From contig NZ_ABOX02000003.1 of assembly GCF_000172555.1 (NCBI RefSeq), positions 124,001 to 188,000 on the forward strand: a DNA stretch of 64,000 nt, written 5' to 3'. The stretch comes from Pedosphaera parvula Ellin514. Its GTDB lineage: Bacteria; Verrucomicrobiota; Verrucomicrobiia; Limisphaerales; Pedosphaeraceae. Below are positions 1 through 64,000 of this stretch, piece after piece; the first letter of the stretch is position 1; every line of letters begins with the position of its first letter. The notes beneath the pieces are model-generated. The model was not told the DNA's origin. It searched no databases and saw only the letters and a list, made by a program, of their open reading frames with translations. A program made the position numbers and the translations under genes.

Positions 1-2440
1 AAGATCAGTGGGCTGCATCGTCCCGCCCGCAATCGTGTTCAACAGCGCCGTCGCTCGTTCCGGCCGTCCCAGCAACACCGACATGATCTCGCTCTTCACG
101 CGAGGGGCAGACTTGGGCCATTGCTTGATCAGTTCGTTGGCAACTTCAGCATCATTGAACCTGGCCAGAGTCGTCACGGCTGCCATCTGAATCATTTGCG
201 GCTGGCTTTTATCAAGCAATGATACCAGCGTGGCACCCGATACCTTGTACTCAGTAAAGGCGAGCAACTGGATCGCCTGTGCACGTGTCGCTTCGTCAGC
301 CTTGCTGTCTGCCGCCACCTTGGAAGCTTGCGCAAAGATGCCTTTCAAAGCTCCTTGAGTATCACTCTTCACCAAAGAACCACCAGACTTCTGCAAACCA
401 TCTCCCAGCGAGCGCACGAGGGAAAACGTGAGCGCATCGTCATGCGATTTGCTGATGAACGCCAACACCTGCGCCACTTCCTGCTGGTTATTCTTCGCCC
501 CGACGAGGGAAACCAATTGCAGGAGAAATTCCTGACCCGACTTATTCTTAGTGAAAGCTTCATCCCTGGCCACTGTGCCGAACATTTCACTCGCTCCCTC
601 AGTGAGTGAACTCAGCACCGCTGCCTGAACCCATGAGCTTTGAGCATCCTGTTTTACGATCACACTCAAAACCTGAATTCGGCCTTCGTTTTTCAATTCT
701 CCGAGAGTGAAAGCGAGTTGATAGCGAACGTTGATCGAAGGATCAGATGCCAGATTCTGAAGCCTGCTCCACAGTTTCTTTGATGCCATCGACTTCTTGA
801 CGAATTTTTCCGACAACTTGATGGCGTGCTCACGCACATGTGCTTCGGTGTCATTCAAGCCAATCAAGACTTGCTCCTCCTTCAGTGAGTTCAACCCATC
901 CAATGTGCAGAGAGCTTGTAATCGTCCGAGAGCAGATTTGGAGTTCTTCAACAACTTCACCAAGTCCGGCACCGCCGACTTATCCTGTCTCTCATTCAAC
1001 AAACGCGAGGCCGTATCACGATACCAGCCATTGGGACTTTCCAATGTCGCCACCAGTTCCTTCGTTGAAGTCTTGTCGAGATGGGGCAATGCGGGCTGCT
1101 TGTAACCATCCGGCACCACCCGATAAATGCGTCCGCGATCATTGCCGCTATTCAAATCGAGAAATTGCTTGATGCTCGACGGGAGGGACCAGGGATGCTC
1201 AATCGTCTCGCGATACATATCGATAACATACAACGTGCCATCGGGAGCATTCGCAAACTGCACCGGACGAAACCACGTGTCCTTCGAAGCCATGAACTCC
1301 ACATTCTCCTCACCCGGACCGCGCTGGGCTTTCAAACCGACATCGTCTGGCAAGAGCACCTTGCGATGAACGAGATTACCACCCGCATCCCCCACGAAAG
1401 CATTGTCCAAGTATTCCTTCGGAAACGCATTGCCTCGATAAATCGTCGTGCCTGTAGCCCCGGTAAAATAACCAGCCGAACGGCCGCCGCCCTCCACTGG
1501 CCCACTGACCAGACCGGCCACACGCCAGTGGGGTACGAATCACGCGCCACGGTTCCTCCGGGCTAATACGAAACACCTCCGCTGCCGGGCCATCCACCGC
1601 GATGCTCGCCAGCGGCGCTGGCATTGCATAATACGGATTGCGAGCCGCGTATTTGTCATCATACATGAACAAGCGGATGTGGTCGCTGTTGTTGCAGGCG
1701 AAACGATGTCCCCAATCGTCAAAGCTCAACCCATGCTGTCCCCCGCCCGATTCCGAAGTCATAGTCATCGTGCGCGGATCGATGACGAAGTCGCGTCCAT
1801 GCAAATCAAGCGGCTTGGCTTCAGGATGTCTAAGTGATTTGATCCAACCACCGTTACCGCTGGTGGCGCCATGGATTTTGTTATCCAAGCCCCAGTTGAA
1901 GCTGTTCAACATCGCCTGCACATTGATGCGTTTCACCCCTTCGGCAAAACCGGTAAAAACCACTTCGCGCACATCCGCCTTGCCATCGCCATTGGTATCC
2001 TTCAGGTAAATAATATCCGGCGTGGCACCTACAAAAATCCCGCCATCATAGCAAATCACTGCCGTGGGCCACGCCAGATTTTCCGCATATATGGTGCTCT
2101 TATCAAAAACGCCATCCCCATTTGTATCTTCCAGCATGCGGATTCGTCCCAGATGCGGCGTCTCATCCCGGCGCTCGGAATAATCGATCATTTCCACAAC
2201 GAACAACCGCCCTTTTTCGTCGAAGGACATTGCCACCGGACTCACCACCAGCGGCTCTGACGCTGCCAGTTCCACATGAAAACCGGGTTTAACCTGAAAG
2301 GTCTTCAAGGCATCCTTCGGCTCAACCGCCGGCATGCGCGGCAGGTCTTTGGCGGTGATCGTAGGTTCGGCAGCCTTCAGGGCTGGAACCATTAAGAGTG
2401 AGGTGGTCACCAACCCCACCAGCGCGGGATACATTCTCAT
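1..2440 (-). CDS. PVC-type membrane-bound dehydrogenase / HEAT-repeat protein (partial, frameshifted)
   Basis: Secreted protein with a signal peptide (first ~23 residues) followed by the NHL/beta-propeller-like domain of the PVC 'membrane-bound dehydrogenase' family. Visible are the FxVELAASEP and SFDEKGRLFVVEM blocks, two DTNGDGxxD/A calcium-type loops, and HGLSFDDWGHRF. The first frame stays open from 2440 to 1376 but loses family similarity near 1535. The next frame, entered by skipping one base in the GGGG run at 1530-1533, continues with the family sequence GPVEGGGRSAGYFTG, then DGTLYVIDMYRE and helical HEAT-like repeats, with no stop down to base 1. I read it as one gene broken by a single inserted base, or a sequencing error. 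The C-terminal cytochrome c domain usual in this family would lie beyond the left edge. Start ATG 2440 is divergent from the 2624 gene. Confidence 0.82.
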
Positions 2441-2623
2441 ATTAGATAATCGTCTATTCAGACAGCCCGAACGACAAGTGCAAGTGATTTCTGGTTATCT
2501 CGGCAAATGAATACAGACGCATCCAGTTCAATCTATCTTCACTGTGACAAAACAATTTTCTGGTTTGAATTCCCATGGCATTCACTCCAGAATCACCGCC
2601 AGTCAATCTAACAAACCGATTTC

Positions 2624-3535
2624 ATGAAGCATTCCTGCACTCGCCGCGAGTTTTTGGCCTCCACCTCCCTGATGCTCTTCGCTGCCGCCGCGCATGGAGC
2701 AGACGCCCTGCCAGAAAAGCCTGAGCCGATCATCGATATCCACCAGCACACGAATTACAGCTTTCGCACCGATGAACAGTTGCTGGCCCATCAAAAGGCC
2801 ATGGGGGTGACGCAGACCATTCTCCTGCCAGCAGGTTCGCTCTATGGTCTGGAAGCCAATTGCACGGGGAACTCCGCCGTTTACAACTTTTGCCAGGACC
2901 ATCCCGGCGAATATGTCTATTGCGCCAACGAGGTGGCCGGTCTGCCGGGAGCCCGCTCAGAAATCGAGAAATGGCTTAAAAAAGGAGCTCTCGGCATTGC
3001 GGAACAAAAGTTTCATGTGAATTGCGATTCCCCGGCTATCGAGGAAATTGCCGAGATCGCCCAGGAATACAAAGTGCCGGTACTGCTGCATTTCCAGCAC
3101 AATGTCTACAATCTAGGAATAGAGAATTTTCATAAAATTCTCGAAAAATATCCCAAGGTCAATTTTATCGGCCATGCCCAGACCTGGTGGAGCAACATCG
3201 ACAAGAATTCGGATCAAAAAACGATGTATCCCATGGGCAAGGTGACGCCCGGCGGCCTTACCGATCGTCTCCTTACCGAATACCCCAACATGTATGGCGA
3301 TCTCTCGGCCGGGTCGGGTTTGAATGCCTTGAATCGCGACAAGGAATTCACGCAGGGGTTTTTTGACCGCCATCAGAACAAGTTGCTTTACGGCAGCGAC
3401 TGCAACGACGCCATTGGCCGCGGCCCCGGCTGTCAGGGCGCGCGCACGATTGCCACCGTCCGCCAGCTTGCACCGAGTAAAGCGATTGAACGAAAACTGC
3501 TGTACGAAAACGCCAAACGGGTGTTTAAACTCTGA
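2624..3535 (+). CDS. Secreted amidohydrolase-family (TIM-barrel) metal-dependent hydrolase
   Basis: 303 residues. The N-terminus has a twin-arginine-like TRREFLAS motif and a hydrophobic stretch, as in exported PVC enzymes. The amidohydrolase-2 fold is supported by the metal-binding HxH at H40/H42 (DIHQHT), H156 in VLLHFQHN, H184 in FIGHAQTW, and D259 in LLYGSDCND, in the expected order and spacing. The substrate is not predictable. It is transcribed divergently from the dehydrogenase-type gene at 2440 across a 183-bp gap, a pairing that suggests a shared promoter region. Start ATG 2624 is chosen because it keeps the export signal. Confidence 0.8.
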   Translation: MKHSCTRREFLASTSLMLFAAAAHGADALPEKPEPIIDIHQHTNYSFRTDEQLLAHQKAMGVTQTILLPAGSLYGLEANCTGNSAVYNFCQDHPGEYVYCANEVAGLPGARSEIEKWLKKGALGIAEQKFHVNCDSPAIEEIAEIAQEYKVPVLLHFQHNVYNLGIENFHKILEKYPKVNFIGHAQTWWSNIDKNSDQKTMYPMGKVTPGGLTDRLLTEYPNMYGDLSAGSGLNALNRDKEFTQGFFDRHQNKLLYGSDCNDAIGRGPGCQGARTIATVRQLAPSKAIERKLLYENAKRVFKL

Positions 3536-3545
3536 TACCAGCAGC

Positions 3546-4463
3546 TTATCCTTGTGCCCGTCGTTGCACGCTCCTTTTCACCTTCAAGGAGCGGATAAGG
3601 CGCACCCAGTCCTTTTTTTCCTCCGCACTGTCGCGCACCACCGCTCGCTCCCGCACGCCAGGCATGGGCATTCTCAAGGCCTCGCCGGCCTTGCCCACCA
3701 ATTCTTCAACGGTCGAACACTTTAATCCGAAGTCGGTGTAGAATCGGCTGTTGAGATCATCATTAAGTCCCACGACAACACAACCCGCAACCAGGGCTTC
3801 CTTTGGTGGACGAGGCGATCCTTCCTTATCATTGCCACGCCAGACAAAAACCTTGGCATCTTTCAGCATCTCCGCGACGACTGCTTCAGGTTGATTCACT
3901 ATCTCCACCACCTTGTTTCCGTAACGTTCGCGCAACTGGCTGGCAGTTTCCGGGAACTTGTGCGACCTGGTCATATAACAAATCTGCTCCTTTTTTGGCC
4001 TGCCATCATATTCGAAAAGCGAGCGTTGGATGCTTGGCTTGACGATTACGCAGCGCAGTTTCGGATTCTGCTCTTTTAGCCATACCAGCGTGTCGGGAGA
4101 CTTGCATACGACCAAATCAGCATGTGACTCGATACGCTTATACTTCCCGAAAGCGCAGCAGAGATGGAAAACCTCTTCCCCCATGTTGATCGGGTGGATC
4201 GCCGGATAGACTACCAGGTCAGGCTTATAATTATTCTGGTTGATCTCGCAACGGTGCGCGAACCAGTGAACAAGGTGAGAGCCATCAAATGGCTGGATGG
4301 TGCTTTTCCCGAGACTGCCCAGCCATCCACAGACCGTGTACAACGATTTGACTCCTCCACTGTAACCTGGAGGTGCCAAAACAACAGAATCGACTGCTCT
4401 GATCCGGCGAACAAATTCCCTTCGCTTCTGCAGCGACCTTCTGAACTTCCCTAAATCAATCAT
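3546..4463 (-). CDS. Putative GT-B-type glycosyltransferase
   Basis: 305 residues, no signal peptide, so cytoplasmic. A glycine-rich loop follows the first strand (VVLAPPGYSGGVKSL), typical of the N-terminal Rossmann domain of GT-B enzymes. The C-terminal half carries DAKVFVWRGNDKEGSPRPPKEALVAG, which resembles the donor-binding 'E..G.P..EA' segment of family GT4-like proteins. Its ATG overlaps the stop of the upstream esterase gene (ATGA), so the two are probably translationally coupled. The specific sugar and acceptor are unknown, and the assignment rests on fold-like motifs only. Confidence 0.6.
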   Translation of the reverse strand: MIDLGKFRRSLQKRREFVRRIRAVDSVVLAPPGYSGGVKSLYTVCGWLGSLGKSTIQPFDGSHLVHWFAHRCEINQNNYKPDLVVYPAIHPINMGEEVFHLCCAFGKYKRIESHADLVVCKSPDTLVWLKEQNPKLRCVIVKPSIQRSLFEYDGRPKKEQICYMTRSHKFPETASQLRERYGNKVVEIVNQPEAVVAEMLKDAKVFVWRGNDKEGSPRPPKEALVAGCVVVGLNDDLNSRFYTDFGLKCSTVEELVGKAGEALRMPMPGVRERAVVRDSAEEKKDWVRLIRSLKVKRSVQRRAQG

Positions 4464-5560
4464 CTCAATGCTGACTCCAAAACATGGTATGACTCGAACC
4501 GCTCCACATCAGGAAAATCATGCGCGCAATTGGGATGCCTCACCAGCAGATTTTGCGGCACCCCGTAGATTTTATATATTTGTCCCGCTTCATTCACGAT
4601 TCTGTCCACACTTTGCCATTTGAAATTACTGTCGCCCAGCGGTGCATTGATAAAGCAAACCCGCGGAGCCAACGCTCCGATGAGTTCGTAAAAATCAAAG
4701 GGGATTGCGTTCAACTTATAATCAAGCAACTTTGGCATGTATCGTTCACTGGTCCAGCCCTTGATATTTCCGTTCATGTAGTCCTGGTAGGAATCAAATC
4801 CGCTGCTGGACACAATCACTTTGATCCGTTCATCGAACACCGCCGTGTAAATCGAATTGTGCCCGCCCAGCGAATGGCCAATCGCTCCATACCTTCCCTT
4901 TCGCACGTAAGGCAAAGAGTCCAGCAAGTCCATGCCGCGCTTATTATCCCAGATTGCTTTCATCGTGCCGCTTTGATAACCAAGCGATTTGAGGTCCGGT
5001 TGAGAATTGGCCATGAGCGGATAAGCGGGCGAGAGCGTCACAAAGCCTCGTTCAGCCAACTCCGCCGCATACGCTCTATGCTCTTTTCCAAAGCCGACCA
5101 CGACCTTATGACCGAGTTGCATCTCGGTTGGATGCAGGCAAAGCACGGCGGGAAATTTCTTTTTGCCTTTCAACGCTTCCTTGGGAATGCAGAGATAGGC
5201 TGGAACTCTTGAATTGGGTTCGGAGGCATAGCTGATCAATTGACGCACGTAACTTCCGCAATCCACCTCCTCTTCGACCTTCACGTTCAGCGCACAAGAC
5301 TTCTCTTTTCCCGGCAATGGCCCCATCACCTCCTGCATCGCACGCAAAATGTCAGCGCGCCGTTTGTTCCAGTCCGATTTCGATTTAACCGGCGCCACAA
5401 CTCCTTTGCTGTTGCGGTATGCCAGCAGATTGGTTCTCTCCAACGCTGCCACAGCATGCGCCCTGTGATCGCTTGAGTCACCCACACTTTCCGCCTGTGC
5501 CCATTCCTGACAGGCCACAAGAAATAGCACAGGAAGAACTTTCAGCAGTGGTCGAAGCAT
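4460..5560 (-). CDS. Alpha/beta-hydrolase (acetyl-xylan-esterase/dienelactone-hydrolase-like) lipoprotein
   Basis: 366 residues. A short basic N-terminus and hydrophobic stretch end in a lipobox LVAC (C17), so it is probably lipid-anchored. The hydrolase core shows FPAVLCLHP, the nucleophile elbow GHSLGG (S230), a likely acid D310 (INAPLGDSN) and a late histidine H347 in NCAHDFP. This class includes carbohydrate esterases and xenobiotic hydrolases; the substrate cannot be told from sequence. It leads a two-gene unit with the overlapping glycosyltransferase-like gene. Confidence 0.75.
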   Translation of the reverse strand: MLRPLLKVLPVLFLVACQEWAQAESVGDSSDHRAHAVAALERTNLLAYRNSKGVVAPVKSKSDWNKRRADILRAMQEVMGPLPGKEKSCALNVKVEEEVDCGSYVRQLISYASEPNSRVPAYLCIPKEALKGKKKFPAVLCLHPTEMQLGHKVVVGFGKEHRAYAAELAERGFVTLSPAYPLMANSQPDLKSLGYQSGTMKAIWDNKRGMDLLDSLPYVRKGRYGAIGHSLGGHNSIYTAVFDERIKVIVSSSGFDSYQDYMNGNIKGWTSERYMPKLLDYKLNAIPFDFYELIGALAPRVCFINAPLGDSNFKWQSVDRIVNEAGQIYKIYGVPQNLLVRHPNCAHDFPDVERFESYHVLESALR

Positions 5561-5747
5561 CCCTTGATGATTGTCCCCTGCTCAAAAATCGTCAATGCCG
5601 CTCCTTAAATGGTTTGCAAGCCTGCAGTTTGCCACAACAGAAGGTCCTAAGTCGGAGGAAAAAAGGGTTTTTTAGACTGGGTCATACGGTTTCGGCTTTA
5701 CAGATACGCGTGTGGTAGGCAAGGTTTCGCGTCAATTTTTAAACATT

Positions 5748-5780
5748 TAGGTGAGTTTTTCAGACAAACAACCTCACCTA
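5748..5780. promoter_or_regulatory. Inverted repeat in the leader of the phosphofructokinase gene
   Basis: TAGGTGAG at 5748-5755 is repeated in inverse orientation as CTCACCTA at 5773-5780, with a 17-nt spacer, ending 18 bp before the ATG at 5799. It could be an operator for a dimeric regulator or an mRNA hairpin near the ribosome-binding region. The symmetry is seen directly; the role is inferred. Confidence 0.4.
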
Positions 5781-5798
5781 TGCTAAGAATAGCAGCTT

Positions 5799-7073
5799 AT
5801 GGCAGAACTTGTTGGAAATCTATTGGTCGCACAGTCTGGTGGTCCCACTGCGGTAATCAACGCCAGTGTCGCGGGTGTCATTCAAGAAGCCGGCAAACAT
5901 GAGTGCATTGAAGAGATCTATGGTGGTCTCAACGGCATTCTCGGCATCTTGAACGAGGAACTGATCGACATTAACGAAGAAAAAGCCAAAACCATCGAAG
6001 GGCTGAAATATACACCTGCCGCCGGTCTTGGTACCTGCCGCTACAAAATCGATTTTAAAAAGAAGCCCGAACAAGCCTCCAAGGACATGGATCGCCTGTT
6101 CGAAGTCTTCAAGGCGCATAACATCCGCTTTTTCTTTTATGCCGGTGGTAACGATTCCCAGGACACGGCGCATAAGATTCACGAAGAAGCCATCAAGCGC
6201 GGTCATGAAATGCGCGTGATTGGCGTGCCCAAAACCATCGACAACGATTTGCCGCACACCGATCATTGTCCCGGTTATGGTTCCGTCATTAAGTATAATG
6301 CCGCCACCGTCATGGAAGTGGCCTTTGATGTCAGCAGCATGGCCACCGATGACGGCTCCTGCTGTTTGATTGAAGTCATGGGCCGCGCCGCTGGTTGGAT
6401 TGCTGCGGGCACTGTGCTGGCCAAACGCTTGGAATCGGACGCTCCCCATATTATTTTGATGCCCGAGATTCCGCTGAACGAAGCGGTATTTCTCGCCAAG
6501 GTGAAAGAAACTGTTGCCTCTCATAAATACTGCATCGTGGTGGTCGGCGAAGGTCTGAAGAACGCTGCCGGTGAAGAAATCGGCGCTGATAAATCCCGCC
6601 TCGATGCGTTTGGTCATCCGGTACTTTCCGGCGCGGCTGAGCGCCTTGCCGAGATCATCCAGGGCAAGATCAACCTCAAAACCCGCACGGTTAAACTCGG
6701 TTACGCCCAGCGTGCCGCGGAACATTATGCCAGCTTGACTGATTCCCAGGAAGCAGTCGCTTGCGGCGAAGCTGCAGTGAAGGCCGCCGTCTCAGGCCAG
6801 AGCGGTTTAATGGTCAAAATTGTCCGCACCCAAACCAGTCCGTACAAGTGGACCACTGGTCTGCAGCCCCTTGGCGATATCGCCAATGTTGAACATTTCC
6901 TCCCACGCGATTGGGTGACTGAAGATGGCTTCCTGCCCAACCAAAAGTTTATCGAATATGCCCGCCCTTTGATTGAAGGCGAAGTGAAAGTGCCGACCGA
7001 AGGTGGCTTGCCCAAATTCGCAGTTCTGGAAAAAGTGCGCATTGATAAGCAGCTTCCTCCTCACGTGAAGTAA
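5799..7073 (+). CDS. pfp: 6-phosphofructokinase, pyrophosphate-dependent type
   Basis: 424 residues, cytoplasmic. It phosphorylates fructose 6-phosphate to fructose 1,6-bisphosphate in glycolysis, reversibly in the PPi type. The PFK core is clear: AQSGGPTAVINAS at the N-terminus, GGNDS (116-120), PKTIDND (144-150) and MGRAAGW (194-200). PKTIDND in place of the ATP enzyme's PGTIDND, and GGNDS in place of GGDGS, point to pyrophosphate use; this is a family-level inference. It is monocistronic, with an inverted repeat in its leader and a strong terminator just after the stop. Confidence 0.93.
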   Translation: MAELVGNLLVAQSGGPTAVINASVAGVIQEAGKHECIEEIYGGLNGILGILNEELIDINEEKAKTIEGLKYTPAAGLGTCRYKIDFKKKPEQASKDMDRLFEVFKAHNIRFFFYAGGNDSQDTAHKIHEEAIKRGHEMRVIGVPKTIDNDLPHTDHCPGYGSVIKYNAATVMEVAFDVSSMATDDGSCCLIEVMGRAAGWIAAGTVLAKRLESDAPHIILMPEIPLNEAVFLAKVKETVASHKYCIVVVGEGLKNAAGEEIGADKSRLDAFGHPVLSGAAERLAEIIQGKINLKTRTVKLGYAQRAAEHYASLTDSQEAVACGEAAVKAAVSGQSGLMVKIVRTQTSPYKWTTGLQPLGDIANVEHFLPRDWVTEDGFLPNQKFIEYARPLIEGEVKVPTEGGLPKFAVLEKVRIDKQLPPHVK

Positions 7074-7101
7074 GTCGGCGCCCTGCGCTTAATCAGTTTC
7101 T

Positions 7102-7140
7102 AAATCCCTCTCTTTTTGTGAAGAGAGGGATTTTGCTTTT
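7102..7140 (+). terminator. Rho-independent terminator after the phosphofructokinase gene
   Basis: A perfect 13-bp stem pairs 7102-7114 with 7121-7133 around a 6-nt loop (TTTGTG), then a T-rich tail. It lies 29 bp after the pfp stop. Confidence 0.9.
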
Positions 7141-7242
7141 CTCGCAGGATGTCGCTTAGTAGTTGTCGACACGTAAGAATCATTTCTTACATAATCCATC
7201 AGTTTGACTTCTTAAAAAACTCTGCCATTGTTCTCGTGAAAG

Positions 7243-10200
7243 ATGGCTAATGGAGGTTCTTTCCGGTTTCTGTTTCGATTGCTCCCGTTACTGCTTGTTT
7301 TGCTTGGCTCGACCGGAGTTGGGGCCAACCTGCCCATGGACGACTCGTTGCCGTTGCGAATGCCCTCAATCGGGGATCACCAGTTGCGAGTTCTTTCCTC
7401 CACCTTGTTGGAGTTGACTCTCATCACCACCAAGGCACCCGACCCGGCAACGGTAACACAATGGAACTTTGTTAATGCAGCGGGCCATCTGACTTTGCCC
7501 GCCACTTCGGAGTTTGGCGTCAAGGTCAACGGTCAGAGTGTTCCGGTTCAGGCAGTTGGTTTTAAACGTCGTGTGCTTTATGCACCACTGAAACAACGAG
7601 ATCTGCGTATCGGCAACCAACTCTACCTCCGGCTGAGCAACCCCGTGCCGACCGGTGCAGCGGTCCAGGTTTTTAATCCATCCGCTGCGCTATGGGATAC
7701 CAACACCATTTTCACTGTCCAGGCAGATGCTCTGCGCTACAGCCCGGTCATTCACGTCAACCAAATCGGATATTTGCCCACCATGCCCAAAAAGGCGATG
7801 GTCGGCTTTTACCTCGGCAGCATGGGCGAAATGAATCTTTCCGGCTTTTCAACCTTCCAATTGGTGGATGCCCAAAGTGGAAGCGTCGTCTTTAGCGGGA
7901 ATCTTACTTCACGACTGGATACGGGCTACACCTATACTCCAACACCTTATCAGCGAGTGCTTCAGGCCGACTTTGGCAGCTTCGTCACGCCCGGTGAATA
8001 CAAACTCGTGGTACCTGGATTGGGAGCATCCTTTCCGTTCTTCATTGATGAGAGCGTTGCCGCGAATTTTGCCCGCACTTATCAACTTGGCATTTATCAC
8101 CAGCGCTGTGGCACCGATAATTCCTTCCCTTATACTCGCTTCATCCATGCAGACTGCCACATCAATCCGGTGGAGATTCCAACAATGGATTCGCCGGAGG
8201 CCGGCTTTGTCAATGATGTGCTGAATAACGAATCGATGGGGGCGCTCAACAATCCCCTGCACACCGCCCCGCGCATGACCAACATCGACGCCAGTCTCTA
8301 CCCTTTCATCAACCAGGGTTACATCGATGCCAGCGGGGGGCATCACGACGCTGGTGATTACAGCAAATACACGATCAATGTCGCGGCGCTGATACACTAT
8401 CTGGTTTTCGCAGTGGACGCATTCCCAGGCGTGAAGGACCTGGATAACCTCGGTATTCCCGAAAGTGGCGATGGCATCAGCGACCTGTTGCAGGAAGCGA
8501 AGTGGGAGGCGGATTTCCTGGCAAAGTTGCAGGATGCGGACGGTGGATTTTATTTCATCGTCTATCCGCGTACTCGTGAATATGAGAACGACGTGCTGCC
8601 GGATCATGGCGATCTGCAACTGGTGCTGCCAAAGAACACTTCTGGTACGGCAGCGGCCGTGGCGGCCCTGGCTGAAATTGGTTCCTCGCCCACTTTCAAA
8701 GCTGCCTACCCTGACGCGGCCTCCAACTATCTGGCCCAGGCCCTGGCCGGCTGGAATTTTCTGCAAACGGCCATTGCCACCTACGGACGCGATGGTTCTT
8801 ATCAGATGATTACGCAGTACGGGGATGAGTTCATGCACAATGACGAACTGGCCTGGGCGGCAGCAGCCTTGTACGCGGCCACGGGTGATCCGGTTTATGA
8901 CAACGATTTGCGAACCAACACACCCAATCCGAACGATCCCAATCTCCGGCGATGGGGTTGGTGGAGCATGTTTGAAGGCTATGGCTGCGCGTATCGCACC
9001 TATGCATTTGCGGCCCGCACCGGTCGCCTGCAACCGGCGCAACTGAATTCGAATTATCTCGCCAAATGTGAGGCGGAAATAAAGTTCGCCGCCAGCAATG
9101 CCGTGTTGTATTCGCAGCACATGGCTTATGGCTCCAGCTTTTCCGATGAGAACAAGCCGATACTCACCGCCCGGTTGGTATTTCTCCGGTGAACAGGCCT
9201 TTGATGTTGCTGTGGCCTATCTGATTGCTCCCCAGTCGAGCTACCTTGATATCATCTTCCAAAATTTCAATTATGAAATGGGCTGCAACCCATTGAATGT
9301 TTCCTTTCTCACCGGCACAGGTTGGAAACGCCAACGCGAAATCGTGCATCAATACGCACAAAACGATCGACGCACACTTCCTCCGTCCGGCATTCCTTTG
9401 GGCAATATTCAACAGGGAGCATACTATGTGGACACCTATACAACCGAACTGGGGGCGTTAATATTTCCACCCGATTCTGCAAATACCGCTCCCTACCCCA
9501 TGTATGATCGATGGAGCGATGCTTTCAATGTGATGACCGAATTCGTCGTTTCCAGGCAGTCAGGCAAAATGGTCGCAACCACCTCCTGGCTGATGGCGAT
9601 GACCAGTTACAAAACGCAGGCGTGGAATTCCGCGGTGGGAATAATCACCGGAATTCCGGCACAGACATCGGCAACTAATTCCATTACCGCCAATGTTTTG
9701 GCACCAACCATGTCTCTGAACAAGGCGCGCATTGTCTGGGAGGGATTGCTTCAGGAACCTTACCTCGGCCCGCAGTTCAGCTTTACACCGGGGAACATCG
9801 GGGACAACTGGATTGAAGTTGAGGCACAACTCCCGGATGGGCGAAGAATTGTGGCGGCCACCAACGTATTCGCTCTGCCCGTGAACTCCTTGCCGCCTGT
9901 CGTCACAGATTCAAACACCGTTGCTGCCTATCGATTGGCCACCAACTTCAGCGATGCCATGCAACAACAAACCGATCTGCAAGTCGAAGGAAACGCTGCC
10001 CTCGATCCCATAGGCCTGCATGTCGGCGGCATAGGTGACGATGTCACCGTGGATTTGGACAATCTTCTCGTTTACAATCCCACCAACACAGCGGCAATCA
10101 GCGTCGAGGCAAAACTGTATATCAACAGCTTCAACGTGCTTGGCCTCGGTGTTGCCAACATGCTGGTCCTGACGGCATCCTGGAACGCGCAACTCAATCT

Positions 10201-10720
10201 TTCACAGGATACCTGGAAGCCGCAACCGGACATTTGGGGTGGCAGCAATTTGATTCTGGATGGCACCGTCCTCACTAACAGCCTTACGTTGCGGAACTGG
10301 CATCTGGTGAACATTACGCTTGATGGGACTGGGTATAGTGTGACGGTCGATACAAACAAAATATTCCAGAATATCAGCTCAGATCTGACGAACTGGAATG
10401 GCTCGGGATTTGATACCTTGAGAGCCGGTAATTTCGATGGTTGGATTCGCGATCTCGTCGTGCGCAACATTCAGATCACCAACTATCCCCCTCCCATTTT
10501 GAAGGTCATCGGCTTCGCCCCCAATGGCTCCTTTCGCCTGCACATCGACAACGGCACCAGCGGCGCGTTCGTGCTCGAAGCCTCGACTCAATTAACCAAC
10601 TGGACTCCAATCTATACGAACTCCGTCGGCGGCCAAATCGATTATACTGACACAGCCTCACCCGCGAACCCGAAACGATTCTATCGAGCACGCAACCTGC
10701 TCGTGGCCGTTCCACCATGA
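7243..10720 (+). CDS. Secreted glycoside hydrolase family 9 (cellulase-like), frameshifted
   Basis: Two overlapping frames (7243-9192 and 9098-10720) together encode one protein of about 1,158 residues. In order: signal peptide (1-28), N-terminal region, CelD_N Ig-like domain (about 168-275), GH9 catalytic domain with GGHHDAGDYSKY carrying the two Asp (D369, D372), then in the second frame SFLTGTGW and the FNVMTEFVVS segment matching the catalytic-Glu region. A LamG-like segment (YRLATNF, VSVEAKLYI) follows, and finally a NW...RFYRARN C-terminal module. The shift from the first to the second frame is near 9165-9180 and corresponds to one extra base in a C/G-rich run. If real, it separates the catalytic Asp from the catalytic Glu. 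Probable role: extracellular breakdown of beta-1,4-glucan. Confidence 0.87.
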
Positions 10721-10789
10721 TGCCAGGCACGGTTGCCACTGGCCGACAGTTTTCTGCCATATCCCAAGGTGAAGAACACGCTCACAAAT

Positions 10790-11317
10790 ATGAAAACCCA
10801 CCTGAGCTTTCTATTGTCGGCAATTTTGTTTTCCGGCCTGCTGTCGGGTTGCCATTCCACCAGCGCCGTGGTGCGGGCGACGACGACTCTTTCCAAAGCC
10901 CCCAGTTTTGAATGCATTTCAAACGCGGTGCTGCATGTCCCCGGCGTCACCCAGATCCTTCCGGCAAACGTTACACCGGATCCGACCTGGACGGTTTATC
11001 ATCGTCTCAGCCGCCAGCTTCCCTATGAAAGTTTTCTTTATTTGGAAAATAATGGCACCCGCGGCATGGTTACGCTCAAGCCTCAATGGAAAGCTCCTAC
11101 CATACTCGAGTTGTCAAAAATCTGGATCGATAAAACGCCTGCAAACGCCGAAGTCGATAGGGTTCGTAGAGTCATGGACGAAATTTATTCTGCCATCCAG
11201 GAACAGTGCGGCAATCTGCCTCCGCCTGAAGCCGTCCGGGAGCGATTCGTCAATCTGAAGAATTATGAAAAATCTTTAGCCACCGCATCGGAGGGCATGA
11301 AATCTTTACCCCGATAA
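10790..11317 (+). CDS. Small lipoprotein of unknown function
   Basis: 175 residues from ATG 10790, chosen because it gives a compact lipoprotein signal ending in lipobox LLSGC. The mature part has no family I recognise; it contains LYLENNGTRGMVTLKPQW and a predicted helical C-terminus. It starts 69 bp after the GH9 stop and could be read through from it. Envelope location is inferred from the lipobox. Confidence 0.6.
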   Translation: MKTHLSFLLSAILFSGLLSGCHSTSAVVRATTTLSKAPSFECISNAVLHVPGVTQILPANVTPDPTWTVYHRLSRQLPYESFLYLENNGTRGMVTLKPQWKAPTILELSKIWIDKTPANAEVDRVRRVMDEIYSAIQEQCGNLPPPEAVRERFVNLKNYEKSLATASEGMKSLPR

Positions 11318-11506
11318 GCAAGCCACTCTTTAAGGCAATGCGGAGTCGTCTCACTTCAATTCCAAAGATGTCCCCCTCGAAATACCCCATAGGAATCAGT
11401 GGTCTTGTTTGCAAATCTCTGGACAACAGCACGACCGCTTCAACGCTCAAGATTATCTGGAGCAGCGGCAGTCGCAAAGAATCAGAAATAATCGAAGGAA
11501 AACCAT

Positions 11507-11830
11507 ATGTACAATACAAAGAAGATCATGGGGCTGATGATGTGTGCAGGCGCACTCGCATTCACCGCTGGCGTTACCGGCTGCGCGGGCGATCGCTACA
11601 ACCAAAGCACCGGTGAGCACATCGATGACCGGGCGACCACCACCCGGGTCAAAAGCGCGTTGTCCCACGATGCCACCTATAAGTATGAGAATGTGAACGT
11701 CACGACCTTCAAAGGAGTGGTTCAACTGAGCGGCTTCACCGATACCGGAGCCCAGAAGAGCCGGGCTGGCGATATTGCCAAAGGCGTTGAAGGCGTTCGC
11801 GAGGTGAAGAACAACATCACCGTTAAGTAA
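11507..11830 (+). CDS. BON-domain lipoprotein
   Basis: 107 residues. A signal peptide ends in lipobox GVTGC (C26). The mature protein is essentially one BON domain: TTRVKSALSHDATYKYENVNVTT, then GVVQLSGFTDT and GVEGVREVKNNITVK, the phospholipid-interacting fold found in OsmY-like periplasmic proteins. A clear GAAGGAAAA Shine-Dalgarno lies upstream of the ATG. Such proteins usually act in envelope stress or osmotic protection, which is inference here. Confidence 0.85.
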   Translation: MYNTKKIMGLMMCAGALAFTAGVTGCAGDRYNQSTGEHIDDRATTTRVKSALSHDATYKYENVNVTTFKGVVQLSGFTDTGAQKSRAGDIAKGVEGVREVKNNITVK

Positions 11831-11848
11831 TTTGCAACAGCGGGGCGC

Positions 11849-11884
11849 ACTGGTACGGCGAGACTATGCGCTTGCCGTACCAGT
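11849..11884. terminator. Bidirectional hairpin between convergent BON and lspA genes
   Basis: An 11-bp perfect inverted repeat pairs 11849-11859 with 11874-11884 (ACTGGTACGGC/GCCGTACCAGT) in the gap between two converging genes. The T-tract is weak on the + side. It touches the lspA stop. Confidence 0.55.
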
Positions 11885-12399
11885 TATTTCGGATTTTGCT
11901 TTGGATTCTTTTTGCCTTGCTGCCAGAGATCCCAAGCCAGCACCGCGACACCGATCATGATCAGGACATCAGCGGCATTAAACACCCCGGTGTGAAGTGG
12001 GCCGGCCTGGAGGAAAACGAAGTCCGTGACGCGCCCGTGACGGGTGGCGCGATCAATGAAGTTGCTCGTCCCACCAGCCCAGACCAGTGCGAGCGCAAAG
12101 AAGGAGAGGCGACTCAGCCTGGGACTACGGGCCAGGTAACCAAATAAGACAAGCAGTCCCACCCCCACCCCGAAGGTGAGCAATCCGACACGCAGAGGCT
12201 CTGGTAACGAAGAGCCGAGACTCAGGAAAGATCCCGAATTCTCGGCGATCCGCAGCTCGCCCAATCCGCCGGGCAGCGTGACGTATCCCAGCCGGCCAAG
12301 TTTCGTGCGTGCGATCTGTTTCGAGGTCTGATCGCAGCCAATCGTGCAGCCGAGAACTATGAATAATATGAGCAGACGGAGTTTAACCGATGCGGTCAT
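11884..12399 (-). CDS. lspA: Lipoprotein signal peptidase (signal peptidase II)
   Basis: 171 residues with four hydrophobic segments, an inner-membrane aspartyl protease that removes signal peptides from prolipoproteins. Family motifs are present: CDQTSKQIA (D23), AENSGSF (the NxG motif), GGTSNFIDR with catalytic D116, and FNAADVLI with catalytic D144. The third motif reads GGTSN where GGAxGN is usual, a mild divergence. It fits the many lipobox proteins in this window. It converges with the BON gene. Confidence 0.88.
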   Translation of the reverse strand: MTASVKLRLLILFIVLGCTIGCDQTSKQIARTKLGRLGYVTLPGGLGELRIAENSGSFLSLGSSLPEPLRVGLLTFGVGVGLLVLFGYLARSPRLSRLSFFALALVWAGGTSNFIDRATRHGRVTDFVFLQAGPLHTGVFNAADVLIMIGVAVLAWDLWQQGKKNPKQNPK

Positions 12400-12623
12400 A
12401 AGTTTAGGGCAACCTGCATTTTCATATTGGAACGTAATAACGGCATCGTTTGAAATGGTTTGTTACCATTGCCTATTTAGCTCATCCATTCAAACAAAAA
12501 GACCTTTGGATTCGAGTTTGGTGTTGAAGGAAATTGGGAATAATCGATTCGCTGACTGGAGGTAGAGCAACCAGGTTGAGGCCTTCGAACTTTTCCCATA
12601 TCAAACTTAAGGCACAAAAATGG

Positions 12624-13712
12624 TTACGCCTCCTCGCAGGAGAGAATTACAGGCGCGCCCAGATACCTGGCATAGCGTTCGGCAGCAGGTGCAAGCGCGC
12701 GCGTTTGAGTTTTAGTCATTGAATCAAAGGGAGTCGGCTGAAGGACTGCTGTCCCCTTTTTGAAAGTGCGCTTCCAAGTTCCGACCACCCGACCATCCCA
12801 CACGAGTGTCGGACTAAACATACCATTCGATCCCGGGCAGATTTTATCAGCATGTTGCAACTCCAGTGCCGCGGTGCGATCCTTGTAGCCCAACATAAAT
12901 TCATCAAAACCGGGCAGAAGAAACAGGGTTGATAAGGTGCGGTTCACAACATTTAGCTCCTGAGGCATCCAGTAAACTGTATCGTTGATTTTCATCTGTA
13001 CGAGTCGTGAGGCGACCGCATCCAGACCGGCTTTGGCATCGGCAATTCTTAATCCGGACCATCCGACGAAATCGTGCAGCGATGCCGGCCCATGGCTGGA
13101 GAAATAGCGTTGAGCCAGTTCTGCCAGGGCAACCTCACGTTCCAAACTCTTACTTTTTGGAACCCATTCATCGAGCAGCGCAAAAGTCTGCTGTTTGCCT
13201 TCCGGTGCGCCAAAACAAATAAGTCCCTCCTGAGCCAAGCGCCACAAGATATGATAACCGCGCTGGCCTCCAGTCGAGATATGGTTTTTTTCGAGCAACG
13301 CATAAATCGCATCGCGAGAAAGTTGTCGACCGCCCTGCAATGCCTGGATAAATAGTTTTTCGCAGCGCGCAAAAACCTTCCCGTCCAGTTCGAGCTCTTG
13401 CTGTCGTCGCGCACTGCCGGCAATGGTGCGGGTTGTCAGCAACTTCAGCATCCAACGGACATCTTCAGCCGCTAAAAAGTGCAACGTGCCGCGCATCGGC
13501 CAGGTGCGAACAATTGTCCGATCAATAATGGCTCGCTCAATTCCCTTGTCTGTCGTTTCGGGCAGACGGAGGCCAATGGACCATTTCGCACCGGCGAAAT
13601 CCTGGGCTTGAACCGCTCCAAGCCAGGCGACCACCTGTGCTGGCTGCGCGAATCGTTGTGTAGCGATCTGTTGGTTATAAAGCCGGTGGTGGGCAATATC
13701 CAAAGTATTCAT
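12624..13712 (-). CDS. AlkZ/YcaQ-like winged-helix DNA glycosylase-family protein (HTH_42)
   Basis: 362 residues, cytoplasmic. The sequence follows the winged-helix DNA-binding family PF06224: AVQAQDFAGAKWSIGLR near the N-terminus, TWPMRGTLHFL, and GTWKRTFKKG in the C-terminal beta domain. The Q35-A-Q37 triad matches the QxQ motif reported as catalytically important in AlkZ-type interstrand-crosslink glycosylases, so a DNA-repair role is plausible; it is an inference from family knowledge. It is a single gene between lspA and the sulfatase operon. Confidence 0.72.
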   Translation of the reverse strand: MNTLDIAHHRLYNQQIATQRFAQPAQVVAWLGAVQAQDFAGAKWSIGLRLPETTDKGIERAIIDRTIVRTWPMRGTLHFLAAEDVRWMLKLLTTRTIAGSARRQQELELDGKVFARCEKLFIQALQGGRQLSRDAIYALLEKNHISTGGQRGYHILWRLAQEGLICFGAPEGKQQTFALLDEWVPKSKSLEREVALAELAQRYFSSHGPASLHDFVGWSGLRIADAKAGLDAVASRLVQMKINDTVYWMPQELNVVNRTLSTLFLLPGFDEFMLGYKDRTAALELQHADKICPGSNGMFSPTLVWDGRVVGTWKRTFKKGTAVLQPTPFDSMTKTQTRALAPAAERYARYLGAPVILSCEEA

Positions 13713-13847
13713 TGTTTCTCAGGCCGCCCCGCGTGGCGGGCTGGGATACGATAAATGGCATCTCCGCAGGGAACGAGTGAATTTCTTGCCACCGATTGAG
13801 ATGGACAGAAAGATTTGGCGGTTATCAACGACTCGCAACGGCCCGGT

Positions 13848-15194
13848 TCACGGCAAAGAATGCCGCCAGTCGAGGACGAGTGCTGAAAGTCGACGCGTCA
13901 CTTCGGGATTCTGTTCCGCGACATTGTTTTCTTCCTTCGCATCTGCCTTCAAATCGTAAAGTTCTGCCTGGGTGCCATCCGCATTGACGAGTAATTTCCA
14001 ATTTCCATCGCGAACCGCAACATTTGGACTACGGTTTCTGCCTTTGGGATAGCCAAAGGAACTGTTGCGACCATATTCCCAGAGCATCGGCTGCTTGTGT
14101 ATTGCGGATTTTCCAAGGAAGATTTTACTCAAGTCCTCGCCATCGAACTTCACATCCTTTGGCAGACTCGCTTGGGCGATTCCACAAAAGCTGGGAAATA
14201 AATCGACGGCATTGATCAATGATTTTTCATCCACCTGTCCGGCGGGGACGTGGCCTGGCCAGCGAATGATCAATGGCAGGCGAATGCCGCCTTCATAGAG
14301 ACTGATTTTGCTGCCACGCAAACCCGTTGTTCGTTTACCGTTGAAGGTCGGCAACGGCCCGTTGTCGCTGCTGAAGACAAGAATGGTATTTTCCTCCAGG
14401 CCCATTTCCTTCAAACCGTCCAGCAGACGTCCCACCTGCCGATCATATTCCGCCATCACGGCCAGGAATTTAGTCTCACGCTCGCCGCCGTCCTTGGATT
14501 CCGCCGGATCGCTTCCCTTTGGCACCCAGGGGGTATGCACATCATCCGGCCAGAGGTTCACGTAACACGGTTGGTTCGGATGACGCTTTAGAAAATCCAG
14601 AGTTTTATCAACGAAGAAAGAGGTGCGATCCCAACGTTTGACCTTATCGTCCGGTGACCAAATCCAATTGCGGGCGGTGATATCGGGATCCGGTTGAGGA
14701 CTTTCATACGTGCTGGCATGTTCGTCGAACCCGTAGGCAGAAAAAGGAGGGGCATTGGTGACATCACGACCGCCGCCCATATGCCATTTGCCGATGTGCG
14801 CCGTGGCGTACCCGGCAGCTTTGAGCGTGCGGGCGATGGATGGAGCCTTGGGATCAAGGAAGTCTGCCTGCTCCGAGGCGCGATTGCCCGCACGGGTTTG
14901 CAGGTAGTTGGTGATGCGCCAGCGTGCCGGATAGGAACCGGTGAGCATTCCGGTTCGCGATGGAGAGCAAACTGGTGAAGCGACGTAATACTGCGTAAAC
15001 CGCGTGCCTTCGCTTGCCAGCCGGTCAATGTTCGGCGTGGGAATCATTTTACCGCCATAACAGCCGACATCGCCCAGGCCCATGTCATCGGTGAGCAGAA
15101 AGATGATATTGGGCGGACGTTTTCCTGACTCGGCCCCATTGGAAAGGAGGCAGACGAAAACCAGCAGACAAAGTGATAGCAACCACTTCTTCAT
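13848..15194 (-). CDS. Secreted type I sulfatase (1)
   Basis: 448 residues with an N-terminal signal peptide. The formylglycine signature CSPSRTGMLTG starts at C76, and the metal-binding DD (36-37) follows IIFLLT. HIGKWH and SSDNGPL, expected in the S1 family, are also present. The Cys must be converted to formylglycine by a maturase not seen in this window. The gene start overlaps the stop of the second sulfatase by 4 bp (ATGA). Probable substrate: sulfated polysaccharide; the subfamily cannot be assigned by eye. Confidence 0.93.
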   Translation of the reverse strand: MKKWLLSLCLLVFVCLLSNGAESGKRPPNIIFLLTDDMGLGDVGCYGGKMIPTPNIDRLASEGTRFTQYYVASPVCSPSRTGMLTGSYPARWRITNYLQTRAGNRASEQADFLDPKAPSIARTLKAAGYATAHIGKWHMGGGRDVTNAPPFSAYGFDEHASTYESPQPDPDITARNWIWSPDDKVKRWDRTSFFVDKTLDFLKRHPNQPCYVNLWPDDVHTPWVPKGSDPAESKDGGERETKFLAVMAEYDRQVGRLLDGLKEMGLEENTILVFSSDNGPLPTFNGKRTTGLRGSKISLYEGGIRLPLIIRWPGHVPAGQVDEKSLINAVDLFPSFCGIAQASLPKDVKFDGEDLSKIFLGKSAIHKQPMLWEYGRNSSFGYPKGRNRSPNVAVRDGNWKLLVNADGTQAELYDLKADAKEENNVAEQNPEVTRRLSALVLDWRHSLP

Positions 15195-16957
15195 TCCCGG
15201 CCTCCTTTGGCCTTGATCTTTTTATTTTTATTCACATCTTCCTTCCAGGCGCCGAGTGGCAGCACATCCGCGCGGGCCGCCCATGCATTCCAGGCGGCAG
15301 CGAGTTCCTTAACCTTTTTCGGATTCTTTTCCGCGAGATTACAGGTTTCCGTACGATCACTTTCCATATCGTAGAGTTCCCAAGGTTGGTTCTCTTTCGC
15401 AACAAGTTTCCACCGGCCGTCCCGAATGGCCCGATTGCCTTCGTGCTCCCAGAAGATCGGGTTTTTGCGTTTGAGATTTTTGCCATTAAAGGCAGGCTGC
15501 AAGGAAACGCCTTCCATCGGTTTAATCGCCTGTCCGTTGAATTCCCTGGGATAAGTCACGCCTGCGACATCCACACATGTGGCCATGATATCAACCAGGT
15601 GACCGGGTTGGCTTTCAAGGCGACCATCCCGTCCTGAAGCGATGCCAGCTGGCCAATGCACAATCAACGGAGTGCTGATGCCGCCTTCGTGTACCCAATG
15701 TTTGTATTCACGGAAGGGCGTATTGGAAACATTGGCCCAACTGCGACCGTAAGCTACATAGGTGTCCTCCGGCCCAGGCATGACACCGGGACCGCTGCGA
15801 ACCCAGCGACCGTCGCGAGTTTGCATGGGAGGCCAGATATTGGGTTGCAAGTCATCCGGTCCCATTGGTTTCAAATTTTCATCACGACCATGGCCGCGAT
15901 CAGTGCGGCCCATGTCCTCCGCACATCCTCCGTTGTCCTGGAGAAAGAATATCAATGTATTGTCGAGGTTCCCCTGCTGTTTCAACTCGGCAACGATGCG
16001 ACCAATGCCTTGATCCATATTGTCAATCATGGCGGCATAAACCTCCATGCAACGGGCTTCCCACTGCTTGTCCTCCACCTTGTCCCAATCACCCGCCTGG
16101 TCGGACAAGTTCCATTTTGGATTGATAAGGCCGAGTTGCTTCAGGCGTTCGAAACGAGCTTTGCGAACCGGTTCATAGCCCTGGTCGAACTTGCCGCGAT
16201 ATTTGGCGATGTCCTTTTCCAGCGCATGCATGGGCCAATGTGCGGCGGTATAAGCCACATACATGAAGAATGGTTTGCCGGTGGATTCCTGTTTGTGCTG
16301 TTGCAGAAAGCGGATGGCGTTGTCGCTGATGGCTTCGGTATAATAAAAATGATCGGGTTTGTACTCCGGATCATTTACCGGAGTGACATAGGTGTTCTGA
16401 CGGCAAAGCGTGGTTGGATCGTAAAAGCTGCCGCCGCCAGTGATGGTGCCGTAAAAGTTTTCAAAGCCACGCTGCACGGGCCAGTCGGATTTATTTGCGT
16501 TTTTGCCGATGAACTGGGTGACATGCCACTTCCCGCACATGTAGGTATTGTAACCGCCCTGGCGCATCACCTCAGCGATGGTCATGCATTTGTGGTTCAG
16601 ACTTCCGACATAACCGTCGTATCCACTGTCATGCGTCATGTGGCCAATGCCAGCTTGGTGCGGGTAAAGGCCACTGAGGAGTGATGCGCGAGTGGGACAG
16701 CAACGGGCCGTGTTGTAGAACTGGCTGAACCGGACGCCATTGGTGGCGAGGTAGTCGAGGTTGGATGTTTGAATTTCACTGCCGTAACAGCCGAGGTCGG
16801 AGAAACCCATGTCATCGGACATGATGAGCAGGATGTTGGGGCGCTTGGCGGTTGCGGCTGAGACGCTCTCCGATCGCAGAACAAAGGATACTAGAAGGCA
16901 GAACAAAACCGCCGCCCTTCCCAAACAAAAGCTGCCGTTTCTTTTCATTCTCTTCAT
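15191..16957 (-). CDS. Secreted type I sulfatase (2)
   Basis: 588 residues from ATG 16957, picked because the MKRMKRN start gives a normal signal peptide; a longer frame reaches 16993 but overlaps the upstream gene. The active-site motif is CCPTRASLLSG with modified C86. MSDDMGFSDLGCYG holds the metal-binding Asp pair, and CGKWHVTQF and LQDNGG follow. Middle gene of a three-sulfatase operon. It resembles the third sulfatase more than the first (shared RCCPTRASLL, HKWVHEGGIST-type and WEHEGN blocks). Confidence 0.93.
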   Translation of the reverse strand: MKRMKRNGSFCLGRAAVLFCLLVSFVLRSESVSAATAKRPNILLIMSDDMGFSDLGCYGSEIQTSNLDYLATNGVRFSQFYNTARCCPTRASLLSGLYPHQAGIGHMTHDSGYDGYVGSLNHKCMTIAEVMRQGGYNTYMCGKWHVTQFIGKNANKSDWPVQRGFENFYGTITGGGSFYDPTTLCRQNTYVTPVNDPEYKPDHFYYTEAISDNAIRFLQQHKQESTGKPFFMYVAYTAAHWPMHALEKDIAKYRGKFDQGYEPVRKARFERLKQLGLINPKWNLSDQAGDWDKVEDKQWEARCMEVYAAMIDNMDQGIGRIVAELKQQGNLDNTLIFFLQDNGGCAEDMGRTDRGHGRDENLKPMGPDDLQPNIWPPMQTRDGRWVRSGPGVMPGPEDTYVAYGRSWANVSNTPFREYKHWVHEGGISTPLIVHWPAGIASGRDGRLESQPGHLVDIMATCVDVAGVTYPREFNGQAIKPMEGVSLQPAFNGKNLKRKNPIFWEHEGNRAIRDGRWKLVAKENQPWELYDMESDRTETCNLAEKNPKKVKELAAAWNAWAARADVLPLGAWKEDVNKNKKIKAKGGRE

Positions 16958-16982
16958 GATGAATGACTGAGAGTTTAGGCAA

Positions 16983-18647
16983 TCACTGCACACTCGCAGC
17001 TTCTTTTTTGGCAGCCTTGCCTTTTTTCTTTTTGGGCGTGTTGGCTACGGGTTGGTTTTCTTCACTCGGATACGGTTTTACATGCGCGCGTTCCGCCCAG
17101 GCGTCCCATTTGGCGGCAAGTTCCCTGGCTTGGTCAGGTTGCTCAGTGGCGAGATCGTGCAATTCAGTGCGGTCGGTTTTCATGTTGTAAAGCTCCCAGG
17201 CACCTTTGCGGTGGAAGCGGACGAGTTTCCAGTCACCAACACGCACGGCAGCGTTGCCTTCGTGTTCCCAAAAAATGGCGTCGCGTTGAATCGGTTTGTT
17301 CTCGAATGCGGGTACGAGACTGCGGCCTTCCATGGGCGGAATGGTTTGGCCTTTAAATTCAGTGGGATACTTCGCACCAGAAACATCCACGCAAGTGGCC
17401 ATGATATCGATGAGGTGACCGGGTTGTGTGCGGAGTTCATCGTGCGCTTTGAAGCCTGCTGGCCAGTGGGCGATGAGCGGCGTGGAGATGCCGCCTTCAT
17501 GATTAAAATGTTTGTAGCGGCGGAAGGGAGTGTTTTCGAGCGTGGCCCAGGATTGACCACAATAAACAACGGAATGGGCAGAGCCGGGATCTTTGCCTTC
17601 GAGCCGGCCTTCCGGACCGCTTTCGGCATTACCACCATTGTCGGACATAAAAAGAATCAAGGTATTGTCGAGGACGCCGCGTTTCTTCAAACCATCGACA
17701 AGCGTGCCGATGCTGCGGTCCATGCGCGAAACGACGGCGGCATAAATGGCCATGATGTTATCGAAGTGGTCCTTCTCAGCATCGCTGAGGGAATCCCACG
17801 CTTTCACCATGTCAGGGCGGGGAGAGAGCGGCCAGGATTTATCGGTGATGCCCATCTCGATTTGTTTGGCGCGGCGTTGCTCGCGGAGTTTGTCCCAGCT
17901 CATTTTGTATTTGCCGCGGAACTTCGCGATGTCCTCGGCGGGCGCTTGCAAAGGGAAATGAGCCGCGTTGTGCGCCAAGTAGAGGAAGAATGGTTTTTTG
18001 ACGTCGCGGGCTTCGTCAATGAAGCGCAGGCCGTAATCGGTCCAGAGATCGGTGGAATACCAATCCTTGGGCACGGATGGATCGTGAGGAGAGAGTTCCT
18101 TGCCGTTGAAAAAGAGTTTTGCCCCTGGACTGTCAGCGAAATAGAAGCCACCGGCAGCGGAAGTCATGTTGCGGTCGAAGCCGCGAGTCCATGGTTCCAC
18201 ACCAGCAGCATGACCCAGGTGCCATTTGCCGGTCATGGCGGTAAAGTAACCGGCTTCATGCAACACTTCAGCGATGGTAACGCATTGATTATTCAGGTGG
18301 CCTTGATAACCAGGCTGGCCGCCATCCTCGGTCATGTGCCCCACCCCAGCCTGGTGAGAATAAAGCCCGGTGAGCAGTGAAGCGCGGGTGGGACAACAGC
18401 GGCCGGTATTGTAGAATTGCGTGAAACGGAGCCCCTCCTTGGCCAGATTATCGAGATTGGGTGTGGGAACTTCGCTGCCGTAACAGCCGATGTCGCTGAA
18501 GCCCATGTCATCCACGAGAATGACGATAATATTTGGCTTGGAGGCGTTGGAGGTTGCAGCCGTGAGGTGGCCGGAAAAGACCGTAGAGAACAAGGAAAGC
18601 GAAATCAGCGCGTTCCGAACGAAACGAAATCCGTTTCTTCTGCTCAT
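16983..18647 (-). CDS. Secreted type I sulfatase (3)
   Basis: 554 residues from ATG 18647; a slightly longer frame begins at 18656. Signal peptide, then VILVDDMGFSDIGCYG, active-site CCPTRASLLTG (C84), TGKWHLGH and MSDNGGNAE. The C-terminus ends in a lysine-rich tail (TPKKKKGKAAKK) after the sulfatase fold. It is promoter-proximal in the operon 18647 to 13848, with a 25-bp gap to the next gene. A paralogue of the second enzyme, so local duplication is likely. Confidence 0.93.
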   Translation of the reverse strand: MSRRNGFRFVRNALISLSLFSTVFSGHLTAATSNASKPNIIVILVDDMGFSDIGCYGSEVPTPNLDNLAKEGLRFTQFYNTGRCCPTRASLLTGLYSHQAGVGHMTEDGGQPGYQGHLNNQCVTIAEVLHEAGYFTAMTGKWHLGHAAGVEPWTRGFDRNMTSAAGGFYFADSPGAKLFFNGKELSPHDPSVPKDWYSTDLWTDYGLRFIDEARDVKKPFFLYLAHNAAHFPLQAPAEDIAKFRGKYKMSWDKLREQRRAKQIEMGITDKSWPLSPRPDMVKAWDSLSDAEKDHFDNIMAIYAAVVSRMDRSIGTLVDGLKKRGVLDNTLILFMSDNGGNAESGPEGRLEGKDPGSAHSVVYCGQSWATLENTPFRRYKHFNHEGGISTPLIAHWPAGFKAHDELRTQPGHLIDIMATCVDVSGAKYPTEFKGQTIPPMEGRSLVPAFENKPIQRDAIFWEHEGNAAVRVGDWKLVRFHRKGAWELYNMKTDRTELHDLATEQPDQARELAAKWDAWAERAHVKPYPSEENQPVANTPKKKKGKAAKKEAASVQ

Positions 18648-18787
18648 GGTTATCATAATGGATAAGGCTTGTTTACCAGACTGGTTGAGCAGAGAAAAGG
18701 TTTCAATTATTTGGGGAAAGTACCAGGATGCGGCATTTCGACCATCGAAGCCTGTTAGATGAATTTGGCTTCGATTTCAGCGAAGAA

Positions 18788-19204
18788 CTACCTGGGGCTT
18801 GCTCGTCCAGCCAATGCATCGGTATAAAGTGCTTCCAACTCGATGACGCGGTGCTCTGTAATGTGTGAGTAGGTAGAATTTGCGATCAGAGGCTGAATGC
18901 TTCCACCTTCAGAAAAGCCTGCACGAAAGGAGACTTCACTGGATCGGTATTTTTGCCAGAGCTTTTTCGTTTGCAGAAATTTTTTATGCTCCTGACGGTT
19001 GAGTCGACTCTCAATCTTTCTCTCGGTCCGGAGGAGTTTGGCATCCCAGAAATCAGCAATCGCTTTCGAGGTCAGATTCGTTTCAGTTTGGGTTTTGGCC
19101 TGGTCCAAGTTGTTTTTTAGCTGCTGCAAATTGGAGTCGGATGGCTCGCCAGCCAGAGCCGCAACTGTGAGAAAGAGACACAAAAAAGCTATAATTGTGC
19201 GCAT
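18788..19204 (-). CDS. LprI-like (DUF1311-type) secreted small protein
   Basis: 138 residues with a cleavable signal peptide (about 1-18). The C-terminal half has WQKYRSSEVSFR, SEGGSIQPLI and a HRVIELEALY ending, which follows the LprI/lysozyme-inhibitor-like pattern of W..YR..., GGS and R..EL. The cysteines usual in this domain are absent, so the assignment is tentative. It is separated by 132 bp from the upstream sulfatase start. Confidence 0.5.
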   Translation of the reverse strand: MRTIIAFLCLFLTVAALAGEPSDSNLQQLKNNLDQAKTQTETNLTSKAIADFWDAKLLRTERKIESRLNRQEHKKFLQTKKLWQKYRSSEVSFRAGFSEGGSIQPLIANSTYSHITEHRVIELEALYTDALAGRASPR

Positions 19205-19307
19205 GTTTCAGCTGAAATCGAATGAATTGCTGATATTTTGGATTGAGGTTTCCATGGTGAGGTTAGTCTAAACCTGCGAACTTACAGACCGGGGACTGAG
19301 TAAATTT

Positions 19308-19496
19308 TCATTCGTTCTTGTCCCGTGCTGCAAAGCATTTCTGAACAAAATATAGAACGAAGTACACGATCAAAGCGATTAGCACACCCAGACCTGCCGA
19401 TGCAAACAGGCCCAATTTAACGATTCGCATGAAGAAATACATGGCGAACTGCTGGACCATGATGAACACAACAATGAGAATCAAAGAGGGTTTCAT
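19308..19496 (-). CDS. Small two-helix membrane protein, unknown function
   Basis: 62 residues from ATG 19496 (a GTG start at 19505 would add three). It consists of two transmembrane segments, LILIVVFIMVQQFAMYFF and GLGVLIALIVYFVLYFV, joined by a short linker, with a charged C-terminus. It sits 11 bp after the ankyrin gene stop and is probably co-transcribed with it. No family recognised. Confidence 0.6.
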   Translation of the reverse strand: MKPSLILIVVFIMVQQFAMYFFMRIVKLGLFASAGLGVLIALIVYFVLYFVQKCFAARDKNE

Positions 19497-19507
19497 AAGG
19501 CGCACGG

Positions 19508-19984
19508 TTAGGCATCCTTTTCGCAGTTCTCATCAATTTGTTTCTCCAACTGTTGTATCGAACCGCTCAGCGCCTGGAGGTGCCGGGTGTGCCTCTGCAT
19601 ATGCGTGTCGCTGCCTTTCCCGGCGAAAGTCCGGAGCAACTCACAAATTTCGTCGTTCCCAGTTAGCCGAGCTGTGGTGAACGGTAAATCGCCCGCTGTG
19701 CGCGCAAAAGTGTCAGCGCCGTGCTCAAGCAAAAGTTGCACAATCTCCTTATGGCCAAATGAACAAGCCAGATGGAGTGGTGTATATCCTTCCTCGCCTT
19801 TCTGATTCACATTGATGCCGTGAGCCAAAAGAATTTTCGCAGCTTCATAGTCACCCCAAACGATAACGCAGTGTAGCGCATTATCCCCGAGCTCGTTTGT
19901 GGTGTTAATATCAGAGAAGTCAACATAACCAAAATCCGCCGTCTCTTTGACTCGCTCCAAAACTGCTTGTACTTCGGGTTCCAT
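19508..19984 (-). CDS. Ankyrin-repeat protein
   Basis: 158 residues from ATG 19984, which has an AAGGTG Shine-Dalgarno 7 bp upstream; the upstream GTG at 19990 is less likely. About three ankyrin repeats are visible: LGDNALHCVIVWGDYEAAKIL, the clear GYTPLHLACSFGHKEIVQLL, then DLPFTTARLTGNDEICELL. The tail is a coiled-coil-like helix (LSGSIQQLEKQID). No signal peptide, so cytoplasmic. Ankyrin proteins bind other proteins; the partner may be the small membrane protein encoded next to it, which is inference. Confidence 0.8.
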   Translation of the reverse strand: MEPEVQAVLERVKETADFGYVDFSDINTTNELGDNALHCVIVWGDYEAAKILLAHGINVNQKGEEGYTPLHLACSFGHKEIVQLLLEHGADTFARTAGDLPFTTARLTGNDEICELLRTFAGKGSDTHMQRHTRHLQALSGSIQQLEKQIDENCEKDA

Positions 19985-20138
19985 AGACACACCTTTATAT
20001 GAAAATAGCTGCTTTTATTAATAAGGTAAACATCGAATTCAGATGGTTGGCAAAACAGGAGTTCCGAAGGATTCAGCGGTGGAGAATGCGAGTTCGAAGC
20101 GAACTGATCTACACACAGCGAGGAAGCCGCAGGATGAA

Positions 20139-20181
20139 GGAGCCGCCGTACTCACTTTAATCCAGTGCAGCAGGCGGCTCC
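20139..20181. repeat. Intergenic inverted repeat
   Basis: GGAGCCGCC at 20139-20147 is mirrored by GGCGGCTCC at 20173-20181, with a 25-nt spacer. It lies between the ankyrin gene start and the ferritin-like gene stop, and could be a terminator-like hairpin for the latter or a dispersed palindromic unit. No second copy was noticed in the window. Confidence 0.4.
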
Positions 20182-20213
20182 AAAACCATAGATGAGCAGG
20201 TCAAACCAATGTC

Positions 20214-21311
20214 TCAATCGCACTCACGCCTGGCTTCGTCTGCCTCTTCCGCCAGGTCGAATACAAAGTCGAAGAACTTCTTGCTTTGACCGGAGAAGAG
20301 TCCCGATTGGGTGAAGCCGGTGAAAGCGGCCACGGCCCCTGCCTGCTGGGTGGAGATGGGCCGGATCACCGAGCAAAGCGGCAGGCTCGTGCTGATGAAC
20401 TTGCAGGGTGCAGGCATGATTTGATTGGTGTCGATCGGTTCGGCATGATCAATGCCATCCGGAACAGGATCGGGACCATGCGGAAGTTGTGGGAATACTT
20501 CGTTGCCGTGGTTATCGAACAATTGAGGCGCGTTACCGGCTTTATCCTGCCAGGTTTGGAAGTGCTGGATCTCAGTGCCACCAATGGCACCGACAATTTT
20601 GAGCACCTCCAGGCTGGTTGCCTTGGGGAGGAACGATTGGTAAAGGCTGGAGCCACCCTGCTCGATCGTCGCGAAGTGGAAACCGGCGGTGTTGGCGATG
20701 AGTTGGATCTCGAACCCGAAGGTTGGGTCTGTGGGCAAAGGCAGGTCATGGTTCGGAATGGCCGGAACATTTTGCAGAGTCACGATCTGCGCAAAGGTGT
20801 CGCCAAAGTCCGGGTTGCCTGGCGATCGGTAGCGTAGATACCAACTGGTATCGACAGTGAGGTCCATCAGATTAGTCAGGCGTTTGGCGGTTTTGTTCGA
20901 ACCGGTTGCCTGACTGCTGGGCAGAGTGCGAAACTGGTCCAGGTTGATGGGCTTTTGGCCTTTCGACATCAGGTACGCATTGATAAAGCTCTGGTGGCTG
21001 AACTCGTCGCGGGTGTTCTGATTCACGTAAGTGGGCATGTCGCCATCGAGCACCTCCAAGGCCAGTTGATAGGCCGGATTACCGAGAGCGAGTTCGGTGT
21101 ACTGCTGCCAGAGATCCGTCTCCAGTATCTCGGCCGCAGCCAGGAGCCGCAGGATGGCCGCGTCGCCGCGACTGAGTTTGGAGTCGTGTTTGCCGTGATC
21201 ATTGCCCTGGTCAGCCAACAGCGAGCTGGCTGGAATCAACGCTACGCCTCCGAGGCCAAGGCCCTTCATGAAGGACCTGCGCGCCATGAATTTCGGGGTT
21301 TCTTTTTGCAT
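20214..21311 (-). CDS. Tat-exported ferritin-like domain protein
   Basis: 365 residues. The N-terminus has an ARRSFMKGLGLGG twin-arginine signal, so it is exported folded. The mature part follows the ferritin-like family PF13668: LRLLAAAEILETDLWQQY, DEFSHQSFINAYLMSKGQ, and later IVGAIGGTEIQHFQTW, which supply the Glu and His residues expected of a four-helix di-metal bundle. An AAGGAAT Shine-Dalgarno precedes ATG 21311. Metal binding is inferred, and the physiological role is unknown. Confidence 0.78.
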   Translation of the reverse strand: MQKETPKFMARRSFMKGLGLGGVALIPASSLLADQGNDHGKHDSKLSRGDAAILRLLAAAEILETDLWQQYTELALGNPAYQLALEVLDGDMPTYVNQNTRDEFSHQSFINAYLMSKGQKPINLDQFRTLPSSQATGSNKTAKRLTNLMDLTVDTSWYLRYRSPGNPDFGDTFAQIVTLQNVPAIPNHDLPLPTDPTFGFEIQLIANTAGFHFATIEQGGSSLYQSFLPKATSLEVLKIVGAIGGTEIQHFQTWQDKAGNAPQLFDNHGNEVFPQLPHGPDPVPDGIDHAEPIDTNQIMPAPCKFISTSLPLCSVIRPISTQQAGAVAAFTGFTQSGLFSGQSKKFFDFVFDLAEEADEARRECD

Positions 21312-21570
21312 TGGATTATTCCTTTTATTTTGGTTTTTCTGACAAATCGTTTTTGCCAGACGAACTCAGGAGCAAACCTCGGAAGAGGCGCGCTCAGACA
21401 AAAGCCTTTCCCCGAAAAGGCAGAATGGTCCCTCCTGTTGTCCGCGGCGTTTTTTTGTCAGTCGTTGAGTATTACAGTGCAAGGGTAACGACACAATGGG
21501 GAGTAAACCCCAAACAGGTTACTTTGCTGATGCCGGTAGCGACGCGACAGGCTACGTGCATTTCGTAATC

Positions 21571-21837
21571 TTAAGCACCAAAGAATCCCTGCTTCCAGGC
21601 GAAGAGTATAAAGCCGATGAGTGGCAATTGCAGGAAAACGCCGCCGCCGATGAACCAGCCTCGGGAGGCGACTAGATGGCCGGAGGCATCGAGGGTGTCG
21701 TCACGCAGACCGCGGAGAATCCAGCGCAGGCCCCAAAATGAACATAAGCCGAAGGCGATGAATCCTCCCCACATGACTTCGCTTGGCGTGCTGTTGGTGG
21801 TGAAGTTCATACAGGTGGCTTTGTGATCGCCTCTCAA
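21571..21837 (-). CDS. Small membrane protein, unknown function
   Basis: Up to 88 residues; an internal ATG at 21810 would give 79. Two hydrophobic segments (SEVMWGGFIAFGLCSFWGL and GGVFLQLPLIGFILFAW) flank a polar loop. No family recognised. It is isolated between the ferritin-like gene's leader and a repeat-bearing intergenic region. Confidence 0.5.
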   Translation of the reverse strand: MRGDHKATCMNFTTNSTPSEVMWGGFIAFGLCSFWGLRWILRGLRDDTLDASGHLVASRGWFIGGGVFLQLPLIGFILFAWKQGFFGA

Positions 21838-21968
21838 AATGTTGGGACTGAATATTCATGACCGGATTCCTTTTACTGCGGACAGTTTGATTTGTGAATG
21901 CGGTTTGTCAAGGCGAGTTGAATCTGTGAGAGAATGCGTGGAAGAGTGATTGAAATTTATGGCCATGT

Positions 21969-22017
21969 TAGTGCGGCGCGCACGGAGTGACGCAGCCCTA
22001 CCTACGATGCTGGCGCG
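21969..22017. repeat. Dispersed intergenic repeat, module 1, copy A
   Basis: 49 bp beginning TAGTGCGGCGCGCACGGAGT and ending GATGCTGGCGCG. A copy differing by about one base (A/G) occurs in the same orientation at 25626-25674. Both are non-coding. Confidence 0.85.
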
Positions 22018-22051
22018 CGATCCGGAATCGTGGGCTGCGTCCGCAGATAAA

Positions 22052-22131
22052 CTCGATGGGCTGAGTAGAATCACCGACGGGGTTAATGTTCGAGAGACTC
22101 TCACACCACCATTTAATTGATTGCTGGCGCG
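22052..22131. repeat. Dispersed intergenic repeat, module 2, copy A
   Basis: About 80 bp from CTCGATGGGCTGAGTAGAA to TTAATTGATTGCTGGCGCG. Its counterpart at 25480-25560 shares both ends almost exactly and differs in the middle. The same orientation is seen in both places. Confidence 0.8.
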
Positions 22132-22169
22132 CGGAGTGGAGGCGTTGGTTGCGTTATGCTTGATTATTT

Positions 22170-22976
22170 TTATAGAGGCCGGGAGGGCTCGTTCCATGAG
22201 GGAACGCCCTGTTGCGCCCAGCTGTTTTTACTTACTCCAAAGCGCAGATCAAATTCGGCATCGACTGGTTTTTTTTGGGTAATGAGCCAGTCTCCGGTCA
22301 TCAGCAAACTGGGGAGTTCCTTGCCGGGCAGGATGACGTACCGCTGCAAGATGGCCTCATCCACGGGAGCGGGTTCGAAGTAAGATTGCAGTTGTGAGAG
22401 CGCGGTTGGGAACTGGCCGTTATGGGATTCGATGTATTTGTCCAAGGCAGGTCGCAACATTTCAGCAAATCGCTTTTCGCCAGCCATGCGCAAGGTGCTG
22501 AGAGCGCGGCGAAATTCCTTATCCTCGTCAAGATTGCGATCTTTTACGGCGGCGAGCCAGTCTTCCTCGTTGAGCAATTGAAATTCTGGAATCCCAACCT
22601 CGGGTGTTTGATTTACTCTCTGTTTAACGAGCCCGACCTTCGACGACCAGGATTTTAAGGCTATTTCGGTGGCGCTGCTGGAAGCGGTATTTGTGGCGGC
22701 ATTTAAACGGGTTACTTCACTCCGCAATTTTGGCAACTCAGCGGTGTTTTGGCTGAGGCGCTTGTTTTCATCGCGAAGCGCGGCGAGTTGGCGTTGGGCG
22801 GTGTCGCGGTCGCGGGTGACCTGGTTGATTTGATCTGAAAGTGTGGCTTGTTGTTGTTGAAACGTCTGGACTTGGGCACGGAGGGTGGAGGTTTGATGAG
22901 CTTTGTAGACTCCGATGCCAAAGGCGGGGATAAGCGCGACTATAATGGCGGTTTTTTGGCGCGTGGTCATAGCCAT
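22170..22976 (-). CDS. Membrane-anchored coiled-coil protein, orphan paralogue of the sigma-fusion tail
   Basis: 268 residues. A single N-terminal membrane segment (IIVALIPAFGIGVY) is followed by a coiled coil (QTFQQQQATLSDQINQV through LPKLRSEVTRLNAA) and a C-terminal domain with GIPEFQLLNEEDWLAAVKDRNL and PVDEAILQRYVILPG. It matches, nearly block for block, residues of about 222 onward in the sigma fusion encoded 9 bp upstream, but lacks the sigma domains. The two are surely co-transcribed and arose by duplication. Function unknown; the topology suggests an extracytoplasmic C-terminus. Confidence 0.75.
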   Translation of the reverse strand: MAMTTRQKTAIIVALIPAFGIGVYKAHQTSTLRAQVQTFQQQQATLSDQINQVTRDRDTAQRQLAALRDENKRLSQNTAELPKLRSEVTRLNAATNTASSSATEIALKSWSSKVGLVKQRVNQTPEVGIPEFQLLNEEDWLAAVKDRNLDEDKEFRRALSTLRMAGEKRFAEMLRPALDKYIESHNGQFPTALSQLQSYFEPAPVDEAILQRYVILPGKELPSLLMTGDWLITQKKPVDAEFDLRFGVSKNSWAQQGVPSWNEPSRPL

Positions 22977-22985
22977 CGTTTTGGA

Positions 22986-24620
22986 TTATTTTGCGGCGGA
23001 CGCCTGGGCTTCCTTGACTTTAATCATTCGTTGGAGGGCGGCTTGTTGTTCGGGGGTAGTGGCGTAGGGCATCAGGTCGGCGGCTTCGGTTGGTTCGAGG
23101 CTATTGTGGGAGGCGGCATAGGCTTTCATCACTGGCTTGAGAGCATTGACATCTTTTCCGATGGTATCGTTCCAGGCTTGATTTCCGGCGCTGCCATAAC
23201 CGTTCGGGCCTATGCCGAATCGTTGATCGTATTCGGCGTCCACAGGTGCTTTTTGGCTGATAACCTTATCTCCGCCCATGCCCAAACTGGAGATTTCTTC
23301 GGCGGGCAGAATGGCAAAACGCTGCAAGATGGCTTCATCCAGAGGTGATTCAAAGTATGGCTGTAATTGAGAGAGGTCGCTCGGAAATTGGCCGTTGTTG
23401 GCTTTCATGTATTTGCTCAAGGCCGGCTGCATCATTGAAGCGACCTTGCTCTCGGCATTGTTGCGAAGGTAGCTAAAGGCGCGGCGATAATCTTTTTCGG
23501 TGCTCAGATTGCGGCCCTTCACTGCTCCGAGCCAATCTTCGTCGCTGAGTAATTGGAACTCGGGAATGCCTGCCTCAGGGTTTTGTTTCAGCCTTTCCTT
23601 GAGCTGCTCGACTCGCGCCAACCAGGATTTTGCGGCGGATTCGGCGGGGCTGCCCGTAGAGGGATTTGCGGCTGCGTTTAGGCGGGTGACTGTGCTGCGC
23701 AGTTTCGGCAACTCAGCGGCGTTCTGGCTGAGGCGTTTGTTGTCGTCGCGGAGGGCGGCCAATTGGCGCAAGGCGTCTTCGCGGTCGCGGATGAGTTGAT
23801 TGATTTTTTCCGCGAGCGGGGCTTGTTGTTGCTGGAGGGCCTGGACCTGGGTTTGGAGAGCGGAAGCTTGTTTAGCTTGGTAGAGTCCCGTGCCGACGGC
23901 GGCGATGAGCGTGGCGGCAAGGAGAGTTTTTTGGAGTGTGGTCATAGCAATCGTTTTGGTGACTCCGATGAGAGTTGCGGTGCTGCTGAGGGCGGCGGTG
24001 GAAATGGTGGCAGCGAGGCCGATGGGGGCAGCGGTGACGGCTTGGGCGGTGAGCGCAGTGGCGAGTGCGCCGGCTGAAAGAGTGACGCCGCGATTTTTAA
24101 GGAGTGAATGGAGTTTCTCCAAGGCGCGATTCACTCGCATGCGGGCGGCGTCCTCGTTGGTGCCGATGGCTGCGCCAACGGTGCGGAAGTCGTGTTGCGC
24201 GAAGAAGCGGAGCATGATGGCGGTGCGATCCCCTTCCCCGAGCTGGTTGATGGCTTCGTCGAGGATGGGCGCAACCTGGGCGAGGTTGGCGTCGGAGTGG
24301 TCGTGCAACGCATTCATTTGGACGGCTTCGTTTTCACGCAATTGACGGCGGCGTTCGCCCCGGAGGAAGGTGGACGCAACGTAGCAGGTATGCCGATGCA
24401 ACCAACCGCCGAGCATGACATCCTTGGAAAGCGTCGGAGCAATGCGGGCGAGGTCAACAAAAACGGTCTGCGCGATATCCTGGGCCAGGTGGGCATCGCG
24501 ATTGACCAACCGAAAGGCGACCGAATAGACGAGGTCGACATAGCGCGTGACCAGTTCCCGGAAGGCGGTTTCGGAGCCGTTCCTGACGTAATCGGCGAGG
24601 AGTTGTTGGGTGTCGGTCAT
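22986..24620 (-). CDS. ECF-type RNA polymerase sigma factor fused to membrane segments and a coiled-coil domain
   Basis: 544 residues from ATG 24620 (MTDTQQLL), the usual ECF start; the longer frame to 24665 lacks family sequence. Residues 1-90 are sigma region 2 (YVDLVYSVAFRLVNRDAHLAQDIAQTVF), and about 115-175 region 4 (DRTAIMLRFFAQHDFRTVGAAIG, with the helix-turn-helix). Then come a hydrophobic Ala-rich stretch (182-220), a membrane segment (229-247), a coiled coil (250-317) and a C-terminal domain. The fused tail would tether the sigma factor to the membrane and might replace a separate anti-sigma factor; that is inference. The tail is duplicated in the next gene. Confidence 0.85.
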   Translation of the reverse strand: MTDTQQLLADYVRNGSETAFRELVTRYVDLVYSVAFRLVNRDAHLAQDIAQTVFVDLARIAPTLSKDVMLGGWLHRHTCYVASTFLRGERRRQLRENEAVQMNALHDHSDANLAQVAPILDEAINQLGEGDRTAIMLRFFAQHDFRTVGAAIGTNEDAARMRVNRALEKLHSLLKNRGVTLSAGALATALTAQAVTAAPIGLAATISTAALSSTATLIGVTKTIAMTTLQKTLLAATLIAAVGTGLYQAKQASALQTQVQALQQQQAPLAEKINQLIRDREDALRQLAALRDDNKRLSQNAAELPKLRSTVTRLNAAANPSTGSPAESAAKSWLARVEQLKERLKQNPEAGIPEFQLLSDEDWLGAVKGRNLSTEKDYRRAFSYLRNNAESKVASMMQPALSKYMKANNGQFPSDLSQLQPYFESPLDEAILQRFAILPAEEISSLGMGGDKVISQKAPVDAEYDQRFGIGPNGYGSAGNQAWNDTIGKDVNALKPVMKAYAASHNSLEPTEAADLMPYATTPEQQAALQRMIKVKEAQASAAK

Positions 24621-24896
24621 CTTCAATTCACTATTAAAGAGCCGCTGCGGGGCGAAACCGAACAAAAAATTTTAGAATTGCCAGGGTATGCAGGCACCAA
24701 GAAATCAGGGAGGAGTGGCCACGAGAAGGCACAAAAAGCGCAAAAAAAGACCTTGCTCGGATATGGCATACCGATACAAGTAACCCCATTTATTGAAACT
24801 TACAGGCTTGCTTCACAAAAGCAGGTTGCCAGTGATCCGTCCGGTTATATGCTGTTCACAAAAGGACCATGAGGAGATCATCCAGTCCGCAAGTAT

Positions 24897-25385
24897 ATGA
24901 ACCGCTCCGTCGAAGAATTTGTAAATAATGTGCGGAAGTTCTGCCAGTGGGCGGAATCGAGCCAGCATGAGGTCCAAACAGCGCGGGAATTACTGCTGGC
25001 GCTCATGCAGGGTGTTTCTTATCTGCCCGCCGATTATACGGAGGAAAGCGAGACAGAGTATCCAGAGCGTAGCCGCGAGGATTGGAAAGCTGATTATAAG
25101 CGGTTCGCCGATTTTCCATTTCAATATTACTGGAAGATTTTCTCCCCCTGCAACCTTGACGAAGAAACGCCTGTTACCGGGGACGTCCATGACGATCTGG
25201 CAGATATTTATGAGGACTTGTGGCATGGTTTGCAGGCTCTTGATCTGGGAGACGCCACATATGCCAGGAACTACTGGTATGAATCCTATTTCATCCATTG
25301 GGGTCACCATGCGTCGTCAGCCGTTTACGCCGTTGATGAGTATTTTAGGAAAGAGTATTTCCGGAAACTTGTGGAAGGGGAATAG
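24897..25385 (+). CDS. DUF5063 domain protein
   Basis: 162 residues, cytoplasmic. The whole protein follows DUF5063: FVNNVRKFCQWAE at the start, YYWKIFSPCNLDEETPVTGDVHDDLADIYEDLWHGL in the centre, and SYFIHWGHHASSAVYAVDEY near the end. The domain has no established biochemical role that I know of. It is divergent from the sigma-fusion gene across 276 bp and lies between two copies of a dispersed repeat. Confidence 0.78.
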   Translation: MNRSVEEFVNNVRKFCQWAESSQHEVQTARELLLALMQGVSYLPADYTEESETEYPERSREDWKADYKRFADFPFQYYWKIFSPCNLDEETPVTGDVHDDLADIYEDLWHGLQALDLGDATYARNYWYESYFIHWGHHASSAVYAVDEYFRKEYFRKLVEGE

Positions 25386-25479
25386 ATAGGCGGCAAGCCT
25401 TAACCGACTGGCAATATTCCCTGCCCAATAAATGATTGCTGGCGCGTGGTTTTCAATCATGGCCGCGTCCTCGGAGTGG

Positions 25480-25560
25480 CTCGATGGGCTCAGCAGAATC
25501 ACCGACGAGGTTAGAATTCCGGCGAAGCGTCATTCCACCATTTAATTGATTGCTCGCGCG
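25480..25560. repeat. Dispersed intergenic repeat, module 2, copy B
   Basis: 81 bp matching 22052-22131 at both ends (CTCGATGGGCT, and CACCATTTAATTGATTGCT). An extra fragment of its 3' end (ATGATTGCTGGCGCG) also occurs at about 25432-25446, upstream of this copy. Confidence 0.8.
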
Positions 25561-25625
25561 AGGGATTGGAATCGCGGATCACGTACGCGAATGGGGCAAT
25601 GGAAGGATGAGATCGCGGGCCTTGC

Positions 25626-25674
25626 TAGTGCGGCGCGCACGGAGTGACGCGGCCCTACCTACGATGCTGGCGCG
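25626..25674. repeat. Dispersed intergenic repeat, module 1, copy B
   Basis: 49-bp direct copy of 21969-22017. Here it follows module 2, whereas at the first site it precedes it. Confidence 0.85.
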
Positions 25675-25970
25675 AAAGGTTGGATCAGTGACTGGTTGAT
25701 CTGCGCAGCAATATTCCAGTCAAATATTTAACTAAATCAGTAGCATATTATGAGCCAATCACGCCACTATTAATAACATTAATATAGAAATATATGTTTA
25801 CTTAGTTATAGTATTTTTGTGTATTTTAGAGGCGGCATAAATCTTTTGAAAGAAGCTTATGGTAGAACATTCAAACATCGACGGGAGACGGGATTCTGGA
25901 ACCACTGGGCGGTTTGTGGCCTTCGATTATGGCGGCGGCTTCCAGCAAATCGCGGGCGATGAAAGTCGTG

Positions 25971-26010
25971 TTATCTCGGGTTAACTCGCGCTATCTCGCC
26001 TTAACTCGGG
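25971..26010. repeat. 10-bp-period tandem array A
   Basis: Four contiguous decamers of consensus YTAWCTCGSG (TTATCTCGGG, TTAACTCGCG, CTATCTCGCC, TTAACTCGGG). Non-coding. It is the first of four short arrays in the gene-free stretch 25386-26536, which otherwise holds dispersed repeats and AT-rich sequence. Confidence 0.75.
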
Positions 26011-26050
26011 TTAAAAAAGTATAAGACTTATGGAATCAATCTTAAAAAAG

Positions 26051-26090
26051 GACAGTCCGTTGGCAGTCGTTGGTTGCCCGTCGGCAGAGG
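26051..26090. repeat. 10-bp-period degenerate array D
   Basis: Four diverged decamers around TGGCAGTCGT (GACAGTCCGT, TGGCAGTCGT, TGGTTGCCCG, TCGGCAGAGG). The period is recognisable but degenerate. Confidence 0.5.
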
Positions 26091-26170
26091 CAGGTTTTCA
26101 GCCAGGACGCCTGCCATTGGAGGGCAAAGGAATTTCGAATAACGCATTTCGAGTTTAGATTGGAACGTCT

Positions 26171-26220
26171 AACGCCAAATAACGGCAGATAACGGTACAT
26201 AACGCCAAATAACGGTTAAA
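26171..26220. repeat. 10-bp-period tandem array B
   Basis: Five contiguous decamers beginning AACG: AACGCCAAAT, AACGGCAGAT, AACGGTACAT, AACGCCAAAT, AACGGTTAAA. The reverse-complement family occurs at 50981-51030. Confidence 0.8.
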
Positions 26221-26394
26221 AAATTTTTATCGCAGATGAAATGGTTAAAGCAGAATTCAAAATTGAGAGTTGGGATGCCACTCAACTCTGGCTGCGGCCA
26301 TTCAGCCAGATCGGGCGCATTGAAGGTCAATGGACTAATTGACATGGCGGAGAGGATTAACTTCGTTGGATGGTCACCGAGAGAGGCAGCTCAG

Positions 26395-26440
26395 TCGGTA
26401 ATGGTCGGTATCGGACGCCATTAGTCGGTATCGGTCGGTT
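26395..26440. repeat. 10-bp-period tandem array C
   Basis: Decamers TCGGTAATGG, TCGGTATCGG, ACGCCATTAG, TCGGTATCGG and a partial TCGGTT. The core GGTATCGG matches, on the other strand, the CCGATACC core of the array at 51071-51130. It ends about 97 bp before carB. Confidence 0.7.
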
Positions 26441-26536
26441 AAATTATTTTCCGCAAAAACAAGATTGAAACCGGTACTTGCAACCGGGGGCAAACCAAGG
26501 CTTACTTTGCCCGGTTTATTTTGAAGATTTAGACAC

Positions 26537-28351
26537 ATGAATCGTGACCTGTTAGCCAAAGCAAAGTCGTTGGGTTTTTCGGACCGGCAAATCGCGCATC
26601 TCACCGGCCAGACGGAGGATGCCGTTCGCGCTGAACGCAAGAAACTCGGTTTGATTCCGAGCTACCGGCTGGTGGATACCTGCGCCGCCGAGTTTGAAGC
26701 TTATACGCCCTATTATTATTCCACGTACGATCGTGGTGACGATGAGATTCGCCCTTCCGACACGCGCAAGGTGATGATTTTGGGCGGCGGTCCAAACCGC
26801 ATTGGCCAGGGAATTGAGTTTGATTATTGCTGCGTGCATGCGGCGTTCGCGCTGAAGGAAGATGGCTTCGAAACGTTGATGGTGAATTCGAATCCGGAGA
26901 CGGTTTCAACGGATTATGATACGAGCGACAAATTGTTCTTTGAACCGTTGACGCTGGAAGATGTGCTGCACATTTACGAGCGGGAGAAGTGCTGGGGAGC
27001 AATCGCGCAATTCGGTGGACAAACACCTTTGAACCTGGCGCTCGCGTTGCAGAAGAATGGTGTCAACATCATCGGCACTTCGCCGCAGAGTATTGAAATC
27101 GCGGAAGATCGCAAGCTGTTCGCGGCGATGTTGAACAAGCTGAATATTCCGCAGCCACCGAACGGTTTGGCGACGAACGAAGCGGAGGCGCTGGAGGCAT
27201 CGCGCAGACTGGGTTACCCGGTGTTGGTGCGGCCTTCGTTCGTGCTGGGCGGCCGGGCGATGCAGATTGTTTATTCTGATTCGGAGTTGACTCATTACAT
27301 GCGGTTCGCGGTTGAGGCGTCGCCGGAGCGGCCGGTGTTGGTGGACAAATTTTTGGAAGATGCCGCGGAAGTGGATGTGGATTGCATCACGGATGTGGGG
27401 CATTTCAGTGATCCGAAGCAAGGGACAATTGTGATTGGCGGGATGCTGGAGCACATCGAATACGCGGGTGTGCATTCCGGTGACGCGGCGATGGTGTTGC
27501 CGCCGCATTCGTTGTCGCAGAAGGTGATTCAGACGATTCGTGAATATACGCATGCGATGGCGCGCGAGTTGAAGGTGATCGGCCTGATGAATGTGCAGTA
27601 CGCCGTGAAGGGCGACACTGTTTACGTGCTGGAGGTGAATCCCCGGGCATCGCGCACGGTGCCGTTCGTGAGCAAGGCGATTGGGGTTCCGCTGGCGAAG
27701 CTGGCGGCGAAAGTGATGGCTGGCAAGAAGCTGACAGAGCTGGGCTTTACCGAAGAGGTCTGGACGAAATATTGGGCGGTGAAGGAATCGGTGTTTCCAT
27801 TCAACCGTTTTCATGGCCAGGATATTTTGCTTTCGCCGGAAATGCGCTCCACCGGCGAAGTGATGGGCTTGGATGCGGATTTGGGAATTGCGTATGCGAA
27901 ATCGCAAATGGCGGCAAACTCTCCCCTGCCCTTGAGCGGCCGGGTGTTCATCAGCGTGAGCGATGCGCATAAAGATGAAGTCTCGTCCGTGGCGAAGCTT
28001 TTCGTGGATCTCGGTTTCGAGTTGATTTCAACCAGCGGCACAGCGGCGATATTGGAGAAGGCGGGATTGAAAGTGCAACGGTTGTTTAAACTTGCGGAAG
28101 GCCGGCCCAACGCGGTGGATTTGTTGAAGAATCGCGAGATTCAACTGGTCATCAACACTCCTGCCGGACAGTCACCGCGGGCGGACGAAATCAAGATTCG
28201 CACGACGGCTGTTTATACCAACACGCCGATCATGACGACGTTGAGTGGCGCGAAGGCGGCGGCGTTGGGTATCGCGGCGCTGAAGAAGAGCGGTTACGCG
28301 GTCAAGAAAGAGAGCGATTACGCAGTCAAGACGCTTCAGGAATACCACTGA
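26537..28351 (+). CDS. carB: Carbamoyl-phosphate synthase large subunit, C-terminal half (split CarB)
   Basis: 604 residues, against about 1,070 for a full-length CarB. It starts inside the family at the oligomerisation domain (AKAKSLGFSDRQIAHLTG), then has the second synthetase ATP-grasp half (GGGPNRIGQGIEFDYC, FGGQTPLNLA, RPSFVLGGRAM, VLEVNPRASRTVPF) and the MGS-like allosteric domain (VFISVSDAHKDE, LISTSGTAAIL). This half makes carbamoyl phosphate from carbamate. The first half is not in the 1.1 kb upstream, which is repeats, nor elsewhere in the window. Split CarB occurs naturally in some lineages, so the partner should be elsewhere on the chromosome. Confidence 0.92.
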   Translation: MNRDLLAKAKSLGFSDRQIAHLTGQTEDAVRAERKKLGLIPSYRLVDTCAAEFEAYTPYYYSTYDRGDDEIRPSDTRKVMILGGGPNRIGQGIEFDYCCVHAAFALKEDGFETLMVNSNPETVSTDYDTSDKLFFEPLTLEDVLHIYEREKCWGAIAQFGGQTPLNLALALQKNGVNIIGTSPQSIEIAEDRKLFAAMLNKLNIPQPPNGLATNEAEALEASRRLGYPVLVRPSFVLGGRAMQIVYSDSELTHYMRFAVEASPERPVLVDKFLEDAAEVDVDCITDVGHFSDPKQGTIVIGGMLEHIEYAGVHSGDAAMVLPPHSLSQKVIQTIREYTHAMARELKVIGLMNVQYAVKGDTVYVLEVNPRASRTVPFVSKAIGVPLAKLAAKVMAGKKLTELGFTEEVWTKYWAVKESVFPFNRFHGQDILLSPEMRSTGEVMGLDADLGIAYAKSQMAANSPLPLSGRVFISVSDAHKDEVSSVAKLFVDLGFELISTSGTAAILEKAGLKVQRLFKLAEGRPNAVDLLKNREIQLVINTPAGQSPRADEIKIRTTAVYTNTPIMTTLSGAKAAALGIAALKKSGYAVKKESDYAVKTLQEYH

Positions 28352-28514
28352 GCCAGTTAGTAAGTCATCGGTGCTGGCCCGGCACAGCGTTGAATTAAAA
28401 TTAAGTAACGAAAATGAACCAGCGTGTCTGATTTTAGACACCCCACTGTAACCCGATGCTTTTGATTCAAGAATTTTCTTGTTTCAGGCATCTTAATGAG
28501 AGTGTAATTCTCCC

Positions 28515-29954
28515 GTGCTAAGCAAAGGCTACGCAGTCGATGGATTCTTCGACGAGATGTTGTCTGAAACAAACGACATCAGGAGGCATTACCAAAAATT
28601 TCAACAGCGGTTTGCCGCGCTCAGCCCCGAGGAATTGGACAACAAACGCAAGGCAATCGAGTTGGCCTTCCTGCGACAGGGAATCACGTTTAATGTTTAT
28701 GGCGACGCGCAAGGCACCGAGCGCATTTTCCCATTCGACCTCGTGCCCCGCATTATTCCCGCTTCGGAGTGGGAACATATCGAGGCCGGTTTGATTCAGC
28801 GCATTACGGCTCTGAACCTGTTCCTGCATGATATTTACCACGATCAGCAGATTTTAAAGGAAGGCGTCATCCCGCCATTTTACGTGCTTTCCGCGCGGCA
28901 TTTTCGTCGCGAGTTCATGAATTTTCCGGTTCCGAAAAATATCTACATGCATATTTGCGGGACGGATCTCATCCGCGACGATAAAGGTAAATACATGGTG
29001 CTGGAGGATAATGGACGCTGTCCATCCGGAGTCTCCTATTTGCTCGAGAATCGTCGGGCCATGAAACGAGCTTTCCCCAATATGTTCGAAAGCATTGGGG
29101 TGCGCCCGGTGGATACCTATCCCGCCGACCTGTTGAAAGTTTTGCGTCACAGCTCACCGATCAATGCTGGCGATATCACGGTGGTTCTGCTAACCCCGGG
29201 CACGCACAACAGCGCCTATTTTGAGCATTCCTACCTGGCACGCCAGATGGGCATTAACATTGTGGAAGGTCGTGATCTGGTGATCCGCGATGCGCGGGTA
29301 TATATGCGCACGACGAAGGGCCTGCAACAGGTTCATGTTATTTATCGACGCATTGATGATGACTTTTTGGATCCGACGGTATTTCGTCATGATTCTGTGC
29401 TGGGAGTTCCAGGATTGATTAACGCTTATCGCGCCGGAAATGTGAGCCTGGCAAATTCCATCGGGACCGGCGTGGCCGATGACAAGGTGATGTATTATTT
29501 CGTTCCCAGGATCATCAAGTTTTATCTCGATCAGGATCCGATTCTGGAAAACGTGCCGACTTACCTGGCCTCCGAGGAACAGGATAGAAAATATATTCTC
29601 GAGAATATCGAGCAACTGGTGGTGAAGGCGGCGAATGAATCGGGCGGTTACGGCATGCTGATGGGCCCGAAGGCGAGCAAGGCGGAGATTGAGGAGTTTC
29701 GCGGGCGCATTCAGGCTGAGCCGCGTAATTACATTGCACAACCGATGATCTCCCTCTCACAACATCCCACAATCTGCGACGGCAAGTTTGAAGGACGGCA
29801 CATTGATCTCCGGCCTTTTATTCTGTATGGCGAGAAAACCACCATTGTTCCCGGTGGTCTTACCCGGGTGGCTTTGCGCAAAGGTTCACTGGTGGTAAAC
29901 TCTTCACAAGGCGGCGGCAGCAAGGATACCTGGGTGCTTTATGGAGATGATTAA
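28515..29954 (+). CDS. Circularly permuted ATP-grasp protein
   Basis: 479 residues from GTG 28515; this start keeps the family's Y..DGFFDEML opening. The circularly permuted ATP-grasp domain is seen in [78 protein letters not shown] and [16 protein letters not shown]. Members are paired with alpha-E and transglutaminase-like proteins, as here, and are predicted to form amide or peptide bonds in a peptide-modification pathway. The substrate is unknown. First gene of a three-gene unit, 28 bp before the next. Confidence 0.9.
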
Positions 29955-29982
29955 CCGCTGATAAAACTGTCCAGTTACAATC

Positions 29983-31044
29983 ATGCTTTCACGCGTTGCC
30001 AATTCGTTGTTTTGGATGAGCCGTTACCTCGAGCGGGCGGAAAACGTTGCCCGCATCCTGGATGTTAACCTCCAACTGCTCCTGGATTTCCGCAATCTGG
30101 ATGATAAACGCCTGTTGGAGCACTGGCTGCCGATTGTCCAGAGCACCGGTGATGAAGCGCTTTTTTTCCAGCTTTATAAGGAGGCGCGCGGCCAGACAGT
30201 TACGGACTTCCTGACCTTTAATCCCGGCAACCCGAATTCAATCCTCAATTGCATCGCCCAGGCTCGCGAAAACGCCCGTGTGGTTCGTGACCAGATTTCC
30301 GGTGAGATGTGGGAGGAGATTAATCGACTGCATCTTTTCATGCGCTCGCCGCGTGCGCGCGAGGTATGGAATTCCAGCCCTTACGATTTTTATAACGAGA
30401 TTAAAACCAGCTCGCTTTATTTGCAGGGCCTGACGAATGCCACCATCCGTCAAAACGAAAACTGGAATTTTATTCAGATCGGCAAGTTCCTGGAACGCGC
30501 TGACAAGACCACTCGCATCCTCGATGTTCGCCACGAAACCCTGGGCAATGAGCAGTTCGGGAAAGCTTTGAACCAGACAGACTATTTGGAATGGTCGGCG
30601 GTTTTGCGTTCCTGCAGCGCCTGGGATGTCTATCGTCAAATTTACTCCACTGAAGTGGATCCCGTCCGGGTGGCTGAGTTGCTCCTGCTTTCGGATGACT
30701 TTCCGCGTTCCGTGCGCTTCTGCCTGAACGAGTTGGATGCAACGCTACGCCGCATTTCCGGTGTGGCTCCACAAAAGTTTTCCAATGACGCCGAGAAGCT
30801 GTCCGGTCGCCTGCTTTCGGAAATCCAGTTCAGCACGGTTCAGGAGATAGTGAGCCGGGGCTTACACGAGTATCTCGATTTGCTACAGAATCGCTTCAAC
30901 CAGATTGGTGAGGCGCTGTTTGCCGTTTATATTTTTCAACCCTTTGCCGACTTGAATTACGACATGTTGCAACAACAACAACAGCAGCAACAACAAACTC
31001 GAATTTCCTTTCATAACACGGAATTTCCTCCGTCCGTATTTTGA
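29983..31044 (+). CDS. Alpha-E domain protein
   Basis: 353 residues, all-helical. It starts with the family hallmark MLSRVANSLFWMSRYLERAENVARILD and repeats the LERADKTTRILDVRHETL element near residue 170, as in other alpha-E proteins. No catalytic function is established; it always sits with the ATP-grasp and transglutaminase-like partners. Near the C-terminus is a run of nine glutamines encoded by a CAA/CAG tract at 30970-30996, not part of the fold. Confidence 0.9.
   Translation: MLSRVANSLFWMSRYLERAENVARILDVNLQLLLDFRNLDDKRLLEHWLPIVQSTGDEALFFQLYKEARGQTVTDFLTFNPGNPNSILNCIAQARENARVVRDQISGEMWEEINRLHLFMRSPRAREVWNSSPYDFYNEIKTSSLYLQGLTNATIRQNENWNFIQIGKFLERADKTTRILDVRHETLGNEQFGKALNQTDYLEWSAVLRSCSAWDVYRQIYSTEVDPVRVAELLLLSDDFPRSVRFCLNELDATLRRISGVAPQKFSNDAEKLSGRLLSEIQFSTVQEIVSRGLHEYLDLLQNRFNQIGEALFAVYIFQPFADLNYDMLQQQQQQQQQTRISFHNTEFPPSVF
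30970..30996 (+). repeat. CAA/CAG triplet tract inside the alpha-E gene
   Basis: Nine consecutive glutamine codons of mixed CAA/CAG, so a trinucleotide microsatellite whose length could vary without shifting frame. Confidence 0.9.
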
Positions 31045-31057
31045 CCCCGTGTTCCAG

Positions 31058-31906
31058 ATGAAACTGCAAGTTTTCCACCGCACTCAGTATACCTACGCGT
31101 CGCCCGTCATCGAGAGTTTCAACGAGGTCCGACTCCATCCACTTTCCATTGATGGTCAAAACTGCCAATCATTCATATTGAAGGTTTTACCGGCATCCCG
31201 ACTGTCGCATTACTTTGATTTTTTCCAGAACTACGTTCATTTCTTTGAAGTGCTGGGGCCACACAATGTGTTAACCATTGAAAGCACGTCCAAGGTTACA
31301 ACCGCCTATGTCCCCCTGCCTGAAGATGCGGAAACGGTTCCCTTGAGCAGACTCGCGGAACTCACCCAGCTCGATAAATGTTATGATTTCCTGCAGCCGA
31401 GCCAGTTTGTAACACTTGGTCCGGAAGTATGGAGATTGGCTTTGGATGCCACCGCCGGAGAAACCGACACATGGCGCGCAGCCCTGATCATCATGAGATA
31501 CATCCATGGCAGCTTTACTTACACGCCTCAATCCACGAACGTGAATACGATGGTGGAAGAGGTAATTCAATTGCGCCGCGGGGTTTGTCAGGATTTTGCT
31601 CATCTCATGCTCGGCATGTGCCGCTCGCTCAAGATACCGGCACGCTATGTCAGCGGTTACTTATACAATGGCCCCGGCGGCGTGCTGCAAGGCTCGCAGG
31701 CTTCCCATGCCTGGTGCGAAGTCTACCTCCCGCAGTTGGGCTGGCGCGCTCTGGATCCCACCAATAATCAGCCGGCGGATGAGAATTATGTCAAAGTCGC
31801 GGTTGGGCGCGATTACGCCGATATCGTGCCGGTGAAAGGGAGTTACAAAGGCACCAGGGAAAAGACCATGACCGTACACGTGGAAGTTACCAGCCTCGAA
31901 ATTTGA
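31058..31906 (+). CDS. Transglutaminase-like (papain-fold) protein
   Basis: 282 residues from ATG 31058; a GTG at 31049 would add three. No signal peptide. N-terminal beta domain (LQVFHRTQYTYASPV), then the transglutaminase core with Cys in GVCQDFAHLMLGMCR (C177), His in SHAWCEVYL (H217) and Asp in ALDPTNN (D233), giving a complete triad. It is likely a peptidase or amide-transfer enzyme working with the ATP-grasp and alpha-E proteins upstream, 13 bp away. Confidence 0.9.
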   Translation: MKLQVFHRTQYTYASPVIESFNEVRLHPLSIDGQNCQSFILKVLPASRLSHYFDFFQNYVHFFEVLGPHNVLTIESTSKVTTAYVPLPEDAETVPLSRLAELTQLDKCYDFLQPSQFVTLGPEVWRLALDATAGETDTWRAALIIMRYIHGSFTYTPQSTNVNTMVEEVIQLRRGVCQDFAHLMLGMCRSLKIPARYVSGYLYNGPGGVLQGSQASHAWCEVYLPQLGWRALDPTNNQPADENYVKVAVGRDYADIVPVKGSYKGTREKTMTVHVEVTSLEI

Positions 31907-32060
31907 AAAAAATTTCGCATTGCAGCATCTAAAATCTTCTTTTTTTTCCTCGCTTTCCAAGTCGGCAACGGTTTCCATCTGCTAGTAACTCAAAAAAACT
32001 TTTCTTTAAAAGGAAAGTATTGAGCCGTAACTCGTGCCATAAGTTTCACCCGAGGTAATC

Positions 32061-32507
32061 ATGATGACGATTGATGAACAGGTGGATATTTTGTTGGTTG
32101 AAGATAGTGCTGAAGAAGCAGCCATGGCTACAGCGGCCATCAAGGTCCGCGATTTTGGCCAATGGCTTGTCCATGTGATCGATGTTGACCAGGCGCTCGC
32201 ACTTATCTGCGCCACCAATGTGGCTGCCAATTGGCGGATTAAAACCGCTCCGAAGGTTATTATTCTTGATCTTGAGCTGAGCCGCCGGGGCGGTATCGAA
32301 TTGCTACAACAGCTCAAGGCAGAAGAACGCACGCGCCACATTCCTGTCGTGGTCTTAACAGGCTCGACGGACGAGAGGGAGATGCTTGAAAGGTACCGTT
32401 TGGGTGCGAACAGCTGTGTGGTGAAACCGGTCAATAGTCAGCAATACACCCAGATGATTGGCGACATAGCTCATTACTGGCTTACTATCAACCATCCTTT
32501 TACTTAG
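32061..32507 (+). CDS. Single-domain response regulator (Rcp1-like)
   Basis: 148 residues, a lone receiver domain. Acidic pair E14-D15 (LLVEDSAEE), phospho-acceptor D70 (IILDLEL), T100 (VLTGSTDE) and K122 (VVKPVN) are all in place. The long helix-1/loop spacing and LSRRGGIELLQQLK resemble Rcp1-type regulators that pair with phytochrome-like kinases. No output domain and no adjacent kinase gene, so the partner is elsewhere. Confidence 0.9.
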   Translation: MMTIDEQVDILLVEDSAEEAAMATAAIKVRDFGQWLVHVIDVDQALALICATNVAANWRIKTAPKVIILDLELSRRGGIELLQQLKAEERTRHIPVVVLTGSTDEREMLERYRLGANSCVVKPVNSQQYTQMIGDIAHYWLTINHPFT

Positions 32508-32782
32508 AACTTTTTTGGGCCATTCCCCAGGCTTTCCTTCCACACAGTCACCTCTGTTTCCACCTACCTTGCGTTAGTCAGCGATCAGCACAATGTTTGC
32601 TAATAAGCAAAAGCTTACATGAGCTTGCGCTTTGGAATGGAGGAATATGGGCGATGCTCTTACCAAGTTGTTTGAATATGATGAGTTTCCACGCCCATAG
32701 TCCGACGACATGTCGCCTGCCAAAGGCTTCACCATTCGCCAAAGGACCAAAAAGGCAGCCAAACTTTTAAATCATCTTTCAT

Positions 32783-33151
32783 ATGAAAACAGAAACATGC
32801 CTTCCCAAACGAGCAGAGTTTTACCGTCGGCAACCTGAGAATCACATTCTGGTCCAGAACAACAAGGACGATGTGCTCATCCGCGCAACCCATGACAACT
32901 TTTCTGACCAGCGGAAAGCAGCATTTATCAGGGAGTTAGCCGCTGAAGGATTTATCCCGGACCATTACCAATGGTTTTCAGATCCGGATGCCAGCAATTA
33001 TCTGGGAATTCGATGGGTCGTTGACTCTTCCTGGCTCCAGATAAACAATCAGATCGCGCGAAAAGGAGAGATGCTTTGCGGTCGGGCGCTGATGGTTGCA
33101 GCAGTGCTCTGGGTGATCCTTGTTGCCCTGGTGCTTATGTCCGTTGGCTAA
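32783..33151 (+). CDS. Unknown protein with C-terminal membrane anchor
   Basis: 122 residues. A polar N-terminal part with FSDQRKAAFIRELAAEGFIPDHYQWFSD and RWVVDSSWLQ is followed by a single C-terminal membrane segment (LMVAAVLWVILVALVLMSV). This is a tail-anchor layout with the bulk in the cytoplasm. No family recognised. Confidence 0.6.
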   Translation: MKTETCLPKRAEFYRRQPENHILVQNNKDDVLIRATHDNFSDQRKAAFIRELAAEGFIPDHYQWFSDPDASNYLGIRWVVDSSWLQINNQIARKGEMLCGRALMVAAVLWVILVALVLMSVG

Positions 33152-33275
33152 ATCCACCTCAAATCAGAACCGTCGCTACGAGACCTCCCTGGAGTCCTCT
33201 TCGATATCCATGCCATACGATTTTCTGCGGCTACATTCCTTGACTTGGAAATGCCATGTCAGATACGGTTTAGCC

Positions 33276-34283
33276 ATGAAACGATGGTCTGTTTGTCTCC
33301 TGCTGACCGCCTTTTGCGTGCTGGGTTTTCCTTATCGGTCACCCGCGCCGTTGGTCTATCGTGCTGGCGAAGGTTGGACTTACGAACCAGTCGGCGGTGA
33401 GGGCAAATGGCAAAGAGTTCGGGCTAAGGATCAGTTGGATGTCGCCCAACAAGCTTTCGACAAAAAAGACTATGGCCTGGCGCTGAAAGCCGCTCGCCGT
33501 GTGGTCAGCAATTGGCCTCTCTCAGATTTTGCCCCAAAAGCCGAGTACCTGGCCGCTCGTTGCTACGAGGAGAAGACGCAGGACGAGAAAGCCTTCAAGG
33601 AATACCAAAAGCTCCTGGAGAAATATCCCAAGGCTGATAACTATCAGGAAATCCTTCAACGACAGTTTGCCATTTGCAACCGTTTCTTAGGCGGTCAGTG
33701 GTTCAAATTATGGGGTTATATTCCATTTTTTCCAAACATGGATAAGACAGTAGAAATGTACGAGATGATCATCAAAAATGGACCTTACAGCGATATTGCT
33801 CCTCAAGCACAGATGGACATCGGAGCGGCTCGGGAAAAGCAAACGCGTTTTTTAAACGGTAATGAACCTTATATTCAGGCAGCCAAGGCTTACGAACGTG
33901 CGGCAGATCGTTACCATGACCAACCCAAATTTGCTGCGGACGCCCTTTACAAGGCAGGATTGGCCTATAACAAACAGGCCCGAACAGCAGAGTACGACCA
34001 AAATACGGCCGGGCAGGCAATTGCAACGTTCACCGACTTTATGACTCTCTATCCTAACGATCCACGAGTTTCGGAAAGCGAAAAAACAATCGCCGCTCTA
34101 AAAACCGAGCAAGCTCGTGGAAACTATCAAATCGCACGGTTTTACGACAATGGCCATCATTATAAGAGTGCACAGATTTACTATAACGAGGTGCTAATTC
34201 AGGACCCCAATTCACCTCTGGCCGCCTCATCTCTAAAGCGCCTCGCAGAACTCAAGAAGTTGCCCCAAAATCCCACGAAGTAG
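33276..34283 (+). CDS. BamD-like tetratricopeptide envelope protein
   Basis: 335 residues from ATG 33276, which begins a good signal peptide (KRWSVCLLLTAFCVLGF); the frame is open further upstream without sense. There is no lipobox Cys, unlike classical BamD. TPR-like helical pairs run through the protein (DVAQQAFDKKDYGLALKAARRVV, AEYLAARCYEEKTQDEKAFKEYQKLL, AADALYKAGLAY). Its stop overlaps the start of the LptE-like gene by one base, so both likely act in outer-membrane assembly. Confidence 0.7.
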   Translation: MKRWSVCLLLTAFCVLGFPYRSPAPLVYRAGEGWTYEPVGGEGKWQRVRAKDQLDVAQQAFDKKDYGLALKAARRVVSNWPLSDFAPKAEYLAARCYEEKTQDEKAFKEYQKLLEKYPKADNYQEILQRQFAICNRFLGGQWFKLWGYIPFFPNMDKTVEMYEMIIKNGPYSDIAPQAQMDIGAAREKQTRFLNGNEPYIQAAKAYERAADRYHDQPKFAADALYKAGLAYNKQARTAEYDQNTAGQAIATFTDFMTLYPNDPRVSESEKTIAALKTEQARGNYQIARFYDNGHHYKSAQIYYNEVLIQDPNSPLAASSLKRLAELKKLPQNPTK

Positions 34284-34795
34284 TGCGTCGCTTCCTTACA
34301 TATCTGGCTGCTACCTGGGCACTTTTTTTCGTTGGGTGTGCAGGGTATCATCTTGGACCTTCCAACGGTGAACTGGCTGGCTCTCGCTCGGTTCAAATCA
34401 ATCCGTTCATTAATAAAACACTTGAGCCACGTTTGAGCGCTTACCTTATTAACGCCTTGCGTAAAAACCTCCAGCAGGATGGCACGTATTTAATCAACAC
34501 ACATGATGAAGGGGACATTATTTTGAGTGGCGTAATTACCTCCTTCGTCCGCAACGAATTAAGCTTTCAGTCCTCTGATGTCATAACCGTCCAGGATTAT
34601 GAAATCAGGATGACAGCTCAGGTGACAGCTCGGGAACGCTCAACTGGCAGGATTATTTTTGACAAGCCTGTCGTCGGGCGCACCACCCTGCGTGTAGGCA
34701 ATGACTTAACCAGTGCCGAGCGTCAGGCCATCCCCATGATGACTGATGACTTGGCGAAAAAAGCAGCAGCACTGTTGGTGGACGGAACTTGGTAG
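34283..34795 (+). CDS. LptE-like LPS-assembly lipoprotein
   Basis: 170 residues from GTG 34283, one base into the upstream stop. Lipoprotein signal ends at FVGC (C19) followed by AGYHLGP, the characteristic start of LptE-family proteins. SVQINPFINKTLEPRLSAYL and ILSGVITSFVRNELSF match the family pattern. LptE plugs the LptD channel that inserts LPS in the outer membrane. The presence of waaA at 37.7 kb agrees with an LPS-bearing outer membrane. Confidence 0.75.
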   Translation: MRRFLTYLAATWALFFVGCAGYHLGPSNGELAGSRSVQINPFINKTLEPRLSAYLINALRKNLQQDGTYLINTHDEGDIILSGVITSFVRNELSFQSSDVITVQDYEIRMTAQVTARERSTGRIIFDKPVVGRTTLRVGNDLTSAERQAIPMMTDDLAKKAAALLVDGTW

Positions 34796-35028
34796 GTATT
34801 TTATAGATAGTCAAAGCTGGAGTATTTTCTTAATCCAATTTTTCAGAGAAAATCTTTCCAAGCTCAGTTTTTTGAGCCCCTTCAAGAGAAAAAAGCGTGA
34901 AAACCACGCATTTGGAGCGATTTTAGTCCATAAAGGAAGTGAAAATGGTAATCGTTGCCAAATAATACTTGCAGAATTTGCCAATTTGATAGCAGTATCC
35001 GCCCTCAGGAAATTAACCCTAAAATATT

Positions 35029-35445
35029 ATGATCAAGTCATTAAGCAAAATTACCATCATGGGCATTCTCTCCGCCGTTGTGCTTGGAGTGCCTGTTACT
35101 GTGTCTGCTCAGAGCACGAACAAAACCGCCTCTGCCCCTGCAGCGGCTCCCGAAGCCAAGAGCAAGCCAATTTCGTTCCATAGCAAAGTTGCCTCTGTCG
35201 ATAAGAGTGCCAAGACGGTCACTCTTGATGACAAGAATAAGCGCACCTTCCAAGTCACTTCGGAAACCAAGATCCTGAAGGACGAGAAACCTGCTACCTT
35301 GGATGATGTGACTGCCGGAGAAAACATCAGTGGCAGCTATAAAAAAGGTGAGGACGGTAAACTGACCCTTCGTTCCCTCTACATCGGCGGAAAGAGTGGA
35401 GGCAGTTCCAAAAAGAAGGAAAAGACGGACTCCACCCCGAAGTAA
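35029..35445 (+). CDS. Secreted small basic protein (DUF5666-like)
   Basis: 138 residues with a signal peptide ending about VSAQS. The mature part is a low-complexity Ala/Pro/Lys linker, a small beta domain (FHSKVASVDKSAKTVTLDD, FQVTSETKILKD, VTAGENISGSYKK) and a Gly/Ser/Lys tail. The beta domain resembles DUF5666-type OB-like repeats; the match is weak. A strong terminator follows. Confidence 0.6.
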   Translation: MIKSLSKITIMGILSAVVLGVPVTVSAQSTNKTASAPAAAPEAKSKPISFHSKVASVDKSAKTVTLDDKNKRTFQVTSETKILKDEKPATLDDVTAGENISGSYKKGEDGKLTLRSLYIGGKSGGSSKKKEKTDSTPK

Positions 35446-35470
35446 TCATACATTAATTCTTATACCTGAC

Positions 35471-35498
35471 AGGCAGGCCACTACGGCCTGCCTTTTTT
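35471..35498 (+). terminator. Rho-independent terminator
   Basis: 9-bp stem AGGCAGGCC (35471-35479) with GGCCTGCCT (35485-35493), 5-nt loop, then a T-run. It lies between the small secreted protein gene and the converging kinase gene. Confidence 0.9.
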
Positions 35499-35511
35499 AT
35501 TTAAACCACAA

Positions 35512-36528
35512 TTATCTGCGCCACCATCCGCCTTTCGAAGATTTGGCGGCAATTGCGTTCTCAGTAAATTGCTGCCTCAGCAAGTGGCTGCGCGAAGCTT
35601 CCAAATTCATGATAAACTCGTCGTAACTCTGAAAACGATCTGCAGGATTTTTGGCCATCGCTCGCATGATTGCGTCGCTGGAAGCCTGACTAATCTCTGG
35701 AACGACGTGGTTGGGGGGAGTAAGCGGAGTATTTACATGAGCCATAACCACATCTTCAGCGGTAGGTGCTTCAAAAGGCACGTGACCGGTCACGCCGTGA
35801 TAAAGCGTTGCGCCCAAGCTGTACATGTCGGAAAGGAAGCTCTCAGGCTCCCGCTTAATCTTTTCGGGAGCTACATAATACGGAGTGCCGTGCAGCTCCT
35901 CCTGGGGATCAAACTCCCCTTCCGCCTTCCTGGCCAGGCCAAAATCAACCAACTTCGGTTCATTGTCTGCATTGAAGAGGATATTTCCCGGCTTAATGTC
36001 TCGGTGCAAAAGATTATGTTTCAGCGCCAAATTCAAAGCCGATCCCACTTTGATTCCAACATCCAAAATATCAAGTTCGGGCAGACGTTTGTAGAGTTCA
36101 ATACGGCCATCCAGACTTCCCTCATCCGCAATTTCCATAACGAGGTACTTCTGCCCCTCGGCTTCGTCGAAGGTGTAAATATGAATGATATTGGTGTGGT
36201 TGAGGGAGGCACAAGCACGAGCCTCACGGAAAAAAGCTTCCGATGCATTAGGATCTTTGGCCACCTCCGGTTTCATTAATTTCAACGCCACCTCGCGCTG
36301 CAATGCCGTATCAAATGCCCTATAAACAACCCCATTCCCGCCCGCAGCAATAAATGCGCGGAGTTCGAACTGTTTCAATTGCCAGGGCATCATGATGTGG
36401 TAACCGCATTTGGGACACGGGGAGGTCGCCAATGGAGGCAAATCTCCTGGTATAAACACCTTGGCATTGCAGCCCGGGCACGAAAACATGCGTAGTTGCT
36501 TCCTCTCTTCACCAGATCCAATCATCAC
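35512..36528 (-). CDS. Hanks-type Ser/Thr protein kinase with N-terminal zinc ribbon
   Basis: 338 residues, no membrane segment, so cytoplasmic. Residues 17-41 hold a CPGC...CPKC zinc ribbon. The kinase domain is complete: glycine loop GGNGVVY, ATP-binding K83 (VALKLMK), catalytic HRDIKPGN (175-182), DFG (195-197) and GTPYYVAPE. There are no extra sensor domains at the C-terminus. The zinc ribbon ahead of the kinase is common in PVC bacteria. It converges with the 35029 gene. Confidence 0.92.
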   Translation of the reverse strand: MMIGSGEERKQLRMFSCPGCNAKVFIPGDLPPLATSPCPKCGYHIMMPWQLKQFELRAFIAAGGNGVVYRAFDTALQREVALKLMKPEVAKDPNASEAFFREARACASLNHTNIIHIYTFDEAEGQKYLVMEIADEGSLDGRIELYKRLPELDILDVGIKVGSALNLALKHNLLHRDIKPGNILFNADNEPKLVDFGLARKAEGEFDPQEELHGTPYYVAPEKIKREPESFLSDMYSLGATLYHGVTGHVPFEAPTAEDVVMAHVNTPLTPPNHVVPEISQASSDAIMRAMAKNPADRFQSYDEFIMNLEASRSHLLRQQFTENAIAAKSSKGGWWRR

Positions 36529-36662
36529 GAGTTACATGATAGCATTATCCGTTCCCACCACAAGATTAGATAATAATGCTGGCTAATCAGAGGTGTGTTT
36601 GCAACAGCCGAAGGCTGTGTTGTTTAAATAGAGACAGGATGTGAGCATGCCAACAGTGGCAA

Positions 36663-36702
36663 AAGATTTGACAAAAATTGGCAAATCTTGTTTACTGTCA
36701 AA
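36663..36702 (+). promoter_or_regulatory. Sigma-70-type promoter with overlapping inverted repeat
   Basis: TTGACA (36668-36673), a 17-bp spacer and TTTACT (36691-36696) fit a housekeeping promoter. AAGATTTG (36663-36670) is mirrored by CAAATCTT (36682-36689), and TTTGACA (36667-36673) by TGTCAAA (36696-36702), so operator-like symmetry covers the -35 box. It faces the small-gene cassette. It is a sequence match, not a measured start site. Confidence 0.6.
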
Positions 36703-36714
36703 GTCGGTTTAAGA

Positions 36715-36828
36715 ATGAATACCACGTTTACATTTAAAACCCTGTGCGCCATGAGTTGCGAAGGTCAAATGGTTTCCGTTTGGCACCGCGCGTCCTGGTC
36801 CACTGGCAACGTGGGAGGAAATGTCTAG
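36715..36828 (+). CDS. Short leader ORF (37 codons) of the small-gene cassette
   Basis: ATG at 36715 to TAG at 36828 encodes a 37-residue peptide containing CEGQMVSVWHRASWSTGN. It begins about 12 bases after the predicted transcription start, lacks a strong Shine-Dalgarno, and is followed at 36860 by a terminator before the next gene. It may be a leader peptide or simply part of a small RNA. No homology recognised. Confidence 0.4.
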   Translation: MNTTFTFKTLCAMSCEGQMVSVWHRASWSTGNVGGNV

Positions 36829-36859
36829 CCGATAATTAATCCAATAGAATTTCGAAAGA

Positions 36860-36891
36860 CCCGCGGTTGCCAAGGCAATCGCGGGTTTTTT
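36860..36891 (+). terminator. Rho-independent terminator or attenuator upstream of the cassette
   Basis: CCCGCGGTTGCC (36860-36871) pairs with GGCAATCGCGGG (36874-36885), with one G-T mismatch, followed by six T. It lies between the leader ORF and the gene at 36941 on the same strand, so it could be an attenuator. Confidence 0.8.
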
Positions 36892-36940
36892 GTTTAATTG
36901 AGTGCCCCGAATGGGGCGAATACTAAAGAAAGAAAAGAAC

Positions 36941-37279
36941 ATGAATGATAAATATCAACAACGCGTGACCGCGAGGTTCGCACCCGATACCACCTTCGAG
37001 GTGAAGACGATTCCGTTTCGGGCCGCTGAAACTACTGAATTGGAAGAGTTAAAAAATCGGCTCCTCCTCCAACTGTTAAATAATACAAGCGCTCCTGAGC
37101 AAAACACCCTTTTGCGCAGAGCCGCAAATGATGCCGCCGCTCTCGCCTGGGCGACCGCATATCCCCTGCTGTTCTTTCCCACCCTGTTGGACGAAAAAGC
37201 CAGGGCAGCGTTACTACAATGGGAGCACCAGGAAAGGGTGCGCGCTCGCAGCCTGAACCTGGTACTGGAAACGGCATGA
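36941..37279 (+). CDS. Unknown small protein, first gene of an overlapping cassette
   Basis: 112 residues from ATG 36941 (an upstream in-frame GTG at 36902 is less likely); a purine-rich GAAAGAAAAGAA precedes it. Mostly helical, with LEELKNRLLLQLLNNTS and AANDAAALAWATAYPLLFFPTLLDEKARAALLQW. No membrane signal and no family recognised. Its stop overlaps the start of the next small ORF (ATGA). Confidence 0.6.
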   Translation: MNDKYQQRVTARFAPDTTFEVKTIPFRAAETTELEELKNRLLLQLLNNTSAPEQNTLLRRAANDAAALAWATAYPLLFFPTLLDEKARAALLQWEHQERVRARSLNLVLETA

Positions 37280-37377
37280 ACACCACCCTTCCCAAGGTAA
37301 TCCCGTTTGGGGGAGCCGCTTCCGCAGGCGATGCATCGCCCGTGGAAACGGCTCCTCACGGCGGTGACATGCCTTGA
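37276..37377 (+). CDS. Very small ORF, second in the cassette
   Basis: 33 residues, ATG 37276 to TGA 37377, coupled to the upstream gene by ATGA and to the downstream one by TTGA. It is rich in Gly/Ala/Pro with no predicted helix. Such a short frame could be chance; the double overlap is the main support. Confidence 0.35.
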   Translation: MNTTLPKVIPFGGAASAGDASPVETAPHGGDMP

Positions 37378-37562
37378 AAGATGCAGCACGTCATTCGATT
37401 CGTTTGAGCGACGGCAAGTTCACATGGAATCAGTCCCGCATTAGCGAGACCACTCCGTGCCTTGCCCTCGCTCAGACTTTTCATGACCAAGCCCATGAGG
37501 AACTGCAACGCTTCTGTTCGGCGGACCAAAATCCAGGTTTGGCAGGCTTTCAATGCCGTTGA
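37374..37562 (+). CDS. Small ORF, third in the cassette
   Basis: 62 residues from TTG 37374, overlapping the previous stop (TTGA), to TGA 37562. Contains SIRLSDGKFTWNQSRI and FHDQAHEELQRFCSADQ. No family recognised, and the TTG start is a guess from the overlap. A CCTGCGA/TCGCAGG hairpin at 37642-37670 lies before waaA. Confidence 0.35.
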   Translation: MKDAARHSIRLSDGKFTWNQSRISETTPCLALAQTFHDQAHEELQRFCSADQNPGLAGFQCR

Positions 37563-37736
37563 TTGTATGGTGGTTCTTCACCCAAAACCGAAGTTCCTCC
37601 TTCATTATGTGTGAATAAAATTTCCAGGGGGAAGTCGAAAACCTGCGAAAAGTGCTATCTTGCTCGCAGGATTGTCTTTATATTTGCCGTTCTAAAAATA
37701 AGGAACAATGGTGAAAGGGCACGGGTATTAGGTTAC

Positions 37737-39065
37737 ATGCGTTCGTTGTATAATATTTTATTTCTGATCTTCTTCGTCCTCTCTTCCCCATATTATTTTT
37801 TACGGATGTCGCGCCGGGGTAATTGGCAAAAGGGATTTGCCCAGCGTTTCGGCAATTACGATGTAAAGCTCAAACAGTCCATCACTAATCGTCACATTAT
37901 CTGGCTGCATGCTGTGAGCGTGGGCGAAATGAACGTCTGCATGCAGCTCATCCGGGCCTTGGAGCCTCGTTTGCCAAATGTGAAGTTTGTGGTCTCCACC
38001 ACCACCACTACTGCCATGAGTGAGCTGCAGAAAAAACTTCCGCCGCATATCGGCAAAATTTATTACCCGGTTGATCGCCGCAAGTTCGTTGCTCGAGCAC
38101 TGGGAACGATCCGTCCGGATGCCATCATTCTTGTAGAGGCCGAAATTTGGCCAAACTTCATCTGGCGCGCCCGTTCCATGGGTATCCCCTTGTTTTTAGT
38201 CAATGCCAGGCTTTCGGATCGCTCGTTTCCGCGTTATAAAAAATTTAAAATCCTTTTCAAACAGCTTTTTGGCGCGTTCACCGGCGTGGGAGCACAAAAT
38301 GAAACTGACGCAGGAAGACTTGGTGAAGTGGGCTGCCGGCGTGAAGCAATTCACGTTGTCGGGAATTTGAAATTTGATGCTGCTGTTTTGACCGGCCGGC
38401 GCACGCTGGACGTACCAGCGATGCTTGGACAACTTGGCGTTCCAACCGATGCTCGGATACTGGTAGCTGGTAGCACCCATGATGGTGAGGAACTCATTTT
38501 GGCGGAAATATTTCTTAACCTTAAAAAGCAATTCCCTGATTTGTTTCTAATCCTCGTACCACGCCATTTCGAGCGGGCAAAGTCGGCTGGTAATGACCTC
38601 TCGAAGCTGGCAATTAATTTCTTTTATCGGAGCGAGCTGGCTCCTGATACACAATTTGAGCAGGGTGAGCTGGATTGCCTGCTGGTGAATACAACGGGCG
38701 AACTGCGGTATTTTTATGAACACGCCACCGTGGTGTTTGTAGGTAAAAGCCTGGCCGCCCGGGGTGGCCAAAATCCGATTGAACCAGCGGCGCTGGGCAA
38801 ACCGGTTCTATTCGGCCCCAACATGCAAAACTTCACTGACGTTGTGAAAATCTTCCTCGCTGACAAAAGCGCCATCCAGGTAAGCGATGCCGCCGAACTG
38901 GAAACGCGGATAGGCGAATTGTTATCCAATCCTCCCCGAAGGCAGGAATTGGGTTACCGCGCTCAAGAGACAGTAAAGGAACATCAAGGAGCCACCGAAC
39001 GAACGGTGGAAATGATTCTGGAAGGTTGTGCAGCTCGCGATCTTTACACCGTGCCGAAAAAGTAA
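37737..39065 (+). CDS. waaA: 3-deoxy-D-manno-octulosonic acid (Kdo) transferase
   Basis: 442 residues from ATG 37737; the frame is open further upstream without family sequence. An N-terminal membrane anchor (YNILFLIFFVLSSPYYF) precedes the GT-30 fold: WLHAVSVGEMN, VVSTTTTTAM, EAEIWPNFIW, GSTHDGEE, LVPRHFERA and GGQNPIEPAALGKPVLFGP. It transfers Kdo from CMP-Kdo to lipid A precursors at the inner membrane, showing that the organism makes LPS. Confidence 0.95.
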   Translation: MRSLYNILFLIFFVLSSPYYFLRMSRRGNWQKGFAQRFGNYDVKLKQSITNRHIIWLHAVSVGEMNVCMQLIRALEPRLPNVKFVVSTTTTTAMSELQKKLPPHIGKIYYPVDRRKFVARALGTIRPDAIILVEAEIWPNFIWRARSMGIPLFLVNARLSDRSFPRYKKFKILFKQLFGAFTGVGAQNETDAGRLGEVGCRREAIHVVGNLKFDAAVLTGRRTLDVPAMLGQLGVPTDARILVAGSTHDGEELILAEIFLNLKKQFPDLFLILVPRHFERAKSAGNDLSKLAINFFYRSELAPDTQFEQGELDCLLVNTTGELRYFYEHATVVFVGKSLAARGGQNPIEPAALGKPVLFGPNMQNFTDVVKIFLADKSAIQVSDAAELETRIGELLSNPPRRQELGYRAQETVKEHQGATERTVEMILEGCAARDLYTVPKK

Positions 39066-39083
39066 ACTTCCCGCGTCAAAATG

Positions 39084-39107
39084 AAAAGGGCACGCGCTTG
39101 CGTGCCC
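39084..39107 (-). terminator. Terminator for pilT (hairpin shared with the waaA side)
   Basis: GGGCACGC (39088-39095) and GCGTGCCC (39100-39107) form an 8-bp stem with loop GCTT. Reading the minus strand, four T follow (A-run 39084-39087). It lies between converging waaA and pilT. Confidence 0.75.
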
Positions 39108-39128
39108 GTAATTGGTTGTAAAAATGGA

Positions 39129-40217
39129 TTAGCCCAGAATGCGTTTGCCTTCGCTCAGGAAGATACCCTTGAAGTTCATCTCCAGTGCCTGCGGGTTGCT
39201 TGCTTTCGCGAGTGCTTCGTGTTGCGAAATTTTGCCTTCCTTGACCAACGCGAACAAGGCCTGATTGAAATTCTGCATGCCGTCGTCCTGACCGGTTTCG
39301 ATTGCTGCATGCAGTTTTTCGATTCGGTTATCTTCGATCATTTTCTTGACCGTGCTGGTATTGATCATGATCTCACAGGCGGGCGTCATGGTACCCGTCA
39401 ACGTTGGAACCATGCGTTGGCAAATAACAGCTTGGAGCGTGCCGGCAATCTGGCGTCTGATCTGTTCCCGTTCGTCAGCCTGGAAAAAATCCAGAATACG
39501 GCCGACGGATTGCCCAGCCGTGGTTGTATGTAGAGTCGAAAGAACCAAATGCCCGGTATCGGCTGCACTCATCGCCGCACTGAAACTTACTGAATCGCGC
39601 ATTTCGCCGACCATGATGATATCCGGGTCCTGACGCAAGGCACTCTTGAGCGCTCCTTGGAATGACCTCGTATCCAAACCCACTTCCCGCTGTTCGATGA
39701 CACATTGATTGTCTTCGAAGACATATTCAATCGGATCTTCGAGCGTGACGATGTGTTTTTTGCTCACCGCATTGACGTGCTCAATCATGGCAGCCAATGT
39801 TGTTGATTTACCGCTGCCGGTGGAACCAGCGAGCAGTACGATCCCGCGAGGTGATTCAGCTATCTTTTTAATGACATCGGGCAAACCTAAGGTTTCAAAG
39901 CTCGGCACATTCGCCTTTACGAGGCGCATGGCCAGCGCAAAGGAACCGCGCTGCTGAAAAACATTTGTTCGAAACCGTCCGGAACCAGGCTCCAGGTACG
40001 AAAAGTCTGTCTCCCTCTCTTCCTCCAATTTTTTATGCAGATGCACGGGAACAATATTCTTTACGACATTGTTCATCCATTCTTCCGTCGGAATAGGACA
40101 CTCAATTGCAACGAGTGAGCGATTGATGCGGAATACAACCGGAGTGCCAACTTTGATATGAATATCAGAAGCCGCTCCATCATGAGCGAGCTTCAAAATT
40201 TTGTGAAAAAGTTCCAT
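39129..40217 (-). CDS. pilT: PilT-type twitching motility ATPase
   Basis: 362 residues, cytoplasmic. N-terminal PAS-like PilT domain (ASDIHIKVGTPVVFRI), Walker A GSTGSGKST (131-139), the Asp box TLEDPIEYVF, Walker B-type DIIMVGEMRD, and His box HLVLSTLHT. It retracts type IV pili or powers a related system. No other pilus gene is nearby apart from a PilZ-like ORF at 40439. A PilU-like role cannot be excluded. Confidence 0.92.
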   Translation of the reverse strand: MELFHKILKLAHDGAASDIHIKVGTPVVFRINRSLVAIECPIPTEEWMNNVVKNIVPVHLHKKLEEERETDFSYLEPGSGRFRTNVFQQRGSFALAMRLVKANVPSFETLGLPDVIKKIAESPRGIVLLAGSTGSGKSTTLAAMIEHVNAVSKKHIVTLEDPIEYVFEDNQCVIEQREVGLDTRSFQGALKSALRQDPDIIMVGEMRDSVSFSAAMSAADTGHLVLSTLHTTTAGQSVGRILDFFQADEREQIRRQIAGTLQAVICQRMVPTLTGTMTPACEIMINTSTVKKMIEDNRIEKLHAAIETGQDDGMQNFNQALFALVKEGKISQHEALAKASNPQALEMNFKGIFLSEGKRILG

Positions 40218-40438
40218 ACGCTATATGCACTATGATTTACCAGACCTTTAGGAATGCCGACCAGTACCAAATTGTGAATATTGGTTGGGAAGACTACCAG
40301 TAATGGAGGTTAGGGATATAAGGAGTTTATCTACCCTAAATCAAACTTTACAGAAATGACAATACAGTGGCGCAAAAGAAGTTTCTTTTGCCTAGGATGA
40401 ACCGGGAACAGTTCCTTGGATTAGAGCTGCGAAAACGA

Positions 40439-40756
40439 TCACGAATACGCAAGAATGCTCAGTCGTGCTTGTGCCTGCTTGGACAAATCAGTGAATACCA
40501 TTGAAACGGTGTATCCAGTGTGCCGATTCCCATTACACGCGACCACAACTCCCGTGCAATGAACTTTGGCGGTATCCCGATTCGATTGCAAGGTGACGGT
40601 CATCTCAGTCCAAGGCGCAATCGGCTTTATAGAACGGAATTCAACCCCATTTCTACGAACCTTTACCTCCTTCGGTGCAAGTAGCAAACGTGTCTGAAAT
40701 GCTTCAACGGTTATGGGCTGAAACAAACCAGGACTATTAAGTTTTCTTGCGCTCAT
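40439..40756 (-). CDS. PilZ-like domain protein
   Basis: 105 residues forming a small beta domain: VRRNGVEFRSIKPIAPWTEMTVTL, VHCTGVVVACNGNRHTGYTVSMVFTDLS. The pattern is PilZ-like, but the c-di-GMP motif RxxxR and the D/NxSxxG motif are not recognisable, so nucleotide binding is doubtful. It follows fabH by 48 bp. Confidence 0.5.
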   Translation of the reverse strand: MSARKLNSPGLFQPITVEAFQTRLLLAPKEVKVRRNGVEFRSIKPIAPWTEMTVTLQSNRDTAKVHCTGVVVACNGNRHTGYTVSMVFTDLSKQAQARLSILAYS

Positions 40757-40804
40757 AGTGCTGTAGTCAAAATAGCATAATCCTACTTACCGTCAATTTT
40801 TTGC

Positions 40805-41842
40805 CTACCACTCGATGACGGCAGCACCCCAGGTCAGTCCAGCTCCAAATACCACCAGCAAAATCAAGTCTCCACGTTGAATGCGCTTGGATTCAACGGC
40901 TTCATCCAGGGCAATGGCCACTGACGCGGCAGAAGTATTTCCATATTTATCCAGGTTAATGAAAACCTGTTCTGGATTGGCACTCAGACGTTCGCAAACC
41001 GCATCGATGATGCGACGATTTGCCTGATGCGGAATAATGCACTTGATCTGCGTGATATCGATCTCACACCGGCGTAGTGATTCCGTAGCCGCAGTCTGCA
41101 TCGCTTGAACTGCATTCTTGAATGTTTCCTTGCCATCCATTCGCAGGAAATGCAGTCCTGCCGCAACCGATTCGGCGCTCGCAGGACACCGACTGCCACC
41201 ACCAGGCATTGAAAGCAAATCAGCTTTTTGACCGTCGGAACCCATGCAGGCCGTCAACAATCCATGGGCGTTGGGGCGGTTCTGCAAAATCGCGGCACCA
41301 GCTCCATCACCAAAAAGCACGCAAGTATTGCGATCGGTCCAATCAACAATGGACGATAACTTCTCAGCACCAATCACCAAAACAGTCCCGTAGGTACGTG
41401 ACATGATGAATTGCTGACCAATCTCCAGCGCGAAAATGAAGCCGGAGCAGGCCGCTTCTATGTCAAATGCGGCAGCCCGATAGGCGCCGATTTTTCGCTG
41501 TACCAGACAGGCAGTTGAGGGAAATGGCATATCCGGCGTGATCGTGGCTACAATGATCAGGTCGATCTCCTCGGGCTTTATGCCAGCCTGCTTCATCGCT
41601 TTCAGCGCGGCTTTTGAAGCCAGATCAGAAGTAAATTCGTCCTTGGCCGCAACGCGCCGCGCCTTGATTCCAGTTCTGGTGGTGATCCATTCATCCGTCG
41701 TATCCACCATTTTTTCAAGATCATGGTTGGTTACAATCCTTTCAGGCACATAAGAGCCAACCCCGGATATGGAACATGTTTGTCCCTGGAAATTATATTT
41801 GGCGCGGGGATTTTTAAATTTTTTCTGAGTGGATGGACTCAT
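40805..41842 (-). CDS. fabH: 3-oxoacyl-ACP synthase III
   Basis: 345 residues. It condenses acetyl-CoA with malonyl-ACP to start fatty-acid synthesis. The full catalytic triad is present: C132 in EAACSGF, H272 in IPHQANRR and N302 in YGNTSAAS. DTTDEWITTRTGI is the usual N-terminal block. An N-terminal extension of about 22 residues precedes the fold. It follows plsX by 11 bp in a coaD-yceD-rpmF-plsX-fabH run. Confidence 0.95.
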   Translation of the reverse strand: MSPSTQKKFKNPRAKYNFQGQTCSISGVGSYVPERIVTNHDLEKMVDTTDEWITTRTGIKARRVAAKDEFTSDLASKAALKAMKQAGIKPEEIDLIIVATITPDMPFPSTACLVQRKIGAYRAAAFDIEAACSGFIFALEIGQQFIMSRTYGTVLVIGAEKLSSIVDWTDRNTCVLFGDGAGAAILQNRPNAHGLLTACMGSDGQKADLLSMPGGGSRCPASAESVAAGLHFLRMDGKETFKNAVQAMQTAATESLRRCEIDITQIKCIIPHQANRRIIDAVCERLSANPEQVFINLDKYGNTSAASVAIALDEAVESKRIQRGDLILLVVFGAGLTWGAAVIEW

Positions 41843-41853
41843 GCGTTGGCGAA

Positions 41854-42882
41854 TTATTCTTCCGACTTGGTCGCGGCCAAACGCTCGTTTGCGCGTTGGA
41901 TTTCCTCGACAATGGTTTTATTGATTCGATTTTGGACAGTTTCCGTCGTGATACGAATTGCATTCATGATGGACTTTTCTTTCGCGGAACCATGTGCCTT
42001 CATGACAATGCCGTTCAAGCCTAATAGTGGTGCGCCCCCGTAAATCTCCGGGTCCATCCGGCGCTTGATCACACGAAACGCGTTTTGAGCCAGGTAAGCT
42101 CCAAGCTGCCGTTTCGGGTTTCGCACCAACTCGCGTTTTAACATGGCAAATATTCCCACCGCGAGGCTCTCGCATGTCTTCAGAACAATATTGCCAACAA
42201 ATCCATCGCAAACCACCACATCAACCTTATTGGCAAACAAGTCATGTCCTTCCACGTTCCCAACAAAATTCAAATCCAGCTGCTTGCAAAGCCTGTAGGC
42301 TTCCTTGGTAAGTTCGTTTCCCTTCCCCTCTTCCGTTCCATTGCAAAGCAAACCAACCCTGGGATTTTTATAGCGAAGAATCTCCCGGGAATAAACGCTG
42401 CCCATAACTGCGTATTGGGCAAGATGAAGCGGCTTGCATTCGATGTTCGCACCGGAATCCAACAATACAAACTCATTGTCAGGCGCAGGAATCACAGTGG
42501 CGATACCCGCACGCTCCACACCCGGCAGAGGTCGCAATTTAAAAGTGGCAAACGTGAGTATCCCGCCGGTATTTCCCAGAGAGATAACCGCGTCAGCCTT
42601 TCCCTCCGCCACCAAATCAACTGCCTTGGCGATGGAAGAATCCTTCTTTTTGCGGAGGGCAACGGTCGGCTTGTCCTCCATCGTCATTACTTCAGTAGAA
42701 TGAACGATGTGGACACGCTTATCGACCAAGCCAGATACCTGCATGGCAGCATGGATGTCCTCCTGCTTGCCTACAAGGTACAATGCGCTGATCTTGCTAT
42801 CCGCCTCGAGTGCTCGTTTGACGCCTTCGATGACGACTCCACAACCGTGGTCGCCACCCATGACATCCACTGCAATTCGCAT
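41854..42882 (-). CDS. plsX: Phosphate acyltransferase PlsX
   Basis: 342 residues. It makes acyl-phosphate from acyl-ACP and phosphate for phospholipid synthesis. Family sequence begins at the start, IAVDVMGGDHG, then SSIAKAVDLVAEGKADAVISLGNTGG, LLCNGTEEGKGNE and DVVVCDGFVGNIVLKTCE. Ends with a charged tail. Cluster partner of fabH and rpmF. Confidence 0.95.
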   Translation of the reverse strand: MRIAVDVMGGDHGCGVVIEGVKRALEADSKISALYLVGKQEDIHAAMQVSGLVDKRVHIVHSTEVMTMEDKPTVALRKKKDSSIAKAVDLVAEGKADAVISLGNTGGILTFATFKLRPLPGVERAGIATVIPAPDNEFVLLDSGANIECKPLHLAQYAVMGSVYSREILRYKNPRVGLLCNGTEEGKGNELTKEAYRLCKQLDLNFVGNVEGHDLFANKVDVVVCDGFVGNIVLKTCESLAVGIFAMLKRELVRNPKRQLGAYLAQNAFRVIKRRMDPEIYGGAPLLGLNGIVMKAHGSAKEKSIMNAIRITTETVQNRINKTIVEEIQRANERLAATKSEE

Positions 42883-42937
42883 AAAGAAAAAGATCCCGGA
42901 AGCGAGACCTCCGAGTCCGTTTTACTTTGAATATGGA

Positions 42938-43126
42938 TCAAGCCCCGGCCGTAACCGTGAGGACTTGACGCCCCTTATAAAAACCGCAGGCGGGACAAAC
43001 CCGATGCGGAATGGCAGGAGCTGCACATTGAGGACATGTGCTCAGTTGAGGCAAGGCCAATACACTGTTATAAGCACGGCGTTGACGTTGACGGCTTCTT
43101 GATGGTTTGCGCTTGGGTACACCCAT
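42938..43126 (-). CDS. rpmF: 50S ribosomal protein L32
   Basis: 62 residues, starting with MGVPKRKPSRSRQRQRRA, the usual L32 N-terminus. Two CxxC pairs (CPQC, CPAC) give a zinc-binding form. It sits between yceD and plsX, as in most bacteria. Confidence 0.95.
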   Translation of the reverse strand: MGVPKRKPSRSRQRQRRAYNSVLALPQLSTCPQCAAPAIPHRVCPACGFYKGRQVLTVTAGA

Positions 43127-43131
43127 ATTCT

Positions 43132-43620
43132 CTAAAATTTTAGTTTATTTAATTCGGCCCAAGCAGACGAAATCTCTTTAGTCTGACCGGTGCCGCCAGT
43201 TTTTTTCGATTTACCAGTTACTTTCTTTGGCAGCCCACTGCACTCAGGTTTACACAACGGATGTTGCGGAAACTCTAGGAGAATATCTTCCCTGATATAG
43301 GGCGTCAAGTCCACGCAATCATTTAGGATGGGAGCTGATTCCTCCCCTTCCAGTGGCACGTGGCACGTCCAATTCTCCAAATCCAACGGGTACTTAAACT
43401 CTTTTAAGCAGCGTGCGCAATCACAATCCAATGCCAAATCCAGGCTTCCTTGAACCAAAAGGCTGGTTTCAAGTCGCTGAATTTCCAAATCGTATTTTAA
43501 TGGTTGAACTACTCGGACCAGTTCATCCTGGAAATCAATATCTAATTCACCGGCGGAAAGCTCTCCTTGCACATGCAAGTCTTGATTTTCCAAATGTCTT
43601 AAGTTTATTAGTAAAGCCAT
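43132..43620 (-). CDS. yceD: YceD/DUF177 family protein
   Basis: 162 residues from ATG 43620; the longer frame runs into coaD. DLDLALDC-type segment with CDCARCLKEFKYPL, a DLTPYIREDILLEFPQHPLCKPECSGLP block, and the usual C-terminal WAELNKLKF. DUF177 proteins are encoded next to rpmF and are implicated in 23S rRNA processing or stability; the exact role here is inferred. Confidence 0.85.
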   Translation of the reverse strand: MALLINLRHLENQDLHVQGELSAGELDIDFQDELVRVVQPLKYDLEIQRLETSLLVQGSLDLALDCDCARCLKEFKYPLDLENWTCHVPLEGEESAPILNDCVDLTPYIREDILLEFPQHPLCKPECSGLPKKVTGKSKKTGGTGQTKEISSAWAELNKLKF

Positions 43621-43633
43621 AATAACTAGTATG

Positions 43634-44122
43634 TTATGTCGGAGATACGGTTCCCTTACTATGTAAGGCCACCTGAACGGGGGATGGCACAAAAGTACTA
43701 ATATTACCGCCCAATCGTGCAATCTCTTTAACAATCCGCGAACTCAGGAAAGTGTAAGTATCTTTCGGCATCATGAAAATTGTTTCTACCCGTTCGTTCA
43801 GCTTACGGTTCATCAAAGCGAGTTGAAATTCAAACTCGAAGTCTGATACTGCTCTTAATCCTCGAATAATGGCCTGGGCTGATTGCTTCTCCGCATAATC
43901 AACCAGCAATCCGTCAAAGGTATCTGCTTCTACATTAGGGAGATGCTTCACACATTGCGAAACCAAATCCAATCGTTCAGAAAGGGTAAAAAGAGGGCTT
44001 TTGCTCTCATTCTTTGCTACCGCCACGATGACGCGATCGAAAAGTTTGGTGGCTCTTTGGATTACGTCCAGGTGCCCATTGGTTAGAGGATCAAAACTAC
44101 CCGGATAGATCACCGTGCGCAT
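43634..44122 (-). CDS. coaD: Phosphopantetheine adenylyltransferase
   Basis: 162 residues. It transfers AMP to 4'-phosphopantetheine in CoA biosynthesis. Nucleotidyl-transferase motif GSFDPLTNGHLDVI and the ISSRIV-type motif (LSSRIVKEIARLGG) are present; RGLRAVSDFEFEFQLALMNRKL is family-specific. It heads the rpmF-plsX-fabH run and supplies the acyl carrier arm for it. Confidence 0.95.
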   Translation of the reverse strand: MRTVIYPGSFDPLTNGHLDVIQRATKLFDRVIVAVAKNESKSPLFTLSERLDLVSQCVKHLPNVEADTFDGLLVDYAEKQSAQAIIRGLRAVSDFEFEFQLALMNRKLNERVETIFMMPKDTYTFLSSRIVKEIARLGGNISTFVPSPVQVALHSKGTVSPT

Positions 44123-44173
44123 GCAAACAAACTTAACAAATCGGCGTTGAATTCCTACAAAAAAGCGAGTTTG

Positions 44174-46513
44174 TCAGTCGCCCTCTTTATCAGTAGGCGC
44201 GAGGTACGCAGTTTGAGCTCCTCCTGCTTCTACATTGGAGTAATTCGTCTCTGCTGCCTCTCCCTCCCTTGTCATCCAAGGCACTTCAAAAATGGGAACT
44301 GCATTACGAATCCCTTTAACATTCACCGCGGGCAGTTCCATGCAGGCGAGTGCAAGGTTTGGATCGTCCTGGATAATTTCGGCCAGGGTGGCTTCACTAA
44401 TAATAATACGTCCCTTTCCGGAAACGCTCTCCAACCTTTGGGCAAGATTCACGTCCCGGCCAAACACGGTGTAGTTAAATTGTTCGTTTGTTCCCATCAA
44501 GCCGACTGTGACTACGCCAGTGTTAATGCCTGTTCCAACCGATAGAATGGGCAACATCGGCAATAGCGGTTGGTTGGCTGCAGACAATTTGTAATTTTCA
44601 GTTTTCCGGCGTTCGTTCTCCAATTCGCGATCATGATTCAGGTGATCAACGGCTCGTTGAATCTCTATGGCAGCCCTTACACCGCAGAGAGCATGCTTTT
44701 GGTTAATTACGGGTGCACCCCAAAATGCCATCACACAATCGCCAATGAACTTGTCAATTGTTCCTTGATGTTTAAGCACTACATCGGCAATGACCTTCAA
44801 ATAGAGGTTGACGGTGGACAGGATCTCGCGAGCTTGTTCATCGAAGATGGTTTCCGCAGCCTCGCCCGAAAGGTTATTTTGTTTAATAAACTCAACCGCC
44901 CGCTCGCTGTACAGGTCAGTTATCTCCGTAAACCCACGAATATCCGAGAACAGCACCGTCACGCTTCGGCGCGCTCCACTCAACGCAAGCTTTTCGCTTT
45001 TTAACAATTCATTCACGATGTTAGGTGAAACGACTTTGCTGAAAACGGAGCGCACGCGCCGTCGCTCGGCCTGCTCAAACATAACCAGATAAGCCAGCAT
45101 CACCGCATAGGTGGCGAGCAACCCACCTGCCAATGGCATTACTACGGGAATCCAAAAGTGAAACATCCCATAGCATGCAAAGGCGAACAAGCCGTAGGCT
45201 ACGAAGGCGACTAAAATCCAAAAGGAAGCAATATGGGGACGGAATTTCCAGGTCAGATACGCCGCGCATAAACCCATAAGGCAGATCAGCACCAGATTCA
45301 TGAAGAGGGAACTGCGATGTACGAACTGGCCTGAAACAACTGAGTTCGCCACATTCCAATGCTCGCATGCCAGAATGGTATCTTCTTCCAGTGGTGTTGC
45401 TCCTCGATCCATCAAATCATTTCCCACCGCTGTGGAGCCGATGACGACCAGCTTGCCTTTCCAAAGATTTCTCAAGCCGTTTGTTTGACCTGTCTGGCGC
45501 AGTTGATCCTGGCGCAGCAGATTTTCCATCGGCTCGCTCGTCAACTGGGGATCATTGCCGGTAAGACACCAGTTGATGTAGAAATACCCATCTGAATCCA
45601 CAGGCAGTATCCTCTCAATTCCATTGTCTCCGCTTAAAATAATCCGCCCTTTTTCCAACTCAATTTTGGCGTGTTCCAGATCCAGCTTGAGCTGCTGTGC
45701 TGCCAGAACGATGCCCATATGCCAAATCTGTTCTTCTGTGAATGGATTATCAAAACGCGCCATCCCGGCAGGGATTTTGGCCCCGAGAAAATCTGCCACG
45801 TCAAACTTGCCCTCCTTATTTAATGGCACTTTAACCACCTCGCCATTAGATCGCGGAAGAATTATCATTCCGGGTTCCATCCTCGCCTTACTAAGATCAA
45901 TCCCATAATCGGGATCATCTTCAACCGCCTGGAAGCACCGGTGCCATCTTCGATAGGTCCGAAATGCTCTCGCGCGCCTCAAAATGCCATCGGAATCTTT
46001 CGTGGCTGTGATGTCTCCCAACCAAAGAGCATTGGTTCTGAATAATCGAGGCGGGACAACTCCTTTCTCGGACGCCAGAATAACATTACCTGCAGCATGT
46101 ATCTGCCATGCAAAATACTCATCGGATTCAACCAACTGCCCGTTCGCCATTGGCACCGGAGCATGGTCGTGACGCAGTTCGCCAAAAAGCACATCAAAAG
46201 CGCTTGCCGTTGCACCTTGGGAATGGAGTTCCCGGGCTACCCGCCCGTAGATATGACGCGGCCAATAGAGGCCATAACTGAAACCTAATGATCCGTTATT
46301 TATCCGTCGAATCGTTTCCTCACTGATGGCTACGAACCCAAGATTCGTGGTCATCAGCGAAGAATGGTTAGCCGCCCGGCGTACTCGAAGGTCGTAAGTC
46401 ATCCTTTCCAAACGCTCGAAAAAATCGAAGCGAAAAACCTGCACCAGGCAAACCAACCCAATGACTCCGGCAGCAATCAGGAAAGGAGCCTTTCTTGGGG
46501 TCTTCAGGTTCAC
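44174..46513 (-). CDS. CHASE2-domain class III adenylate cyclase
   Basis: About 779 residues. The start is uncertain: no ATG lies before the first membrane segment, so GTG 46513 is used; GTG 46528 is possible, while the open frame to 46549 begins in a terminator. An N-terminal membrane segment (APFLIAAGVIGLVCLVQVF) precedes an extracytoplasmic CHASE2 domain, then three membrane segments near residues 410-480 and a cyclase domain: LFSDIRGFTEIT (metal Asp), KFIGDCVMAFWGAP (second metal Asp) and NYTVFGRDVNLAQRLE. Probably makes cAMP in response to an external signal. A FecR gene lies just upstream. Confidence 0.85.
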   Translation of the reverse strand: MNLKTPRKAPFLIAAGVIGLVCLVQVFRFDFFERLERMTYDLRVRRAANHSSLMTTNLGFVAISEETIRRINNGSLGFSYGLYWPRHIYGRVARELHSQGATASAFDVLFGELRHDHAPVPMANGQLVESDEYFAWQIHAAGNVILASEKGVVPPRLFRTNALWLGDITATKDSDGILRRARAFRTYRRWHRCFQAVEDDPDYGIDLSKARMEPGMIILPRSNGEVVKVPLNKEGKFDVADFLGAKIPAGMARFDNPFTEEQIWHMGIVLAAQQLKLDLEHAKIELEKGRIILSGDNGIERILPVDSDGYFYINWCLTGNDPQLTSEPMENLLRQDQLRQTGQTNGLRNLWKGKLVVIGSTAVGNDLMDRGATPLEEDTILACEHWNVANSVVSGQFVHRSSLFMNLVLICLMGLCAAYLTWKFRPHIASFWILVAFVAYGLFAFACYGMFHFWIPVVMPLAGGLLATYAVMLAYLVMFEQAERRRVRSVFSKVVSPNIVNELLKSEKLALSGARRSVTVLFSDIRGFTEITDLYSERAVEFIKQNNLSGEAAETIFDEQAREILSTVNLYLKVIADVVLKHQGTIDKFIGDCVMAFWGAPVINQKHALCGVRAAIEIQRAVDHLNHDRELENERRKTENYKLSAANQPLLPMLPILSVGTGINTGVVTVGLMGTNEQFNYTVFGRDVNLAQRLESVSGKGRIIISEATLAEIIQDDPNLALACMELPAVNVKGIRNAVPIFEVPWMTREGEAAETNYSNVEAGGAQTAYLAPTDKEGD

Positions 46514-46528
46514 AAGATGAAGGTACAC

Positions 46529-46563
46529 AAAAAAACCAGAGCAACACAAGGCTGCTCTGGTTT
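46529..46563 (-). terminator. Terminator after the FecR gene
   Basis: AAACCAGAGCA (46533-46543) pairs with TGCTCTGGTTT (46553-46563), an 11-bp stem, and on the minus strand a run of T follows. Read-through would be needed for co-transcription of the cyclase. Confidence 0.85.
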
Positions 46564-46593
46564 GAAAGTCAGGCTTTTGCCCTCGCCACCCAA

Positions 46594-47418
46594 CTACTGG
46601 TTCGGGGAAACGAACACGATGGTATGATCCTTCGGATAAGTCGTTGGCGGAGTCTGAGGCGGATAGTTTAGACGCTTATATTCAGCAGTGAGATTGTCGA
46701 TCACTTTGGTGGGAATTGGCATGATTTTATCAGTGGCAGGATCATAACGGAATCCAGCCGAAACCACGCGGGTTACAACCGATCCGTCCTTGTCCACCAC
46801 CGCAACCACCACAGATCCGGTCAGCACGTTCACCACTCCAGATGCTGCAATGAGATACGTCGTGCCACGAATACCAGCAACACCGTTTGGAATCTTGATC
46901 TCGTACTTCGAAGCCGCAGAAAGCTTTTTCACATTACCCATGATCTGGCCCGCGCGCAAATCCAACTGCGTGTCGCTGACCTCATCGGCTCCGATTTGTT
47001 CCAAAGTAAGCTTGTCAATGGCTAAAACCGAATTTTCATAAACTCGAACCACGTTTTGACCCACGGAATCAGCACCACCACCTGATCCACGATGGGAAAT
47101 GGTCTGGGCCCCACCTTCTCCGACAGTGCCAGTCGAGTCTTTTGTGCCGAGAACAATGTCCACGAGAGAATTATTTCCAGCGGTCTGAATCACGCTGCCT
47201 GGCTTGACAAGGTCGCCCTTGGCAACCGTCTGCCAAGTCTTGCCGTCTGTTGAAACCCGGGCCTTCCCCTTCACATTTACGACCTTCGCCACCATCTCCT
47301 GATTTGCAGGATTAGCAATGACGGGGGTTTGTGCTGTTGCGTGCGTGGCAAAAGCGACCACCATCAAAGCAACCGCGCCAGCAAGAATATTTTGGGCAAA
47401 TCCGTGAATCTTTTTCAT
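46594..47418 (-). CDS. Secreted FecR-domain protein
   Basis: 274 residues with signal peptide (MKKIHGFAQNILAGAVALMVV). FecR domain: VVNVKGKARVSTDGKTWQTVAKGDLVKPGSVIQTAGNNSLVDIVL, then LDLRAGQIMGNVKKL and YEIKIPNGVAGIRGTTY. Such periplasmic FecR proteins are often encoded next to CHASE2 cyclases, as here, and may form the sensory input; that pairing is inference. A terminator separates it from the cyclase. Confidence 0.87.
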   Translation of the reverse strand: MKKIHGFAQNILAGAVALMVVAFATHATAQTPVIANPANQEMVAKVVNVKGKARVSTDGKTWQTVAKGDLVKPGSVIQTAGNNSLVDIVLGTKDSTGTVGEGGAQTISHRGSGGGADSVGQNVVRVYENSVLAIDKLTLEQIGADEVSDTQLDLRAGQIMGNVKKLSAASKYEIKIPNGVAGIRGTTYLIAASGVVNVLTGSVVVAVVDKDGSVVTRVVSAGFRYDPATDKIMPIPTKVIDNLTAEYKRLNYPPQTPPTTYPKDHTIVFVSPNQ

Positions 47419-47560
47419 AAAATCATCCTGTTTTTCTCAGGTCGTAAATCTATAATGCTACTTACCTCTTCTGTTTAACTATTAGCAAATTGGATGTCAA
47501 TGGAATAATCTCCGGTTGCTATCGCCAAACCGGACGGATAATGAGCAGATTTGCAGCACT

Positions 47561-49426
47561 TTATTTCGCAACTGCTGCCTCCAGCATCTTCCGTTTAATG
47601 ATAGGCAGCCAAAACGACGCTTCTGCGTTATTTTCCCGTTCCAAACGTTGCGAACGCGCGAACCACGTCCTCGCCGCTGCATAATCTCCAATCTGCAAAA
47701 AATGCCATCCCGTATTCGCTGTAGTTATATATCCATTGGGATCCAATTCATTCCCATGCTGATAATAAGACCAGGATTCCTCGTGTTGACCAATCCAATC
47801 CAGGCACATTCCAGTCCGCACCCAATTATATCCATAAAAAGGATCCAGTTTCATGCCGCGCTCATACCATTCCATCGCCTTTTTGGCTAAAGCCTCATAG
47901 TCATCACCACCTTGCCTGCTTTTTATCCAATAACATTCCCCGATGGCATAGGTTGTCTCAAAGTTCATCGGCTCCACCTGATGCACTTTTTCCAGGGCCG
48001 CGATCTTGGCGTAGGTATATTCTGGAAGGCGATCCGCTTGTCGAAGCCAATAACATTCTCTCGCGCTCCGCCCCGCTTCGTATGTGAGATATGCCCCACT
48101 CACCACCAAACTGGCAGTCCCAATAATCTTCATCCACCTGCCAATCCCAAACCAATAACGCTCCGTGGCAAACCTCAAATGACTGCTCAATATTGCCATC
48201 AAGCTGATGGCCAGGATGGCCACTGCCGGCGTGTGCAGATTAAAATCAACCGTGGCATGGAGCAGCACGGCGAACAAACCCAGCGACGCTCCCATGACAA
48301 AAGCATATTTATTACTCTTTTTTCTCGAAAAATCATCCTGCACTCCGCGTACTGCTCTCCAGCTTTTCCACACTCCAGCATACAAAAGTATCCATGCCGC
48401 CAAAACAATGATTGTCCCCACCAGGCCCCAATCGGCCAATGTGTTCAGGTAATCATTATGCGCCCGACCCGGCCTAAGTTGCACATCCTCCGGACGATAA
48501 ATCCGGAAGACATAATCAAAATGATCAGGACCCACCCCCAGCCAGAAGTGGTCCTGCCACATGCGATAGGCCGGTTTCCAGATCGAGAACCGCAGGTCAT
48601 CAGCCCTGCCGCTGGAGAACGTGTTGGCAAACCGGGCGTTCATGCTCCGCAACCTGGGTGCCATCACCATTCCTCCGATCAGCAGCAACGCGAGCAGGAG
48701 CAGTGCTTGAATCCGAAAATTCCGCTGAGTGAGCAACACACCGCAAAGAGCCGCCAGCGTCACACCCGCCACCAACCACCCTCCCCGCGACATCGTGACA
48801 CCAATTCCCGCCAACATCGCCACGCAAGCATAGCCAAGCGCAATCTTCATCACATGTGAAAACCGCCCCGCCAGCACATAGCAAAGCCCCACTGGCAACA
48901 GCATCTCCAGATAACCAGCGAAGTTATTGGGATAGATGAATGTCCCCCCGGCACGCCCTGTATATGGACTCACTGCCGTCCATACTTTATTGGATTTTGC
49001 CACATACTGATAAATGGCATAAAACGAAATCAACATCCCCAGGAAAATCACAGCCAGGGCAAATATCTGCGTCAATTCCTGTCGATGCAGATTGTTTAAC
49101 ACGATCAAGAAGAGGAACGCGTACACCAGTATCCTGATCAATTCCTGTCGCGCGACATACTCAATGTCCGCCTGTAAATATCGCACGATTGCATAAGCGA
49201 CAAATGCCACCACGCCCCAACAAACCGGCGTCCACAAAATCTTTGGACGAGGGATAAGCCAGAGCCGGATTCCCCATAATAAAAGAGCTCCCACGGTCAG
49301 GCCTTGAACAACCAGGAACTCCCATTGTCCTACAGCTCCAAAAGCCAGAGCCGAAAAAACCAGAATTCCAATTACCAGCGCGAGAATCCCCTTCTCACAC
49401 CAACTATCTATTTGTTCACGGTCCAT
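47561..49426 (-). CDS. O-antigen ligase-like polymerase with C-terminal TPR-like domain
   Basis: 621 residues. About eleven membrane segments (first at GILALVIGILVFSALAFGAV). Wzy_C motif region around GRAGGTFIYPNNFAGYLEMLLPVGL and WLGVGPDHFDYVFRIYRPEDVQLRPGRAHNDYLNTLADWGLVG, which contains the HNDYL signature of the family. The C-terminal 170 residues are helical repeats (KKAMEWYERGMKLDPFYGYNW). It may polymerise or ligate surface polysaccharide, or glycosylate proteins. Confidence 0.87.
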   Translation of the reverse strand: MDREQIDSWCEKGILALVIGILVFSALAFGAVGQWEFLVVQGLTVGALLLWGIRLWLIPRPKILWTPVCWGVVAFVAYAIVRYLQADIEYVARQELIRILVYAFLFLIVLNNLHRQELTQIFALAVIFLGMLISFYAIYQYVAKSNKVWTAVSPYTGRAGGTFIYPNNFAGYLEMLLPVGLCYVLAGRFSHVMKIALGYACVAMLAGIGVTMSRGGWLVAGVTLAALCGVLLTQRNFRIQALLLLALLLIGGMVMAPRLRSMNARFANTFSSGRADDLRFSIWKPAYRMWQDHFWLGVGPDHFDYVFRIYRPEDVQLRPGRAHNDYLNTLADWGLVGTIIVLAAWILLYAGVWKSWRAVRGVQDDFSRKKSNKYAFVMGASLGLFAVLLHATVDFNLHTPAVAILAISLMAILSSHLRFATERYWFGIGRWMKIIGTASLVVSGAYLTYEAGRSARECYWLRQADRLPEYTYAKIAALEKVHQVEPMNFETTYAIGECYWIKSRQGGDDYEALAKKAMEWYERGMKLDPFYGYNWVRTGMCLDWIGQHEESWSYYQHGNELDPNGYITTANTGWHFLQIGDYAAARTWFARSQRLERENNAEASFWLPIIKRKMLEAAVAK

Positions 49427-49516
49427 TCAATAAGATCGCCAGCCATGCACTGCCGCGACCGAAAAAAAATGCGCCGCCACTTTAATAATAATGACGACGC
49501 ATCGCGCTAAATTCAA

Positions 49517-50884
49517 TCAACTCCAATACTCGCGCGGATCAGTGATCTTGCCCGTCAACGCACTCGCCGCCACCGTTGCTGGCGACGCGAGAAACACCTG
49601 CGATTCCTTGTGCCCCATGCGTCCAGGAAAATTACGATTCGTCGCGCTGATGCACTTCATCGGCGTGTTCATGCGACCGAACGTATCCACTGGTCCACCC
49701 AAACACGCAGCGCAACCAGCGTTCTCAGTCATCTGCACACCGGCATCGACAAGAATCTGCCACACCGTCTTCTCCCCCCAACGCGCCGTCTGCAAATCAT
49801 GCACAATCTCTGGTGTCGCCGGCACCCCAAACGTATCAATCATCACCCGCTTGCCTTTCAACACGCGTGCGAATTCCAAAAAGTCGCTCGTCTTTCCACC
49901 CGTGCACGAACCGATATACGCGCGGTCCAGCTTCACATCCATCTCCTTCGCCTTCTTCCGTTGGCCCGGATCAGGATGACACGCCACCGTCGGTTCGAGC
50001 TTGCTCAAATCCACCACCATATCATAAACGAACTTCTCGTTCGCATCGCGCTCCACCGGCTGATACGTCGCCTTCGTTCCATTCAATTTGCAACGATAAT
50101 CCACGAACGCCTTGGTCTGCGCATCAAATTCAAAAATTCCATTCTTCCCACCGGCCTCAATCGCCATGTTCGCAATCGTCATGCGATCATCCATCGAGAG
50201 ACTCGCCACGCCCGAACCATCGAACTGCATCGCCCGATACGTCGCACCGTCGAAGCCGATCTCGCCAATGCAATGCAGGATGATATCCTTCGCCATCACG
50301 CCCGGTTGCAACGCGCCTTCCAAACGGAAATGCATTGTCTCCGGCACCTTCAACAACAACTTGCCCGTTCCCATCACGAACCCGGCATCCGTATTGCCAA
50401 TGCCCGTCGCGAACTCATTGAACGCACCCGCCATGCAAGTGTGCGAATCCGTGCCGAACAAAATCTCGCCCGGACGCGTATGCCCCTTCTGCGGCAAAGC
50501 CGTATGACACACACCGGCGTAATTGGAACCATATTGCTTCTTGAGCAATCCCTTCGACGGATCAAAAACCCAGTTGCCATCCGGGTTGTCAATCACGTCA
50601 TAGAAATACGGCAACCCCTGCTCCCTCACGAAATCGCGCAGAATATCCACGTTGCGGTTCGACTTGCTGTCCGCGGTGAAAATATAATGGTCGGGAATGA
50701 TGACGACCCTCTGCTTGTCCCACACCTTGGCCGTCTTGCCGAACTCACGCTTGAACACGCCAATCGTGCCCGGACCGCACACATCGTGCGTCATCAGGAC
50801 ATCCGCCGACACCCACACGTTATCGCCGGCTTCAACCTTTGCCTTGCCCGCCGCACGCGCCAGAATCTTTTCCGTCAAAGTCAT
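49517..50884 (-). CDS. leuC: 3-isopropylmalate dehydratase large subunit / homoaconitase-type hydro-lyase
   Basis: 455 residues from ATG 50884 (MTLTEKILARAAGK); the frame extends to 50923 without family sequence. Iron-sulfur cysteines are seen in GTDSHTC (first), then GSCTGG and CAACLGG. FGTDSHTCMAGAFNEFATGIGNTD and IGSCTGGKTSDF are family blocks. It isomerises 2-isopropylmalate in leucine synthesis, or related homologues in other pathways; the small subunit LeuD is not adjacent. Sequence cannot separate LeuC from homoaconitase-type. Confidence 0.9.
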   Translation of the reverse strand: MTLTEKILARAAGKAKVEAGDNVWVSADVLMTHDVCGPGTIGVFKREFGKTAKVWDKQRVVIIPDHYIFTADSKSNRNVDILRDFVREQGLPYFYDVIDNPDGNWVFDPSKGLLKKQYGSNYAGVCHTALPQKGHTRPGEILFGTDSHTCMAGAFNEFATGIGNTDAGFVMGTGKLLLKVPETMHFRLEGALQPGVMAKDIILHCIGEIGFDGATYRAMQFDGSGVASLSMDDRMTIANMAIEAGGKNGIFEFDAQTKAFVDYRCKLNGTKATYQPVERDANEKFVYDMVVDLSKLEPTVACHPDPGQRKKAKEMDVKLDRAYIGSCTGGKTSDFLEFARVLKGKRVMIDTFGVPATPEIVHDLQTARWGEKTVWQILVDAGVQMTENAGCAACLGGPVDTFGRMNTPMKCISATNRNFPGRMGHKESQVFLASPATVAASALTGKITDPREYWS

Positions 50885-50980
50885 AAGAGAACCAATCCTA
50901 AACGACCTCTCCCCCAACTGCAATATGGAATCCGGATCTCTGCATGTCTCTCGATTTTTCTCATGTAAAAAAATTTTAAC

Positions 50981-51030
50981 CGTTATGTGCCGTTATATAG
51001 CGTTATCTGGCGTTATATACCGTTAGCTTT
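50981..51030. repeat. 10-bp-period array, reverse-complement family of array B
   Basis: Five contiguous decamers CGTTATGTGC, CGTTATATAG, CGTTATCTGG, CGTTATATAC, CGTTAGCTTT. Their reverse complement matches the AACGCCANAT family of 26171-26220. Confidence 0.8.
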
Positions 51031-51070
51031 ATTAAGATTGAAATTCGCGACTCGGCATTCACAACTTCTC

Positions 51071-51130
51071 CAACCTTCCGATACCTTCCGATACCTTCCG
51101 ATACCTTCCGATACCTTCCGATACCTTCCG
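51071..51130. repeat. 10-bp tandem repeat of ATACCTTCCG
   Basis: One near unit (CAACCTTCCG) and five perfect ATACCTTCCG decamers. The reverse complement shares GGTATCGG with array C upstream of carB. Confidence 0.95.
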
Positions 51131-51521
51131 AATTTCTGTCACTCGACACAGGCCCGTGAAAAACCACCCCCGCTTCAAATTTTGGCAAATGGACGTAACA
51201 TCTTTCATTCGACCCTCAAAAATCAAAATTTTAAAATAAAATAACTGCAGTTAACTCGCAGTTAGCCCAACCATTCCTTCGCGGCCACATCAATGCCGGA
51301 ATCATTTATCTACAATCACTTGAAAGAGATGCTCTCGAAGCTGCTTCCATGGCAAACACCTTGTTAATCGGCTTTTCAGCATTTCCCTAATTTCATTTAA
51401 AATAATGGAAAATAGTGTTGCAAATTACTAACTGAGTCAAGTATTATTTTACACTTACTCTCTTTTTAATACCTTATTCCGAAGCGCCTTTCCACAAATG
51501 TGGCCCACGACCCCGCCACAT

Positions 51522-51644
51522 CCCGCGACCATCGTTTAATCGCGTAGCAATCGACGTAAGGAGATTCATTTCTCCTGCCCCGATTCCCTTCGCGCACGCG
51601 ACCCACGATTCCAATCCTACCCGCGACCAACCTTAATTGCGTAG
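51522..51644. repeat. Diverged intergenic repeats in the stretch between leuC and the 51769 gene
   Basis: CCCGCGACCATCGTTTAATCGCGTAG-like sequence (51522-51547) recurs as a diverged copy at 51620-51644. The gene-free stretch 50885-51768 also holds two 10-bp arrays; the rest shows no gene-like frame. Confidence 0.45.
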
Positions 51645-51768
51645 AGACTCAAACTTCCCCTCAAAGATTTGCAAATTGCAAGCTCCCCCAGTAAATCCGC
51701 GAACCGAATACATCGTGCGCATCGTGCTCCTGGTCTGTCTCTACATCTTGAATCAGCCTATAGACAGT

Positions 51769-52605
51769 CTACACCTCCTTGTTCCTCATAAGCTGAACCC
51801 CCACCAAAAACACCAAAATCGCCGCCGCTCCACCAATAACCGCAGGCTTATGCTGCGAAAGAAATCCCATGCTCGCAGCTACTGGCGCTTCCGTGATTTG
51901 TGGTTGATTCAACTTCTGTTCACAGCTTCCGATGATGCGATACAGCCGATTAATCTCCACCATCTCCGCCTCCAACAGCCTCTTTTTCGGAAGCGAACGA
52001 TCCGTGTAAAAATATTTGGTCATCGAATTGAACTCCAGTTCACGACCATTGAAAGCAACTCCCGGATTCAGATCCGAAGTGACGTACTCGTTCCTGCCAT
52101 ATTGCAAATCCTGCGTGGCACGCACATCCACCGTATCAAAGTTCGGTTTCTCGGCACCGGCGTGAAACCAACCGGGCTGATACGTGGACACCTCCATGTC
52201 GGGAGTGCGCCGCAACTCCGTGACCGGCTGATTGACGATCGCTTTGACTCGCGCCATCGCATCCTCCATCACTGCCTTCGGATTTGACGGGTCAGGAGCA
52301 GGGCCGGCCGCACCGGCGCCTGGGAGAGAATATTGGGCATTGGCCGCCCATTGTTTTTGTTCCGTGGTGCTCGCCTTCGCCGCATCATAATGAAAATGCT
52401 GCTGCATCGCCGGATCCAGATTCTTCAACTTCGTATTCCCCAACCCCTTGTCGTGTGTGAAATAAATATCCGTGGCCGTGACACTTGTCACCGTAACATT
52501 GCTGTAAACTTCACTACCAACCTTGAGCACAGGCAACTGTTCATCCGCCCAAACCTTCAGGCTGACAAAAAACAAACTCAACAAAACGACAACTGTAACA
52601 CGCAT
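51769..52605 (-). CDS. Secreted protein of unknown function, membrane-anchored paralogue
   Basis: 278 residues from ATG 52605. Signal peptide (MRVTVVVLLSLFFVSLKVWA), then VLKVGSEVYSNVTVTSVTATDIYFTH, a helical HFHYDAAKAS segment, KAIVNQPVTELRR, and LEFNSMTKYFYTDRSLPKKRLLEAEMVEINRLYRIIGSCE. Unlike its paralogue at 56369 it adds a C-terminal membrane segment (AVIGGAAAILVFLVGVQLM). No known family recognised. Confidence 0.65.
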   Translation of the reverse strand: MRVTVVVLLSLFFVSLKVWADEQLPVLKVGSEVYSNVTVTSVTATDIYFTHDKGLGNTKLKNLDPAMQQHFHYDAAKASTTEQKQWAANAQYSLPGAGAAGPAPDPSNPKAVMEDAMARVKAIVNQPVTELRRTPDMEVSTYQPGWFHAGAEKPNFDTVDVRATQDLQYGRNEYVTSDLNPGVAFNGRELEFNSMTKYFYTDRSLPKKRLLEAEMVEINRLYRIIGSCEQKLNQPQITEAPVAASMGFLSQHKPAVIGGAAAILVFLVGVQLMRNKEV

Positions 52606-52860
52606 CCCCTCGTATGAGTTCACCCTTTGCAATTGTCAAGCCTTCGCGCTTAAACATCCGTCAGACATCAACCTTGAGTGGAACAGCAAGGCGCACCTCA
52701 ATTTTTAGAAATACTCCACCAACAAAAACTTGACCACAACCGTAAGAACCCCAACACTCCCCCGCCGGGAAAATCAACAATTTGAATTTAAATCGGCAGA
52801 AGATCGTCAGTGTTAGTACGGCCGGCCAGGGAGTCGACCGAACCTAATTAACAATCAAAA

Positions 52861-53476
52861 ATGAAATCCAAACTTACTTATCTCGCAGCATCCGCTGCGG
52901 CACTCGTAATCACCACTACAAACCTCCAGGCCAAGGACGAACCCGGCTTTTACGCCAAGGTCGATGCCGGCGGCTCGCTGCAACAAGACCTCAAAATCAA
53001 CGGCGCCGACTTCGCCTTCAATCCCGGCTTCCGCGCCAACCTTGGCCTTCGGCTACAATTTTTGCAAGGCATTCGCCGCCGAATTCGAAACCGGTTCCAT
53101 CTGGAACTCGGTGGATAAACTCGATGGCATCCCCCTCGCATCTCGTGCGTCGGGCGATCTCTATCAGTATCCGTTCCTCGCCAAAGCCATTTTTAAACTT
53201 CCCTTTGACAACGGCCTTACCCCTTACATTGGCGGCGGCGTCGGCGGCATCGGCAGCACACTACATCTGAAGGATCCCTTCCTTGACAGCAGCTCTACCG
53301 ATTTCACTTTCGCCTATCAGGCCGAAGCCGGCCTGAAATACGCCATCAACGAACACATCGATGTCGGCGTTGGCTACAAATTCCTCGGCACCACCGGCTA
53401 CAGCTTTTTTCACGGCCCTCGCACAGACGACACCTTCAACCATGCCATTTTCGCCAGCTTCGTCTGGAATTTTTAA
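52861..53476 (+). CDS. Outer-membrane beta-barrel protein (frameshifted)
   Basis: Two frames (52861-53118 and 52964-53476) give one protein of about 204 residues. Signal peptide (KLTYLAASAAALVITTTNLQA), then alternating strands: PGFYAKVDAGGSLQQDLKI, FNPGFRANLAFGYNFCKAFAAEFETG, PYIGGGVGGIGS, YAINEHIDVGVGYKFLGTTGY, ending in a terminal Phe (HAIFASFVWNF) as in outer-membrane proteins. The frame change lies at 53038-53045, one extra base in TTGGCC. A strong terminator follows. Confidence 0.8.
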
Positions 53477-53514
53477 TTTGAAGGTCTGACTAACTTTTAA
53501 AGAACTCCAACATC

Positions 53515-53549
53515 AAACGCCGGGCGCTCGCACCCGGCGTTTCTTTTTT
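53515..53549 (+). terminator. Rho-independent terminator after the beta-barrel gene
   Basis: 10-bp perfect stem AAACGCCGGG (53515-53524) with CCCGGCGTTT (53533-53542), then C and a T run. Confidence 0.9.
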
Positions 53550-53648
53550 ATCTTACCGATCAATTGGCTTTTCAACTTTCGAAACTCCTCAAGACCAGCC
53601 CGCCTCTCGAGGAATTTCCAATCGGCCTCCACAACTATTATTGTTCCC

Positions 53649-56174
53649 CTATTTACGGCTGCTGTCGTAACTTAGGATATCCACTCCAAACTTACGATTC
53701 GGTGGACTGGCCTTCACCTCTGCATATTCACCATTCTTCCACACAATCAAACGCAATCCCGGCTCTTTGCTAACTTCACGCAGGTAGGAATATTGGTAAG
53801 TGTCATATATGCGCTTTCCATACGCCGCCACGATGATGTTTCCTTTGCTCAAACCTGCTTTCTGCAACTCCTCGCTATCCCCGTTCAGGAGCACACCGTA
53901 TTGCGGCGCCTCTTTGAAACTTTCTGGCGTGACCTCTTCCAGTCCCTTGGGAAAGAACGTTTTTATATTTTTCTCCATCTCTGAGTCATACCGGGTATCG
54001 CCTGTAGCGAGCCTGTAACGCAGGTAAAACCAGACCACCCCGGCCGTATCTTGATATCGCTCCTCCATCTTTTTGCGGTATTCCAATGCTTCCATCCACT
54101 TCCCGTCCATTTCCAACAAATTCGCCTTGGCCCGCAGTCCAGCAAAGGAATACACTTCATCAGCTGCAAAATCAGCCAGTTTGTACGCTTTCTCCTTTTC
54201 TCCTTTGTTGAAATAATAGTCGATAAGCCATTCCGACTGATTCGCTGAAGCCACAGCATTCTGGCATTCCTTCATCGCCACCTCCAGATACTCCGCACCC
54301 TTGTCAACTTTCTTGTTTTGGACAAAATAATTACCCAGGGCAAGATAGTTACATGGATTCAATTTGGCCACCTTCAGCATCAGCCTCTCATATTCATCAG
54401 GCTTATCCTGCAACGTATTGGCAACCTGTTCCATGAAACGGACGTTGTAGTCCACACTGCGATGATATAATGGCTCCAATTGCTCATACGTCGGCTTTGC
54501 GTTGGGATATTTCACCTGCAGGTAAGCACCGATCAAATCCCCATCGTAAGGGGCAATGGCCAGCAATTGTTCCATCACCTGCACTGTATCAGCCCTTCGT
54601 GTCAAACTCGGATGATCCAATCGCGGATGTAATGTATACACGGTCCCCGGCGGAGGATTATGCTTGTGCCACTCGTTAAGGTGGGGATTCGGTGCCGGCA
54701 TATACAGCTGTGCGAAGCGCGGTTGGTAGCAAATGAAATTCCAGATCTGAGGAGAGATGAGATGCGGAGTCGCCACCGTCAGTGGAAATGCTTCATCTTC
54801 AGCCTTGTGGTAATCTGCCTCATCGAGAGAGATGTAACGCCTCACAAATGGAAACAAGTAAAGGTTGGAGAAATTCTTCTCCGCCGTGCTCGTGAACTCC
54901 TTTGCCGATTCCGGAACTCCAAACTTTTCGTTCAAAACGCGAAAGTTCTCAACCAGGGTGTTGCACAGATGCCTCTGACAGAAGAACGCCCACTGGCCCC
55001 AGCCAATCACATTCATCTGCGCCTTGCCCTGCGCATCCACAGTGAGGAACCTGGCTGGCTTTTGGTTCAAAGCCTCCACTATCTTATCCTTCTCCAGCTG
55101 CTTGTTCTGGTAAGACTGGTAGACTTCACCAAGTTCCTTCATCTCCATCGGAATGCTGTACTGCATCATGACATGCCCCATCCCCACCGAATAGCCGCTC
55201 GCATTCACAATCCGGCAATAATCCGGCACTTGCGTATACTCAGTGTTGCTGAATGCATCCCATGCCAGCGAGGTATCAACCGATACGCAATATGCCCGGA
55301 AACACTCAATATTCTCTAGCTTTGTAGGCTTGGAAACTCCTTTTATCTCGCGGTAATCGTGGGTGGCCCGGGCTCGCAACAGTCGTATCCACACGTCCAT
55401 CTGAGGTTGCTTTAATGCCTTGATCCGCTGCAAGGCGCCTGTCTCGTTGTTCATTAAAAGGAATAACTGAGCCATCGCAACCTGGCCGTGGATTCCGTCC
55501 GACGAATCTCCCGCCAACTCCCGCGCAAAAGCCAGATGCGCAGCCATCCGGCAAAGCGGCAATCGCACATCGTAAAATTCTCCCGAACTCTCCCTCATGC
55601 TGAACGTCCCCAACAGGAACGCCGCCTGCTCGTGCAATTTTGGATTTGTGAAATTCTCACGTATACTCTGCGAAAGCGTTCTGTCCTCCACAGCCAGCAC
55701 CTCGGCTCGAGGATCAAGCAGGCTCTTTAGCATCTCTTCGTCATCTGGCTCTGCGGGCGGTCGACTCACCTTGGCTATTCCAAGAGTCTTAAATATTTGG
55801 CCTGCTGCTTCCTCGTAAACCTCCGGCGACCAGATCGGCTCTTTTACATCCACGACCGTCTTTATGAGTTTTTTCTCCAGCCTTATGGTCACTTCATACT
55901 TCGGCGCCCTGAAAGCAGAACCACTGGTTTCCACCGCGTGCACATAAAACTCCTTGGCACTGGGTAACCGCTTATTCTTCGCGTAAAACGCCATCTCACC
56001 GACATCTGTCAGAACCTCCTCCACAATAAACTGGGATTCGTCCTGAAAATGGGTTTTGAAGTAACCATCCCCGTTGCTGGACTCGGCTGGACCGCTCTCC
56101 TTATGTGAACATCCGCCTAATGCGATTGCGATTAGGATTAAAATGTATCCCCGGCGAACTCTTATACTTGCCAT
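53649..56174 (-). CDS. Large TPR-like lipoprotein with C-terminal PDZ-like segment
   Basis: 841 residues. Lipoprotein signal ending at ALGGC (C22). The body is helical, with TPR-like hairpins in the last third (YLALGNYFVQNKKVDKGAEYLEVAMKECQ, DYYFNKGEKEKAYKLADF). Near residues 745-835 a GVLLNGDSEELQKAGLSKGNIIVAAYGKRIYD segment resembles a PDZ domain. Function unknown; outer-membrane or periplasmic scaffold is plausible. Confidence 0.68.
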   Translation of the reverse strand: MASIRVRRGYILILIAIALGGCSHKESGPAESSNGDGYFKTHFQDESQFIVEEVLTDVGEMAFYAKNKRLPSAKEFYVHAVETSGSAFRAPKYEVTIRLEKKLIKTVVDVKEPIWSPEVYEEAAGQIFKTLGIAKVSRPPAEPDDEEMLKSLLDPRAEVLAVEDRTLSQSIRENFTNPKLHEQAAFLLGTFSMRESSGEFYDVRLPLCRMAAHLAFARELAGDSSDGIHGQVAMAQLFLLMNNETGALQRIKALKQPQMDVWIRLLRARATHDYREIKGVSKPTKLENIECFRAYCVSVDTSLAWDAFSNTEYTQVPDYCRIVNASGYSVGMGHVMMQYSIPMEMKELGEVYQSYQNKQLEKDKIVEALNQKPARFLTVDAQGKAQMNVIGWGQWAFFCQRHLCNTLVENFRVLNEKFGVPESAKEFTSTAEKNFSNLYLFPFVRRYISLDEADYHKAEDEAFPLTVATPHLISPQIWNFICYQPRFAQLYMPAPNPHLNEWHKHNPPPGTVYTLHPRLDHPSLTRRADTVQVMEQLLAIAPYDGDLIGAYLQVKYPNAKPTYEQLEPLYHRSVDYNVRFMEQVANTLQDKPDEYERLMLKVAKLNPCNYLALGNYFVQNKKVDKGAEYLEVAMKECQNAVASANQSEWLIDYYFNKGEKEKAYKLADFAADEVYSFAGLRAKANLLEMDGKWMEALEYRKKMEERYQDTAGVVWFYLRYRLATGDTRYDSEMEKNIKTFFPKGLEEVTPESFKEAPQYGVLLNGDSEELQKAGLSKGNIIVAAYGKRIYDTYQYSYLREVSKEPGLRLIVWKNGEYAEVKASPPNRKFGVDILSYDSSRK

Positions 56175-56368
56175 GAGAATCGTATATACCGCCCACGCTT
56201 TTTAGGAAAGCCTTGATTACAAGTGAGGTCTTTCAACATTACCCGCAGGCTCACTTGAATTCGCCATCTCCGATGTGGCGATTTCCAAGACTGCACAACT
56301 GATGACAATTAGCTTCGGCTGCGATGGAAACTCACCCCACCATCAGTCGACACTTCATCATTACTCCC

Positions 56369-57076
56369 CTACTTCAACTTCTTCTCGCAACTCCCAATAA
56401 TGCGATAGAGTCGGTTAATCTCCAACATCTCCGCCTCCGTCAATTTTTTCTTCGGCAGCGAACGATCGACGTAAAAATATTTTGTCATCGCATTGAACTC
56501 AAGTTCAGGCCCGTTGAACGCCACCCCCGGATTCTGATCAGTACTAACATACGGGTGCTTGTCATAGATGAACTCCTGGGTCGCGCGCACGTCCACCGTA
56601 TCGAAATCCGGCTTTATGGCACCGTCATGAAACCAACCCGGCTTATAGATGCTGACATTCATGCCAGATTTACGGCTCACCTGGGTAACCGGTTGGTTGA
56701 CGATTGCTTTAACTTTTGCAATGGCCTCCTCCATCACCGCCTTCGGGTCTTCCTCCTCGGGCGCAGGAGTTGGACGCGAGGTGTTGGCACTTGGCGGAAC
56801 ATACCGGGCATTAGCATCCTTTTGCTGTTGTTCCGTCGCACTCGCCTTGGCCGCATCATAATGGAAATGCTTCTGCATCTCCGGCTCCAGCCTCTTCAAC
56901 TTGGCATTGCCCATCCCCTGACCGTGCGAAAAATAAATATCCGTGGTCGTCACACTCGTGACCGTCACATTGCTATAAACCTCACTCCCAACCTTCAACA
57001 CCGCCAACTTCTCCTCAGCCCAAACGCTCAGACTGCAAAGAAGCACCCCCAATAAAACCACAATTGTAGCACGCAT
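56369..57076 (-). CDS. Secreted protein of unknown function, paralogue of the 51769 gene
   Basis: 235 residues from ATG 57076. Signal peptide (MRATIVVLLGVLLCSLSVWA), then VLKVGSEVYSNVTVTSVTTTDIYFSH, KHFHYDAAKASATEQQ, IAKVKAIVNQPVTQVSR and the terminal EAEMLEINRLYRIIGSCEKKLK. It ends without the membrane anchor present in its paralogue. The two flank the beta-barrel and the large lipoprotein. Confidence 0.65.
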   Translation of the reverse strand: MRATIVVLLGVLLCSLSVWAEEKLAVLKVGSEVYSNVTVTSVTTTDIYFSHGQGMGNAKLKRLEPEMQKHFHYDAAKASATEQQQKDANARYVPPSANTSRPTPAPEEEDPKAVMEEAIAKVKAIVNQPVTQVSRKSGMNVSIYKPGWFHDGAIKPDFDTVDVRATQEFIYDKHPYVSTDQNPGVAFNGPELEFNAMTKYFYVDRSLPKKKLTEAEMLEINRLYRIIGSCEKKLK

Positions 57077-57145
57077 CCCCCTCGTATGAGTTTCCGCCTC
57101 GCAATTGTCAAGCATTCACCCTCGAACCACTCACTCTCAACTAAC

Positions 57146-59599
57146 TCACGGCAACTGAACCACCCGATAAAACTTCTGAGCACCGAGTCCAGGTGCATCC
57201 GACACCGTTGCAGTCAAATTTGTCGCAGTGATGACACTCCCGAGATTATTCCATTCAGCTTGATTCAAATCAGTTTGGTACTGTAGTTGATAAGCCTGCC
57301 CCACTACCGTATTCCACGTCAGCGTCAATCCACCTCCACTGGCATTTGACGCCGCCCGAATCTCCGGTGGCGGAATGAGCCGGTAAATATTGCCAGCCTG
57401 GCCAGTCCCGCCCTCGTCGCAGGCTCCATAAAAACTGCCGTCTTGTCCCTGCACGAGTTCGCCCACCGGCCCACTGCCAGTGTTAAAATCAAAAAAGAAC
57501 AGAGTAGTAAGTGCACCACTGGGCGTCATTCGAAACACGGTGCCTGTATGACCCGCCTCATCACCGGACGTTGTGCCGTAAAAATTGCCATCCTTCCCTT
57601 GCACCAGCCCCCCTCTTGGATAGGCCCCGTTATTCCCATCGAACGATAACAAGGACGTGAAAACCCCGTTGGTCGATATTCTGAAAATCGTGCCACGGTT
57701 GTACACGCCACCCATTTCAGTCGTGCCATACAAGAACCCATCGCTCCCCTTCACCAGTGGAGCCATGGGATAATTGCCATTTGTGCTACTGAACGAGACC
57801 AGGGTGGTGAGCACTCCGTTCGTTGTCATTTTGAAAACTGTGCCACCCCAGTTCGTTCCACCACCAGTCGTGATCCCGTACAGGTTCCCATCATCGCCTT
57901 GCACCAATCCCGCCATCGGCGAGGAGCCATTATTATTATCAAAGAGGACAAGGGGGGTCAGGATGCCATTCGTCGTGATTTTGAATACCGTCCCGTTATT
58001 GTTCGTACCGCCCGCGTACGTCGTCCCGTACAACGTCCCATCGCTCCCCTCCACCAGGCTCCCTTGAGGCCTTGCACCATTTGTGCCGCTGAACGACGCA
58101 AGGGTGCTGAGTGCTCCGTTCATTGTCATTTTGAAAACTGTGCCGCCCAAGTTCGTTCCGCCCGAACTGGTAGTCCCATATAGGTTACCGTCCATGGCTT
58201 GCATCAGACTCCCTTCAGACATCTGCCCATCGTTATACAGGTCGAATGCGACCAGCGTGGTGAGACTGCGATCTTTTGCAATTTTAAATACCGTCCCTCG
58301 GCCGATCGTCCCGCCGCCCAACGTCGTGCCATAAAGGTTGCCATCGCTGGCCAATAACAGCCCGGCCCCTGGGTGGTAGCCATTAGGGTCATTCAAGAAG
58401 GCCAGGCTCGTCAGGTTGCCGTTGGTTGTTATTTTAAACACGGTTGCTTCGTAACCTATGCCGCCCCCACTTGAAGTGGTGCCATAAAGATCCCCATCAG
58501 CACCCTGCACCAGGCTGGCAAAAGGCGTGGCCCCATTGGTGCCGCTAAAAAAGGCCAGGGAAGTAAAGACCCCGTTGGTTGTTATTTTGAACACCCCACC
58601 GAAATCATGTCCTGCTCCTGATGTTGTGCCATACAAGAGCCCATCACCAGCTTGTACCAGTCCGCCAAATGGGAGTACACCTTGTTCTGCATCAAGCGAC
58701 ACCAATGTGCTGAGCGCACCATCCGGAGCCATTTTGAACACTGTGCCGTTTCCCTTGGCGTCGGTTGTCATCGTCCCGTAAAAATTACCGTCCATCCCGC
58801 GCGTCAGTCCGGCGGTTGGGCGGGCCCCATTGGTAAGATTGCAGGAGACCAGCGTTGTCAGAACGCCAGTGGTCGTCAATTTGAACAAGGTGCCATGATC
58901 ATACACACCTCCTTCTGAGGTCGTGCCATATAACTCGCCGTTACCGCCCTCCACCAGTCCGGCCATTGGTGATGCACCGTTGATGGAATTGAATGAAACG
59001 AGTGTGGTGAGAACCCCGTTCGTAGTCAGTCGGAACACCGTGCCGTTAGCGCCACTCCCACCACCGGAAGAAGTCGTGCCATACAGATTGCCATCGCTGG
59101 CTTGCATAAGCTCACCATAAGGAAAGCCCCCGTTGGTGAAATCGAAGGAGACCAAAGTGGTGAGAACCCCATTCGTGGTCACTCGGAACACCGTGCCGTC
59201 GTCTCCCGTACCACCACTGAGAGTGGTACCATAAAAGTTGCCATCGCTGGCTTGGATCAACCCTCCCCTTGGCCAGGCACCATTTGTTTTGTTGAATGAT
59301 ACCCAGGTCGTGAGGGTGCCATCAGGAGTCATTTTGAATATCGTCCCCTCACCATACCTACCGCTGTCCATTGTAGTGCCATAAAAATTACCATCATCGG
59401 CCAGGAGCAGCGGAGCGTACGAAGTATGGACCCCGGTAAAACTATAAATTTCTTCTACAATGCCTCCCTCGGCGCAGGCCACACGCAGTATCAGAAAAAC
59501 CGCCACCAGCGCGAACCAGCCCATTTGCTTACGATTAAGCCCCACGGACAAAAATGAATGATAGGTCGGAACTGAGCTCTTTGGCATACTTCGAAACAT
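57146..59599 (-). CDS. GloVer (Gloeo_Verruco) tandem-repeat secreted protein
   Basis: 817 residues with an N-terminal signal segment (GWFALVAVFLILRVACA). Fourteen repeats of about 52 residues are counted by their YGTT-type core (e.g. GNLYGTTSSGG, GTVFKMTTNG), the TIGR03803 repeat. One repeat reads YGIT and one YGAC. The C-terminal module ends GAQKFYRVVQLP, as does that of the GH9 enzyme. Repeats probably fold as a beta-propeller-like surface protein; that is inference. Confidence 0.9.
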   Translation of the reverse strand: MFRSMPKSSVPTYHSFLSVGLNRKQMGWFALVAVFLILRVACAEGGIVEEIYSFTGVHTSYAPLLLADDGNFYGTTMDSGRYGEGTIFKMTPDGTLTTWVSFNKTNGAWPRGGLIQASDGNFYGTTLSGGTGDDGTVFRVTTNGVLTTLVSFDFTNGGFPYGELMQASDGNLYGTTSSGGGSGANGTVFRLTTNGVLTTLVSFNSINGASPMAGLVEGGNGELYGTTSEGGVYDHGTLFKLTTTGVLTTLVSCNLTNGARPTAGLTRGMDGNFYGTMTTDAKGNGTVFKMAPDGALSTLVSLDAEQGVLPFGGLVQAGDGLLYGTTSGAGHDFGGVFKITTNGVFTSLAFFSGTNGATPFASLVQGADGDLYGTTSSGGGIGYEATVFKITTNGNLTSLAFLNDPNGYHPGAGLLLASDGNLYGTTLGGGTIGRGTVFKIAKDRSLTTLVAFDLYNDGQMSEGSLMQAMDGNLYGTTSSGGTNLGGTVFKMTMNGALSTLASFSGTNGARPQGSLVEGSDGTLYGTTYAGGTNNNGTVFKITTNGILTPLVLFDNNNGSSPMAGLVQGDDGNLYGITTGGGTNWGGTVFKMTTNGVLTTLVSFSSTNGNYPMAPLVKGSDGFLYGTTEMGGVYNRGTIFRISTNGVFTSLLSFDGNNGAYPRGGLVQGKDGNFYGTTSGDEAGHTGTVFRMTPSGALTTLFFFDFNTGSGPVGELVQGQDGSFYGACDEGGTGQAGNIYRLIPPPEIRAASNASGGGLTLTWNTVVGQAYQLQYQTDLNQAEWNNLGSVITATNLTATVSDAPGLGAQKFYRVVQLP

Positions 59600-59811
59600 C
59601 TTAAATTTTTTTAGATAAATCCTGACGGAAGAAGCACGAGACCCAACCCGTCCACCTCCACGACCACCCGAGCATTCAGAAGAAACGCAGCCCTGTCAAA
59701 CTCTTCCATTTAACTCGGCCCGATTCCATTGCTGGGAAAAATGACAAACAGTTCCCTGATGCTGAAGCGGATCCGTTTCCCGTTCTTTCTGGAGATCAAC
59801 CTGGCTTCATT

Positions 59812-60864
59812 CTAGCTCCTTTTACGCTTCGGCTTGGACAGCTCTTTTGCCTGCTCCTCCAATAATTTCAAATCGGCTTCCAGTGCCACCGTAGCGCTCG
59901 ACTCCATCTCAGCCCGACGCCGCTTTTCAAATAATGCATATTGCTCCTCGGCACGTCGGCTCGCCTCTTCGCGGGAAACGTTGCCGGAATCCGGCAACAC
60001 CTGCCGTTCATTAAAACGCAGGAACTCATCCAGCCTCGTGCGCCAATCGCGCATAAACACCTGCTTTCGGCGACTGGCCTGGTCTTCCGCGTAGTCAAGA
60101 AACATGACGACAATGCGGTTGAGCTCCGCGATCTCCTTCTTGTTAAGATAGTTCTTGGCGACCGTCACATCACCTTTACGGACCACCCCTCCTTTCCAGC
60201 TCGTCAAACCCATGTTCGGCTTGTTGTGGTCAGCCCGCTTGGCAATCAACTCCGGCGCAGTCTTCCCGCTGACGGCATAATGCAGCTTATTTTGGACAGT
60301 TTGAAAAAAAACCTGCACCTCCGCCTCATCAACCTTGTAGTCGGCCGCAAGAGCCAGGACTTCCTTTACCCGCAAATACATTCGCCGCTCACTCGCACGA
60401 ATATCCCGAATGCGTTCGAGCAACTCGTCAAAGTAATCCGCCACGCCCAGCCCTGGTGGATTTTTCAACCGCTCATCATCGAGGACAAACCCCTTCACCA
60501 GATATTCCTTCAGCCGCGAGGTGGCCCATTGCCGAAACTGCGTGCCCCGCTGCGACTTCACCCGGTAGCCAACAGAGATTATGAGTTCCAAATTAAAGAA
60601 ATCGACCTGATAAGTTTTGCCATCCGTCGCAGTTGTTGCAAAATTTGCAACAACTGAATCGCGCTGCAATTCCCTTTCCTCAAAGACATTAGCTATGTGC
60701 CTGGAGATCACTGATTTATCCCTCTGAAAGAGCTCAGCAATCTGATTTAATGACAACCAGACAGTGCCCCCTAGGAGCCGTACCTGCATGCGAGTTTGCT
60801 GGTCCTCCGTCAGATAAAGGATCACCTCACCACCAGGATTAGCTTCAGGATTATTCTTCGTCAT
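59812..60864 (-). CDS. Virulence RhuM family protein
   Basis: 350 residues from ATG 60864, preceded by AAAGAG; an extra seven residues are possible upstream. RhuM features: EVILYLTEDQQTRMQVRLLGGTVWLSLNQIAELFQRDKSVISRHI, DFFNLELIISVGYRVKSQRGTQFRQWAT, and FFQTVQNKLHYAVSGKTAPELI. The N-terminal half is probably DNA-binding. RhuM genes often lie beside restriction-modification or defence genes, but none is intact here; the only neighbour is the broken ORF at 60939. Confidence 0.87.
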   Translation of the reverse strand: MTKNNPEANPGGEVILYLTEDQQTRMQVRLLGGTVWLSLNQIAELFQRDKSVISRHIANVFEERELQRDSVVANFATTATDGKTYQVDFFNLELIISVGYRVKSQRGTQFRQWATSRLKEYLVKGFVLDDERLKNPPGLGVADYFDELLERIRDIRASERRMYLRVKEVLALAADYKVDEAEVQVFFQTVQNKLHYAVSGKTAPELIAKRADHNKPNMGLTSWKGGVVRKGDVTVAKNYLNKKEIAELNRIVVMFLDYAEDQASRRKQVFMRDWRTRLDEFLRFNERQVLPDSGNVSREEASRRAEEQYALFEKRRRAEMESSATVALEADLKLLEEQAKELSKPKRKRS

Positions 60865-60938
60865 TCTCTTTAACCAACGCGTCACTATTGCTTACCGACA
60901 CAAGCTCAGCTTTACAAGATTTAGAAATTACCCTCCGT

Positions 60939-61415
60939 TCACCAAACCACCTTGGGCAATTTAAGTTCCCCACTGATTCGTTCCGTCTCAGCAATCACCT
61001 TATGTTTAGCCTCTGTTAAAATCCGAATCATCTCATCCAAATCACGCTCTTTTTGCTCGGCCGTATAGAGCCTTTGTTTGCCGCCATGTTGGAGCCCACC
61101 TGGTTGCTGCGAGTCGGCTGCGAAATTCCGCTGAAGCTGTTACAAATTCATCGTTAAAAGGCAAAGCTCGGATTCCAGAGCCTCAACTTCTTCCCGCTTA
61201 TCACTCAATGGCCGATTTGGATTTTGCGCCACAGTTCGCTGCTGAGTACAACAACCGGTAAAACCGTAGACTGAACAAACTACGAGTAGAAGCAGCACCA
61301 GATAACCACCAAGGTGCGTTGTTCGTATCAAATCCCCCGGCTTATTCAAGCGGTTTAATCGTGCATCGAAAGGCAACAAAGCAGGTGTTAACCCCAGTTC
61401 GCCGCCCGCCCGCAA
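60939..61415 (-). pseudogene. Possible remnant ORF interrupted by an in-frame stop
   Basis: One reading frame runs from 61415 to 60939 with a single TAA at 61142-61140. The first part (91 residues) has a membrane segment and a lipobox-like FTGC; the part after the stop (about 66 residues) reads coding-like, with YTAEQKERDLDEMIRILTEAKHKVI and an amphipathic helix. Neither half is recognised. It may be a degraded gene or chance open frame. Confidence 0.3.
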
Positions 61416-61767
61416 CTGATAGTGTTATGGACTGTGTGAGAGGAGTTTTGTTTTGCCGCATAATCATAACCATCCGTTTAAGTATTTGCACCACACATGC
61501 AGACTGGTCATCGAGTTTCAAGCCCTGGCTCAACAAGAATCAGCTACTGGAGAGCAAAAGATGTGGAGTCATAACCAGCGAAGCGTGGAAGGGTTAATCG
61601 TAAGGCAAAGCTCAACCACTAACTATTCAGAATCATGAAAACGAAACCGGCAAAAAGTCGTTCAGGACTGGTCCATCGGCCAAGTCCAATCGTGTCCGGT
61701 TCCCGTAGTCCGTGCAACCCAACACGCATTTGCCTGATCAGAATTTAACAACAACAACGAAAAACCT

Positions 61768-62334
61768 ATGAAAGTCAAACCAACCTCAAAACCGGGACAG
61801 GTCGTGATGGAACTCAATCGCCGTGATGAAAAGCTGCTCGACCGCAGCTTCGCAGAAGCTCAAGGTCCGGGATGGCCATTCCAGTTAAAGAACATAATGG
61901 TGCCCGTTGATTTCTCCGAGTTCTCCAAAAGGGCGCTGGAATACGCACTGCCGCTGGCAGAAAAATTCGGCGCCAAAATTATTTTGGTTCATGTGATTGA
62001 ACCGACATTTTATCCGGATAATGTGATGATTCCGGCAGAAACTGAGGAAGTGAACGCCATCATGGCAAGCGAGGGACGAAAAATGCTGGATCAATTGGGG
62101 GCTGAAAAAATCAAATCAGGCATCGATTCACAGAAAATTATAACCACCGGCAGACCTTACAACGAAATCATCCAGGCCGCCGCCTCCCAACACGCCGACC
62201 TCATCATCATGGCCACTCACGGATACACCGGTTTAAAGCACATGTTTATGGGCAGCACGGCGGAACGAGTTGTGCGCCACGCCCCCTGCCCCGTTCTCGT
62301 GGTCCGGGAGCGACGACATGAAACTCAGGGCTAA
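61768..62334 (+). CDS. Universal stress protein UspA-family
   Basis: 188 residues. An N-terminal extension of about 35 residues precedes the Usp fold: NIMVPVDFSEFSKRALEYALPLAEKFGAKIILVHVIEP, then ATHGYTGLKHMFMGSTAERVVRHAPCPVLVVRE, which contains the G-2x-G-9x-G(S) ATP-binding motif. Upstream, 61416-61767 holds nothing recognisable as a gene. Confidence 0.92.
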   Translation: MKVKPTSKPGQVVMELNRRDEKLLDRSFAEAQGPGWPFQLKNIMVPVDFSEFSKRALEYALPLAEKFGAKIILVHVIEPTFYPDNVMIPAETEEVNAIMASEGRKMLDQLGAEKIKSGIDSQKIITTGRPYNEIIQAAASQHADLIIMATHGYTGLKHMFMGSTAERVVRHAPCPVLVVRERRHETQG

Positions 62335-62588
62335 GTCTTGAAAACAGGATGCCACAGGAAATCACGAAATCACGGTGACGCTCGACCAACCTCGTTGCTG
62401 TACACGCGCCTGCCAATACCGCTTCCTGCATCCACTGGGAGCGGATATTGGCGCCAGTGGACTTGCTCCATGTCCAGTGAGTGTCGTGGGGAAGAAAGAA
62501 CACGAATTTGTTTGGTGCCCGTGTCCACGGCCGCGACTGAAACTAATCCACTCTAAACTCAAGCAAGCGCAACAAGAAAAGGAGATTT

Positions 62589-63101
62589 ATGCCAGCCAAG
62601 TCGACGATCCACAATCCTGGTGCATCCAGCGTCCCCTTGCTCGAACAACACCCCTTTCTTCAGGGCATGAGCGCACACCAGGTGAAGATACTGGGTGACT
62701 GTTCTCGGCAGGCGCACTTCGAACCGGGTGAGCTAATGTTTCGTGCAGGCGACCCGGCCGACCGGTTCTACCTCATTCAAAAGGGAAAAGTGGCGCTCGA
62801 ATCGCGGACGCAGGACAAAGCCAACCAGCTCATCCAAAATATCGAAGCCGGTGAGGTGCTGGGTTGGTCATGGATGTTTCCACCCTGCTTCTGGCATTTT
62901 GATGCCCGAGCCTTGGAATCGACGGATGCCATGTACATCCAGGGAAAACTCCTGCGCGAGGAATGTGAATCCGACCATGATCTCGGCTATGAACTCTACA
63001 AACGCATGGCTGAAGTAATGTTGAGCAGATTGCAGGCAACAAGACGCCGTTTATTGAAATTCGAGGGCAATCCCAACCTGGAAAATAAAAAGGCTGGTTG
63101 A
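62589..63101 (+). CDS. Cyclic-nucleotide-binding-domain protein (1)
   Basis: 170 residues, one cNMP-binding domain with no helix-turn-helix. HPFLQGMSAHQVKILGDCSRQAHFEPGELMFRAGDPADRFYLIQKGKVALE is the standard beta-roll; the phosphate-binding cassette reads GEVLGWSWMFPPCFWHFDARALE, lacking the usual FGE...R.A form but keeping an ARA. Ends in a helical, basic tail. Paralogue of the converging gene at 63262. Confidence 0.85.
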   Translation: MPAKSTIHNPGASSVPLLEQHPFLQGMSAHQVKILGDCSRQAHFEPGELMFRAGDPADRFYLIQKGKVALESRTQDKANQLIQNIEAGEVLGWSWMFPPCFWHFDARALESTDAMYIQGKLLREECESDHDLGYELYKRMAEVMLSRLQATRRRLLKFEGNPNLENKKAG

Positions 63102-63261
63102 ATGGCTTTGACAGCCCGATCAGCCGAACCGGAGGTGTGCTGAGGTTTTCATGCTGAAGCTCATTCGTCTCAAGCAGACCCTTGGCCTTGAGAGTTGCTC
63201 AATAAGCCTGACTTCGTGGCCCCTGCGCAGCAATCCAAAGAATCCATTGTCTGATCCGAAC

Positions 63262-63789
63262 TCACATGCACTTGCGAGAACAACCATTGGAATGCAGCAA
63301 TTGCCGTCGCGTGGCCTGCAAGCGTTCCATCATTACCTCGGCCATGCGTTTGTAGAGTTCATAACCAAGATCATGGTCGGTTTCGCATTCCTCCCGCAAC
63401 GGCGTGCCATAAAAGAATAGTGCTTCGGTGGATTCCACCGCGCGCGCATCAAAGTGCCAATAATAAGGTGGAAAGAGCCAGGACCAGCCGAGGACTTCGC
63501 CAGCACCTACCGTCTGGATTGGGGTGACCCCACGTTCCTTTACATACGATTCCAGCGCCACCTTTCCTTGATGGATAAGATAAAAGCGGTTGGCGGGATC
63601 GCCTTCTCTGAAAATCACTTCGCCGGGTCGAAAATTCACCACCATGCCACAGTCGCTGAGCAGGCGGAGTTGGTGCGGGCTAAACCCCTCCAGGAAGGGA
63701 TGACTCGCCATCATTGCCGGCAAACCGGCGGTGGTTATAATTCCCGATTGTGGAGTCCTCGAGGAAGTGGATTCAGTGATGGTATTCAT
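63262..63789 (-). CDS. Cyclic-nucleotide-binding-domain protein (2)
   Basis: 175 residues. Same layout as the converging gene: HPFLEGFSPHQLRLLSDCG, GDPANRFYLIHQGKVALE, GEVLGWSWLFPPYYWHFDARAVE, then EECETDHDLGYELYKRMAEVMMERLQATRR. Near-identical C-terminal helix shows a recent duplication. No DNA-binding domain. Confidence 0.85.
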   Translation of the reverse strand: MNTITESTSSRTPQSGIITTAGLPAMMASHPFLEGFSPHQLRLLSDCGMVVNFRPGEVIFREGDPANRFYLIHQGKVALESYVKERGVTPIQTVGAGEVLGWSWLFPPYYWHFDARAVESTEALFFYGTPLREECETDHDLGYELYKRMAEVMMERLQATRRQLLHSNGCSRKCM

Positions 63790-63871
63790 ATTTAATTAAT
63801 TCCTTAATCTGCTGGCAGTCCCGACCCGTCCGTTGGCGTAAGTGTTACATAAATTGCGAAACACATGCCCC

Positions 63872-64000
63872 TCATGATGGTTGCCAAACCCCGCTGGCAA
63901 GTGGTTTGACCGGACTGGATTGCCTGGGTTTTTCCGTGTTCCGCCGCTGTTCAGCATCGTAAAGCGCGGATTCCTTTTCCAGCAGCATCACGATGAAGTA
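63872..64000 (-). CDS. 3' end of an unidentified gene (partial)
   Basis: A frame on the minus strand enters from the right edge and ends at TGA 63872-63874, giving 42 residues (YFIVMLLEKESALYDAEQRR ... VWQPS). It reads like coding sequence; too short to name. Confidence 0.4.
   Translation of the reverse strand, partial: YFIVMLLEKESALYDAEQRRNTEKPRQSSPVKPLASGVWQPS

Follow-up and report, generated by a model that had tools for sequence, protein, structure and literature searches.

An ECF sigma factor with a putative membrane and coiled-coil extension and a sigma-free copy of that extension: a candidate two-subunit receptor in Pedosphaera parvula Ellin514

Organization of the gene pair

We analysed a window of 64,000 nucleotides from P. 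parvula Ellin514, which carries on its minus strand the gene of an extended sigma factor followed closely by the gene of a shorter, related protein. The sigma fusion (544 aa; 22986–24620, minus strand, stop codon included) begins with MTDTQQ at an ATG codon, a longer version starting at a TTG at 24665 also being possible, and is composed of an ECF sigma domain, a hydrophobic linker, a hydrophobic segment, a coiled coil, a head that we call domain A, and a C-terminal helical hairpin. The sigma-free partner (268 aa; 22170–22976, minus strand, stop codon included) contains a hydrophobic segment, a coiled coil and domain A. Only 9 nt separate the two genes (22977–22985, minus strand); the partner lies in the frame of the fusion, and both open frames remain in register across the TAA stop of the fusion.

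Regions 2 and 4 of the sigma domain occupy residues 1–180 of the fusion (24081–24620, minus strand). Region 2 was recognised by PF04542 (30.6 bits, cut-off 24), region 4 by PF08281 at a score slightly below its cut-off (24.7 bits against 25.7), and the ECF profile TIGR02937 scored 57.1 bits (cut-off 42.9). The AlphaFold2 (AF2) model of this domain, with pLDDT mostly above 90, superimposed on region 2 of SigW with a Z score of 14.3 and an rmsd of 2.6 over 94 residues. By its domain content, the 544-aa protein is an ECF sigma factor.

An earlier note on this DNA had described an ECF sigma fusion whose extension is duplicated 9 nt downstream as a separate 268-aa protein. The open reading frames and the alignment of the partner with residues 224–485 of the fusion (59% identity over 263 aa, E 1e-101) confirm this, and the partner shows no sigma region, as the note had also stated. 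The duplication does not cover the whole extension, however: the last ~60 residues of the fusion, which form the helical hairpin (residues 481–543; 22992–23180, minus strand) and include a second, degenerate copy of an NGxxP..QLxPY motif, are absent from the partner. At its other end, the partner starts where the hydrophobic segment of the extension itself starts, and the similarity between the DNA sequences fades within a few bases in front of the partner's ATG (8 of the last 12 and 10 of the last 20 match).

Predicted membrane region and coiled-coil stalk

We characterized the extension with alignment A5, which comprises 36 of 40 fusions, four free proteins and the window fusion. Averaged over its 37 fusion rows, residues 178–221 (23958–24089, minus strand) form a stretch of 44 residues with almost no charge and a nearly invariant Pro199, bordered by conserved basic positions (K/R at 176–177, with R177 at 92%, and K222 at 92%; a further lysine, K231, at 93%). 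Hydropathy and the A5 column averages place a second hydrophobic segment at residues 232–247 (23880–23927, minus strand), within the duplicated part. Its counterpart in the partner covers residues 9–27 (22896–22952, minus strand; mean Kyte-Doolittle (KD) hydropathy 1.51) and follows the N-terminal loop MAMTTRQKT. The duplicated part thus has the hydrophobic segment that the earlier note read as a membrane segment, and in the fusion a further hydrophobic stretch of 44 residues precedes it.

A nearly uncharged stretch of this length with basic ends is consistent with a chain that crosses the membrane an even number of times and then enters the segment common to both proteins. On the basis of hydropathy and charge pattern, the simplest reading of residues 178–221 is a two-helix membrane hairpin, with residues 222–231 as a short cytoplasmic loop and residues 232–247 as a putative third membrane helix leading outside. 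Since the partner begins with the same loop and helix, both heads would be located on the same, outer side. We consider it improbable that the extension stays out of the membrane, its hydrophobic parts serving to pack helices within soluble proteins. The segments are Ala/Thr-rich and only moderately hydrophobic (KD19 1.42–1.53), and AF2 modelled residues 197–250 of the fusion with low confidence (pLDDT below 50), both of which would suit soluble helices; against this stand the 44 near-uncharged columns in 37 rows with their conserved basic borders, and the N termini of the partners, which are short and basic and lead into a hydrophobic segment.

The methionine heading the extension is invariant in alignment A5. 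We set aside an internal translation start at this position, as no Shine-Dalgarno-like sequence was seen by eye before it in the window, and the methionine is shifted (MAWTK.K) in other sensor classes of the same genome.

Both proteins continue into a predicted coiled coil, covering residues 251–317 of the fusion (23670–23870, minus strand) and residues 28–96 of the partner (22689–22895, minus strand). A period of 3.46 was found in each, and an equally strong signal arose in 0 of 2000 shuffles for the fusion (residues 251–319) and in 2 of 2000 for the partner; in the AF2 model the stalk of the fusion is one long helix. The periodicity and the long predicted helix support the coiled coil named in the earlier note.

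A gene order of sigma factor first and membrane protein second, as in classical sigma/anti-sigma operons, would also be expected if the free protein were an anti-sigma factor directly holding the sigma domain. We regard this as very unlikely. No anti-sigma domain was found among the best 25 of the partner's 30 Pfam matches (E up to 1) or its 21 NCBIfam matches, only about 8 of its residues would be cytoplasmic if the hydrophobic segment spans the membrane, and the sigma gene itself carries the same extension. In the fusion, neither a FecR-like nor a zinc-finger anti-sigma domain was present among all 16 Pfam families matched at E up to 1.

Head domain

Domain A covers residues 325–478 of the fusion (23187–23648, minus strand; profile A1, pLDDT mostly above 90) and residues 100–268 of the partner (22173–22679, minus strand). 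Modelled from the partner, it was predicted confidently (AF2 pLDDT 92.6, pTM 0.86) as helices, one of them 33 residues long, followed by a four-stranded sheet. A second head found in related fusions, domain D, is homologous to domain A (HHalign probability 97.5, E 7e-12); the profiles of the two heads were built from 29 of 31 printed regions for domain A (A1) and 18 of 19 for domain D (A4). No known domain could be assigned to either: Pfam searches (domains A, with 29 members, and D), NCBIfam searches (domain D) and PDB sequence searches (both domains) yielded only one-member or chance matches, those of domain A in Pfam all being of the one-member kind.

The structural comparison points weakly towards pilins. 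Foldseek with the head alone returned no match with E below 0.001. When the best 235 Foldseek chains were realigned with VIA-align, the first five entries were type IV pilins, all with weak scores and none reaching Z 5 (PilA1, 6t8s, at 4.4 with an rmsd of 2.7 over 84 aligned residues, then 4.3, 3.6, 2.6 and 2.4). Against pseudopilin profiles, domain D gave HHalign probabilities of 44–68 (34 sequences) and 51 (16 sequences), compared with 0.1–0.5 for reversed profiles, and domain A gave 2–5. At these weak scores, the window proteins resemble type IV pilins and type II secretion pseudopilins in a predicted membrane helix, a long helix and a head of helix plus four strands, but differ from them in having no prepilin cleavage motif: the partner starts with MAMTTRQKTAIIVALIPAFG, and no N_methyl family (prepilin cleavage/methylation motif) appeared among the best 25 of its 30 Pfam matches. 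Pilin ancestry of the heads is accordingly a weak lead. Prepilin genes lie directly downstream of several sigma fusions in this genome.

Occurrence of sigma-free partners

We searched the order Limisphaerales for further copies of domain A and found it in at least 67 of 320 genomes (profile A1, E up to 1e-8, with up to 12 candidates per genome scored). Across 111 sequence pieces (the window and L037–L146; ORFs of at least 70 aa, three very short matches left out), domain A was scored in 117 ORFs, and 88 of these also carry a sigma domain. For 82 such fusions the downstream sequence extended to 600 nt or more, and 16 of the 82 are immediately followed by a sigma-free partner, with an A head in five cases (window, L052, L079, L080, L090) and a D head in eleven. 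In a 17th case, L077, the fusion is followed by a frame-broken D partner. The second gene, which the earlier note had called an orphan, is thus wrongly labelled, being one of many such partner genes in the order. The remaining 66 of the 82 lack an intact partner with either of these heads.

The sigma-free A proteins were also counted from their own side. Sixteen of the 29 ORFs lie directly behind a sigma ORF, one follows an ORF with domain D that is truncated where the contig ends, and three resemble frame-broken fusions. For the other nine, the 3 kb upstream (2.2 kb in one case) contain no sigma gene in the same orientation; seven of these nine form one clade (support 97), indicating that the free form can exist alone.

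Domain D is present in at least 102 of 320 genomes (profile A4, with up to 13 candidates per genome scored). Fifty loci from this search, 30 supplied with its output and 20 added in list order (skipping short frames, two matches close to the end of a contig and one repeat locus), contained 42 sigma-D ORFs; three other ORFs scored better for domain A. After two of the 42 with too little downstream sequence were dropped, 13 of 40 sigma-D fusions had a partner and 27 had none visible; the rate becomes 8 of 35 when the five loci found through domain A are excluded. Nine of the 13 partners carry A/D heads by profile (five A; four D or A/D, in L280, L296, L300 and L307). The other four (L288, L301, L305, L314) share the hydrophobic start and the LLxLRxE stalk motif and have, as judged by eye, a different head. 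An initial count of 7 of 7, which had suggested that every sigma-D fusion has a partner, was biased, its regions having been chosen by domain A, and was discarded. For the reading of the two proteins as a pair, the corrected sigma-D count and the additional D+D and D+other pairs pull in opposite directions and leave our estimate of its probability as it was. Since most sigma-A and sigma-D fusions are without a partner, the partner would not be needed for basic function.

A third head, E, unrelated to the others, occurs in two further fusions of this genome, each followed by a free transmembrane/coiled-coil protein; in one of these pairs the two heads are recognisably related. Searching 58 genomes for the free E protein (E up to 1e-6) gave matches in four, and in all four loci the gene immediately before it encodes a sigma-E fusion. 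A search with the sigma-E head returned three matches: two were fusions whose partners had already been identified, and the third, L299, is a broken sigma-E gene behind which no partner was seen. This search missed three of five known sigma-E fusions (L232, L245, L246) and so says little about unpaired ones. Among 37 distinct sigma ORFs of at least 300 aa in the regions of this genome that were read, three are paired (the window pair and the two E-head pairs). A few related fusions occur also in Chthoniobacteraceae and Opitutae/Opitutus (L161, L184, L197), and whole sigma fusions are found side by side as well.

The spacing of the genes is close. In all six complete operons of sigma-D with free A, the partner gene begins before the sigma stop codon is complete, with an overlap of 1 or 4 nt (for L091, 4 nt counted from the second ATG and 46 nt from the first). 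A single gene split by sequencing error is an unlikely origin of the pairs: many genomes show the same layout, and the overlapping genes of the D+A pairs are in different frames. A tail shorter than 40 aa, and hence no C-terminal hairpin, was observed in 14 of 16 fusions with an A/D partner and in 23 of 66 others. We do not take this as a rule that the partner replaces the hairpin, since the window fusion and L080 keep theirs and the A+D fusions are mutually related.

These data also bear on a rather unlikely alternative, in which the sigma-free copy is a competitor: by binding the same signal or partners it would damp the response, and no dedicated heterodimer would form. Such a competitor would be expected to have the same head and stalk without sigma, as is the case, and the clade of seven sigma-free proteins with no sigma neighbour fits it; it does not, on the other hand, require the tight operon layout and the start/stop overlaps, nor does it need partners whose head is unlike that of the sigma protein (A with D, and D with others).

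Origins of the two-gene form

We built two trees of domain A. The first contained 112 domains, excluding rows with fewer than 90 domain A residues and leaving out five D-like or partial rows; the second included the stalk and contained 41 rows, consisting of all 17 rows of sigma-A fusions with a free A, of free A proteins of sigma-A and of free A proteins of sigma-D, plus 24 chosen from the other 95. In both trees, the free A protein was the sister of its own sigma-A neighbour in five of five A+A loci (supports in the 41-row tree: 100/97, 98/97, 97/93, 100/97 and 100/100). Forcing the five free partners into one clade, a constraint named after the first tree had been inspected, was rejected with a log-likelihood difference of 262 (p-AU 7.3e-5). 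The free A proteins of sigma-D operons form one clade (100/100) beside the sigma-A fusions paired with D. The A/D pairs form a clade across several families, and E pairs occur in four genomes.

From the sister placements and the rejected single clade, tandem duplication appears to have given rise to the two-gene form on at least five occasions, and the A/D and E systems to have acquired it independently of these; as judged from these phylogenies, it is a form that evolved several times. Gene conversion between neighbours is an alternative that could mimic independent origins in the A+A loci. In the window pair, dS is about 1.1, which argues against a recent conversion event there.

The 262 aligned codons of the window pair differ at 73 first, 52 second and 118 third positions, with a dN of 0.27 and a dS of 1.11, and dN/dS is about 0.25 in this single pairwise comparison. 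By this estimate, the two genes taken together are under purifying selection. The window pair groups with no further row in either tree, so the estimate comes from this one comparison.

It is quite unlikely, in our view, that tandem duplication merely left the second gene behind, to be retained temporarily without a function of its own. Such a by-product would be expected to lie in frame if a stop codon had split an internal duplication, and in four of five A+A loci the sigma gene and its copy do share a frame (gaps of 9, 9, 39 and 15; the chance of at least four of five is 0.045); the adjoining whole sigma fusions also fit such a history. The dN/dS of the window pair, the spread of the A/D pair clade over several families and the presence of E pairs in four genomes argue against it.

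A proposed two-subunit receptor

We propose that the two-gene operon encodes a membrane-anchored, two-subunit sigma-factor receptor, a reading to which we assign a probability of about 55%. The two proteins probably work as a pair. The functional pairing of fusion and free partner proposed in the earlier note is favoured by the recurrence of the layout with several heads, by the start/stop overlaps and by the independent origins.

In this receptor, the sigma domain would lie on the cytoplasmic side, followed by the membrane hairpin and third helix, the stalk, and the pilin-like head (domain A) outside. The partner would provide the same anchor, stalk and head minus sigma, made by tandem duplication of the extension, and the sigma-bearing and sigma-free subunits would be joined through parallel coiled coils into one receptor. 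The heads would read a signal and the sigma domain would then be freed, most likely by stepwise proteolysis (Prc-type, then RseP-type) as in IutY, on which the proposed release is modelled. This genome encodes one RseP and three Prc homologues over the cut-off. The sigma-free subunit may set the threshold or the ligand. Many operons combine unlike heads, A with D or D with a head of another type, and could thus respond to two signals or to a single one at the interface.

More tentatively, such operons may constitute a class of two-subunit sigma receptors in Verrucomicrobiota, whose A and D heads would derive from pilin-like proteins, in which duplication of the extension without sigma would have produced heterodimers and partners with other heads would have produced mixed receptors. 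Because several sigma fusions directly precede prepilin genes, what some of the receptors monitor may be the assembly of surface or secretion machinery of the pseudopilin type.

If the pairs form heterodimers, they would represent a further design for controlling transcription across a membrane, with sigma on one subunit only. The repeated independent gain of a sigma-free partner is, furthermore, a natural experiment that makes the partner's role testable.

Comparison with known systems

Classical operons of an ECF sigma factor and a membrane anti-sigma factor (RpoE-RseA, SigW-RsiW) consist of two genes, with sigma first and the membrane protein second. The window operon shares this layout, but its sigma factor carries a putative membrane extension, its second gene is a copy of that extension, and no anti-sigma domain was recognised. 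In ECF41, ECF42 and ECF56, the C-terminal regulatory domains are soluble. Regulation by these fused domains has been described (PMC3426412, PMC7730460, PMC8999054, PMC8103513), and the passages of these papers that matched our searches mention no free copy of the extension.

ECF48, ECF52 and ECF53 of Actinobacteria, for example SCO4117, are described in the passages matched as having a long C-terminal extension with membrane helices and a proposed proteolytic release (PMC8999054, PMC5826349). According to these passages, their extensions contain a zinc-finger anti-sigma domain, with a carbohydrate-binding module in addition in ECF52, whereas neither is among the listed Pfam matches of the window proteins.

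IutY of Pseudomonas putida (ECF243) is, in the passages matched, a sigma factor fused to a FecR-like membrane anti-sigma domain and is cut by Prc and then by RseP (PMC9249621, PMC8999054). Its single chain joins a cytoplasmic ECF sigma domain through a membrane segment to a C-terminal domain outside the cytoplasm, the arrangement proposed here for the window fusion. IutY as described there has a single span and a FecR-like domain, with no mention of a sigma-free partner in those passages; the window fusion, in contrast, has a longer hydrophobic region, a coiled coil, an unrelated head and a second gene.

Among the matches listed from the open-access literature, of which the relevant passages were available, none describes a sigma-free copy of an ECF extension. 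It is possible that these fusions already have a group name. As far as these passages go, IutY and ECF52 are the nearest known designs, and both are single-gene cases.

Additional sigma fusions and candidate pairs

The profile A4 search across 320 genomes of the order revealed adjacent matches to domain D, the relative of domain A, lying two per site and on one strand at G006:C794:25164-26232 and G279:C9:12754-13961 (genome:contig:positions), with a long frame of 498 aa at each site and a short frame of 316 and 259 aa, respectively. These sites, known from match coordinates only, are probably further pairs of a sigma-D fusion and a free D protein. Within the Ellin514 genome, we observed two more sigma-A fusions about 40 kb away from the window pair (L037:2320-7016; C3:188.3-193.0 kb), which share one orientation, are separated by 1.25 kb and are not accompanied by sigma-free A or D partners.

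Variety of the C-terminal head

The sigma profile TIGR02937 gave 66 matches over cut-off in the Ellin514 genome (80 in total), and the heads of its long sigma proteins differ from one to another: TIGR03435/DUF3738 at locus L224, GspD N0 (weak match) at L229, and DUF4878 (weak match) at L037:16957-18363. In a relative, L071:9038-10870 carries the same sigma/TM/coiled-coil front end, with HEAT repeats in place of domain A. At L058:9564-11023, there is a 4-nt overlap between a sigma ORF that has no long extension and the frame of a free TM/coiled-coil protein, whose head is again a different one; this arrangement may represent a broken fusion, since the N terminus of the sigma ORF looks frame-shifted.

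Gene neighbours of sigma and domain A genes

For one clade of membrane-anchored domain A proteins, no sigma gene was found upstream at its seven loci (L085, L088, L089, L056, L084, L086 and L087), and their gene neighbours vary from genome to genome. Reading of ORFs in the Ellin514 genome, where PF07963 has 115 matches, placed a prepilin-type gene (FTLIELLVVIAII-like) downstream and on the same strand of 6 of 37 distinct sigma ORFs of at least 300 aa (L214, L218, L221, L223, L224 and L233), at gaps of -89 to +165 nt. The chance of this adjacency was 8e-5 by a rough binomial assuming 6,000 genes (n = 38). A prepilin-type gene also lies 25 nt after a short sigma-free domain A protein, on the same strand, at L078:3351-4641.
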